From Dehalococcoidia bacterium (lineage in GTDB: Bacteria > Chloroflexota > Dehalococcoidia > CAUJGQ01): a stretch of DNA of 38,759 nt. Of this stretch, positions 1 to 38,759 are shown one piece after another. The stretch lies in assembly GCA_035310145.1 (NCBI GenBank), contig DATGEL010000099.1, forward strand, positions 1-38,759, read 5' to 3'. Numbering within the stretch: position 1 is the first letter of the stretch; each line of letters starts with the position of its first letter. The position numbers and the translations under genes were made by a program. The notes below the pieces were generated by a model, which was not told the DNA's origin, made no database searches, and saw only the letters and a list, made by a program, of their open reading frames with translations.

Positions 1-1
1 G

Positions 2-136
2 GCGGTGGTGCTGCCCAACACGGGCAGTGGCGCGGCCACGGCCGGTGGCCCGCGGGCGCTGGCCCTGCTCAGCCTGCTGCTGGGCGCGGGGCTGCTCGGC
101 GCCTCCGGCCTCATCGCTCTCCGCAAGTCGCGCTAA
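2..136 (+). CDS. C-terminus of an LPXTG-type cell-wall-anchored protein (partial)
   Basis: Only the last 44 codons are in the window; the frame enters from the left edge and stops with TAA at 134-136. The peptide has the three parts of a sortase sorting signal: LPNTG at about residues 4-8 of the fragment, a Gly/Ala/Leu-rich hydrophobic stretch (ALALLSLLLGAGLLG...), and a short basic tail ending RKSR. In known systems sortase cuts between T and G and links the protein to the envelope. The rest of the protein lies outside the window, so its function is unknown. A hairpin follows the stop, which fits the end of a transcription unit. No sortase gene is in the window. Confidence 0.72.
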   Translation, partial: AVVLPNTGSGAATAGGPRALALLSLLLGAGLLGASGLIALRKSR

Positions 137-171
137 GGCGACACCGGCGATTTCGGTAACGGCACGAGAAG

Positions 172-197
172 GCGGGCGGGTGAATCAACTCGCCCGC
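172..197 (+). terminator. Intrinsic terminator after the LPXTG gene
   Basis: A ten-pair stem (172-181 with 188-197, one G-T pair) has a six-base loop and is followed on the plus strand by TTTCGTT. It lies 35 bases after the TAA of the LPXTG gene and before the end of the convergent ABC-F gene. The T tract is short, so efficiency is uncertain. Confidence 0.5.
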
Positions 198-243
198 TTT
201 CGTTGTGCCAGGGAAGTGCGGTCGGCATCGAGGGCGAGTCGCT

Positions 244-1848
244 TCAGATCGCCTCGGGGCGGAGCGCTTCGAGCCGCCCGTCGCGCAGGTCAAGCAGCCG
301 CCTGGCGAAGCGTTGAATGAAATGGCGATCGTGCGAGACGGCGATCACCGTGCCGCGAAACTCGGCCAGCGCCTCCTCGAAGCGCTCGCTGCTCTCGATA
401 TCGAGATGGTTCATCGGTTCATCCAGCACCAGCAGGTTGACGCCGCGCAGCACCAGCAGGCCCAGTGCCAGCCTGGCTCGCTGGCCGTAGCTCAGCCGCT
501 CGACCGCGGTCAGCGCTTCATCGCCGCCGAAGAGAAAGCGGTGCAGGAACGCGCGCGCCGCGCCCTCGTCCAGCGGCGCCGCCTCCCGCACATGCATGAG
601 GGCGGAGCGGCCCGCGGTCAGCCCTTCGTGCTGCTGCGAGAGATAGCCGGGCACGACGCCGGCGCCAAGCCGCGCGCTGCCGCGATCGGGCGGCTGCTGG
701 CCGAGCAAGACGCGCAGCAGCGTCGTCTTGCCGCAGCCGTTCGGTCCGCTGATGACGACGCGCTCCCCATTGCGCAGCTCCAGCGAGAGACGGTCGAAGA
801 TCACACGTTCGGCGAAGGCCAGATCGATCTCGCGCAGCTCGGCCACGATCTCGCCGCCGCGCCGGGCCCCGGCGATCTCCGCCTTCAGCCCCCAGTGTTG
901 CGCGGGCTTCTCCACCTTCGCTTGTGAATCGAGCGTGCGTTCCAGCTTGCGCTCGCGCACCTTCGCCGTGCGCGCCACCTTCTTGCCGATGCGGCGGTGG
1001 TAGTCGTTGGCGCTGGTGGCGTCGAAACGCGCCGCATGCGCCTTCACGCGGCGAATATCCTCGCGCACGCGCCGAATCTCGTCCTGCTGGCGCCGGTAGG
1101 CATCGAGCTGGCTCTCGCGCTCCTGCGCAACGGCGGCGAGATAGCCGCTGTAACCGCCGGCGAACCGGCGCGGCCCGCCGCCGTCTGCGGTGAGCGCATA
1201 GACCGCGGAGACAACCGCGTCGACCAGGGCGCGGTCGTGCGAGATCAGCAATACGCTGCCACGAAACTGCTGCAGCCAGCGTTGCAGCCAGGCCTGCGCC
1301 TCAAGATCGAGATGATTGCTCGGCTCATCGAGCAGCAGGAACGGGGCCGGCCGGCTGAGCAGCGCCGCCAGGCCGAGGCGGGCGCGCTCGCCGCCGCTGA
1401 GCAGATCGTACGCGCGGTCGGGCGGCAGGTGCGCCAGGCCCAGCCCGCGCAGCACCCCCTCCAGATCGGCGAAGGCGGGCCAGCCGCCCTGGGCCTCGAA
1501 GGCGTCGGCCAGCGCCAGCGCCTCGTCCGCGCCGCGCTCCTCGCGGGCAGCAAGGCGGTGGCCGAGGCGCCAGAGTCGCTCGATCGCCGGCGCGGCGGAC
1601 GCGGCGTCCGCAACCTCGCCGGCGAAGGCGCCCTGCGGCAAATAGGCATCGGGCAGGCCGGCAAAGGCGCCGGAGACGGAGCCGGCATCCGGCGCCTCGA
1701 TACCGGCGATCAGGCGCGCCAGCGTGCTCTTGCCGCAGCCGTTCGGGCCGATCAGCGCGACCTTCTCATGCTCGCCCACAGTCAGGCTGGCATCGGCAAG
1801 CACGCGGTGGCCGCCGTACTGCTTGCCGACGCGATCTACGCGTAACAT
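244..1848 (-). CDS. ABC-F family ATPase (ribosome-associated type)
   Basis: A soluble protein of 534 aa with two ATP-binding cassettes and no membrane segment. Cassette 1 has Walker A GPNGCGKST at about 34-42, signature LSGGE at 150-154 and Walker B LLLDEP near 171-176. Cassette 2 has GPNGCGKTT at 368-376, signature LSYGQ at 452-456 and LLVLDEP near 472. A charged helical linker at about 242-310 matches the P-site tRNA interaction motif region of ABC-F proteins. The family acts on the ribosome, either in translation control or in protection from 50S antibiotics; sequence alone does not separate these. The ATG at 1848 was chosen because GGAGGGG lies just upstream; the frame stays open further upstream through the leader terminator, but that extension is not ABC-like. 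A terminator 37 bases before the start suggests expression by read-through. Confidence 0.9.
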   Translation of the reverse strand: MLRVDRVGKQYGGHRVLADASLTVGEHEKVALIGPNGCGKSTLARLIAGIEAPDAGSVSGAFAGLPDAYLPQGAFAGEVADAASAAPAIERLWRLGHRLAAREERGADEALALADAFEAQGGWPAFADLEGVLRGLGLAHLPPDRAYDLLSGGERARLGLAALLSRPAPFLLLDEPSNHLDLEAQAWLQRWLQQFRGSVLLISHDRALVDAVVSAVYALTADGGGPRRFAGGYSGYLAAVAQERESQLDAYRRQQDEIRRVREDIRRVKAHAARFDATSANDYHRRIGKKVARTAKVRERKLERTLDSQAKVEKPAQHWGLKAEIAGARRGGEIVAELREIDLAFAERVIFDRLSLELRNGERVVISGPNGCGKTTLLRVLLGQQPPDRGSARLGAGVVPGYLSQQHEGLTAGRSALMHVREAAPLDEGAARAFLHRFLFGGDEALTAVERLSYGQRARLALGLLVLRGVNLLVLDEPMNHLDIESSERFEEALAEFRGTVIAVSHDRHFIQRFARRLLDLRDGRLEALRPEAI

Positions 1849-1878
1849 AGCCCCTCCCCCTGCCCGGACGCGGGCAAC

Positions 1879-1911
1879 AAAAAAGAGATCACGGCCATAC
1901 GGCGTGATCTC
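1879..1911 (-). promoter_or_regulatory. Leader terminator (putative attenuator) of the ABC-F gene
   Basis: On the minus strand a perfect nine-pair stem (1903-1911 with 1885-1893, nine-base loop) runs directly into TTTTTTGTT (1884-1876). This is a textbook intrinsic terminator that works only in the minus direction. No minus-strand gene lies upstream; the next gene (2188-2919) is divergent. The hairpin therefore sits inside the ABC-F leader, about 30 bases before its Shine-Dalgarno sequence. Several antibiotic-resistance ABC-F genes are known to be controlled by ribosome-mediated transcription attenuation, and this layout fits. I could not identify a convincing anti-terminator by eye. A possible extended -10 (TGCTACGCT) lies at about 2059-2067 on the minus strand. 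Confidence 0.68.
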
Positions 1912-1987
1912 CGGCAGATGCATTCGCGGAACGCGGGCGCTGCAGGCCCACCGGTCCAGCCAGGATGAAGCGCGCGGGCGCGGCCAT
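1889..1987 (-). CDS. Possible leader peptide of the ABC-F attenuator
   Basis: A 32-codon open frame starts at ATG 1987, begins MAAPARFILAG and ends AVWP, with its TGA at 1891-1889 inside the terminator stem. A ribosome finishing this frame would cover the hairpin, as expected for ribosome-mediated attenuation. An in-frame ATG at 2011 would give 40 residues. Neither start has a strong Shine-Dalgarno sequence, and the other two frames are also open here (one runs 1991 to 1836, past the ABC-F start), so which frame is translated, if any, is undecided. Confidence 0.3.
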   Translation of the reverse strand: MAAPARFILAGPVGLQRPRSANASAGDHAVWP

Positions 1988-2187
1988 GCATGGCCCGCGC
2001 GTTCGTCCCATCTGCCCCGGCTAGCCGGCCATCGCAACCTCTTCGCTGTACTGCCCTCAGCGTAGCACGCGCCCGCCGTCCTCGCCAGACCGCGTCCGGC
2101 GCCGCGCCGGCGGTTTTCTCATCGCCGGGCCGAACCGGCGGCGCCGTTCCGCTCGTGATCGGATCAGTTGACGCGACGGAGCGTGCC

Positions 2188-2919
2188 ATGAACCCGGGCA
2201 GCATCGACGAGGGCGAGTTCAGTCGCAGCACCTTCTGTGAGCGCCGAATGACTTGCGCGGTCGCCGGCGCCGTGGCGGCGCTGGCTCTGCTGCTCAACGC
2301 CTGCACCGGCGGCAGCGCCGCGAAGCCGAGCGTCACCGGAGCCAACGCCGTCAGTCCCACGGCCACGGCCACGCTTGCCCCGCCGGCCGTCTCGCCAGAA
2401 GCGGCTGCGCCGAGCGCGGCAGGCAGTGCCGGCGTCGCCCCCGTCTTCGCCGCGCCGCGTCCGTCCGCCGCCACGCCTGCCCCGGCGACGCCGGCCGCCA
2501 CGCCGGCAGCGGGCAAGCGCCGCCGACCCGTCGCGGCCGACGCCCAGCAGGTCGTGCTCGACTTCCGGCGGCGGGGCATTCCGCTGGGGCAGACGGTCAG
2601 TCTCACTGCTGCCGACGATCCGGATCAGCTCCTCGGTCAGGTGGGGGGCTATACCAGCAAAACGGTCTTCGCTGACTCACGCCTGGACGATGGCTCGGCC
2701 TCCCCTTCGGTGCAGTCGGGCGGCGCCGTCGAGTTCTTTGCCAGCCAGCGCGACGCGCAGCGCCGCTTCACGCAACTGCTGGCCGCGCAGAAGGGCGCCG
2801 GCCAACCGGAGCAGCTCTTCCACGATGGCGACGTGGTGCTCCGCCTCTCGCCCAGGCTGAAGGCCGACCAGGTGAGCGAATACGAGATCAGCGCGCGGCT
2901 GGCGCTGGCCGGGCGTTGA
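2188..2919 (+). CDS. Putative lipoprotein with Ala/Pro/Thr-rich linker, unknown function
   Basis: A 243-aa product. The ATG at 2188 follows CGGAG at a usual distance and gives a lipoprotein signal: a basic ERR, then a hydrophobic stretch and the lipobox L-N-A-C near residue 40. A later ATG at 2248 would lose the basic residues, so it was not used. Residues of about 45-115 are a low-complexity Ala/Pro/Thr linker, typical of surface lipoproteins. The C-terminal 120 residues form a compact region with motifs such as GGAVEFFASQRDAQRRF and DGDVVLRLSP. I do not recognise a named family. It is divergent from the ABC-F gene and precedes the molybdenum hydroxylase gene by 147 bases, so a link with either is not shown. 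Confidence 0.7.
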   Translation: MNPGSIDEGEFSRSTFCERRMTCAVAGAVAALALLLNACTGGSAAKPSVTGANAVSPTATATLAPPAVSPEAAAPSAAGSAGVAPVFAAPRPSAATPAPATPAATPAAGKRRRPVAADAQQVVLDFRRRGIPLGQTVSLTAADDPDQLLGQVGGYTSKTVFADSRLDDGSASPSVQSGGAVEFFASQRDAQRRFTQLLAAQKGAGQPEQLFHDGDVVLRLSPRLKADQVSEYEISARLALAGR

Positions 2920-2998
2920 GCCAACTGCTCGCCGAAGCCGCAAGCCCCGATGGCCTCCACCAGATGGTAACCGTTGGCACACGGGCGGCAGGATCGCC

Positions 2999-3027
2999 TT
3001 GACTTCCCCCGGAGCGCCGCTCAGAAT
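2999..3027 (+). promoter_or_regulatory. Candidate sigma-70 promoter for the CoxL-like gene
   Basis: TTGACT (2999-3004) is separated by 17 bases from CAGAAT (3022-3027), close to consensus -35 and -10 boxes at ideal spacing. It lies about 40 bases before the start of the molybdenum hydroxylase gene. Called by eye only. Confidence 0.4.
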
Positions 3028-3066
3028 CGTGGGGCCACGTCGTATGGACAACAGGAGGCGGCGCTC

Positions 3067-5412
3067 ATGACGAGCCAGGTCGACCTACCCAAGCTGGTTG
3101 GCGCCCGCGTGAAACGGCGCGAAGACCCGCGGCTGATCACGGGCAACGGCCAGTACACGGACGACATCCAGTTGATGCACGGCCTGCACATGGCGGTGCG
3201 CCGCAGCGAATACGGCCACGCGCGCATCACCCGCGTCGACACCTCGGCGGCGAAGGGCATGCCCGGCGTCGTCGCCGTGCTGACCGCCGACGACCTGACC
3301 GACGTGCTGGGGCCGATGCCCGCCGCGCCGGCCACGCCGGACACGAAGATCGCGCCGCGCAACGTGCTGACCAAAGACAAGGCCCGCCATGTCGGTGATC
3401 CGATCGCGGTGGTCGTGGCCGAGGATCGCTACCTGGCGCGCGACGCGGTGGACGCGATCGAGGTCGAGTTCGAAGAGCTGCCGGCCGTTGTCGATCTCGA
3501 AGCGGCGATGGCGCCCGGGGCGCCGAAGGTACACGACCAGTTCGACGACAACGTCGCCTTCTACTGGACGCTGCATACCGGCGAAGTAGACGAGGCGTTT
3601 GCCAACGCGGGCGTCGTCGTCAAGCAGCGCATGGAGAGCCAGCGTCTGCAAGGCGTGCCGCTGGAGACGCGGGCGATCCTGGCCGACTACCAGCCCGGCG
3701 AAGACCACCTGACGCTCTGGTCCTCGACGCAGGCGCCGCACCTGCTGAAACCGATCATCGGCGGCCTGCTGGGCATGCCGGAGAACCATGTGCGCGTGGT
3801 TGCGCCGGAAGTCGGCGGCGGCTTCGGCGTCAAGGCCGACCTCTATCCCGAGGAGGTGCTCTGCTGCGTGCTCTCCAGGCGGCTGGGCCAGCCGGTGAAG
3901 TACGTGGAGACGCGCTCGGAGAACTTCCAGGCGACGGTGCACGGCCGCGGCCAGCTCGGCGAGTACGAGATCGCGGCCACGCGCGACGGCAAGGTCACCG
4001 GTCTGCGCGTCAAGATCCTCGCCGACCTCGGCGCCTACCAGGGCTTCTTCGGCAACGTCGTACCCACGCTCTCCGGCCTGATGCTGACCGGCGTCTACAC
4101 GATCCCGGCGGTGCACTGCGACATCTACGGCCTCTTCACCAACAAGACCTCGACCGGCGCCTACCGCGGCGCCGGCCGGCCGGAGGCGACCTACTACATC
4201 GAGCGGATGATGGACCTGCTGGCGCGCGAGCTGAACATGGACCCGGTCGAACTGCGCCGGCGCAACCTGATTCCGACCGAAGCGTTCCCGTACCAGACCG
4301 CCTGCGGCATGCTCTACGAGAGCGCGAACTACGGCCCGGCGCTGCAGAAGGCGCTGGAGCTGGTCGGCTACGACCGCGTGCGTGAGCAGCAGCGCGGCGG
4401 GCCGGAGAACGGCAAGTACGTCGGCATCGGCGTCTCGACCTGGACGGAGATCTGCGGCTTCGGCCCCTCGGCGGCACTGCCGGGCGTCGGCGGCTGGGAG
4501 ATGGGCAAGGTCACGATCGAGCGCACGGGCATGATTACCGTGCACACGGGCGCCTCGCCGCACGGCCAGGGCCAGGAGACGAGCTTCGCGCAGATCGTGG
4601 CCGACGAGTTTGGCGTGCCCTTCGAGAACATTCGCGTGATTCACGGCGACACGGACAAGGTCGCGCACGGCGTCGGCACCTTCGGCAGCCGCGGCACCAC
4701 CGTGGGCGGGGCCGCGATCCTGATGTCGATCAACAAGGTCAAAGAGAAGATGAAGAAGTTCGCGGCCAACATGATGGACGCGAACGAGGACGACCTCGAC
4801 GTGAGCGGCGGCCGCGTCTGGGTGAAGGGCTCGCCGGAAAAGGGCGTCTCGATCGGCGAGGTAGCCGCGGCGGCCTACTTCCCCGCCGCCTTCCCACCGG
4901 ACACGGAGCCGGGGCTGGAAGCGACGAGCTACTTCGAGCCGCCGAACTTCGCCTTCCCCTTCGGCGTGCACGCGGCCGTGGTCGAGGTCGACAGCGACAC
5001 CGGCCAAATCGCGCTGAAGAAGTACGTGGCCGTGGACGATTGCGGCGTGGTGATCAGCCCGCTGCTGGTGGCCGGCCAGGTGCACGGCGGCGTGGCGCAG
5101 GGCGTCGGCCAGGCGTTCTACGAAGACGTGGTCTACGACGAGCACGGCCAGCTGATCAGCGGCACGCTGATGGACTACGCCCTGCCGCACGCGGAGGATT
5201 TCCCCACCTTCGAGCTGGACAAGACGGTGACGCCGAACCCGATGAACCCGCTGGGCGCCAAGGGCATCGGCGAGGCGGGCACGATCGCGGCCTCGCCCAC
5301 GGTCGTCAGCGCCGTGGTCGACGCGCTCAAGCCGCTGGGCATCAAGCACATCGACATGCCGCTGAAGCCGGAGCGCGTCTGGCGCACGATCCAGGCGGCC
5401 CGGCCCTCGTGA
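3067..5412 (+). CDS. Xanthine dehydrogenase/CO dehydrogenase family molybdopterin-binding subunit (CoxL-like, form II type)
   Basis: A 781-aa protein of the molybdenum hydroxylase large-subunit family, which oxidises purines, aldehydes, CO or other heteroaromatic compounds at a molybdopterin-cytosine-dinucleotide centre. The N-terminus (RREDPRLITGNGQYTDDI) and the GGGFG motif in EVGGGFGVKADLYPEE are typical. The active-site loop reads AYRGAGR (residues 365-371), the form seen in form II CoxL-like enzymes; genuine form I CO dehydrogenase has AYRCSFR. The catalytic glutamate is in GEAG, Glu736. CO oxidation is therefore unlikely and the substrate is unknown. Start ATG 3067 follows AGGAGG. The FAD (CoxM) and 2Fe-2S (CoxS) subunits that usually accompany it are not in the window. 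A candidate promoter lies at 2999-3027. Confidence 0.9.
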   Translation: MTSQVDLPKLVGARVKRREDPRLITGNGQYTDDIQLMHGLHMAVRRSEYGHARITRVDTSAAKGMPGVVAVLTADDLTDVLGPMPAAPATPDTKIAPRNVLTKDKARHVGDPIAVVVAEDRYLARDAVDAIEVEFEELPAVVDLEAAMAPGAPKVHDQFDDNVAFYWTLHTGEVDEAFANAGVVVKQRMESQRLQGVPLETRAILADYQPGEDHLTLWSSTQAPHLLKPIIGGLLGMPENHVRVVAPEVGGGFGVKADLYPEEVLCCVLSRRLGQPVKYVETRSENFQATVHGRGQLGEYEIAATRDGKVTGLRVKILADLGAYQGFFGNVVPTLSGLMLTGVYTIPAVHCDIYGLFTNKTSTGAYRGAGRPEATYYIERMMDLLARELNMDPVELRRRNLIPTEAFPYQTACGMLYESANYGPALQKALELVGYDRVREQQRGGPENGKYVGIGVSTWTEICGFGPSAALPGVGGWEMGKVTIERTGMITVHTGASPHGQGQETSFAQIVADEFGVPFENIRVIHGDTDKVAHGVGTFGSRGTTVGGAAILMSINKVKEKMKKFAANMMDANEDDLDVSGGRVWVKGSPEKGVSIGEVAAAAYFPAAFPPDTEPGLEATSYFEPPNFAFPFGVHAAVVEVDSDTGQIALKKYVAVDDCGVVISPLLVAGQVHGGVAQGVGQAFYEDVVYDEHGQLISGTLMDYALPHAEDFPTFELDKTVTPNPMNPLGAKGIGEAGTIAASPTVVSAVVDALKPLGIKHIDMPLKPERVWRTIQAARPS

Positions 5413-5419
5413 CAGGGAA

Positions 5420-5513
5420 CGGGGAATAGGGAATAGAAGGGCATAGGGTAGGGGACGCTCCTCGTTCCTCGTCCCCTATTTCCTATTTTCTCGCTTCTAT
5501 TTTCTCGTAACGG
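5420..5513. repeat. Imperfect inverted repeat between convergent genes
   Basis: A purine-rich arm (GGGAATAGGGAATAGAAGG... to TAGGGGACG) is mirrored by a pyrimidine-rich arm (CGTCCCCTATTTCC... to TTCTATTTTCTCGT), with about ten bases between. The composition is A/T-richer than the surroundings and resembles dispersed intergenic repeats. It may serve as a two-way terminator for the convergent CoxL-like and FKBP genes, since each strand ends in a T-rich or A-rich arm. Confidence 0.55.
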
Positions 5514-5524
5514 CTCTCCGCCTG

Positions 5525-6961
5525 CTACTGGGCGCTCAGCAGCTCGACGTCGTAGGTGAGCCGGGCGCAGGGCGGGATCACCGGTATTTGGCCGACCGCG
5601 CCATATCCCAGCGCGTAGGGCACGATGATGCGGCGCTTGCCGCCGACGTTCATGCCCGCGATGCCGAGGTCCAGGCCGTTGACCACCTGCCCGAGTCCCA
5701 GGGTGAAGCTGACCGGCTGCCCGCTCTGGCCGGGGGAGCGATCGATCACGGTGCCGTCGTCCAGGTAGCCGGTGTAGTTCACGGTCACGAGCTGGCCTGG
5801 CTGCGCCGTCGCACCGCTGCCCATGCTGATCTCCTGGTACTGCAATCCGGAAGGTGAACTCACCAGCGGCCCGGCGCCCGCCGGCAGTGCGGGCACGCCC
5901 GGCGGATAGGCAGAGGCCGGCGGGCAGGCCGAGGCCGGGAAGCTCGTGCCCGTGGGGGCCGGCGTGGCCGCGCTGCCGGCGGGCGCCGGGCTCCGGCTCG
6001 GGGTGGCGGGCGGCGGTGTAGCCGCGGCGGGGCTGCGGGTCGCTGCGGCCGGTGGCGCCGGCGTTGGCGTGGTACTGGCGGCAGCGGCCGGCGGCGCTCC
6101 CAGCGACTGCAGAGAGAACACGCCGTTGCTCCACTTGTAGACCTCGGTCGAGGTCGTGGTGGTCGTGCCGGCCGCCGGTAGCGACGGGTCGGGCGCCACG
6201 CCGGCGGCGAGCGTGACGGTGTCCGTGTCCGTGACGGTGGCCACCAGCTCGCTGATGCCGTCGCCGTCGAGATCCTTGAAGATCCAATCGACGCTCTCGT
6301 CGTGCTCCAGTGTGTAGGCCGCGTGGCTGCTGTCGATGTCCTGCAGCGCATCGACGCGCGACCAGGCCGTGGTCAACGTCAGGTCGTAGATCTGCACCAC
6401 GGTCTCGGTGCGCTGCAGCGTGTCGCTGAAGGCGCCATCCGCGGTGTAGGCGACGGTGAAGACGCGGTAGCTCTGGCCGGGCGGGCTGGCGAGGGCGGTG
6501 ATGTCGGTCAGGTGTTCGGCCAGCCAGATGTCGTCGCCCTGGAGCTGCACGCCTGCGTAGCCGCCCAGGGCGAGCTGCCACTGCTGCCCGTCCCACTGCA
6601 GGTAGTTGACGAGCAGCCACTCGCTGTTGTCTTCGAAGCGCGGGTAGATCGTGGCGATGAAGACGACGTAGCCGCCGGGCGCGTCGGGCATGTCGGCCCG
6701 CGCCCACTTGCGCACCGGCAGCCGCGTCGAGCCCTGCAGGTCCGCCGGCAGCACGGCGCGCACGGCGTCGTCGTTCTGAATGGGCGGCGCGGGCTGCGGC
6801 GCCGTGGTGGCCGTGGTGGCCGTGCTGCGCGGCGTGGCCGTGGCCGAAGGGCTCGCCTGGCCGCGCGTACCGCCGGGCGCAAACGCTGCCGCGGCCAGCA
6901 ACAAACCGGCCGCGCTCGCCACCAACCAGGGCAGGCGTCTACCCGCCGACCAGGCGGCCAT
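5525..6961 (-). CDS. Secreted protein with C-terminal FKBP-type peptidyl-prolyl isomerase domain
   Basis: A 478-aa product. Residues 1-36 form a Sec signal (hydrophobic LPWLVASAAGLLLAAAAFA). Residues of about 60-280 form an unnamed domain containing the FG-GAP-like segment DLDGDGISELVATV. Residues of about 290-370 are a Pro/Ala/Thr linker. The last 105 residues are an FKBP domain: VTVNYTGYLDDGTVIDRS, VVNGLDLGIAGMNVGGKRRIIVP, YDVELLSAQ. FKBPs speed cis-trans isomerisation at proline bonds; here it would act outside the membrane. Start ATG 6961 follows GGGGAGGG. Joining an unknown secreted domain to an FKBP through a long linker is uncommon. The isomerase call is firm; the N-terminal role is unknown. 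Confidence 0.85.
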   Translation of the reverse strand: MAAWSAGRRLPWLVASAAGLLLAAAAFAPGGTRGQASPSATATPRSTATTATTAPQPAPPIQNDDAVRAVLPADLQGSTRLPVRKWARADMPDAPGGYVVFIATIYPRFEDNSEWLLVNYLQWDGQQWQLALGGYAGVQLQGDDIWLAEHLTDITALASPPGQSYRVFTVAYTADGAFSDTLQRTETVVQIYDLTLTTAWSRVDALQDIDSSHAAYTLEHDESVDWIFKDLDGDGISELVATVTDTDTVTLAAGVAPDPSLPAAGTTTTTSTEVYKWSNGVFSLQSLGAPPAAAASTTPTPAPPAAATRSPAAATPPPATPSRSPAPAGSAATPAPTGTSFPASACPPASAYPPGVPALPAGAGPLVSSPSGLQYQEISMGSGATAQPGQLVTVNYTGYLDDGTVIDRSPGQSGQPVSFTLGLGQVVNGLDLGIAGMNVGGKRRIIVPYALGYGAVGQIPVIPPCARLTYDVELLSAQ

Positions 6962-7051
6962 CGCGACCCTCCCCGCGCGCCGGCTCGCCTTGCAATCGCG
7001 GCGCGATCGAGCGAAGCGCTGCCGGCCCCGTGGCAGTGTAGGCAGAGATCG

Positions 7052-7645
7052 CTATGCCGCGCCAGCGCCCGCCGCAGAGGCTCGCTGGCGGCGGCGCTCT
7101 CGGTGGGAGCGCCGCGTTCGCTCCCGCCCGCCTTCCGGCCAGCGCAGCGCGAGCGGTTGGTCAAACGGCAACTTCTGCCAGCCGTCTGCCGCCTCGCGCA
7201 GGACGGCGCAGACGCGGCGCAGGCCAACGACATCCATCGGCACGCGCCCGATACGCACGGCCGACTGCGCCTCGTTCAACCGCCTCAGCGCCTGCTGCGC
7301 GTTCGCGTCGGCGCCCTCGGCTACGATCGCATCGAGCGCCCCGGCCACGACCTCGGCTTGCAGCAGCAGCTCAGCGTTGGCGCGCAGCAGCGTCCGTGAA
7401 CGCTCCGCGGCGTGCGGGCGTTGGCGGCCCGACACGACCGTTATGCTGCCAAAGAGCACGCCGTCCGCCACGCTGCCCCAGAAGCCGCCAGTCAGCCCCA
7501 GCTCGCGTTCGATCACGAAATGCACGAGGTCGTGCGGCAACGGCAGGATGCGGCCGGCGCCGGACACGCGCAGGCACACGCCGTCATGGCGGTAGGCGAT
7601 GCAGTGATACGTGCGCTCGCCGCTGCGAATGAACTCGACATCCAT
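7052..7645 (-). CDS. Conserved hypothetical protein
   Basis: A 197-aa soluble protein. The ATG at 7645 (MDVEFIRSGERTYHC) was chosen because the frame upstream runs only through the C/G-rich palindromic repeat and gives a Gly/Glu string. Notable segments are RHDGVCLRVSGAG, LPHDLVHFVIERELGL, GGFWGSVADGVLFGS and an Ala-rich helix at about 95-125. The pattern of LPHDL plus a GFWG segment looks like a conserved family of unknown function. The C-terminus is Arg/Ala-rich (about the last 20 residues), which may be poorly conserved. No catalytic motif or membrane segment is seen. It lies between an acyl-CoA synthetase and a secreted FKBP gene on the same strand, without tight spacing to either. Confidence 0.65.
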   Translation of the reverse strand: MDVEFIRSGERTYHCIAYRHDGVCLRVSGAGRILPLPHDLVHFVIERELGLTGGFWGSVADGVLFGSITVVSGRQRPHAAERSRTLLRANAELLLQAEVVAGALDAIVAEGADANAQQALRRLNEAQSAVRIGRVPMDVVGLRRVCAVLREAADGWQKLPFDQPLALRWPEGGRERTRRSHRERRRQRASAAGAGAA

Positions 7646-7672
7646 CGGTTGGCCCTCACCCTCACCCCCGTC

Positions 7673-7710
7673 CCCCTCTCCCTCTCCCAATCCTGGGAGA
7701 GGGAGAGGGG
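7673..7710. repeat. REP-like palindrome, copy A
   Basis: A perfect 17-pair stem of C/T against G/A sequence (7673-7689 with 7694-7710) with an ATCC loop, flanked by CTCACCCCCGTCC and GCGATCTTGGGG. Related palindromes with the same flanks lie at 14801-14850 and 14912-14960. It fills part of the 259-base gap between the hypothetical gene and the acyl-CoA synthetase gene; the rest of the gap (7711-7904) shows no gene or clear signal. Confidence 0.7.
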
Positions 7711-7904
7711 CGATCTTGGGGAGGAAGTTTCAGCGTGGGGTCGGGTTAGCAGCGCGCCGCGGGTTTCGCCTGCGGGCGCGAAGGGCGCAGGCGATGCGCC
7801 CCGATCAGTGGCCAGGCAGCCCCGCCTTCAGCCCCGCTGCCCCGCGCATAGATCTACCCTTCCCGCAGCATTGGGAGGCATTGGGAGATGAGGGCTCGAT
7901 CGCC

Positions 7905-9566
7905 CTACACCCGGTACTCGGCCGGGTTCGTCTTCTTCGCCGCCTCGCGCTGGCGCAGCTCGATGCGCCGGATCTTGCCGCTGATCGTCTTCGGCAGCTC
8001 CGTCACGAACTCGACCTCGCGCGGGTACTTGTACGGCGCCGTCACCCGCTTGACGTGGTCCTGCAGCTCCTCGGCCAGCTTGTCGCCGGGCTGTGCGTCC
8101 TTGCCCAGCACCACGAACGCCTTGACGATTTCGCCGCGCACCGGGTCCGGCGAGGCCACGACCGCCGCCTCGACCACCGCCGGATGCTCCAGCAGGGCGC
8201 TCTCGACCTCGAAAGGGCCGATCCGGTAGCCGGCGCTGATGATCACGTCGTCCGCGCGGCCGACGAACCAGAAGTAGCCGTCGCCGTCCATGTAGGCGCG
8301 GTCGCCGGTGATGTACCAGTCGCCGCGGATGCAGTTTTTCGTGGCTTCGGCGTCGTTCCAGTACTCGCGGAAGAGGCCGACCGGGCGGTTCGGGCGGACG
8401 CGGATGGCGATGTCGCCCTCCTCGCCCGGCTCGCGCGGCGTGCCGTTCTCGTCGATCACGGCGATCTCGAAGCCGGGCGAGGGCTTGCCCATCGAGCCGG
8501 GCCGCACCTCGATCGGCGGGAAGTTGCCGACGATCAGCACCGTCTCGGTCTGGCCGTAGCCGTCGCGGATCGTCATGCCCGTGCCGGCCTGCCAGGCGTC
8601 AATCACTTCGGGGTTGAGCGGCTCGCCGGCGCCGACGCAGTGCCGCAGCGCCGAGAGGTCATACGGCTTCAGGTCTTCGAGCACCAGCAGGCGGTAGGCC
8701 GTGGGCGGGGCGCAGAAGGTCGTGACGCCGTAGTCCTGCAGCGTCTTCAGCGTGAGCACGGGGTCGAAGCGGCCGGGCACGTCCTGGATGAACAGCGCCG
8801 CCCCCTGGCTCCAGGGGCCGAACAAGCAGCCCCAGGCCGCCTTCGCCCAGCCCGTGTCGGAGAGCGTCCAGTGCAGGTCGCTCGGCTTCAGGTCGAGCCA
8901 GTACTTGCCGGTGATCTGGTGGCCGATGCCGTAGCTGGCGTGCGTGTGCAGCACCATCTTGGGATAGCCCGTCGTGCCGGAGGTGAAGTAGAGCAGCAGC
9001 TCGTCGTCGGCACGGGTACGCTCGGCTTCGACGTGGCGCGGCTGCTCAGCCACGGCCGTCTCGTAGCGTACGCAGCCGTCGACGTCGCCGCCGATCACGA
9101 AGATCGTCTGCAACTGCGGGCACTCGCCGCGCACGGTGACCAGCTTCCGCGCGTTCTCCACGTCCACGATCGCCGCCTTCGCCTGCGACAGCTCCAGCCG
9201 GTACTTCATGTCGCGCGCCGTGAGCTGGGTCGTGCCCGGCGCGGCCACGGCGCCGAGCTTCATCAGGCCGAGCAGCGCCTCCCACCATTCGGGCACCCGC
9301 GAGGCGACGACCAGCACGCGGTCGCCCTTGCCGATGCCGTGCTGCCTGAACACCCGCGCCGCGCGGTTGCTGCCCCAGGCGAAGTCGCGGAAGGTGAGCG
9401 TGCGCGAGCGGTTCTCCGTTCCCACCCAGACCATGCCGACGCGGTTTGGGTCTTCCGCCCAGCGGTCGATCACGTCGACGGCGAAGTTGAAGAATTCGGG
9501 CACGTCGAGCGCGAAGCTCCGCCGTTCGCGCTCGTAGTCGGTCATGTTCGCGGCTGTGGCCACCAT
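7905..9566 (-). CDS. Medium-chain acyl-CoA synthetase / AMP-binding ligase
   Basis: A 553-aa member of the ANL adenylate-forming superfamily. It activates a carboxylic acid with ATP to an acyl-adenylate, then transfers it to CoA. The P-loop-like A3 motif YFTSGTTGYPKMV spans residues 193-205; later motifs are DGYGQTE, ITGDRAYMDGDGYFWFVGRADDVI and SAGYRIGPFEVE. The catalytic lysine is in PKTISGKIRR near residue 525. Overall similarity is to the medium-chain (ACSM-like) group, so fatty or aromatic acids are likely substrates; the exact one cannot be read from sequence. Start ATG 9566 has a G-rich stretch (GGGGGCGGA) upstream; ATG 9545 is a possible alternative. No beta-oxidation genes are adjacent. 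Confidence 0.9.
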   Translation of the reverse strand: MVATAANMTDYERERRSFALDVPEFFNFAVDVIDRWAEDPNRVGMVWVGTENRSRTLTFRDFAWGSNRAARVFRQHGIGKGDRVLVVASRVPEWWEALLGLMKLGAVAAPGTTQLTARDMKYRLELSQAKAAIVDVENARKLVTVRGECPQLQTIFVIGGDVDGCVRYETAVAEQPRHVEAERTRADDELLLYFTSGTTGYPKMVLHTHASYGIGHQITGKYWLDLKPSDLHWTLSDTGWAKAAWGCLFGPWSQGAALFIQDVPGRFDPVLTLKTLQDYGVTTFCAPPTAYRLLVLEDLKPYDLSALRHCVGAGEPLNPEVIDAWQAGTGMTIRDGYGQTETVLIVGNFPPIEVRPGSMGKPSPGFEIAVIDENGTPREPGEEGDIAIRVRPNRPVGLFREYWNDAEATKNCIRGDWYITGDRAYMDGDGYFWFVGRADDVIISAGYRIGPFEVESALLEHPAVVEAAVVASPDPVRGEIVKAFVVLGKDAQPGDKLAEELQDHVKRVTAPYKYPREVEFVTELPKTISGKIRRIELRQREAAKKTNPAEYRV

Positions 9567-9696
9567 CGTTCCGCCCCCGTCTGGTGCTCTCGAGTTGCCA
9601 GCCCCATCTTACTGCGAGCGGACACGGGGAGGGCGAGGAACGCGGGACGCAGCTGATGATCGCGGCTGCCGCCGGCTGAGAACGACGCTCGTACGC

Positions 9697-9729
9697 AACG
9701 GGGAGGCGCCGCGGCGGCGCCTCCCCGTT
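9697..9729 (-). terminator. Strong hairpin after the Ig-repeat gene
   Basis: A perfect 14-pair stem (9697-9710 with 9716-9729, loop GCGGC) lies 27 bases past the stop of the minus-strand Ig-repeat gene and before the acyl-CoA synthetase gene. There is no T tract on either side, so it may act as a weak terminator or an mRNA-stabilising end. Confidence 0.5.
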
Positions 9730-9755
9730 GGATCGTGGTTGGCGGTGGCGCATGT

Positions 9756-12287
9756 CTACCGAGTGATCTGCAGCGTCACCGTCGTCGAGTGGGAGAGGCT
9801 CCCGCTCGTGCCGGTGATCGTCAGCGTGAAGTTGCCGCGGCGATTGCCGGTGTTCACCGTCAGGGTCGAGCCGGCGGAGCCGCCGGCCGGCGGCGTGACG
9901 CTCGCCGGGCTGAAGCTGGCCGTTGCGCCGGCCGGCAGACCGCTGACCGCGAGCGCCACCGACCCTGAGAAGCCGTTGGTTGAACCGATGGTCACGGTGT
10001 ACGTGCCGCTCGAATTGCGTGAGACGCTGAGCGACCCCGGGCTGGCGCTGATACTGAAGTCTGGCACCTTCACCACCAGCGTCACCGTCGTCGAGTGAGA
10101 AAGGCTCCCGCTCGTGCCGGTGATCGTCAGCGTGTAGCTGCCCGGCGGCGTGCTAGAGGTGGTCGACTCGGTCAGCGTCGCGCTGCCGCCGGCCGCGATC
10201 GGATTCACGCTGAAACCGGCGCTCGCGCCCGCGGGCTGACCGCTGACGCTGAGGGTCACCTGCCCCGAGAAGCCGTTCAGGCTGGTGGTGGCGACCGTGT
10301 ACGTTGTGCCGGCGCCGACGTTCACGCTCTGCGAGCTCGGGCTCGCGCTGATGCCGAAGTCGGGCTGGCTCGCCGGATTCACAACAAGGGTCACGCCGGT
10401 GGAGTGCGTTGTATGCCCGGCGTCTGTGCCCGTGCCGGTGATCGTCAGCGGGTAGCTGCCGGCCGGCGTGCTTGCGCTGGTCGTCACGCTCAGGGTCGAA
10501 CTGCCGCTGGGTGTGACGGCGGCGGGATTGAAGCTGCCGTTCGCGCCGGCGGGCAGGCCGCTGATGCTGAGGTTCACGGCCGAGGCGTAGCCGTTCAAAC
10601 TGGTGAGCGTTGCGGTGTACGTCGTGCCGCCGCCGGCGGTCACCGTTTGCGAGGCGGGGCTTGCCGCGATTGTGTAGTCCGGCGTGGGGGTGGTGGAGCA
10701 ACTGGGGAAGCGGAAGCTGCCGACCCAGGTGCCCCAGGTTTGGCCGGACTGCGCATACTCTTCCAGGTGCCAGACGGTGCAGCCGTCGGGGTCAACCACT
10801 TCGCCGGCATAGTCGCCGTAGCGCGTGCCATCGAGGTTGACCTCGCCGGCCTTGAGCACGTTCTCCGGCAGCTCAAGGGCGCCGGGCGCGTCGCTCGGCA
10901 GCCGGCCGGTATAGTCGACGCCGGCAAAGACGCTGGCCGAGGAGTGGGCGAAGCCGATCGAAAGATCGCCGCTGATGTCGACGCTGAGCGCGGGGTACAT
11001 GCGGTCTTCACCGTCACTGCCGAGCGTGCCCTGCTGGATCAGCGTCGGCGCGCCGTCGAGGTTGCCGAGCTGATACCACTGCACGCAGGCCACCGTGCCC
11101 GCGCCGGGGTTGCAGCCGACGGTGTGGGCGCTGTACACGGCGCCCTGCGAGATCTGCGCCGAAAGCGAGCGCACGTCGTTGGTAACGATCGTTGCGGCGT
11201 TGGCGCCGGCGGGCTGTACCGCGTCCGGCGGCTGCACATAGCTGTCGACGCTGACCCCGCCCTGCAGCGTCAGCGAGCCGCCTCCGAGCGCGTTGGCCCA
11301 CTTCCAGACGCTGACCGTGGAGCAGGGGCAGGTGCCGTTGTCCGCGCCGACGAAGTACATTACACCCGCGGCCGTCACGTTGCGCGTGGGGAAGACGGTG
11401 TCAGCGGGCATGCCGGAGGCGGTGTTGCCCACGGCGGCCTCTTTGAACGCGGCCGTCTGGCCGGCGTAGAGCACGCTCTTGTTGAAGGCGTAGATGTAGG
11501 CGCCGGTGAAGCTCTGGCTGGCGTTGAACTCGTTGCCGCTCACATAGATTGCGTCGGAGCCGATGGCGATGTGGGGGAAGTCGAAGAGCTGGTCCGTCTC
11601 CTGCACGGGAATCGCGTAGATGTTCCAGACGCCGGTCGGGTCAGCAGTCTGCGTCACGGCGATGCAGATGCGCGAGCCGTTGGTCAAGGCGTTGATGCTG
11701 AGGATCTCCATGACGAAGCGGTTGGCCGCGGCATCGTAATCGCTGGAAGGATCGCTGTCGAAGTTGAAGAAGCCGTCCGACGGGCAGCCGCTGTTCTGGG
11801 CGAAGAACGTCTGCAGATCGGCGGGACCGAGCAGCAGCGCGCCACTCTTGTTCCAGATCTTGACCGCGGTATTGACCACGCCGATCACGTGGTTCGGGCC
11901 GGCGGCAATGTTGCCGTCGGGCGGCAGGCAGCCGCAGGACGACTCGGCCGCGCTGATGCCGTTGAAGCCGATCCCCTGCGTCTGCGCTGCCGTCGTGATC
12001 ACGCCGCTGCCCGGCTGCTGAATGTTGCCGCCCCGTGCCAGGCCTTGCGCGATCTGCTTGCCGCGCGCGAGCTGGTCCTTGCCGCCGGGATGCAGGAACG
12101 GCCGGGAGGGGTGGCCGTGCTGGCCCACGCCGAGCGCGGTTTGCAGGCGGCCGCTGACGGGCGCGGCGACCGCCGGGCCGGTCTGGCCGGGCGCCTGGGC
12201 GTTGGCGCCGCCGGCGTGCGCCAGGCCGAGGCCGGCGCAGAGCAACAGGACGGCAAGGGCGATCAAGCGGCGGGTTGGCGGGATCAT
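9756..12287 (-). CDS. Secreted protein with three C-terminal Ig-like repeats
   Basis: An 843-aa exported protein. The signal peptide is MIPPTRRLIALAVLLL...GLAHA, cleaved near residue 24. Residues of about 90-530 form a large domain starting CGCLPPDGNIAAGPNHVIGVVN, a pattern seen in extracellular propeller-like proteins of unknown function. Residues of about 540-843 are three tandem 95-105-residue Ig-like repeats, each opening (D)F/Y-x-I-(S/A)-ASP and carrying T.LNGFSG..., LSVSGLPAGA and GSYTLTITGT. Start ATG 12287 follows GAGGA. The repeats probably act as stalk or adhesive domains at the cell surface. There is no LPXTG or other anchor, so it is likely secreted. The gene is divergent from another secreted repeat protein across a 380-base gap. 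Confidence 0.85.
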   Translation of the reverse strand: MIPPTRRLIALAVLLLCAGLGLAHAGGANAQAPGQTGPAVAAPVSGRLQTALGVGQHGHPSRPFLHPGGKDQLARGKQIAQGLARGGNIQQPGSGVITTAAQTQGIGFNGISAAESSCGCLPPDGNIAAGPNHVIGVVNTAVKIWNKSGALLLGPADLQTFFAQNSGCPSDGFFNFDSDPSSDYDAAANRFVMEILSINALTNGSRICIAVTQTADPTGVWNIYAIPVQETDQLFDFPHIAIGSDAIYVSGNEFNASQSFTGAYIYAFNKSVLYAGQTAAFKEAAVGNTASGMPADTVFPTRNVTAAGVMYFVGADNGTCPCSTVSVWKWANALGGGSLTLQGGVSVDSYVQPPDAVQPAGANAATIVTNDVRSLSAQISQGAVYSAHTVGCNPGAGTVACVQWYQLGNLDGAPTLIQQGTLGSDGEDRMYPALSVDISGDLSIGFAHSSASVFAGVDYTGRLPSDAPGALELPENVLKAGEVNLDGTRYGDYAGEVVDPDGCTVWHLEEYAQSGQTWGTWVGSFRFPSCSTTPTPDYTIAASPASQTVTAGGGTTYTATLTSLNGYASAVNLSISGLPAGANGSFNPAAVTPSGSSTLSVTTSASTPAGSYPLTITGTGTDAGHTTHSTGVTLVVNPASQPDFGISASPSSQSVNVGAGTTYTVATTSLNGFSGQVTLSVSGQPAGASAGFSVNPIAAGGSATLTESTTSSTPPGSYTLTITGTSGSLSHSTTVTLVVKVPDFSISASPGSLSVSRNSSGTYTVTIGSTNGFSGSVALAVSGLPAGATASFSPASVTPPAGGSAGSTLTVNTGNRRGNFTLTITGTSGSLSHSTTVTLQITR

Positions 12288-12667
12288 GGTCACGGTCCTC
12301 TCATGCAGCCGCCGCCCGCCTGCGGACGGCGATCGACGCGGCGCGCCTCTGGCCTCCATGCATCATGCCTACAGCGTGCGCTGGTCACGGCAGCGGGCGT
12401 TCGCGCAACCCTGCCGCGGCGTCGCGACACGGCGCGCGGCTGCCAAACGGTTTCCCCCGTACCAGAGCAAACGCGACGCCCGATCAGTTGTTACACCTCC
12501 GATACGAAACTGTCGAGGTTTCGCCGCCGCGCGTGGCATATACCGCGAAACAAGTGGCAATCTCGTTCGTTATACGGAGTGAACGGCCCTGCCCGCCCTG
12601 GGGCCGCGCGCCCCGCGTCTGGCGCGAAGGCACACGCGGCGACGCTTCCTGCCGCGGGAGGTGGCGG
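12288..12667. other. Divergent intergenic region between two secreted-protein genes
   Basis: This 380-base stretch has no convincing gene. It must hold the promoters of both flanking genes. A short inverted repeat CGAAAC...GTTTCG lies at 12505-12523, and CGAAAC recurs at about 12546. The segment around 12480-12580 is A/T-richer than its surroundings (TTGTTACACC, GCATATACC, CGTTATACGG), which marks the likely promoter zone. I could not pick a box pair with confidence on either strand. Confidence 0.45.
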
Positions 12668-14062
12668 ATGTCTCGGCTACGATTCGCGACCCTGTTGGTG
12701 CTCGTGGGCCTGGCGGCGCTCGGGGGCGTCGGACTCGCGCGGCGGCGGCCCGCCGCCGCCGCGATCAGTACCGCCAGCAGCCAGTGTGCGCCCCTGGATG
12801 CCAATACGGTCATGTGCTCACTCTCGCTCGACGGCTCGCTGCAGGCCGGTGAGACGGTCACCGTCGCGATTTCGACCGGAGCACTGAGCCAGGCGAGCTA
12901 CAGCAGCGGCTGCCAGCCCAGCGGCGCCCTGAACCCGCCGGCGATCGCCGCGGGCGGCGGCTCCTTCAGCTTCACCGCGCCGGACGGCGCCTGCGCGGGG
13001 CCGATCGCCTTCAGCGAGACCGTCTCCGGCCTGACCGCGCCAGGCACCCTGGTACAGAGCGTGACCGACTCCGGCGCCGCCGGTCTGGTGGTCAACACCG
13101 CCGTCTTCCTGGTCAGCTTCAGCGGCAGCAAGACGTGCACCGCGGGCGCAACGGCCGGCGCCTTCGCCTGCCAGCTCACTGTGAACGCCAGCTCCACCAT
13201 GGCGGGCACGATGCTCAGCGTGTCGCTCTCCGACGGCACGTTCACGAGTGTCACCTACATGAGCGGCTGCGCTACCACGCCCGCCATCACCGTCAGCCCG
13301 ACGAGCTTCGACCTCACGACGCCCGGCGGCGGCTGCGGCGGCAGCGGCGGCCTGGTTCTCAACGAGACCGTCGCGGGCGTAAGCGGCAGCAGTCTGACGC
13401 AAACGCTGAGCGCCAGCGGCACGTTCAGCGGCTTGGGCAGCTTCACGGCGCAACTGCCGGCGCAGCAGCAGGGCGGGGCGCTGACACTGAGCGGTTCGAA
13501 GACCTGCGCCGCCGCCAACGCGGACGACGGCAATGGCGGCGGCGATGACAACGGCGACGACCGCGCCTACGCCGATGATGGCAGCCAGGCGGCGATGGTG
13601 AGCTGCACGCTGACGCTGCAGCCGTCGGCGCCGCTGGCCGCGGGCGCGACGGTGACGGTAACCATCTCCGGCAACGCCGGCTTCGCTTCAGCGACGTACA
13701 CGAGCGGCTGCGCCAGCGCGCCGTCGCCCACGGTCGGCAACGGCAGCTTCAGCTTCGCCGTGCCGGCGGGCGGCTGCGCCGGGCCGCTGGTGTTCGCGGA
13801 ATCGCTCAACGTGACCGGCTCAGGCGGCGCCCTGGCGCAGGCGGTGACGATCGCGGGCGCCAGCAGCGGCTCGGCCACGATTCAGGCGACGAACAGCGAT
13901 GGCAGCGCCTTCACCCTGCCGAGCAGCCAGGCGGGCAACGGCAACGACAATGGTGAGGACAACGGCAACGCGAACGGCCAAAACCACTCCGTGCCCGCCT
14001 GCCAGAACAGCCGCGGCCGCGCCCCGCAGCGCAACCCGCACTGCCAGGGCGGGAGTGACTAG
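12668..14062 (+). CDS. Secreted four-cysteine repeat protein with Asp/Asn/Gly linkers
   Basis: A 464-aa exported protein that I cannot assign to a named family. ATG 12668 follows GGGAGG. The signal peptide (MSRLRFATLLVLVGLAALGG) is followed by three repeats of about 110 residues. Each has four cysteines in the order C...C-x-L, SGC and G-x-C, with conserved GATVTVTIS, ASATYTSGC and GSFSF...GGCAGPLVF segments. This suggests two disulfides per repeat and an extracellular location. An acidic Asp/Gly/Asn linker lies near residues 284-305 and an Asn/Asp/Gly-rich segment near 422-440, before a short tail. The stop TAG shares a CTAG with the stop of the convergent gene. The function may be surface binding, but nothing catalytic is visible. 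Confidence 0.75.
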   Translation: MSRLRFATLLVLVGLAALGGVGLARRRPAAAAISTASSQCAPLDANTVMCSLSLDGSLQAGETVTVAISTGALSQASYSSGCQPSGALNPPAIAAGGGSFSFTAPDGACAGPIAFSETVSGLTAPGTLVQSVTDSGAAGLVVNTAVFLVSFSGSKTCTAGATAGAFACQLTVNASSTMAGTMLSVSLSDGTFTSVTYMSGCATTPAITVSPTSFDLTTPGGGCGGSGGLVLNETVAGVSGSSLTQTLSASGTFSGLGSFTAQLPAQQQGGALTLSGSKTCAAANADDGNGGGDDNGDDRAYADDGSQAAMVSCTLTLQPSAPLAAGATVTVTISGNAGFASATYTSGCASAPSPTVGNGSFSFAVPAGGCAGPLVFAESLNVTGSGGALAQAVTIAGASSGSATIQATNSDGSAFTLPSSQAGNGNDNGEDNGNANGQNHSVPACQNSRGRAPQRNPHCQGGSD

Positions 14063-14748
14063 GGCCAACTCGGGCCCCGCTTCACCAGCAGCTCCCACCA
14101 GGCGGCGTCCAGGGAGACCAGCTCGCGTGCGCGCAGGGCCGCGTCGCCGCCGTAGGGTGTTCGAGCCAGCGAGAAGCCGACCGTGTGGATTCCCAGCCGC
14201 TCGCAGGTGTAGATCGCGCGCGGCAGGTGATAGGACTGGCTCACCGCTACCGCGCGCCGGACACCGAACAGGTCGTGCGCCCGGCGGCAGCTCGCGTAGG
14301 TGTGCACGCCGCCGGCGTCCAGCACGATCGCGCTGGCCGGTACGCCTTCGGCCACGGCCTGCTTCGCCATCGCCGCCGGCTCGTCGTGGCCGGGGGTGCT
14401 TCCATCGCCGGACATCAGCACCTGCTTCACCTTGCCGTCGAGGTAGAGCAACGCGGCGGCGTGGATGCGATCCGAGAGCAGGGCCGACGGTGTGCCATCA
14501 GGCTTCAGCCCGGCGCCGAACACGATCGCCGTCTGCTGCGGCGGCACCTTCCGCGGCTCGTCATAGCGCACGCCGGCGCTGTGCCAGACAAGCCAGAGCG
14601 GCGGGCCAACCAGCAGGAGCAGCGCCGCCATGCCCGCGAGCGCCACCAACGCCAGCAGGCGCGGCAGCGTCACCAGCGGGCGGGCGCCGCGCGTGCTGCG
14701 CGGCGGCGCGGCGGCCCGACCGTGCACGATGGAGGAGTGTCCGCTCAC
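14059..14748 (-). CDS. DUF218 / SanA-YdcF-like envelope protein
   Basis: A 229-aa protein with a short cytoplasmic N-terminus, one membrane helix (about residues 28-55, LPRLLALVALAGMAALLLLVGPPLWLVW) and a DUF218 domain outside the membrane. The hallmark pieces are AIVFGAGLKPDGTPSALLSDRIHAAALLY, MSGDGSTPGHDEPAAMA, VLDAGGVHTYASC and AVSQSYHLPRAIYTCERLGI. The SanA branch of the family is tied to envelope permeability and vancomycin tolerance in enterobacteria; the reaction is not established. The start is GTG 14748 with only a weak ribosome-binding site, so an internal start is possible. The last four bases overlap the convergent secreted-repeat gene, with both stops using the same CTAG. Confidence 0.82.
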   Translation of the reverse strand: MSGHSSIVHGRAAAPPRSTRGARPLVTLPRLLALVALAGMAALLLLVGPPLWLVWHSAGVRYDEPRKVPPQQTAIVFGAGLKPDGTPSALLSDRIHAAALLYLDGKVKQVLMSGDGSTPGHDEPAAMAKQAVAEGVPASAIVLDAGGVHTYASCRRAHDLFGVRRAVAVSQSYHLPRAIYTCERLGIHTVGFSLARTPYGGDAALRARELVSLDAAWWELLVKRGPSWP

Positions 14749-14800
14749 CCGCTGAGTGTAGTCGGCGGGCGCGATCGTGCAAAGTCGGGCGGCGTTCGGC

Positions 14801-14850
14801 CCTCATCCCCGCGTATCTCCTTCCCCAAATCCTGGGGGAAGGAGACGATC
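14801..14850. repeat. REP-like palindrome, copy B
   Basis: Stem TCTCCTTCCCC (14816-14826) pairs with GGGGAAGGAGA (14835-14845) around an AAATCCTG loop, flanked by CCCTCATCCCC and CGATCCCCGG. The loop and flanks match copy A, with compensating changes in the stem. Confidence 0.6.
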
Positions 14851-14911
14851 CCCGGTAGTGCGTTCCGTGGCGGGTGTGGTTAACCCGGCACCGCCTGAGC
14901 CGTGCTAAGCG

Positions 14912-14960
14912 CGGTCGCCCCTCGCCCAGAATTGGCAGAGGGGACGGGGGTGAGGGCGAT
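14912..14960. repeat. REP-like palindrome, copy C
   Basis: An imperfect stem (CCCCTCGCCCA with TGGCAGAGGGG, 14918-14943) with a GAAT loop is followed by ACGGGGGTGAGGGCGATC, the mirror of the CCCTCACCCCCGTCC flank of copy A. It abuts the end of the aldo/keto reductase gene and could serve as its 3' end. Confidence 0.6.
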
Positions 14961-15916
14961 CAGCCCTTCGCCGCCACTTCGCTGCCGACGAGGCGCAGGT
15001 GCTGGACGGCAGCCAGCAGCCGCGGCGCGGGCAGCGGCAGATCGGAGGCCGCAAGGTTCTCGTCGAGCTGTTGCGACAGGCGAGCGCCGGGGATGGTGAC
15101 CGCTACCTCTTCCTGCGCCAGCACCCAGCCGAGCGCGGCCTGTGCCGCGCTGCGTTCGTTCTCATTCGCCAGCTCGCGGAAACGGCGGGCGAAGGCAAGC
15201 GCGGCCGCAAGCCGTGCGGCGGGCCAGGCCGCGCGCGGGTCGCCGGGCGCAAACCGATGCCCGGGCCGATAGTCTCTGGCCAGCACGCCGCCGAGCAAGG
15301 GCGCCCGCGCGATCACGCCGATGCCCGCCGCCCGCGCCCGCGGCAACAGCGGCAGCAACTCCGCGTCGAAGGCGTTGAGCGGCAGTTGCAGGGTGGCCAC
15401 CGGCGCGCTGGCCGGTGCCGCCAGCGCGGCCCGGGCGGCCTCGGCGGCCTGGACGGCGACGCCGACATGGCGGATCACGCCGTCGGCCTGCAGGCGCGCC
15501 AGCTCCTCCCAGAGCACGGGCTCGGCCAGGTCCGTGGGTGTCGGATGGTGCAACTGGTAGAGGTCGATCGTCCCGCAGCACAGCCGCTCACGGCTCGCCT
15601 CGGCGGCGCGCCGCAGGTGTTTCGGGCTGAAGTCGCGGCTCAGTACGCCGCCCTGCGACACCAGCCCGCCCTTGGTAGCAATGAAGGCGTGCTCGCGACG
15701 GCCCTCGATCGCCCGGCCGATCAGGCGTTCACTGCGGCCGTCGCCGTACACGTCGGCGGTGTCGATGAAGTTCGCGCCGCGGGTGATGGCCGAACGGATC
15801 AGTTCAACGGCCGTGTCGTCGTCGGGCGCAAGCCCGTCCGGCCCGCCCAGCGTCCAACCGCCGAAACCGATTTCGCCGACGAGGGAACCCGTGTCGCCGA
15901 GCTTGCGGTAGTACAT
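14960..15916 (-). CDS. Aldo/keto reductase
   Basis: A 318-aa TIM-barrel oxidoreductase that uses NAD(P)H to reduce aldehydes, ketones or sugars. The catalytic tetrad is readable: Asp52 and Tyr57 in FIDTADVYG, Lys82 in ATKGG, and His123 in DLYQLHHP. The C-terminal part (PGARLSQQLDENLAA) carries the usual cofactor-binding pattern. ATG 15916 was chosen because GGAAGG precedes it and MYYRKLGDTG is the standard family start; the longer frame adds a Cys-containing leader without support. Neighbours give no clue to the substrate. A REP-like palindrome lies at its 3' end. Confidence 0.9.
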   Translation of the reverse strand: MYYRKLGDTGSLVGEIGFGGWTLGGPDGLAPDDDTAVELIRSAITRGANFIDTADVYGDGRSERLIGRAIEGRREHAFIATKGGLVSQGGVLSRDFSPKHLRRAAEASRERLCCGTIDLYQLHHPTPTDLAEPVLWEELARLQADGVIRHVGVAVQAAEAARAALAAPASAPVATLQLPLNAFDAELLPLLPRARAAGIGVIARAPLLGGVLARDYRPGHRFAPGDPRAAWPAARLAAALAFARRFRELANENERSAAQAALGWVLAQEEVAVTIPGARLSQQLDENLAASDLPLPAPRLLAAVQHLRLVGSEVAAKG

Positions 15917-16033
15917 CTGCGCCTTCCGTGAACAGGTATTCGGCACAGGGGAGGGGGAGAAGCGGGGCCGGGGTCTTGTACGGTTGTCACCGGCACACCC
16001 GGCCGGCGGCGCGGCCGATCGCCCGATCCGCGC

Positions 16034-16462
16034 CTACTCCACGATGATCTCGATGCGCTGGCCCTTGCCGGCATCGGTCACGTCGTAGATCGCGCCGCGC
16101 CGGCCGCTGCGCAGCGCGTCGAGCAGATCGTCCATGCGCGGCGGCAGACCGGTCCGGCCGAAGGGGAAGTTGCCGGGCGCAAAGCGCAGGCCGGAGTTGA
16201 CCATACCGTAGGGAATCGAGACGTTGGCCCACATGCGCCCGGTTTTGGTGTCGGTGACGCGCACGCGGAACCAGCGCGGCTGGCCGCGGCGGCCACCGTC
16301 GAAGCGCTCACGCTCGTCGCGCCGATCGCGCCGGCCGGCACGCTCGCGCCCGTCGCTCTCGTCGCCCTCGTCGCCGAGGGCACGCAGCAGCTCGGCGGCC
16401 TCGGCCGCGGTGATCTTGCCCTGCTCGAGCAACTCGAGCACGCGCAGGCGTTCCTGGTTCAT
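16034..16462 (-). CDS. SHOCT-like domain protein, third gene of the DUF2089 operon
   Basis: A 142-aa protein. Residues 1-30 (LRVLELLEQGKITAAEAAELLRALG) are a short helical hairpin of the SHOCT-like type. A highly charged Asp/Glu/Arg linker follows at about 31-62. The rest is a small domain with RWFRVRVTDTKTGRMWANVSIPYGMV and GKGQRIEIIVE. ATG 16462 follows AGGA. The same helical hairpin ends the protein encoded just upstream (16583-17737) and the DUF2089 protein (18035-18427), so the three probably interact or share a partner. In the known families these genes occur together with envelope-stress roles suspected but not proven. No membrane segment is seen. Confidence 0.75.
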   Translation of the reverse strand: MNQERLRVLELLEQGKITAAEAAELLRALGDEGDESDGRERAGRRDRRDERERFDGGRRGQPRWFRVRVTDTKTGRMWANVSIPYGMVNSGLRFAPGNFPFGRTGLPPRMDDLLDALRSGRRGAIYDVTDAGKGQRIEIIVE

Positions 16463-16582
16463 CGTGAATCCTGCGAATCCGCCGGGGCCGGCGTCGTTCC
16501 GGCCTCCTGGCTTGCACCGGCGTGCGCCGAGCGGTGGCTGCGCACGCCACTTCGCCGGCGCCCGCCCACCGTGCCCGCATCG

Positions 16583-17737
16583 CTATTGCCCGCCGCCGCG
16601 CAGGGCGCTGAGCAGGGCGGCCGCTTCGCCGGGCGTGATCTCGTGCCGCTCCACCATGTCGAGGATGCGCATCGTCTCTTCCTGCGACGGGCCCGGTGCG
16701 GGCCGCGAGGCCGTGGCCGTGCCCGCCGGCGCCGCTCCGGCCGTGTTCTCGGGACCGGCGCTCGGTCCACCCACGCCCGTCTCCGCGCTCGACGCCGCAT
16801 GGGAGTCCGCACGAGACTCCGATGCAATGCGGGCATCGGTGACCGAGACGTGATGCAGCGGCGTGGCCGGCGCCTCTTCGAGGCGGATGCGCACGGAGCC
16901 GAGCTCGCTGCTGACCTTCAAGTGGGCCGGCGCGTCTTCCGGACCCGGGCCGGCGCGGTTGTCGACGGAACCCAGCGAGACGTGGGTTTCGATGCGCACC
17001 GGCGCGTCGGGCGCCAGGCCCAGGCGCACGCTGCCCAGGCTCGTCTCCACGACATGGTTGCCCGAGAGCAACCGCAGGCCGTAGACGCGCAGGCTGCCGG
17101 CGCTGGCGCGCAGGCTGCTGTCGCCGGTCAGGCGGACGTCGGTTGCGTGAACAGCGCCCGCGTCGGTGCGCGCGTCCAGCGTGCCGGCGATGCGCTCCAG
17201 CTCGACTTTGCCGGCGCTGGAGGCGATGCGCATGCGTCCGTTGCAGTCGCTGACGCGCAGTTTGCCCGCGTCCGTGCGCAGGTCAAACTCGGAGTCGTGC
17301 AGATCGGCGACGCTCATGCGGCCGGCTTCGACGCGGGCCTGCAGCCGGATGCCCTGCGGCACGAACACTTCGAGTTGCAAGCCATTTTCGCGCACGCGCC
17401 AGGGGCGGAAGTCCACCGTCTGCCAGCTATGGCGTGGATGCACATCCACGGTGATGGCGCCGTCCTCGCCGCTGCCGATCTCGACCTGCTCTTCGTTGGC
17501 ACGGCGTCCGCGCAGCACCAGACGGGCGCGTTCGCCGGGCGCCACGGGTCGCACCGAGACGCTGATCATGCCGGCGTTCAGGCGCAGCGCCGGCGCCTCG
17601 CCGAACACCAGCTCACGTTCAATCGTTTCCACAGGCTCATCCTCATCGTCCGCCAGGTTCCAGCCGAAGCGGCCGGGACGGTCCAGCCGCTCCAACCGCC
17701 GGCCGAGCCGTTCGAGAAACTCTCCCAGGTCGTTCAT
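16583..17737 (-). CDS. DUF4097 beta-helix protein with C-terminal SHOCT-like module
   Basis: A 384-aa protein. The N-terminus (NDLGEFLERLGRRLERLDRPGRFGWN) is amphipathic and charged. Residues of about 45-290 are a repetitive DUF4097-type region with strand repeats such as GRMSVADLHDSEFDLRTDAGKLRVSD and AGAVHATDVRLTGDSSLRASAGSLRV. A Ser/Ala/Pro linker (about 300-355) leads to the C-terminal helices MRILDMVERHEITPGEAAALLSALRG. There is no signal peptide or membrane span, so it is probably cytoplasmic or membrane-associated. ATG 17737 follows GGAG within ATCGGAGAT, itself the end of a repeated leader unit. DUF4097 is often called a putative adhesin, but the lack of an export signal argues against that role here. 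Confidence 0.8.
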   Translation of the reverse strand: MNDLGEFLERLGRRLERLDRPGRFGWNLADDEDEPVETIERELVFGEAPALRLNAGMISVSVRPVAPGERARLVLRGRRANEEQVEIGSGEDGAITVDVHPRHSWQTVDFRPWRVRENGLQLEVFVPQGIRLQARVEAGRMSVADLHDSEFDLRTDAGKLRVSDCNGRMRIASSAGKVELERIAGTLDARTDAGAVHATDVRLTGDSSLRASAGSLRVYGLRLLSGNHVVETSLGSVRLGLAPDAPVRIETHVSLGSVDNRAGPGPEDAPAHLKVSSELGSVRIRLEEAPATPLHHVSVTDARIASESRADSHAASSAETGVGGPSAGPENTAGAAPAGTATASRPAPGPSQEETMRILDMVERHEITPGEAAALLSALRGGGQ

Positions 17738-17742
17738 TTCAG

Positions 17743-18001
17743 ATCTCCGATGGTTATAGGGGGCGCGCCCCTCTCACCCCCAAAAATGGTGACTGCGTGT
17801 GGATTTCACTGGTGGCCTTCACGGTCACCCCGGTATCTCCGATGGTCATAGGGGGCACGTCCACTCTCACCCCCGAATGTGACGCCGCCTACGGCCGATG
17901 CGATTTCGCGGCGGGGCTGCCGCGCTTGTTCGGGCGTCTCCGATGGTCCGAAGGGGAGGGCCCCTGCTCACCCCGAAACGGGGACTGTCGCTGCGATTTC
18001 G
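17743..18001 (-). repeat. Three degenerate tandem repeats in the leader of the DUF4097 gene
   Basis: Units lie at 17936-18001, 17834-17908 and 17743-17808, with a period of about 93-100 bases. Read on the minus strand each begins GAAATC, passes through GGGGTGAG, a variable segment and CCCC, and ends ACCATCGGAGA, which includes a Shine-Dalgarno-like GGAG. The last unit supplies the ribosome-binding site of the gene starting at 17737. The G run and C run on either side of the variable segment can pair in all three units. This covers nearly all of the 297-base gap between the DUF2089 and DUF4097 genes. The role is unknown; a repeated RNA element or a duplicated leader are both possible. Confidence 0.65.
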
Positions 18002-18034
18002 GCGCGGCTGGCATCGAGCCCGCGCCGCCCGCGC

Positions 18035-18427
18035 TTACAGCTCGCGCAGACGCTGCGCGGCTTCGGTGGCGCTGATGCTGCCGGCCGCAAGCTCGTCCAG
18101 GATCTGCTGGCGCTGCGGGCCGCGGCCGTTGGTCTCCGGCTCTTCCGGCGGCGGAGCGCCGGAGCTGTCGAAGCCCATCGCGGCCAGCAGCTCGTTCAGG
18201 CGGGCGACGACGGTCGGATAGGAGACGCCCAGCTCGTCCTCGACGTCTTTGATCTTGCCGCGGCGCTTGATGAACACCTCGGCGAAGGCGAGCTGATCGC
18301 GATTCAGCCGCTGCCAGGCGCCGAGGCTGAACACGCCCTCGACCGCCGTGCCGCAGTTGTCGCAATGCAACCGGGTGACCCGCGGCTCCTGGCCGCAGAC
18401 CGGGCACTGCGTCGGAACGGGATGCAT
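18035..18427 (-). CDS. DUF2089 family regulator (zinc ribbon plus HTH)
   Basis: A 130-aa protein, the usual size for the family. The zinc ribbon uses Cys8, Cys11, Cys22 and Cys25 (CPVC...CDNC). Residues of about 38-82 form a helix-turn-helix-like segment (RDQLAFAEVFIKRRGKIKDVEDELGVSYPTVVARLNELL). After a Pro/Glu linker, the last 25 residues (ILDELAAGSISATEAAQRLREL) repeat the SHOCT-like hairpin found in the next two genes. It is probably a DNA-binding regulator of its own operon. ATG 18427 follows a near-perfect AAGGAGGTGA. A perfect 18-base palindrome lies 45 bases upstream and is the likely operator. Confidence 0.88.
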   Translation of the reverse strand: MHPVPTQCPVCGQEPRVTRLHCDNCGTAVEGVFSLGAWQRLNRDQLAFAEVFIKRRGKIKDVEDELGVSYPTVVARLNELLAAMGFDSSGAPPPEEPETNGRGPQRQQILDELAAGSISATEAAQRLREL

Positions 18428-18471
18428 CGCTCACCTCCTTCACACTAGTCATCTTCAATCCGATCGTGAAG

Positions 18472-18489
18472 AAAGTCAATATTGACTTT
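18472..18489. promoter_or_regulatory. Perfect 18-bp palindrome, putative operator of the DUF2089 operon
   Basis: AAAGTCAATATTGACTTT is a perfect inverted repeat in an A/T-rich island of a GC-rich region. It lies 45 bases upstream of the DUF2089 start. The half-site contains TTGACT, which could be a -35 box on the minus strand, although no good -10 is visible 16-18 bases downstream. Binding by the DUF2089 protein itself is an inference. Confidence 0.6.
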
Positions 18490-18559
18490 AAGAATATCCA
18501 GCGAAATCTTGGAGCCGCACGGTGGCGCCGTTGTCGGCATGCCGAGGCCGCCAGCCGCA

Positions 18560-19837
18560 TCAGGGGCGCCGTGTGCCTTCGACGGCCGCCGGCTCGCCCG
18601 GCCTGCCGATGATCAGGCGCACGCCGCGATCGTAGGTCAGGTAGTTCCAGCTCCAGTTCACCAGCACGAGCAGGCGATTGCGGAAGCCGATCAGGATCAC
18701 GATGTGCAGCGCCAACCACATCAGCCAGGCGATGAAGCCGGTGAGGGCGAGCGGGCCGACCTGTGCCACGGCCGCGTTGCGCCCGATCGTGGCCATGATC
18801 CCCTTGTCGCGGTACACGAACGGCCGCGGCGGCTCGCGGCGCAGGTCGCGGGCGATGTTGTCCGCCGCGCTCGCGGCGCCCTGTATCGCCACCTGCGCCA
18901 GCATCGGCAGCGGCTCGCCACCCGCGCCGGCGATCGACATATCGCCGATGCAGAAGACCTCGGGGTGGTCCTTCAACCGCAGGCAGCCATCGACTTCGAT
19001 GCGGCCGGACTTTCCTTTGGGCGCCGGCACGCCGGCCACGAGGTCCGCGGCGCGCACGCCGGCCGCCCACATCACCGTGCCCGTGCGGATCTCGCCGCCG
19101 CCGCGCAGCCGCAGCAGCGCTCCGTCAAGGCTCTCCACGGCGGTGTTCAGCCGCACCTCGACGCCCTTTTTGCGCAGCGCCCGCAGGCCGTAGCGGCGCA
19201 GTCGCGGCTTGAAGGCGCTGAGCAGGCTCTCCGTCGCCTCGATCAGGATCACGCGCGCCGGCGCCAGCTCCTGGCCGGGGAAGTCGTGGCGCAGCGTGTG
19301 GCGGATCAGTTCTTGCAACGCCCCGGCGAACTCCACGCCGGTTGGCCCGCCGCCGACCACCACGAAGGTGAGCAGCATCGCGCGGCGCGCGGCATCGTGT
19401 TCCCAGGCGGCCTCTTCGAAGCGGCGCAGCACGTGGTTGCGCAGCGCCAGGGCCTCGTCGATGTCCTTCAGCCCCAGCGCCTGCCGGCGCACGGTGTCGA
19501 TGCCGAAGAAGTTGCTCGTGCTGCCCGCGGCAAGGATCAGGTAGTCGTAGTCGAGCGCACCGGCAGAGGTCCGCACCGTCCTCGCGTCGAGATCCACGCC
19601 CGTCACCTCGGTCACACGGAAGCGCAGGTTGCGGGCGCGGCCCAGGATCGGCCGCACGGCGTGCGCGATCTCCTCTGGCTCCAGGCCCGCGGTGGCGACC
19701 TGGTAGAGCAGCGGCGTGAAGGTGTGATAGTTGTGCCGATCGAGCAAGGTGACGGTAACCGGCAGCCGGCGCAGCCGCTTGGCTGCGTTCAGGCCGCCGA
19801 AGCCCGCGCCGACGATCAGCACCCGCGATCGCGCCAT
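18560..19837 (-). CDS. ndh: Type II NADH dehydrogenase (NDH-2)
   Basis: A 425-aa flavoprotein that passes electrons from NADH to quinone at the membrane without pumping protons. The FAD-binding motif GAGFGG lies at residues 10-15, the NADH-binding motif VVVGGGPTGVEFAG near 165-180, and the C-terminal FAD motif FCIGDM near 300. The conserved HNYHTFTPLLYQVATAGLEPEEIAHAVR segment is typical of NDH-2. A hydrophobic stretch near the C-terminus (FIAWLMWLALHIVILIGF) fits membrane attachment. ATG 19837 follows GGGAGGG; the 15-residue upstream extension lacks support. It lies 93 bases downstream of an XRE/MmyB-type regulator on the same strand, which may control it. Confidence 0.9.
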   Translation of the reverse strand: MARSRVLIVGAGFGGLNAAKRLRRLPVTVTLLDRHNYHTFTPLLYQVATAGLEPEEIAHAVRPILGRARNLRFRVTEVTGVDLDARTVRTSAGALDYDYLILAAGSTSNFFGIDTVRRQALGLKDIDEALALRNHVLRRFEEAAWEHDAARRAMLLTFVVVGGGPTGVEFAGALQELIRHTLRHDFPGQELAPARVILIEATESLLSAFKPRLRRYGLRALRKKGVEVRLNTAVESLDGALLRLRGGGEIRTGTVMWAAGVRAADLVAGVPAPKGKSGRIEVDGCLRLKDHPEVFCIGDMSIAGAGGEPLPMLAQVAIQGAASAADNIARDLRREPPRPFVYRDKGIMATIGRNAAVAQVGPLALTGFIAWLMWLALHIVILIGFRNRLLVLVNWSWNYLTYDRGVRLIIGRPGEPAAVEGTRRP

Positions 19838-19930
19838 CGCTCCCTCCCTGCTGTCCTGCAGGCGCGATAGCCTGCGCCTCAATCATGCCGGCCATGCGCA
19901 TCCGGCACATCCTCCTGCCGGCAGCGGCGC

Positions 19931-20725
19931 TCAGCCCCTTCCTCCCTGCTCGGCGCGCAACTGTTCGAGCGCGGCGGCGCTGGCGCGGTCGGCGGGCAGA
20001 AAGACCAGCAGGCGCGGCTCTCGCTGCTGCGCGAACGCGGCCAGCAGCCACGCCAGCCAGAGCGGGCCGAAGCGCCGGTGCTGCAGACCGAGGAGGCGCG
20101 CGGCCGGGTCGAGATCTGCCCGTGCCGACCGGTAGAGCGAGGCGAAGCCGGGCAGCGTGCGCAGCTCGCGCAGCGTCTGCTGCAGCGCGGGATCGTGCGC
20201 GAGGCTGCGTGTCTCCCGCTTGAAGCGGGCCACCAGCGCCGGCGCCGCCTCGTCCCAGTTGAGCACGCGCGACCGCAGCTCGCGCGCGCAGAGCAGGCGC
20301 AGCAGGTTTGAGCTTTCGACCGGCAGCCGCGCCGGGTAGACCTCAAACGCCGCCGGCAGCAGCCCGTTCCAGTCCAGCAAGCTCCAGCACGGGTCGAGGA
20401 CCAGCGCCGGATACGGCTGCGTCCGTGCGAACGCCGAGGCCAGGGCGGTGGCCGGCTCGCTGACGACCGGCGCGGAGGCCGGCGGCGCCGCACCGGCGGC
20501 GGCGAACAGACCGGCGCGGGTTTCCTCGGTCAACGCCAATGCCGCCGCCAGCGAGGCCAGCATCGCGGCACGCGGGTGTGCGCGGTCGCCGCTCTCCAGC
20601 ATCTCGACGTACTGGCGCGTGCAGCCGGCCCGCGCGGCCAACGCGGCACGGCTCAGTCCGTGCGCCTCCCGCGCCGCACGCAGGACGCTGCCGAGAGCCG
20701 AGAGTGCCGCTGCCGCTTCGGCCAT
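19931..20725 (-). CDS. XRE-family regulator with MmyB-like ligand-binding domain
   Basis: A 264-aa regulator. Residues of about 8-65 are an XRE helix-turn-helix (LGSVLRAAREAHGLSRAALAARAGCTRQYVEMLESGDRAHP). Residues of about 90-255 match the MmyB-like PAS-type ligand-binding domain: NGLLPAAFEVYPA, LLRLLCARELRSRVLNWDEAAPALVARFKRE and FGPLWLAWLL. Members usually sense a small molecule, perhaps a fatty acid, and act on a nearby oxidoreductase gene. Here the next same-strand gene is NDH-2, 93 bases away, so that is the first candidate target. ATG 20725 has only a weak ribosome-binding site. Confidence 0.85.
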   Translation of the reverse strand: MAEAAAALSALGSVLRAAREAHGLSRAALAARAGCTRQYVEMLESGDRAHPRAAMLASLAAALALTEETRAGLFAAAGAAPPASAPVVSEPATALASAFARTQPYPALVLDPCWSLLDWNGLLPAAFEVYPARLPVESSNLLRLLCARELRSRVLNWDEAAPALVARFKRETRSLAHDPALQQTLRELRTLPGFASLYRSARADLDPAARLLGLQHRRFGPLWLAWLLAAFAQQREPRLLVFLPADRASAAALEQLRAEQGGRG

Positions 20726-20862
20726 CGCCGCTTCGTCGGGCGCCGTTGCCGCGTCTCAGGCGTGGCGCACCGCTCGCAGTATAGCCACACGCCGCATCCG
20801 CACACAGCCGTAGGTTCGGAATCCGTCGTGCGTTGTTCGTGGTTCGTTGAATGAAGCGGGAA

Positions 20863-20871
20863 TGCTATGCT
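20863..20871 (+). promoter_or_regulatory. Extended -10 promoter candidate for the CDGSH gene
   Basis: TGCTATGCT at 20863-20871 matches an extended -10 (TGnTATnnT). The -35 region (about TTCGTT) is weak, as is common for extended -10 promoters. It would place the transcript start about 50 bases before the CDGSH start codon. Confidence 0.38.
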
Positions 20872-20929
20872 GTGGCGGCGCCGGGGCCGGCCGGCGCCGT
20901 GGATACGATGCGCGAATCGGGGGCGAGCG

Positions 20930-21142
20930 ATGGCAGATGAGACGCGCGTGGTGGTGCGGCCCAACGGACCGTACATCATCGAAGGCCCGCTGACGGTCGT
21001 AGACATCGAAGGCAAGGAATACAAGAGCGACCGCCCGCGCATCGCGCTCTGCCGCTGCGGAGGCTCCGGCAACAAGCCGTTCTGCGACGGCAGCCACCAG
21101 CGCAACGGCTTCGAGGCGCCCTCGGCTGCCCCCGGTGGCTAG
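20930..21142 (+). CDS. CDGSH iron-sulfur domain protein
   Basis: A 70-aa protein. The motif CRCGGSGNKPFCDGSH (about residues 41-56) supplies the three Cys and one His ligands of a CDGSH 2Fe-2S cluster. The N-terminal part (VVVRPNGPYIIEGPLTVVDIEG) is the strand-rich half common to bacterial single-domain members. The family is linked to redox and iron-sulfur handling; no specific reaction is known for this subtype. ATG 20930 was taken because the product then begins at the conserved strand; the frame upstream codes for a basic run only. It is followed after 61 bases by a Cys-rich membrane protein gene and may share its transcript, which ends at the terminator at 21662. Confidence 0.88.
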   Translation: MADETRVVVRPNGPYIIEGPLTVVDIEGKEYKSDRPRIALCRCGGSGNKPFCDGSHQRNGFEAPSAAPGG

Positions 21143-21203
21143 CCGGCGCCGCCTGACCGTGCGCAAGGGCCGGGCCAACCTTGCTTGAAAGGAACACACG
21201 CAC

Positions 21204-21632
21204 GTGGCCGTCAGCGAAGCCCGCTTGAGCCGCCGGCAGCAACGCCGCGCGGCGAATGGCCGCCCGGCGGCGCCGACGCTGGGCTGTGCCGTGGCCGGCT
21301 GCGAGGCGCCGGGCGCCGTGCCCTGCGCCAGCTGCCGGCGAACGCTGTGCCGCCGCCACGCGGGGTCTCTGCACGAGTCGGGTCCGGCGCGCCTGGCCCG
21401 TGCAAGCGGCGGGGCGCCCGCCGTGCGTTGCGCCCTCTGCCGGCTCGAAGAGCGGCGGCGGGGACAAGCCGTAGTGCGGCGTCTGTGGTGGGGGGCGGCC
21501 GGCGCCGGCTTCGCGCTGATCATCGCCATCGCCTTCCGCTCCAATCCGAAGCAGGGCGTGGCGCTCGCCGGGCTGGCGGTGCTGATCGTGCTGCTGGCGC
21601 TGATCTACGACCGCGTCATGCGCCGCCACTGA
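21204..21632 (+). CDS. Cys/His-rich two-helix membrane protein, unknown function
   Basis: A 142-aa protein. GTG 21204 follows AAAGGA, at a slightly long distance. Residues of about 27-80 hold a zinc-binding-like array, GCAVAGCEAPGAVPCASCRRTLCRRHAG then CALC, similar in spacing to B-box or treble-clef fingers. Two hydrophobic segments follow at about 93-110 (LWWGAAGAGFALIIAIAF) and 117-137 (GVALAGLAVLIVLLALIYD). The zinc part probably faces the cytoplasm, given the basic flanks. Its place after the CDGSH gene suggests shared expression but gives no function. Confidence 0.7.
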   Translation: MAVSEARLSRRQQRRAANGRPAAPTLGCAVAGCEAPGAVPCASCRRTLCRRHAGSLHESGPARLARASGGAPAVRCALCRLEERRRGQAVVRRLWWGAAGAGFALIIAIAFRSNPKQGVALAGLAVLIVLLALIYDRVMRRH

Positions 21633-21661
21633 GGGAAGCCGCAGTTCCAGCCAAACGACGA

Positions 21662-21693
21662 AGACGGCCCGCGTCGCAGCGACGGGGCCGTCT
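21662..21693 (+). terminator. Intrinsic terminator of the CDGSH transcript
   Basis: Nine outer pairs (21662-21670 with 21685-21693) and five inner pairs (21672-21676 with 21680-21684), with one bulged G and a three-base loop, are followed by GTTTGTGTCTTG. It lies between convergent genes, 29 bases after one stop and 28 bases before the end of tatA. Confidence 0.75.
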
Positions 21694-21721
21694 GTTTGTG
21701 TCTTGTCGCCCGCTGAAGGCG

Positions 21722-22138
21722 TTAGCCGCCGCGGTACTCCGGCGCGGTGCCGTTGCTGGAGGCGCTTGGCGCCTGCGGCGTCTCAGGCCGGTACTCCGTG
21801 GGGGCGTACTCCATGCGCCGTTGCGGCTCCGCGGCGGGCGCCACGGGCGGGGCAGCCTGCGCGGGCGGCACATAGGCCGGCGTCGGCGGCTGCGGCGCGG
21901 CGGCGTAGCCGCTCACCGGCGGCTGGGGAACGCTGTAGCCGGCGGTGGGACCGGCCGGCGGCGTCTGGGCCGCCTTGCGGGCGGCGCTGATTTCGTCGTC
22001 GCGGCCGGCTTCCTTCTTGAACTCGCGGATGCTCTTGCCGAGGGCGCCGCCGACATCGCCAAGCTTGTTGGCGCCGAACAGCAGCACGATCACGACGATC
22101 AGCAGTATGAGATGCACAGGATTGGCAAAAAAGTCCAT
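21722..22138 (-). CDS. tatA: Twin-arginine translocase subunit TatA
   Basis: A 138-aa protein. It opens with a short N-terminus and a membrane helix (VHLILLIVVIVLLFGANKL), then the hinge and amphipathic helix GDVGGALGKSIREFKKEAG, the hallmark of TatA/TatE. TatA forms the pore-like part of the Tat system, which exports folded, often cofactor-bearing proteins. The C-terminal tail (about 75 residues) is rich in Pro, Ala and Tyr and longer than usual. ATG 22138 follows GAGGAG; the upstream in-frame codons are not TatA-like. There are no tatB or tatC genes nearby, so those subunits must be elsewhere. Confidence 0.9.
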   Translation of the reverse strand: MDFFANPVHLILLIVVIVLLFGANKLGDVGGALGKSIREFKKEAGRDDEISAARKAAQTPPAGPTAGYSVPQPPVSGYAAAPQPPTPAYVPPAQAAPPVAPAAEPQRRMEYAPTEYRPETPQAPSASSNGTAPEYRGG

Positions 22139-22340
22139 CGCAAACCGCTCCTCTTCGACCCCGCGCCCCCGGCGATCGTTCGCTTCCGGCGCCGCACTCC
22201 GGCTGGATCGTAGCACGCGCCCATACGCGAATCAACGCGAGCGTGACGTGCGCGTCGTCCCCGTCACGCCCCGGTGTGTGGCATCGGCATCCTACCACGC
22301 TTCTCATGGTTATACGCGGGCAAGGGTGGCCACGGTTCAC

Positions 22341-23351
22341 TCAGCCGCGGAGTTTCTGCATGACGGCGGCCACACGATCGGGAAAGTCGCGCTTCCAGGT
22401 CAACGGCTGCGGAATCACGTGCCACAGCCGCGGAAAGCCTTCGCGCACGCGCCGCAAACCGTTCGCCACCTGCGCCACGTCGCCGGCAAGCGCGAACCAG
22501 CCGGCGACTTCGGGCGTGACGAACGCCGTCAGCGCCGCTGCCGCGGGCACGTCTTCGGCGTGCACGATATCGGGGTAGACCTGCGCCGCCAGCGCCTGGA
22601 TCGGCGGGCCGTTCCAGGCGAAGCCGGGCCTTTGCCAACTTTGCGCGGTCAGCTCATAGAAGCCGGCGGCGACGATGCGCGCCTGGGCGGCGGCCCAGTC
22701 CGCATCATCTTCAAGCAGCGTGTGCACGACCGCGCCGAAGCGCAGGGCGGCGGGATTGCGGCCGGCCTCGCGGGCGCCCGCCTCGGCCGCATCCGCCAGC
22801 GCGTTGAGATTCGCCGGATGCAGGCCGCAGCGCAGCACGATCACATCGGCGGCGGCGCCGGCGGCCTTCGCGGCGCGCGGGCCGCTGGCCGCGCCCCAGA
22901 TCTCGGCCTTGCCGCGCGTGCCCAGCCGCCGCGCCGGCAGCCGCGAACCGAGGTCCGGCGCCTCACCTTCGAGCAGCCGGCGCACGAGCTGCATCGTCGC
23001 GCGCACCTCCCCGACTTTCGCCTGCCGCTCGCCGATCGTGGAGACGGCCGTGTCGCCCGCGCCGATGCCGACCGCCGCGCGGCCGGGGCCGATCACGCCC
23101 AGCGTGGCGGCGGCGCTGGCCAGCGTCACCGGGTGGCGGGTGATCGGATTGGCGAGCAGCGGACCGGCGCGCAGCCGCTCGGTCGCCTGCAGGGTGAGCG
23201 CGGCGAGGATAAAGGCGTCCGGTCGGAGCAGGTGCGAGTCGGGAAACCAGGCGTAATCGAAGCCCAGCGCCTCCTCGCGGCGGACGGTGTCCGACAACTG
23301 CTTTGCCGAGCCGAACGGCCGCCGATTGAGACCGAAGGTCAGATCATCCAC
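22341..23351 (-). CDS. Luciferase-like (LLM) F420-dependent-type oxidoreductase
   Basis: A TIM-barrel flavin/F420 oxidoreductase of the luciferase-like monooxygenase family, 336 aa from GTG 23351. The start gives DDLTFGLNRRPFGSAKQL, a normal family beginning; ATG 23399 would add 16 residues but has no ribosome-binding site, so the start is uncertain. Diagnostic pieces are EALGFDYAWFPDSH, NPITRHPVTLASAAATLGVIGPGRAAVGIGAGD and IWGAASGPRAAKAAGAAADVIVL, resembling the 5,10-methylene-H4MPT reductase-like branch that uses coenzyme F420. The substrate is unknown. Whether F420 or FMN is used cannot be decided from the sequence. It is divergent from an ArsB-like transporter gene. Confidence 0.82.
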   Translation of the reverse strand: MDDLTFGLNRRPFGSAKQLSDTVRREEALGFDYAWFPDSHLLRPDAFILAALTLQATERLRAGPLLANPITRHPVTLASAAATLGVIGPGRAAVGIGAGDTAVSTIGERQAKVGEVRATMQLVRRLLEGEAPDLGSRLPARRLGTRGKAEIWGAASGPRAAKAAGAAADVIVLRCGLHPANLNALADAAEAGAREAGRNPAALRFGAVVHTLLEDDADWAAAQARIVAAGFYELTAQSWQRPGFAWNGPPIQALAAQVYPDIVHAEDVPAAAALTAFVTPEVAGWFALAGDVAQVANGLRRVREGFPRLWHVIPQPLTWKRDFPDRVAAVMQKLRG

Positions 23352-23566
23352 GCCTGCCCGCTCCGCCGCCGGCGTCTGCCTGCCGGCCGCGAGCAGCATA
23401 CGGCCCGCGGGGCGGCTGGGGGAACGGTTTTCCGTGCCGGCCCCGGAGCGCTCCAGACCCGGTCGCCCCGCGCCCGTCGTGCAACGAGTGGGAGAGGGGT
23501 ATGTGACATGAGGTGAGGGCCGCACGGTAGGCTGTGCTCAGGCCCCGTCCCAGCATCGGAGCATAC

Positions 23567-24838
23567 GTGCCGCGCGACGCGATCGCCATCTGCCTCTTCG
23601 CCGTCACCATCGCCGCGGTACTGATCCGCCCGTGCGGCCTCTCGGAGGGTGCAGCCGCCAGCCTGGGTGCGCTGCTGGCCGTCGCCTGCGGTGCGGTCAG
23701 CGCCGCGCAAGCCTGGCAGGCGGTCGCCGCGCAGTGGAACGTGCTGCTCTTCTTCGTTGGGCTGTTGCTGGTCTGCCGCGTGGCGGAAGACGCCGGGATC
23801 TTCCAGTGGACGGCGCTGGCCGCGGCGCGGCGCGCCCGTGGCAGTTGCACGCGGCTTTTCCTCAACCTCTGCCTCGCCGGCGTGCTGCTGACCACGCTGC
23901 TCTCCAACGACGCCACCGCCCTGTTGCTGACCACGACCGTGCTGGCCCTGACGCAGGCGGTCGAGGTGCCGCCGCTGCCCTTCGCCCTGGCCTGCGCCTT
24001 CATCGCCAACAGCGCCTCGCTGACGTTGCCCGTCAGCAATCCGCTCAACGTGCTCGTGCTCGGCACGGACGGCGTGCGGCTGCACAGCTATCTGCTGGCG
24101 ACGCTGCCCGCGAGTCTGCTGTCGATCGCCGTGACGATCGGCCTGCTCTGGTTCGGCTTCCGCCGGAGGCTGGCCGGCGGCTTCGACACGCAGAAGCTGC
24201 CGGCGCTCTCGCAGACGGTCACAGACCGCGCCGGATTTCGCGTCACCCTGTGCGGCCTGGCAGCGCTGGCCGTCGCCTATCTCGTCGCCTCGCATATGGG
24301 TTGGCCGGTGAGCGTGCCGGTGCTCGTGGCCGGGGCCGCGTTGGCAGCGGTGGCGCTGATCGCGGGCTGGATGCCGGCCCGCGGCTTCACGCGGGCGCCG
24401 TGGGAGATCCTGCCCTTCGTCGCCGGCCTGTTGGTGCTGGTCCGCGCTCTGGAGCGCGGCGGCCTCACCGCTCAGCTCGCCAGTGCCTTGCTCACACTCG
24501 ACCGGCACGGCCCGCTCGCCGGCGTGGTCGGCGCCACCGCGATCAGCGCCGCCGGCGCGAACCTGATCAACAACCTGCCGATGGGCGCGGTGATGCTCTC
24601 GGCCCTGCACGCGGCCGGCCCTGGTCACCCGGCATTGCTCTACGGCACGCTGCTGGGCAGCGACATCGGCCCGAACCTCACCGTGCTCGGCTCGCTCTCC
24701 TCGCTGCTCTGGCTGCTGCTGCTGCGCCGGCGCGGCGTTGCGGTCCGTGCCCGCGACTTTGCCCGCTGGGGACTGGTGCTCACGCCGGTGCTGCTGCTCA
24801 GCGGCTCGCTCGCCATCGCGCTTAGCCTCGGACATTGA
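23567..24838 (+). CDS. ArsB/NhaD-type ion transporter
   Basis: A 423-aa membrane protein with about ten to twelve hydrophobic segments. Two repeat-like halves carry the signature turns LLSNDATALLLTTTVLAL and SAAGANLINNLPMGAVML, followed by GSDIGPNLTVLGSLSSLLWLLLLRRRG, the pattern of the ArsB arsenite/antimonite carriers and related ion transporters. Arsenite export is possible, but no arsR, arsC or arsA gene is adjacent, so the transported ion is not assigned. GTG 23567 follows CGGAG and gives VPRDAIAICLF, just before the first helix. Confidence 0.82.
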   Translation: MPRDAIAICLFAVTIAAVLIRPCGLSEGAAASLGALLAVACGAVSAAQAWQAVAAQWNVLLFFVGLLLVCRVAEDAGIFQWTALAAARRARGSCTRLFLNLCLAGVLLTTLLSNDATALLLTTTVLALTQAVEVPPLPFALACAFIANSASLTLPVSNPLNVLVLGTDGVRLHSYLLATLPASLLSIAVTIGLLWFGFRRRLAGGFDTQKLPALSQTVTDRAGFRVTLCGLAALAVAYLVASHMGWPVSVPVLVAGAALAAVALIAGWMPARGFTRAPWEILPFVAGLLVLVRALERGGLTAQLASALLTLDRHGPLAGVVGATAISAAGANLINNLPMGAVMLSALHAAGPGHPALLYGTLLGSDIGPNLTVLGSLSSLLWLLLLRRRGVAVRARDFARWGLVLTPVLLLSGSLAIALSLGH

Positions 24839-24951
24839 GCGTGATCGCGCCGCTTGCGAGAGGCGGAGGCCGGGCATACGGTGGAAACCGGGCGGCGTGC
24901 CGCGGGTGACAGGCTCCGGGCCGTCCGCGCCGATGCCGCGGGGAGGCCAAG

Positions 24952-26250
24952 ATGACCAGCACGACGAAGCGAGACGATGCGTCGCAGGCCGAGCCAACGC
25001 TGGACGGCCTCGCGCTGCCCTCCGGCGCGGCCGCCGCGATCGAAACGGCGCTGCGCTATCCGCTGTACGACGCGATCCTCTCGCGGCGCGCCCGCCGTTT
25101 CGCCGTGGGCGCCGAGCTGCCGGGCGGTCCGACCGCCTGGCGTTCCGCGACGCCGCCGCTGCCGCTCAGCGCCGTCGAGCAGGATCTGCTGGCCGCGGCG
25201 GGCACCGGCCTTTCCGGCCTGCAGCTCGGCGACTGGTCGTACGCCGACCGTGGCGGCCGGCCCACCGGGGGCAACGCCCTGGCCGCCTTTGCGGGACGCA
25301 CCGGCGCCTCGCCCTGCGGCATCCAGGCGGCGCAGCTATTCATGACCGACGACGAGCAGACCTCGCTGATCGCCGTGCGCCGCCATCTGCCGTCGCGCGG
25401 GCAGCCGGACGCCCTGGCCTGCGCCGTCGATGGCGTGCGCCGCCACCGCATCCACGTGCTCGACCATCGGGTCGAGATCCCGCGGCAGGCGCCGATCATG
25501 CCCGCCTTCAACCACTGGGACGTGAACGTGCCGGGCAGCACGGTGTTCATGCCCGTCTCCGACCTGACGCGCGGGCTGATCAACAACCTGCTGATGTACC
25601 TGGACGATCCGCACAACTACTACATCGTTGACACACGCTATGCCGAGGAGCCGCTGAAGGGCTTCTCCTGGCTGAACCATGAGCGCGTACTGGACCTGGG
25701 AGAGATCGAGCGCGGCGTCTTCACCGATCTCGTCGGCGTCGAGCCGGCGCTGATGGGCGAGAATATCTACCTGGCGCTGCAGGCGATCGGCCTGGGCGGC
25801 TGGCTCTTCTCCGCGCCGCGCGCGGCCGCGCTGCTCGGCGCGCTCGGCTTCCGCTTCGAGGCGGGCCGGCCGCTCGGCCTGGACGGGGTGTTCGAGCCGC
25901 TGGTGGCGCCCTACGTGAGCGGGCCGGAGGCGGCGGTGCAGGCGATCCTCGACGAAAAGTGGGGCGAGGGCGGCGCCTACGCCGGCGCGGAGACGCCGTT
26001 TGCGCCGCGCCTCTCCGTCGACCACCAGATTCCGCGCACCAGCGAGCGGGCCGTCGAAGCGGCCATCGCCCTCTACGCCTACTGCGTGCGGCGCTACGGC
26101 CACTTCCCGGCGACGATTCCGCCCGTGGCGCCGGGCGTCTGGGTGCAGGCGCACCACCTGGAGACGGCGTTCTACGACCACTACTACGGCCCCGGCTCCT
26201 ATCCGGAGACGGTGCACCAGCACATGGCCGTCTGGCACGGCGCGGCGTAG
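24952..26250 (+). CDS. Conserved protein, possibly nitroreductase-like, unknown function
   Basis: A 432-aa soluble protein. ATG 24952 follows GGGGAGG. Near the N-terminus YPLYDAILSRRARRFAVG resembles the first helix of nitroreductase-fold enzymes, and PLSAVEQDLLAAAGTGLSGLQLGDW matches the following helix. The middle and C-terminal parts (AFNHWDVNVPGSTVFMPVSDLTRGLINNLLMYL, HFPATIPPVAPGVWVQAHHLETAFYDHYYGPG) are well structured but I do not recognise a named family. It is probably a flavin enzyme or a derived relative; that is an inference from the first 90 residues only. It lies 113 bases after the ArsB-like gene on the same strand and converges on the subtilisin gene with a 7-base gap. Confidence 0.65.
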   Translation: MTSTTKRDDASQAEPTLDGLALPSGAAAAIETALRYPLYDAILSRRARRFAVGAELPGGPTAWRSATPPLPLSAVEQDLLAAAGTGLSGLQLGDWSYADRGGRPTGGNALAAFAGRTGASPCGIQAAQLFMTDDEQTSLIAVRRHLPSRGQPDALACAVDGVRRHRIHVLDHRVEIPRQAPIMPAFNHWDVNVPGSTVFMPVSDLTRGLINNLLMYLDDPHNYYIVDTRYAEEPLKGFSWLNHERVLDLGEIERGVFTDLVGVEPALMGENIYLALQAIGLGGWLFSAPRAAALLGALGFRFEAGRPLGLDGVFEPLVAPYVSGPEAAVQAILDEKWGEGGAYAGAETPFAPRLSVDHQIPRTSERAVEAAIALYAYCVRRYGHFPATIPPVAPGVWVQAHHLETAFYDHYYGPGSYPETVHQHMAVWHGAA

Positions 26251-26257
26251 CGCCGGC

Positions 26258-28066
26258 CTACGCGAGCGGCGCGTGCAGCCGCAGCCGCCAGTCCGCCGCT
26301 GTTGGGCCGGCGACGGCAGGCTGGGCGGTTGAGTTTCGCGAGACGCCGGCGCCCTGCAACTGCGCCGGCTCGGCGGCCGCGCCAACCGCGAGATCCTGCG
26401 CGATGGCGGCCGGCCGCCAGACGCCGCCGCCCGCGCGCTGTCCGCCGACGGTGAACGTGACCGTCGCTCCGGCGACGCCGCAGCCGGGCACGTCGCTTGC
26501 CGCCGAGACATAGAGTACGTAGGCCGAGCCGCCGGCGCTGCTGTAGGTCGTCGTCTGGCCGCAGGGCCGGCCGTTGACGAACGCGGCCACCGGTGTCCCG
26601 TCCGGCAGCGGCGCGCCGCCGGCGCTGACCGCGCCGTAGAAGCCGGCCGGGACGAGCCGCAGCGAGGCCGCCAGGTCGATGCGGCCGGCGCCCGACCACC
26701 CAGGCGTTGCGCCCGGCGGCAGCGGCACGGCGCCGCGCTCCACCAGGCGGCGCACCAGGTCGGGTGTGAGCAGGCTGTCTTGCGAGAGCAGCAGGTGCGC
26801 GAGGCCGGCGACCATCGGTGCGGCGAACGAGGTCCCGTCCTGCTGATCGTAGAGGTCGCGCGGCGCCTGGCGGCCAGTCTGCGGCACGGTGCTGGTGATG
26901 CGCTGGCCGGGCGCCACCACGCTGATCTCGGGACCGTAGCTGCTGAACGAGGCGCGCGTCTGGCCGCCGGGCGAGACCGCGCCGACCGCGATCACCCCGT
27001 CGACGTTGGCCGGCGCGTCGACACAGGACGAGCCGGAGTTGCCCGCGGCGCCGACCACGACAACGTTGTGCTGCTCCGCGTAGGCGATTGCGTCGATCAG
27101 GTAGCTCGGCGCCGGCAGGCAGGTGCCGCCAATGCTCATATTGACGACCCAGGCGCCGTTGTCCGTCGCATAGATCAGCCCCGCCGCCAGCGCCATGTCG
27201 AGCGGACGCACACAGTCGCCGACGCGCACCGGCATGATCGAGACGTGCGGCGAGATGCCGGCGACGCCGATGCCGTTGTTCGTCGCCGCGCCGATGATGC
27301 CGGCAACGAAGGTGCCGTGATAGAGGTAGGGACGAATGTCGGGATTCGGCTCCGGGTCCGGATCGTAGTTCGGGCAGGAGGCGTCGACATCCTGCGGATC
27401 GACGAAGTTGCAGCCGTGCTCATCGTCGCCGCAGCCCCAGGCGCCGGGGCGGGGATTCGTCCAGATCTGCCCGGCGAGGTCGGGGTGCGTGATGTCGATG
27501 CCCGAGTCCAGCACGGCGACGGTGATGCGCGAGTCGCCCTGTTGCATGTCCCATGCTTGCTCGGCGTGGATCAGCGGCAGGTACGGCTGATAGGGCTCGT
27601 ACAGCGGATCGTTGGGGTGGAAGTCGTTGTGCAGCCGCGTGAGCGGCTCGGCGCGCCGCGCGCCTGGCAGCGCCGAGAGGGCCGCGATCCCGGCCTCGAC
27701 GCTCTCGCCCGGCGGCAGCGCCACGCGGTAGACATTGAGCCGCGGGATCATGGAGATCACCGAGCCGCCGAGTGTGGCGACGCGATCCCCCGCCTCGGCG
27801 GCGTCGACATCGCCGGCGAAGGTGACGGTCGCCTGGCCCTCGATCAGGTCGGCCGGCGGCACCTCCGCCACGGCGAGCGTGCGGCCGGCCGGCGCGGCCG
27901 ACTCTGGGCGAGCCAGCGCGGCGGTGCGGACGGCGCTGAGCTCGAGCGCCGGCGGCTGGGCGTGCGCCACGAGCGCGGACACGCGGCCGGTGCAGAGCAG
28001 TGCGAGGCTGAAAGCGAGGACAGGCAGGCTTCGAGCGGGGTGGCGAACCGCAGAACGAAAGTCCAT
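26258..28066 (-). CDS. Secreted subtilisin-like serine protease (S8)
   Basis: A 602-aa exported protease. The signal peptide is MDFRSAVRHPARSLPVLAFSLALLCTG... with cleavage near AHA-Q. A propeptide-like region spans about 50-150 (YRVALPPGESVEAGIAALSALPGA). The S8 catalytic domain has Asp187 (VLDSGID), His250 (HGTFVAG), oxyanion Asn in AAGNSG, and Ser413 (GTSFAAP). The catalytic domain carries extra cysteines (CGDDEHGC, CVRP, GGTCLP, SSCVDAP) that may form disulfides. The C-terminal 130 residues form a beta-rich domain of unknown role. ATG 28066 follows CGGAG; the 51-residue upstream extension lacks a ribosome-binding site. It probably degrades extracellular protein. Confidence 0.92.
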   Translation of the reverse strand: MDFRSAVRHPARSLPVLAFSLALLCTGRVSALVAHAQPPALELSAVRTAALARPESAAPAGRTLAVAEVPPADLIEGQATVTFAGDVDAAEAGDRVATLGGSVISMIPRLNVYRVALPPGESVEAGIAALSALPGARRAEPLTRLHNDFHPNDPLYEPYQPYLPLIHAEQAWDMQQGDSRITVAVLDSGIDITHPDLAGQIWTNPRPGAWGCGDDEHGCNFVDPQDVDASCPNYDPDPEPNPDIRPYLYHGTFVAGIIGAATNNGIGVAGISPHVSIMPVRVGDCVRPLDMALAAGLIYATDNGAWVVNMSIGGTCLPAPSYLIDAIAYAEQHNVVVVGAAGNSGSSCVDAPANVDGVIAVGAVSPGGQTRASFSSYGPEISVVAPGQRITSTVPQTGRQAPRDLYDQQDGTSFAAPMVAGLAHLLLSQDSLLTPDLVRRLVERGAVPLPPGATPGWSGAGRIDLAASLRLVPAGFYGAVSAGGAPLPDGTPVAAFVNGRPCGQTTTYSSAGGSAYVLYVSAASDVPGCGVAGATVTFTVGGQRAGGGVWRPAAIAQDLAVGAAAEPAQLQGAGVSRNSTAQPAVAGPTAADWRLRLHAPLA

Positions 28067-28139
28067 CGTGGCTCCGGGCGGGAAGGATGCACGGGCGAGC
28101 ACCGGCTCACGGGCTTGTCGCGGGAGTCGCGCGCCGCGC

Positions 28140-28970
28140 TCAGTGCGCTTCGATGCGCGAGCCGCGGGCGTAGACGCCCAGCCGCTTCCACAGGGTGGTG
28201 ACGCGGCGAGCTTCTTCAAGCGCGGCCCCCTCCAGCCGCCCCTCCCAGTCGAGGTAGAAGAGATACTCCCAGGGCTTGCCGACGATCGGCCGCGACTCGA
28301 TCTTGGTCAGGTTCATGCCGGCGCCTTGCAGAACGCCCAAGAGCGTCGCCAGCGAGCCGGGCTCGTGGCGCAAACCGGCGATCACCGAGGTCTTCACCAC
28401 ACCGTCGTCCGGCGGCTCCTGCTCGGCGCGGGAGAGCACGACCATGCGCGTGAAGTTGTCGGCGTGCGATTGAATGTCGGTCGCCAGCGGCTCCAGGCCG
28501 TAGCGCACGCCGGCCAGCCGCGGCGCGATCGCGGCGGCGTCGCGCAGGCCGCGATCGGCGACCAGCTTGGCGGCGCCGGCGGTATCGAAGGCGGCTTCCG
28601 GCTCCATTGAGGGGTGGGCACGCAGGTAGTCGGCGGTCTGCGCCAGCGCCTGCGGGTGCGAGTAGACCCGGCGCACGTCCTCCAGCTTCACGCCGGGCAA
28701 TGCCAACAACTGGTAGCGCACGTGCTGATAGAGCTCGCCGACGATGAACACCGGCCGCTCGATCAGCAGGTCGTAGCTGTCGATCACGCTGCCGGCCAGC
28801 GAGTTTTCGATCGGCAGCACGCCGAAATCCGTCTGGCCGGCGAGAACGCTCTCGAACAGCGCCGCAAACGAGGGCGTTGGCACCGGCTCGACACCCTCGC
28901 CGAAGTAACCGAGCGTGGCGATCTCGCTGTTGGCGCCCGGCACGCCCTGGTAGGCCACCCGTGTCGTCAT
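28140..28970 (-). CDS. pheA: Prephenate dehydratase
   Basis: A 276-aa enzyme converting prephenate to phenylpyruvate in phenylalanine synthesis. The catalytic domain (about 1-185) has VAYQGVPGANSE, FGVLPIENSLAGSVIDSYDLL, YSHPQALAQTADYL and the C-terminal NFTRMVVLSR segment. The ACT domain (about 195-270) includes GLRHEPGSLATLLGVLQ and KIESRPIVGKPWEYLFYLD, which binds phenylalanine for feedback inhibition. It is monofunctional: no chorismate mutase is fused. ATG 28970 gives MTTRVAYQG, the standard family start; the upstream extension is rejected. The subtilisin gene follows 73 bases later on the same strand but has no evident pathway link. Confidence 0.95.
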   Translation of the reverse strand: MTTRVAYQGVPGANSEIATLGYFGEGVEPVPTPSFAALFESVLAGQTDFGVLPIENSLAGSVIDSYDLLIERPVFIVGELYQHVRYQLLALPGVKLEDVRRVYSHPQALAQTADYLRAHPSMEPEAAFDTAGAAKLVADRGLRDAAAIAPRLAGVRYGLEPLATDIQSHADNFTRMVVLSRAEQEPPDDGVVKTSVIAGLRHEPGSLATLLGVLQGAGMNLTKIESRPIVGKPWEYLFYLDWEGRLEGAALEEARRVTTLWKRLGVYARGSRIEAH

Positions 28971-29156
28971 CAACGGCTCGTCGCAGAAAATCGCTGCACG
29001 CCCGCCGCCACCTTTCGGTGCGACGGGGCCAACGCAACCTATGGTAGCATGGCCGCCGCGCGGTATTCTGTATGACGGGTCCGCGCACACGCGGCGCCGT
29101 TTCCCTGGCCTCCTTTCGCCATGTCCCCATCTCTCGTAACCACGCCGGAGCAGCAG

Positions 29157-30149
29157 ATGAACGACTCGGATATTCGCACCTACCCGCTATCGCTGACCGA
29201 GGAGGCGAACGGTATCACCGTCAGCATCCCCTGGGCGCAACGCCAGGCGAACGGGGCGGTGATCGTGCGGGTGCACGCGCAGGCGCCGCGCCACACCGCC
29301 GGCGAGCTGCTGCTCAACGAGTCCGACCTGATCGCGCTCGACCCCGACGAGCGGCCGCTGCGCACGCAGGTGCGGCGCTTCTGGGGCTACTCCACGCTTG
29401 AGGAAGTGACGCCCGCGCACATGCAGACCGCTCGCTTCGACGTCGGCTTCCGCCTCGACCTGGCGAGCAGCGGCGGCCACTGCGGCCTCTCCATCGCGCT
29501 GCTGCGCAGTTTCCGCCCCGGCGAAGGGCCGCGGGCCGTCGGAGGACCGTGGGCGTTCCGCTTCCGCGTGGCCGACGACGCCGAAGTAGCCGCCGCCGCC
29601 CAGGCCGAAGGCGCCCGCATCGAGGCGGCCCGCCTGGAAGCCGCCCGCGCCGAGGCCGCGCGGCAGGAGTCGGGTCGCCTTGACGCTGAGCGCCGCGAGG
29701 CGACCCGTCAGGAGCGGGCGCGGATCGAGGCGGCGCGGGCCGAGCGCCTGGCGTCGCTGCGCGGGGAAGCCGAGGCGGTACCCGCTGAAGCGGCGGCGCG
29801 CTTCCCGCGTCCGCCCGACGACCGCTACGAGGCGAACGGCGGTCGCCGGCCGGGCCGCTTCCTGCGACCTGAGCAGGTGGCGGGCACGGAAGAGGAAGCA
29901 CCCACCTACGACGAGCCGCCGCAGCCGCCGGCCGCGACGGTGAGCGAAGCGGCCGAGTTCGCGCCGCAGATCGTGGAGGCGGCGGTGATGGGCGCCGAGC
30001 CTGAGCTGCCGCGCCGCCCCAGCCGCCGCGGCCGCGCAGCGCGTCCCGCCAGTGGCGGAGACGAATCGGCCGAGGGAGCGCCGGCGCCCGCGCGGCGGGC
30101 GCCGCGGCGCCGGGGCTCCGGCTCACAGCCCGCCGAACCCGTTGAATAG
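29157..30149 (+). CDS. Ala/Arg/Glu-rich protein with coiled coil, unknown function
   Basis: A 330-aa product. ATG 29157 follows CGGAG; ATG 29121 in the same frame lacks a ribosome-binding site. Residues 1-140 form an ordered domain (ITVSIPWAQRQANGAVIVRVHAQAPRHTAGELLLNE, RFWGYSTLEEV). Residues of about 140-215 are a charged helix with EAARxEAARxE repeats, probably a coiled coil. The last 115 residues are Pro/Glu/Arg-rich and end in a basic RRGSGSQPAEPVE tail, likely disordered. There is no signal or membrane span. It ends 6 bases before the convergent kinase gene. I do not recognise the family; a scaffold or nucleic-acid-associated role is a guess. Confidence 0.6.
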   Translation: MNDSDIRTYPLSLTEEANGITVSIPWAQRQANGAVIVRVHAQAPRHTAGELLLNESDLIALDPDERPLRTQVRRFWGYSTLEEVTPAHMQTARFDVGFRLDLASSGGHCGLSIALLRSFRPGEGPRAVGGPWAFRFRVADDAEVAAAAQAEGARIEAARLEAARAEAARQESGRLDAERREATRQERARIEAARAERLASLRGEAEAVPAEAAARFPRPPDDRYEANGGRRPGRFLRPEQVAGTEEEAPTYDEPPQPPAATVSEAAEFAPQIVEAAVMGAEPELPRRPSRRGRAARPASGGDESAEGAPAPARRAPRRRGSGSQPAEPVE

Positions 30150-30155
30150 CCGGCT

Positions 30156-31454
30156 TTAGCCCGCCGCGGAATCGAGCGGCAGCCGCACGGTGAAGGTTGC
30201 GCCGGCGCCGGGCGTGCTCTGCACGTCGATCTGGCCGCCGTGCGCCTGCACCAGGCCGCGTGCGATCGCCAGGCCCAGGCCGGCGCCGCCGCCGGCCCGC
30301 GAGCGCGACTTGTCGCCGCGGTAGAAGCGCTCAAACACGTGCGGCAGGTCCTCCGCGGCGATCCCTTCGCCGCTGTCCGCCACGACGATCGCGAGCGTGG
30401 CCGCATCCGCCGCCGCGCCCAGGCGCACGCTGCCGCCGGCGGGGGTGTGGCGCACGGCGTTGGCCAGCAGGTTGCCGAGCACGCGGTGCAGTTTCTGCAT
30501 GTCGACGCTGATCGGCGGCAGCGCCTCGGAGAACTCGGAGCAGAGCCGCACGCCGGCACGTTCGGCCTCGGCGCGCATGGCCTCGGCCGTCTCCGTGATC
30601 AGGTCGCCGATGTCGGCCCGCTCGCGGCGCAAGCCGACGACGCCGGCCTCGATCTGGCTCAGCTCGAACAGGTCGTCGATCAGCCCGCTGAGCCGCGCGA
30701 CCTCGCCCTGCATCGCGTGGTGATAGCGCTCGATCGTCTCCGCGTCGTCCACGACGCCGTCCTCGATCGCCTCCAGCATCACGCGGATGGCGGAGAGCGG
30801 CGTGCGCAGGTCGTGGGAGACAGCGGCCAGCAGATGCCGCCTCGCGGTCTCCATCTCCAGGCGCAAGCGCTCGGCCTGCGCGAGCTGGCCGGCCATCTGG
30901 TTGAAGGCCTCACCCAGCGCCCCGATCTCATCGGCGGTGCGCACGGGCACGCGCACGCCTAACTCGCCGCCGGCCATGCGCTGCACGGCATCGGTGAGCC
31001 GCGCCAGGCCGGAGGTGATCGAGCCGGCCAGCGCCGAGGAGGCAGCCACGGCCAGCACGGCCGCGTAGCCCAGCAGCACGGCGAGCACGATCGAGTCTTT
31101 ATGGGAGATGAACATCATCGAGGCGGTGAACCAGACGTTCACCGAGACGACCACGATCGCCAGAGCGCCGGGGATCAGCAGGCGCGCAGCCAGGCCGATG
31201 CGCGGCGTCTGCTCGGCGAGGCGTACCAGCACGATCGCCAGCGCCAGCGAGCCCAGCCCCGAGGCCGCCATTGTCAGCGCCAGCAGGAGCACGTCGTGGC
31301 CCTCGCCGCCCGCGCGCGCCGCGATCGCCAGGCCGGCAAGCAGCAGACCGAGCCCGCCGGTCGCCGCCGCGGCCAGCCCCGCCCGCGGCAGCACGCCGTG
31401 CGCCGCCCCGAGCAGCCGCAGCGCGCGGTCGCTACGCCTCAAACTTGTAGCCAA
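30156..31454 (-). CDS. Membrane sensor histidine kinase (fifth gene of the radical SAM operon)
   Basis: A 432-aa kinase. Four hydrophobic segments (about 21-48, 54-80, 86-116, 121-146) leave almost no extracytoplasmic domain, so sensing is probably within the membrane. A HAMP domain (about 147-195) is followed by the HisKA H-box AAVSHDLRTPLSAIR with His214, an N-box NLLANAVRHTP, and G boxes DSGEGI and GAGLGLAIARGLV. It would phosphorylate the response regulator encoded just upstream. The TTG at 31454 overlaps the regulator's end by 23 bases; the exact start is uncertain because there is no clear ribosome-binding site and translation is probably coupled. Confidence 0.9.
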   Translation of the reverse strand: MATSLRRSDRALRLLGAAHGVLPRAGLAAAATGGLGLLLAGLAIAARAGGEGHDVLLLALTMAASGLGSLALAIVLVRLAEQTPRIGLAARLLIPGALAIVVVSVNVWFTASMMFISHKDSIVLAVLLGYAAVLAVAASSALAGSITSGLARLTDAVQRMAGGELGVRVPVRTADEIGALGEAFNQMAGQLAQAERLRLEMETARRHLLAAVSHDLRTPLSAIRVMLEAIEDGVVDDAETIERYHHAMQGEVARLSGLIDDLFELSQIEAGVVGLRRERADIGDLITETAEAMRAEAERAGVRLCSEFSEALPPISVDMQKLHRVLGNLLANAVRHTPAGGSVRLGAAADAATLAIVVADSGEGIAAEDLPHVFERFYRGDKSRSRAGGGAGLGLAIARGLVQAHGGQIDVQSTPGAGATFTVRLPLDSAAG

Positions 31455-32115
31455 TGCCCCACACCGTCTTCACGTAGGCCGGCCGCGCCGGGTCCGTCTC
31501 GATCTTGCTGCGCAGCCGGCGCACGTGAACCGTCACCGTGTTGGCGTCGCCGAAGTACTCGTAGTCCCAGACCTTGTTGAGCAGCTCCTCGCGGGTGAAG
31601 GCCCTGCCCACCGAGCCGGCGAGGAAATGCAGCAGGTCGAACTCTTTCGCCGTCAGCTCCACGCGCTGGCCGCGCAGCCAGACCACCCGCCCCGGAACGT
31701 CGATCGCCAGCTCGCCGAAGTCCAGCCGCTCGCCGTCCGGGCGCTGCACCGACGCGGCGCGGCGCAGCACGGCCTTGACGCGGGCGACCAGCTCGCGCGG
31801 GCTGAACGGCTTGGGAATGTAGTCGTCCGCGCCCAGCTCAAGGCCGATGATCCGGTCCAGCTCCTCGCCTTTGGCCGTGAGCATGATCACCGGCACCTGC
31901 GAGCGCGCCCGCAGCTTGCGGCAGACCTCCAGGCCGTCGACGCGCGGCAGCATCAGGTCAAGCACGACCAGATCGGGGCGGTGCTGCTGAGCCGCGGCCA
32001 GCGCCGCGTCGCCGTCGCCCACGCAGACGACCTCGTAGCCCTCGCGGCGCAGATACTTGCCGACGACTTCTGTGACCATCGCCTCGTCATCGACCACCAG
32101 CACGGTTTGCGTCAT
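31432..32115 (-). CDS. OmpR/PhoB-family response regulator
   Basis: A 227-aa regulator. The receiver domain has acidic residues Asp9, Asp10 and Glu11, phospho-acceptor Asp53 (VVLDLMLPRVDG), Thr80 and Lys102 (YIPKPF). The C-terminal winged helix (about 130-225) has ELTAKEFDLLHFL, the recognition helix region NTVTVHVRRLRSKIE, and ends YVKTVWGIGYKFEA. ATG 32115 overlaps the stop of the glycosyltransferase gene as ATGA. The partner kinase is the next gene. The likely target is its own operon, but no direct-repeat box could be found by eye in the 35480-35712 leader. Confidence 0.93.
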   Translation of the reverse strand: MTQTVLVVDDEAMVTEVVGKYLRREGYEVVCVGDGDAALAAAQQHRPDLVVLDLMLPRVDGLEVCRKLRARSQVPVIMLTAKGEELDRIIGLELGADDYIPKPFSPRELVARVKAVLRRAASVQRPDGERLDFGELAIDVPGRVVWLRGQRVELTAKEFDLLHFLAGSVGRAFTREELLNKVWDYEYFGDANTVTVHVRRLRSKIETDPARPAYVKTVWGIGYKFEA

Positions 32116-32870
32116 CGTCTCAGGCTCCGCACACCAGCCCGGTCCGCTCGCGCTTCCGGCCCGGCGCGATGCCCCCGTCGCATCCTTGCGTACGGCCAGT
32201 GTAGCCGAGCCAGCGTCAGCAGGATGCGAACGCTCGCGCGCAGCGTGCCGGAAAGGGTGCCGCTCACCTTGCTTTCACCCGCCAGCCGCGCCCGGTAGCG
32301 CGCCGGCCGCTCCTCGATCGCCATGCCGGCTCGGGCGGCGCGCACGATCAGCTCGATCGTCCAGCCGTAGGTGCGCTCGCGCAGGCCAAGCGAATGCAGC
32401 GCCTCCGCGCGCACCGCCTTGAACGGCGCCAGGTCGCTGATGCGGGCGCCGTCGAGCCGGCCGATCAGCCAGGCGGCCAGCCGGTTGCCCAGCCGTGCCT
32501 GCAGCGGCAGCGCACCGCCCGCCATGCCGCCGCGCTCGCGCGAGCCGAGCACCAGGTCAGCCTCGCCCGCCAGGATCGGCGCCAGCAGCTCGCCCGCGTC
32601 TTCCGCAAAATCGCTGCCGTCGCCGTCGAGGAAGAGGAAAACCTCCGCCTCCGGCGCGGCGGTCACGCCCGCCATGCAGGCGAAGCCGTAGCCCCGCCGC
32701 CGCTCGGACACGACCTCGGCGCCCGCGGCACGCGCGGCCGCGGCGGTGCCGTCGCGGCTGCCGTTGTCGACCACGATCACGCGCTGCACCAGATCGCGCG
32801 GCAGGGCACGCACGACGGCGCCGATCGCGCCTTCTTCGTCCAGTGCCGGGATCACCGCCACGACCTGCAT
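32112..32870 (-). CDS. Family 2 glycosyltransferase (polyprenyl-phosphate sugar synthase type)
   Basis: A 252-aa soluble GT2 enzyme. Typical motifs are VVAVIPALDEEGAIGAVV, VVDNGSRDGT, the metal-binding FLDGDGSD (Asp82 and Asp84), DLVLGSRE, GNRLAAWLIG, DLAPFKAVR and YGWTIELIVRAA, ending with RLAGESKVSGT. This group transfers a sugar from a nucleotide donor, often to a polyprenyl phosphate, feeding GT-C membrane enzymes. The next gene upstream encodes such a GT-C-like protein (DUF2079), which supports that role. ATG 32870 shares its A with the upstream TGA. The 62-residue longer frame is out of register with known GT2 starts. Confidence 0.88.
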   Translation of the reverse strand: MQVVAVIPALDEEGAIGAVVRALPRDLVQRVIVVDNGSRDGTAAAARAAGAEVVSERRRGYGFACMAGVTAAPEAEVFLFLDGDGSDFAEDAGELLAPILAGEADLVLGSRERGGMAGGALPLQARLGNRLAAWLIGRLDGARISDLAPFKAVRAEALHSLGLRERTYGWTIELIVRAARAGMAIEERPARYRARLAGESKVSGTLSGTLRASVRILLTLARLHWPYARMRRGHRAGPEARADRAGVRSLRR

Positions 32871-34429
32871 CAGCGCCCGCCTTTCAGCTGCCGGCGAAAG
32901 AGCCGAAGTGGACCGTCGATGGCGATCTGGTCGTAGCCGCGCGCCGGCAGCGCCGCGAGCGCCTGGTCGTAGCCCGCGAGCACGGACTGCGACGAGCGGA
33001 TGCCACCGTCCTGCACGATCACGTACTCCGCCTCGTTCAGCCGGGGAAACTCCCACTGCACGCGCCGCTGCGAGAGGTGCGGTGCCAGCCCGGTCTGGGC
33101 GCTGAGCGTCGCATCGGCCGGAATCAATCGCGCGACGCGCGCCAGCGCGGCCGCCGATCCGTCATCGGCGAAGCGCCAGCCGGCCGCGTCGCGCTCGGGC
33201 GGAAACGGCCCGCGCAGGAAGCCGGCCGCAAGCGCCGCGCACAGCGCGCCCGCGGCCAGGGCGCTGGCCGCATTAGCTCGCAAGCGGTGCGCCGGCCAGC
33301 GCGTTGTACGCGGACCCGGCCTCTGCAGCCAGGCCGCGCCGCGCGCCGCGCCGAACAACGCCGCGATCGCAATCAGCGCGAGTACCGGGGCGCCGTACTG
33401 CAGGTCGAGCGAGCGTTGCGGCGGGTGCGTGGAGAGCAGACCGACGAGCGCGGCCGGAACGGCGGCGAGCAGGATTTCCGGCGCCAACAGCGGCAGCAGG
33501 GCGAAGCTCGCCAAAAGCCCGAAGGCCGCCGTAGCCGGAGCGGGCGCCGCGAGCTGGCTGAGCACACGATCGGGATGCGACAGGGCGCCGCTCAGGATCG
33601 TGGCCGGCTGCGAGCCGAGATAGCCGTAACGCTCGGCCAGGTCGCTGCCGGCGCCGTGCCGCAGCGCCGGCATCGCCACGCCCAGCACCAGCGCCCCCCA
33701 GAGCAACGCCGCCGCCATCGCCGCCAGGCCCAGCCCGCGCCGGCCACGCAGCAGCGCGATCCAGCCCAGCGCCAGCGCCACGAGAAAGGCGTCTTCCTTG
33801 AGCAGCAGCAGGGCGGCGAACGCCAGCAGGAAGAGCCGGTCGCGGCGCCAGAGCAGCGCGGCCAGGGCACCGAAGGCCGCCAGCGGCTCGAAGAGGTCCG
33901 GGTGGAAACCGAAATCGACGCCGCGTTGCAGCGCCGGCGTCAGCAGATAAGCACAGGCGAGCAGCGCCGCGGCGCCTGCCGGCAGCAGCCTGCGGCCCGC
34001 GGCGTAGAGCGGCAGCGCGGCGAGCGCGGCGCCGGCCGCCTGCGCCACGATCAGGGTTTGCGGGCCGGCGCCCAGGCGGTACAGCGCGGCGAAGGGCAGC
34101 AGCACCGGCTCGAAGTGCTGGCCCAGGAAGTTGTAGGCGACGTAGCTCGTCTCGAACCAGCGGCCGTGCGCCGTGTTCCAGAGGATCTGGTCGAAGAAGG
34201 CGAGATCGAAGGCCGCGGCGTGCAGCGTGCGGTAGACGCGCAGCCCGTACACCGCGTAGGCCGTGCCGGTGGCCACGACCGCGAGCAGCAGCAGCCAGTC
34301 GAGCCGCGCCAGGCGAAGGCGGCGCCGATCTCGGACGGCCGCGGCGCTCTCGGGCAGACGCACGCTTGCCACGGGCGCGGGCGGCCGCGGCAGTACGATG
34401 CGGCGTGCGGGAACCCGCGGGGACTGCAC
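32870..34429 (-). CDS. DUF2079 multi-pass membrane protein (GT-C-like)
   Basis: A 519-aa membrane protein with about eleven or twelve hydrophobic segments. After the first helix comes the DUF2079 hallmark FDLAFFDQILWNTAHGRWFETS, then FLGQHFEPVLLPFAALYRLGAGP, FHPDLFEP and LLLKEDAF. The C-terminal soluble part (about 410-519) has DATLSAQTGLAPHLSQR and YVIVQDGG. The family is related to GT-C glycosyltransferases that use lipid-linked sugars; a transferase reaction has not been shown for this protein. The GTG at 34429 starts directly after the TGA of the radical SAM gene, so translation is likely coupled. Confidence 0.85.
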   Translation of the reverse strand: MQSPRVPARRIVLPRPPAPVASVRLPESAAAVRDRRRLRLARLDWLLLLAVVATGTAYAVYGLRVYRTLHAAAFDLAFFDQILWNTAHGRWFETSYVAYNFLGQHFEPVLLPFAALYRLGAGPQTLIVAQAAGAALAALPLYAAGRRLLPAGAAALLACAYLLTPALQRGVDFGFHPDLFEPLAAFGALAALLWRRDRLFLLAFAALLLLKEDAFLVALALGWIALLRGRRGLGLAAMAAALLWGALVLGVAMPALRHGAGSDLAERYGYLGSQPATILSGALSHPDRVLSQLAAPAPATAAFGLLASFALLPLLAPEILLAAVPAALVGLLSTHPPQRSLDLQYGAPVLALIAIAALFGAARGAAWLQRPGPRTTRWPAHRLRANAASALAAGALCAALAAGFLRGPFPPERDAAGWRFADDGSAAALARVARLIPADATLSAQTGLAPHLSQRRVQWEFPRLNEAEYVIVQDGGIRSSQSVLAGYDQALAALPARGYDQIAIDGPLRLFRRQLKGGR

Positions 34430-35479
34430 TCACAGGCTCCAGTCGGCGCCGCAGCCGCGGCAGGCAGCCGGCGGGCGGTCCTCGGAGAGCAAAGCCGTGC
34501 GCCAGGCTTGATACCGCTCACCGTTCCAGATCTCGGGCAGGCTCTGCCGCGCCGTGTGGCCAAGCACGATCGAGGCGTACGGCGCCGAGGTGAACGGCGC
34601 CACGCAGCAGGGCAGCACCTGGCCGTTGGCCGTGACATACATCAGCTTCCACGGCCGCATGCAGGCGCGGCGCGGCGCGTTCGGCCCGTCCTCTCCGGCG
34701 ATCTGCTCGGCGAGGCGCACTTCGCCCGAGCCGCGCAGGCTCACGCCAAGCTGCCGCGCCAGCGCCTCCGCCTCGGCGATCGCCGCCGCGTCCGCATCGC
34801 CCGCGTGACCGTAGAGCGACTGATCGGCGCGGGCCAGGCCGCGCTCGGATAAGACGAGCCGTTGCAGATAGACCTCGCCGATACCGCTCGCGGCCGCATG
34901 GCGCACCAGGGCGGGCAGCTCGCCGACGTTGCTGTGCATGCCGGTCATCCACAGCGAGACTTTGGGCGTCAGCGCCTCGCGTTCGGCCTTCGCGGCGGCC
35001 AACAGGCGCAGGTTGGCGAAGATGCGGGCGAAACCGTTGGCGCCGCGCACGCTCTGATACGTCTCCGGCGAGCCGGCGTCTACGCTGACGCGCAACTCGT
35101 CCAGGCCGCTTTCTACCAGCTTGGCCGGCCAGCGGCCGCGCAGCAGCAGGCCGTTGCTGTTGAAGAGCACGTAGGCGCCGCGCGCCTTCAGCTCGCGCAC
35201 CATCTCCGGCAGGTGCCGGTTCAGCAGCGGCTCGCCGATACCGTGCAGCACCACGCGGCGAAGGCGCGGCAACTGGGCGATCAGCGTGTGGAAGCGATCC
35301 ATCGTCAGGTCGGCCGCAGGCTCGGCCATGCCGAAGTATTGCGGACAGGTGCGGCAGCGCAGGTTGCAGCGGTTCGTGACTTCGAGATACAGATCCTCCG
35401 GCAGCTCGGTCACCATTGCCCCACGGCCGTCGTTTGCCGGTGCGGGTCTCGCTGCCGGTGTCTGCGGCGCGTTTACCAA
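34430..35479 (-). CDS. Radical SAM protein with SPASM domain (first gene of the operon)
   Basis: A 349-aa enzyme. The radical SAM cluster ligands are Cys38, Cys42 and Cys45 (CNLRCRTC); a GIGEP motif near 80 and LRVSVDAGSPETY near 130-145 fit the SAM-binding barrel. The C-terminal SPASM-type region (about 265-349) has CMRPWKLMYV, LPCCVAP and CRGCGADW, expected to bind extra 4Fe-4S clusters. The TTG at 35479 was chosen because GGGAGG lies six bases upstream; ATG 35416 is the alternative and has a weak site. SPASM enzymes often modify peptides or oxidise sugars; no precursor peptide was found nearby. Its tight linkage with two glycosyltransferase-like genes favours an envelope substrate. Confidence 0.88.
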   Translation of the reverse strand: MVNAPQTPAARPAPANDGRGAMVTELPEDLYLEVTNRCNLRCRTCPQYFGMAEPAADLTMDRFHTLIAQLPRLRRVVLHGIGEPLLNRHLPEMVRELKARGAYVLFNSNGLLLRGRWPAKLVESGLDELRVSVDAGSPETYQSVRGANGFARIFANLRLLAAAKAEREALTPKVSLWMTGMHSNVGELPALVRHAAASGIGEVYLQRLVLSERGLARADQSLYGHAGDADAAAIAEAEALARQLGVSLRGSGEVRLAEQIAGEDGPNAPRRACMRPWKLMYVTANGQVLPCCVAPFTSAPYASIVLGHTARQSLPEIWNGERYQAWRTALLSEDRPPAACRGCGADWSL

Positions 35480-35540
35480 GAGTACCTCCCTTGTGCCGGG
35501 CGCGGCGCGCCTACCCCTCGTTCCGTACACGAGACCTGTC

Positions 35541-35615
35541 CCGTCCCCGCGGGAAGGGTAGCTGAGGGCTACTGGATCTGCGCAGACCCCGCCCTCTCCG
35601 CGGGGAAAGGACAGC
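35541..35615. repeat. Paired C/G-rich repeat segments in the leader of the radical SAM operon
   Basis: TCCCCGCGGGAAGGGTAGC (about 35544-35562) and TCTCCGCGGGGAAAGGACAGC (about 35595-35615) are similar direct copies about 51 bases apart, each with a CCGCGG core. They lie in the 233-base gap between the Crp gene and the radical SAM gene and resemble the other C/G-rich intergenic palindromes. No gene was found in this gap. Confidence 0.42.
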
Positions 35616-35712
35616 CGAATCGTCTCGTGACAGCGATCGGCCCGCTGCGGCGGCATTTCCCTCCAGCGTAGGCCGACGTTGGGCCGCCGCCATGCCGCTA
35701 TTGGATGAAAAA

Positions 35713-36399
35713 CTATGCCGCCGAGGGCAGTATCGGCCGCGCGCCGGCCGCCAGCGCCCGCAGCCGTCCGAGATCGAGCAGCTCGATGCGGCGGCCGTCG
35801 ATCTGCACCAGGCCCTCGTCGGCAAAGTGATAGAGCACGCGCGTCGCCGTCTCGCGCGTGGTCCAGGCGGCCTCGGCGAGTTGCTGCCGCGTGAGTCCGA
35901 CGACGGCTCCCTCCTCGGCCGCGTCGAGCAGGGCGCCGGCGAGACGGCCGGGCACCCCGGCGACGACGGCACGGCTCACCATGTGTTCGGCGGCGGCGCG
36001 GCGGCGCAGCAGCGCCTCCATGATGCCTGCCGCGAAGCCCGGCTGGCGCGCGAGCAGGCGGTCGAGCAGCGCCAGCGGCACGGCGCGCACGAGACAGGTG
36101 CGCACGGCGAGGGCGCTCTCGCCGTAGGTGCGGCCAGCCAGGCCGTCGAGGCCGAAGAGCGCGCCCGGCTTCAACGGGTCCGTGGTCAGCATGGCGCCGG
36201 TGGCGGCCCGCCGCCGCAGGTGCACGCGCCCCGAGGCGAGAATGTAGAGCGTATCCGCGGCCTGGCCCGCTTCGTAGACGGTTTGCCCGGCGACAACGCG
36301 GCGTACGCTCTCCTGCGGACGCTCGCCCGCGGCGAAGCGGGCCGCAGCCTGGCGCTCGAACTCGTGGCGCGGGAGTTCATGACGAACAGGAGCTGCCAT
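35713..36399 (-). CDS. Crp/Fnr-family transcriptional regulator
   Basis: A 228-aa regulator. The cyclic-nucleotide-binding-type beta-barrel (about 30-125) includes VVAGQTVYEAGQAADTLYILASGRVHL and KPGALFGLDGLAGRTY. The dimer helix region (about 125-160) leads to a C-terminal winged HTH with GLTRQQLAEAAWTTRETATRVLYHFADEGLVQIDGRRI. The Arg-Ser ligand motif of CRP is not evident in the barrel, nor are the Fnr-type N-terminal cysteines, so the effector is unknown. ATG 36399 follows GGAGGAATTCA, a near-perfect site. It is divergent from the S9 peptidase gene and lies upstream of the radical SAM operon on the same strand. Confidence 0.88.
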   Translation of the reverse strand: MAAPVRHELPRHEFERQAAARFAAGERPQESVRRVVAGQTVYEAGQAADTLYILASGRVHLRRRAATGAMLTTDPLKPGALFGLDGLAGRTYGESALAVRTCLVRAVPLALLDRLLARQPGFAAGIMEALLRRRAAAEHMVSRAVVAGVPGRLAGALLDAAEEGAVVGLTRQQLAEAAWTTRETATRVLYHFADEGLVQIDGRRIELLDLGRLRALAAGARPILPSAA

Positions 36400-36489
36400 T
36401 GAATTCCTCCAGAGCAGCCAACCGGCCGCTCGCCCTTTCCTCAGTCGTAGACTAGTCGCGCGGCGTTACACACTGCGGTACTTTCTTAC

Positions 36490-36502
36490 CGTTCGGTGAA
36501 CG
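36490..36502. promoter_or_regulatory. Short inverted repeat between the Crp and S9 peptidase genes
   Basis: CGTTCGGTGAACG is a perfect inverted repeat (5-3-5) in the 169-base divergent region. It could be an operator for the adjacent Crp/Fnr regulator, but the half-site is short and does not match CRP (TGTGA) or FNR (TTGAT) half-sites. Confidence 0.3.
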
Positions 36503-36532
36503 AGGCCCGTGTTCGCCGGATGCGCGCGGTTC

Positions 36533-36556
36533 AGCGGCTCAGCGGCTCAGCGGCTC
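36533..36556 (+). repeat. Three tandem copies of AGCGGCTC before the S9 peptidase ribosome-binding site
   Basis: Three exact eight-base copies end three bases before the GGAGG of the S9 peptidase gene. Copy number change by slippage would alter the 5' leader, not the reading frame. Confidence 0.75.
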
Positions 36557-36568
36557 AGAGGAGGCGGT

Positions 36569-38575
36569 ATGACTCAGCACCACGCCCAGAACCTGCCCGG
36601 CATGCAGCCCGACGATCTCTTCCGCATACGTTGGCTGGCCGACACGCAGATCTCTCCGAACGGCGCTCAGGTGGCCTTCACCCACACGCTGCTGGACGAG
36701 ACCGAGGACGACTACCGCGCCCAGATCTGGCTGGCCGGCACGGACGGCAGCGGCGCCACGCCGCTGACGAACGGCCCGCGGCGCGACGGCGCCCCGCGCT
36801 GGTCGCCGGACGGCGCCTGGCTGGCCTTCACCTCGCGCCGCGGCGACGACGAGAAAGAGCAGCTCTACGTCCTGCCGACGCGCGGCGGCGAGGCACGGGC
36901 GCTGAGCAAACACACGGGCGGCGTCGCCGCGCCGGCGTGGTCGCCGGACGGCAAGAGCGTGTGCGTCGTGGGCAAGGTCTCACTGACGGAGGAGCCCGCG
37001 CCCGTCTCGAACAACAGCAAGAAGGCGCCGCGTCCGCGCGTGTTCACCACGCTGAAATACAAGCTCAACGCCGAGGGCTTCATTTACGACCGGCGCAAGC
37101 ACCTCTACATTGCCGGTCTGGACGGCGGCTTCCGCCAGCTCACGGACGGCGACTTCAGCGACGACGAGCCGGCGTGGTCACCGGACGGCCGGCGCATCGT
37201 CTTCGTCTCGGCCCGGCACGAAAACCGCGACTTCGACCGCGTGAGCGATCTGTTCACCGTGGATGTGGTCAGCGGCGCGATCGAGCAGCTCACGGATGGC
37301 ACGATGACCGTCGCCTCGCCGGCCTGGAGCCCCGACGGCCTTTCCATCGCCTTCCTCGGCTACCGCGGCCCCGACGACGGCCCACGCCACAGCCGCCTCT
37401 GGCTGATCGAGCCGGGCGGCACGGCGCGCTGCCTCAGCGAGAGCCTGGATCTGAACCTGAACACGGGACTGCCGCCCGTATGGGCGCCGGACGGCAGGAG
37501 CATCCTCGTCGGCGCCCACGATCGCGGCGCCGTGCCGCTGCTGCGCATCGATGCGACGAGCGGCACCGTCACGCGCCTGATCGAGGGCGAGCGCACGATC
37601 GCTTCGTACTCTACCAGCGACGACGGACGCATCGCCTTCGTCGCGAGCACGCCCGCCGAGCCGGCCGAGGTCTTCCTCGCCGAAGCGGACGGCACGGGCG
37701 AGCGGCGCCTAACCGGCCTGAACGACGAGTGGGCGGCGCAGCGGCGGCTGGCTTCGGCCGAGCGGCTGACCGCGGATGGCCCCGGCGGCCCGGTTGATGC
37801 CTGGCTCGTGCGGCCGGCGGACTACCGGCCGGGGCAGGCGCATCCGCTGCTGGTGAACATCCACGGCGGACCGTTCATGCAGCAGGGCTGGGCCTTCCAC
37901 GACGAGTACCAGGTGCAGGCCGGCGCCGGCTTCGGCGTGATCTACTGCAACTACCGCGGCAGCTCCGGCCACGGCGAGGCGTTCGCGCGCAGCATCGTGG
38001 GCGAGCCGGCGATCAAGGAAGCGGAGGACGTGCTCGCCACGCTCGACCACGCGCTGGCCACGCTGCCCGATATCGACCGCGGCCGGCTGGGCGTGCTGGG
38101 CGGCTCCTACGGCGGCTATCTGACGAGCTGGCTGATCGGCCACACCGATCGCTTCGCCGCGGCCTGCTCCGAGCGCGCGATTAACAACCGCCTTTCGAAA
38201 GCCGGCACCGACGACATCAACACCTCGTGGGCCTACTTCCGCACCGAGCCCTGGCGCGACCCGCAACTATTCCTGCGGCTTTCGCCGCTGATGTACGCCG
38301 AACAGATGACGACGCCGCTGCTGATCCTCCACAGCGAGGAGGATCTGCGCTGCCCGATGGAGCAGGCGGAGCAGCTCTTCACGGCGCTGAAGCGGCTGCG
38401 GCGCGACGTGACCTTCGTGCGCTTCCCTGGCGAGAACCACGAGCTGACGCGCAACGGCAAGCCCAGCCACCGCGTCGAGCGTTTTGAGATCCTGCTCGCC
38501 TTCTTCACCGACCGCATGCAGATCGCCTCGTCCGCGCGCGAAGCCGAGGCCGCGGCGGCGGGCGGCGCGGACTGA
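36569..38575 (+). CDS. S9 family prolyl oligopeptidase-like peptidase
   Basis: A 668-aa serine peptidase of the S9 (acylaminoacyl/dipeptidyl-peptidase-like) group. The N-terminal beta-propeller (about 20-400) has several W-S-P-D-G blade repeats (RWSPDGAW, AWSPDGKS, AWSPDGRR, AWSPDGLS). The C-terminal alpha/beta hydrolase has the oxyanion segment NIHGGPFMQQGW and the triad Ser513 (GGSYGGY), Asp592 (HSEEDLRCP) and His624 (GENHEL). It has no signal peptide, so it most likely cleaves short peptides in the cytoplasm. ATG 36569 follows GAGGAGG; the longer frame is not supported. The octamer repeat just upstream is unusual. Confidence 0.94.
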   Translation: MTQHHAQNLPGMQPDDLFRIRWLADTQISPNGAQVAFTHTLLDETEDDYRAQIWLAGTDGSGATPLTNGPRRDGAPRWSPDGAWLAFTSRRGDDEKEQLYVLPTRGGEARALSKHTGGVAAPAWSPDGKSVCVVGKVSLTEEPAPVSNNSKKAPRPRVFTTLKYKLNAEGFIYDRRKHLYIAGLDGGFRQLTDGDFSDDEPAWSPDGRRIVFVSARHENRDFDRVSDLFTVDVVSGAIEQLTDGTMTVASPAWSPDGLSIAFLGYRGPDDGPRHSRLWLIEPGGTARCLSESLDLNLNTGLPPVWAPDGRSILVGAHDRGAVPLLRIDATSGTVTRLIEGERTIASYSTSDDGRIAFVASTPAEPAEVFLAEADGTGERRLTGLNDEWAAQRRLASAERLTADGPGGPVDAWLVRPADYRPGQAHPLLVNIHGGPFMQQGWAFHDEYQVQAGAGFGVIYCNYRGSSGHGEAFARSIVGEPAIKEAEDVLATLDHALATLPDIDRGRLGVLGGSYGGYLTSWLIGHTDRFAAACSERAINNRLSKAGTDDINTSWAYFRTEPWRDPQLFLRLSPLMYAEQMTTPLLILHSEEDLRCPMEQAEQLFTALKRLRRDVTFVRFPGENHELTRNGKPSHRVERFEILLAFFTDRMQIASSAREAEAAAAGGAD

Positions 38576-38597
38576 AGGCTCAGCCGATGACGCAGAA

Positions 38598-38633
38598 CGC
38601 GGAGCGGGGGCGGACGTCCGCCCCCGCTCCGCG
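38598..38633. terminator. Perfect 36-base palindrome between convergent genes
   Basis: Eighteen bases (38598-38615) are followed at once by their exact reverse complement (38616-38633); the stem is G/C-rich and would close with a four-base loop. On the plus strand GCATTTGG follows. It lies 22 bases after the S9 peptidase stop and 25 bases before the stop of the convergent gene, so it is a likely two-way terminator. Confidence 0.7.
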
Positions 38634-38658
38634 GCATTTGGCTGCAGCAAGCGGCCGT

Positions 38659-38759
38659 CTATGTCGTGACCGGCAGCAGCACCGGCGGCCCGATCGTGAC
38701 CTCGCCGCTCACCATCGTGCCGGTGAAGGCGGGATTGGGGCCGAAGATCGCGTAGTTCA
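38659..38759 (-). CDS. C-terminal fragment of an unknown protein (partial)
   Basis: The last 32 codons of a minus-strand frame run from the right edge to TAG at 38661-38659. The peptide begins NYAIFGPNPAFTG and ends PPVLLPVTT. Its position after the two-way terminator, convergent with the S9 peptidase, supports a real gene end. The fragment is too short to assign a family or function. Confidence 0.5.
   Translation of the reverse strand, partial: NYAIFGPNPAFTGTMVSGEVTIGPPVLLPVTT

Follow-up and report, generated by a model that had tools for sequence, protein, structure and literature searches.

The leader of about 205 nt that precedes an ABC-F gene in an uncultured Dehalococcoidia bacterium (Chloroflexota) probably functions as a ribosome-mediated transcription attenuator, in which drug-stalled ribosomes would switch the gene on. 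The gene and its leader are located in the 38,759-nt stretch of DNA that was analyzed as a whole (contig DATGEL010000099.1, here called the window). The case is carried by sequence comparison, which reveals a terminator, a uORF led by a Shine-Dalgarno (SD) sequence, a conserved order of these elements in the leaders of orthologues and a long linker in the clade to which the protein belongs. The features are, in the direction of transcription:

2064-2059, minus strand: -10-like hexamer TACGCT with TGC before it, judged from sequence to be a putative leader promoter with its start at about 2052
2042-2038, minus strand: uORF SD AGAGG, 5 nt before the uORF ATG; anti-SD duplex -6.4 kcal/mol
2032-2021, minus strand: tripeptide uORF ATG GCC GGC TAG (Met-Ala-Gly-stop), the presumed ribosome-stall sensor
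2020-1950, minus strand: strong hairpin from the uORF stop, candidate anti-antiterminator; -42.6 kcal/mol, z -2.96
1961-1901, minus strand: candidate antiterminator, 1961-1941 with 1922-1901, a weak prediction from the ribosome-constrained fold
1920-1913, minus strand: CATCTGCC, fully complementary to GGCAGATG at 2016-2009, which follows shortly after the uORF stop; an alternative long-range pairing
1911-1885, minus strand: intrinsic terminator hairpin with 9 perfect pairs and a 9-nt loop
1884-1879, minus strand: T6 tract of the terminator, directly after the stem
1876-1861, minus strand: small hairpin TGCCCG/CGGGCA by the ABC-F SD; -9.3 kcal/mol, z -2.45
1860-1851, minus strand: ABC-F SD GGGGGAGGGG; anti-SD duplex -10.0, the strongest SD of the leader
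1848-244, minus strand: ABC-F gene, 534 aa, ribosomal protection-like (NCBIfam NF000355)

The terminator in the ABC-F leader is real. Its upstream arm GAGATCACG (1911-1903, minus strand) pairs with CGTGATCTC (1893-1885) with no mismatch over the 9 pairs, and two extra C-G pairs are possible in the loop. The hairpin folds at -17.5 kcal/mol versus -6.3 in shuffles (z -4.7). When both strands were scanned it was the sole perfect 9-pair stem with a T6 tract in the window, and no such site arose when the complete window was shuffled 100 times with dinucleotides preserved. At 71% GC, the window contains two runs of at least six T or A, and of these only the T6 tract stands behind a tight stem. A generic terminator scan that allowed loops of up to 8 nt probably left this site unlisted because of its 9-nt loop. 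On the plus strand the hairpin is followed by CCGGCAG with no T run, indicating that it can serve minus-strand transcription only. There is also no minus-strand gene upstream of the hairpin, since the next gene (2188-2919, plus strand) is divergent, and a plain terminator of an upstream gene was rejected for this reason. The sequence-only reading had claimed a terminator, its action in the direction of the ABC-F gene only, and the lack of an upstream gene needing it, all of which are borne out here. Its placement of the hairpin about 30 bases before the ribosome-binding site needs correction, as 30 nt is the distance from the last T of the tract to the ABC-F ATG (1848) and the SD is reached after 18 nt.

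The divergent open reading frame at 2188-2919 codes for a lipoprotein-like product with an LLLNAC box and is without an NCBIfam match. Inside the terminator loop there is a minus-strand ATG at 1898 with an SD-like GGAG, whose frame enters the ABC-F start region; it is probably due to chance. Elsewhere in the window, 3067-5412 (plus strand) codes for a molybdenum hydroxylase large subunit of the glyceraldehyde/CO/xanthine dehydrogenase type that falls under the cut-off of every specific model, and 34430-35656 (minus strand) codes for a radical SAM/SPASM protein that is nearest to TIGR04311 (putative metalloenzyme maturase) and TIGR04317 (tungsten oxidoreductase maturase), with both scores far below cut-off.

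The tripeptide uORF, which the sequence-only reading overlooked, sits 110 nt upstream of the terminator. A tripeptide uORF with an SD is found in 3.6% of shuffles of the window's leader, and one with a TAnnnT hexamer in place as well in 0.1%. These values bear on the reading that the hairpin is a plain terminator against stray minus-strand transcription, with the ABC-F promoter located between hairpin and ribosome-binding site and the uORF there by chance. We regard this reading as very unlikely: the window's antiterminator is not significant (see below), as this reading would have it, but the 30 nt from T tract to start codon are too few for a promoter plus ribosome-binding site, no minus-strand gene lies upstream, the rare combination of uORF, SD and -10 is kept in relatives, and the terminator is conserved at the same position in orthologues. 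Three other candidates in the leader were rejected. A longer uORF running from an ATG at 2011 to the terminator stem has no SD above threshold and is absent in relatives; the frame GTGCTACGCTGA at 2068 shares bases with the -10 and is unsupported; and a T-box or other known riboswitch found no match in Rfam 15, neither at gathering score in the window and in seven related loci nor, credibly, at a relaxed threshold.

In the proposed mechanism, a promoter just upstream of 2050 would start a transcript in which the Met-Ala-Gly uORF comes first. With the uORF freely translated, hairpin 2020-1950 and the terminator with its T6 tract would both form, and most transcripts would end near 1880. If an inhibitor targeting the 50S subunit, or some other obstacle to early elongation, held a ribosome on the uORF, the 5' base of hairpin 2020-1950 would fall within its footprint. 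The stalled ribosome would thus cover the base of this first hairpin, the leader would refold and the terminator would be prevented. Polymerase would then read into the ABC-F gene, whose product would relieve stalled ribosomes. In this scheme we infer three elements: which antiterminator this species uses, what induces the switch and that the gene confers resistance.

Folding of the window's leader gives a less definite picture of this switch. When a ribosome is modelled on the uORF, 1961-1941 is freed and able to pair with 1922-1901, occupying the 5' arm of the terminator. The energy of this pairing is no better than that of shuffles (z 0.14), the stall-dependent fold change has a p value of about 0.06, and the terminator wins at equilibrium in all modelled states (P 0.94), indicating that antitermination in the window would need to be kinetic. 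From modelling, the window's antiterminator is a weak prediction, and a stall-dependent switch in its leader is plausible. A long-range pairing of the strand that follows the uORF with a later strand was rejected: this pairing (GGCAGATG with CATCTGCC in the window, CCGGGCTTAATCTGCG with CGCAGATAATCCCGG in locus L111) catches the eye but is on average no better than shuffles (mean z -0.64 over 17 leaders), and it was therefore left out of the evidence. The case for attenuation stems from the conserved uORF and the terminator, not from the fold.

Comparison with the leaders of orthologous genes provides the conservation. In the nearest (sister) Chloroflexota subclade an SD-led tripeptide uORF is present in 15 of the 15 leaders that have enough upstream sequence, versus 0.4 expected from shuffles, these being counts from related members and not independent events. 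The encoded peptides are MTD, MVD, MRS, MRN, MIK, MLK, MTR and MID, and 12 of the 15 share an RRC third codon with the window. An nAnnnT -10-like hexamer is located 18-30 nt before the uORF in 15 of 16 related leaders, with a mean score of 3.8 versus 1.9 in shuffles. Across the whole clade, 18 of 49 leaders have a tripeptide uORF (1.9 in shuffles) and 35 of 49 have one of 3-8 codons (9.0 in shuffles), with about a third of the clade showing no detectable short uORF. Among the leaders of other ABC-F genes the corresponding numbers are 0 and 3 of 43; the uORF criteria date from after an initial inspection of the leaders, and this control group was treated in the same way. The suggestion in the sequence-only reading that ribosome-mediated attenuation controls this gene is thereby strengthened, as the leader combines a -10 of promoter type with a terminator and a tripeptide uORF behind an SD, and as Chloroflexota orthologues retain the uORF, and in several families the terminator too, while the uORF is absent in other ABC-F leaders. 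Judged from these sequence features, ribosome-mediated attenuation of the window's ABC-F gene is well supported.

Family f104 contributed a further 22 orthologues. Nearly all of their leaders contain a -10, an SD, a uORF encoding MTDxL or a variant of it, and a terminator followed by a T tract, mostly within about 110 nt. When 33 distinct leaders were aligned on the covariance model, 97.6% of the terminator-helix cells proved to be paired and three pairs had compensatory changes on both sides, while slid controls of the whole f104 structure are 40-60% paired. The conserved terminator pairing that the sequence-only reading had named as support is thus found in one large family. In 33 of 33 f104/f133 leaders, a strand lying 12-18 nt downstream of the uORF stop complements the terminator loop and 3' arm at a constant offset, and the letters involved vary by lineage (AGGGCA with TGCCCT, GGAAAGC with GCTTTCC, GGCAG with CTGCC, GGGTAA with TTATCC). 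The mean longest pairing of this strand with the terminator is 5.36 versus 3.99 ± 0.14 (sd) when shuffled. The strand is located just beyond the expected reach of a uORF-held ribosome and would be free when the preceding segment is covered, a layout that suggests an antiterminator.

The covariance model of the f104 leader hit 11 places in 400 Chloroflexota genomes, of which 10 are directly before an ABC-F orthologue. The eleventh is an f104-type leader at L198:1350-1530 (genome G409) before an apparent ABC-F remnant, the remnant having been read by eye. The model does not match the window's leader, with which the family has the layout in common and not the sequence. Five f104 leaders (L146, L147, L139, L153 and L166) have long inserts between antiterminator strand and terminator or between terminator and gene, with uORF and terminator retained.

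Another family of relatives, f33 (L116 and L119-L125; the 350 nt upstream of ABC-F), keeps the tripeptide uORF with a TTG start and has no clear T-tract terminator. In some of these leaders, hairpins resembling CTCCCGCGCGGGAG cover the ABC-F SD, and the strand following the uORF, CACCGGCGAAG, is able to pair with either of two downstream strands. From their sequences, control in the f33 relatives may be exerted on translation instead. We assign a low probability to the analogous reading for the window, that translation attenuation is the main switch, with hairpin 1876-1861 or another structure masking the ABC-F SD and the terminator being secondary. This reading draws on the hairpin beside the SD (z -2.45), on the f33 relatives that keep a uORF with no clear terminator and on cplR, which combines translational and transcriptional attenuation (PMC10201436). 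However, the SD at 1860-1851 lies outside hairpin 1876-1861, and the terminator, itself strong, is retained by many orthologues.

The start of the ABC-F gene is also relevant to where the hairpin acts. The ABC-F frame is open upstream to a TTG at 2037, and an earlier translation start would place the hairpin within coding sequence. This we consider practically negligible, since orthologues begin at the homologue of 1848, the SD serving 1848 is the strongest of the leader (-10.0) and long open frames are to be expected with a GC content of 71%. The upstream start was rejected on the orthologue starts, which match the start codon at 1848.

Regarding the protein itself, it matches NF000355 ('ribosomal protection-like ABC-F') with 390 bits versus a cut-off of 380. 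This model is broad, with ABC-F proteins of another clade also above its cut-off, and thus an above-cut-off match is no proof of resistance function. The second-best NCBIfam model is NF000171 (ARE4; TlrC, CarA, OleB, SrmB), yet its 333.9 bits are far under the cut-off of 800 and do not make the protein an ARE4 member; the ARE4 group is listed for Actinobacteria and Chloroflexi (PMC6723617). Sequence identity of the protein to its closest relatives is just 44-48%. A quick tree of 132 relatives, in which the window's row sits on a long branch, places it in a clade of 51 Chloroflexota proteins (SH-aLRT 96) that is separate from other ABC-F proteins. Measured from the SHD motif to the second Walker A, the linker spans 165 residues in the window and 161-180 (median 168) in the clade, whereas the remaining ABC-F proteins in the tree have a median of 144. 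Compared with other ABC-F proteins of Chloroflexota it is some 20 residues longer, and its first helix has 46 residues in the AlphaFold model. This long linker fits the extended inter-domain linker (ARD) expected of antibiotic-resistance ABC-F proteins (ARE-ABCF). At the E-values applied, the gene was detected in 35 of 120, 3 of 8 and 1 of 15 genomes from three families, a patchy occurrence as expected of a resistance gene. Judged by its sequence, the protein is a probable ribosome-protection ABC-F, and the 'drug-inducible' and 'ribosome protection' parts of the sequence-only reading stay presumptive, NF000355 matching other ABC-F proteins too.

These same data are relevant to the possibility that ribosomes stall on the uORF without drug, such that the leader senses translation stress or starvation and the ABC-F protein is a housekeeping-type factor (EttA/Uup-like). 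EttA and YheS score high against the window protein, NF000355 is not selective for resistance proteins, the MAG uORF is without a known drug-stall motif, and a structure search did not separate resistance from housekeeping ABC-F proteins, with the predicted fold resembling EttA/YbiT and resistance ABC-Fs to a similar degree. We nevertheless consider this unlikely because the protein belongs to a separate clade with a linker 20 residues longer and a patchy occurrence, and because the tiny uORF is found in this clade only and published inducible ABC-F genes use such tripeptides (PMC9226507, PMC10201436).

Drug-responsive attenuation as proposed for the window has counterparts in vmlR and cplR, leaders of like anatomy for which it was demonstrated by experiment (PMC9226507, PMC10201436). 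The 219-nt leader of Bacillus subtilis vmlR contains an MIN uORF, a terminator and, at the SD, a hairpin; lincomycin induction needs the start codon and SD of the uORF, and mutation of the terminator leads to constitutive expression (PMC9226507). The window is similar in having a leader of about 200 nt, an SD-led tripeptide uORF in or beside the first hairpin, a terminator shortly before the gene and a hairpin next to the gene's SD, with hairpin 1876-1861 in the place of SL-4 of vmlR. It differs in its MAG uORF and its Chloroflexota host, no sequence similarity is claimed, and the experiments on lincomycin induction and the antiterminator concern B. subtilis. Clostridioides difficile cplR likewise has a tripeptide uORF and an intrinsic terminator before an ABC-F gene, but the cplR terminator stem masks the SD whereas the terminator of the window ends 18 nt before it. 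Short uORFs in these systems encode MR[I/M] in cplR, MK[L/Q] in VmlR2 and MAGN in LsaA (PMC10201436). Both the window's uORF and that of lsa(A) (consensus MAGN, PMC10201436) begin with Met-Ala-Gly, although the latter has four codons and a likeness of three residues may be chance. The cplR authors proposed that short uORFs answer drugs that block translation just after initiation (PMC10201436), and by analogy the MAG uORF of the window fits this early-elongation type. Thus, this kind of attenuator is already known from Bacillus and Clostridioides resistance genes; in Chloroflexota it is apparently undescribed, as the literature searched contained no paper on uORFs of Chloroflexota ABC-F genes, and it is absent from Rfam.

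We lean slightly towards a broader view, in which the window represents a widespread Chloroflexota family of uORF-controlled attenuators that spans several classes. Such a family would share the same ABC-F clade, uORFs of 3-6 codons with recurring MTD/MTDxL peptides and a common switch layout, with some members using a terminator, others (f33) using only masking of the ribosome-binding site, and the uORF tuned to the drug class. ABC-F protection inducible through a tripeptide uORF has so far been worked out in Firmicutes, and Chloroflexota have few cultured members. The natural uORF variants (MAG, MTD, MVD, MRS, MIK, MTDxL) form a test set for where early-elongation inhibitors stall, and the choice of stall site by these inhibitors is a question for which the cplR authors call for follow-up (PMC10201436). 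The same layout across Chloroflexota would make stalled-ribosome drug sensing on a minimal uORF a general control of the ABC-F family.
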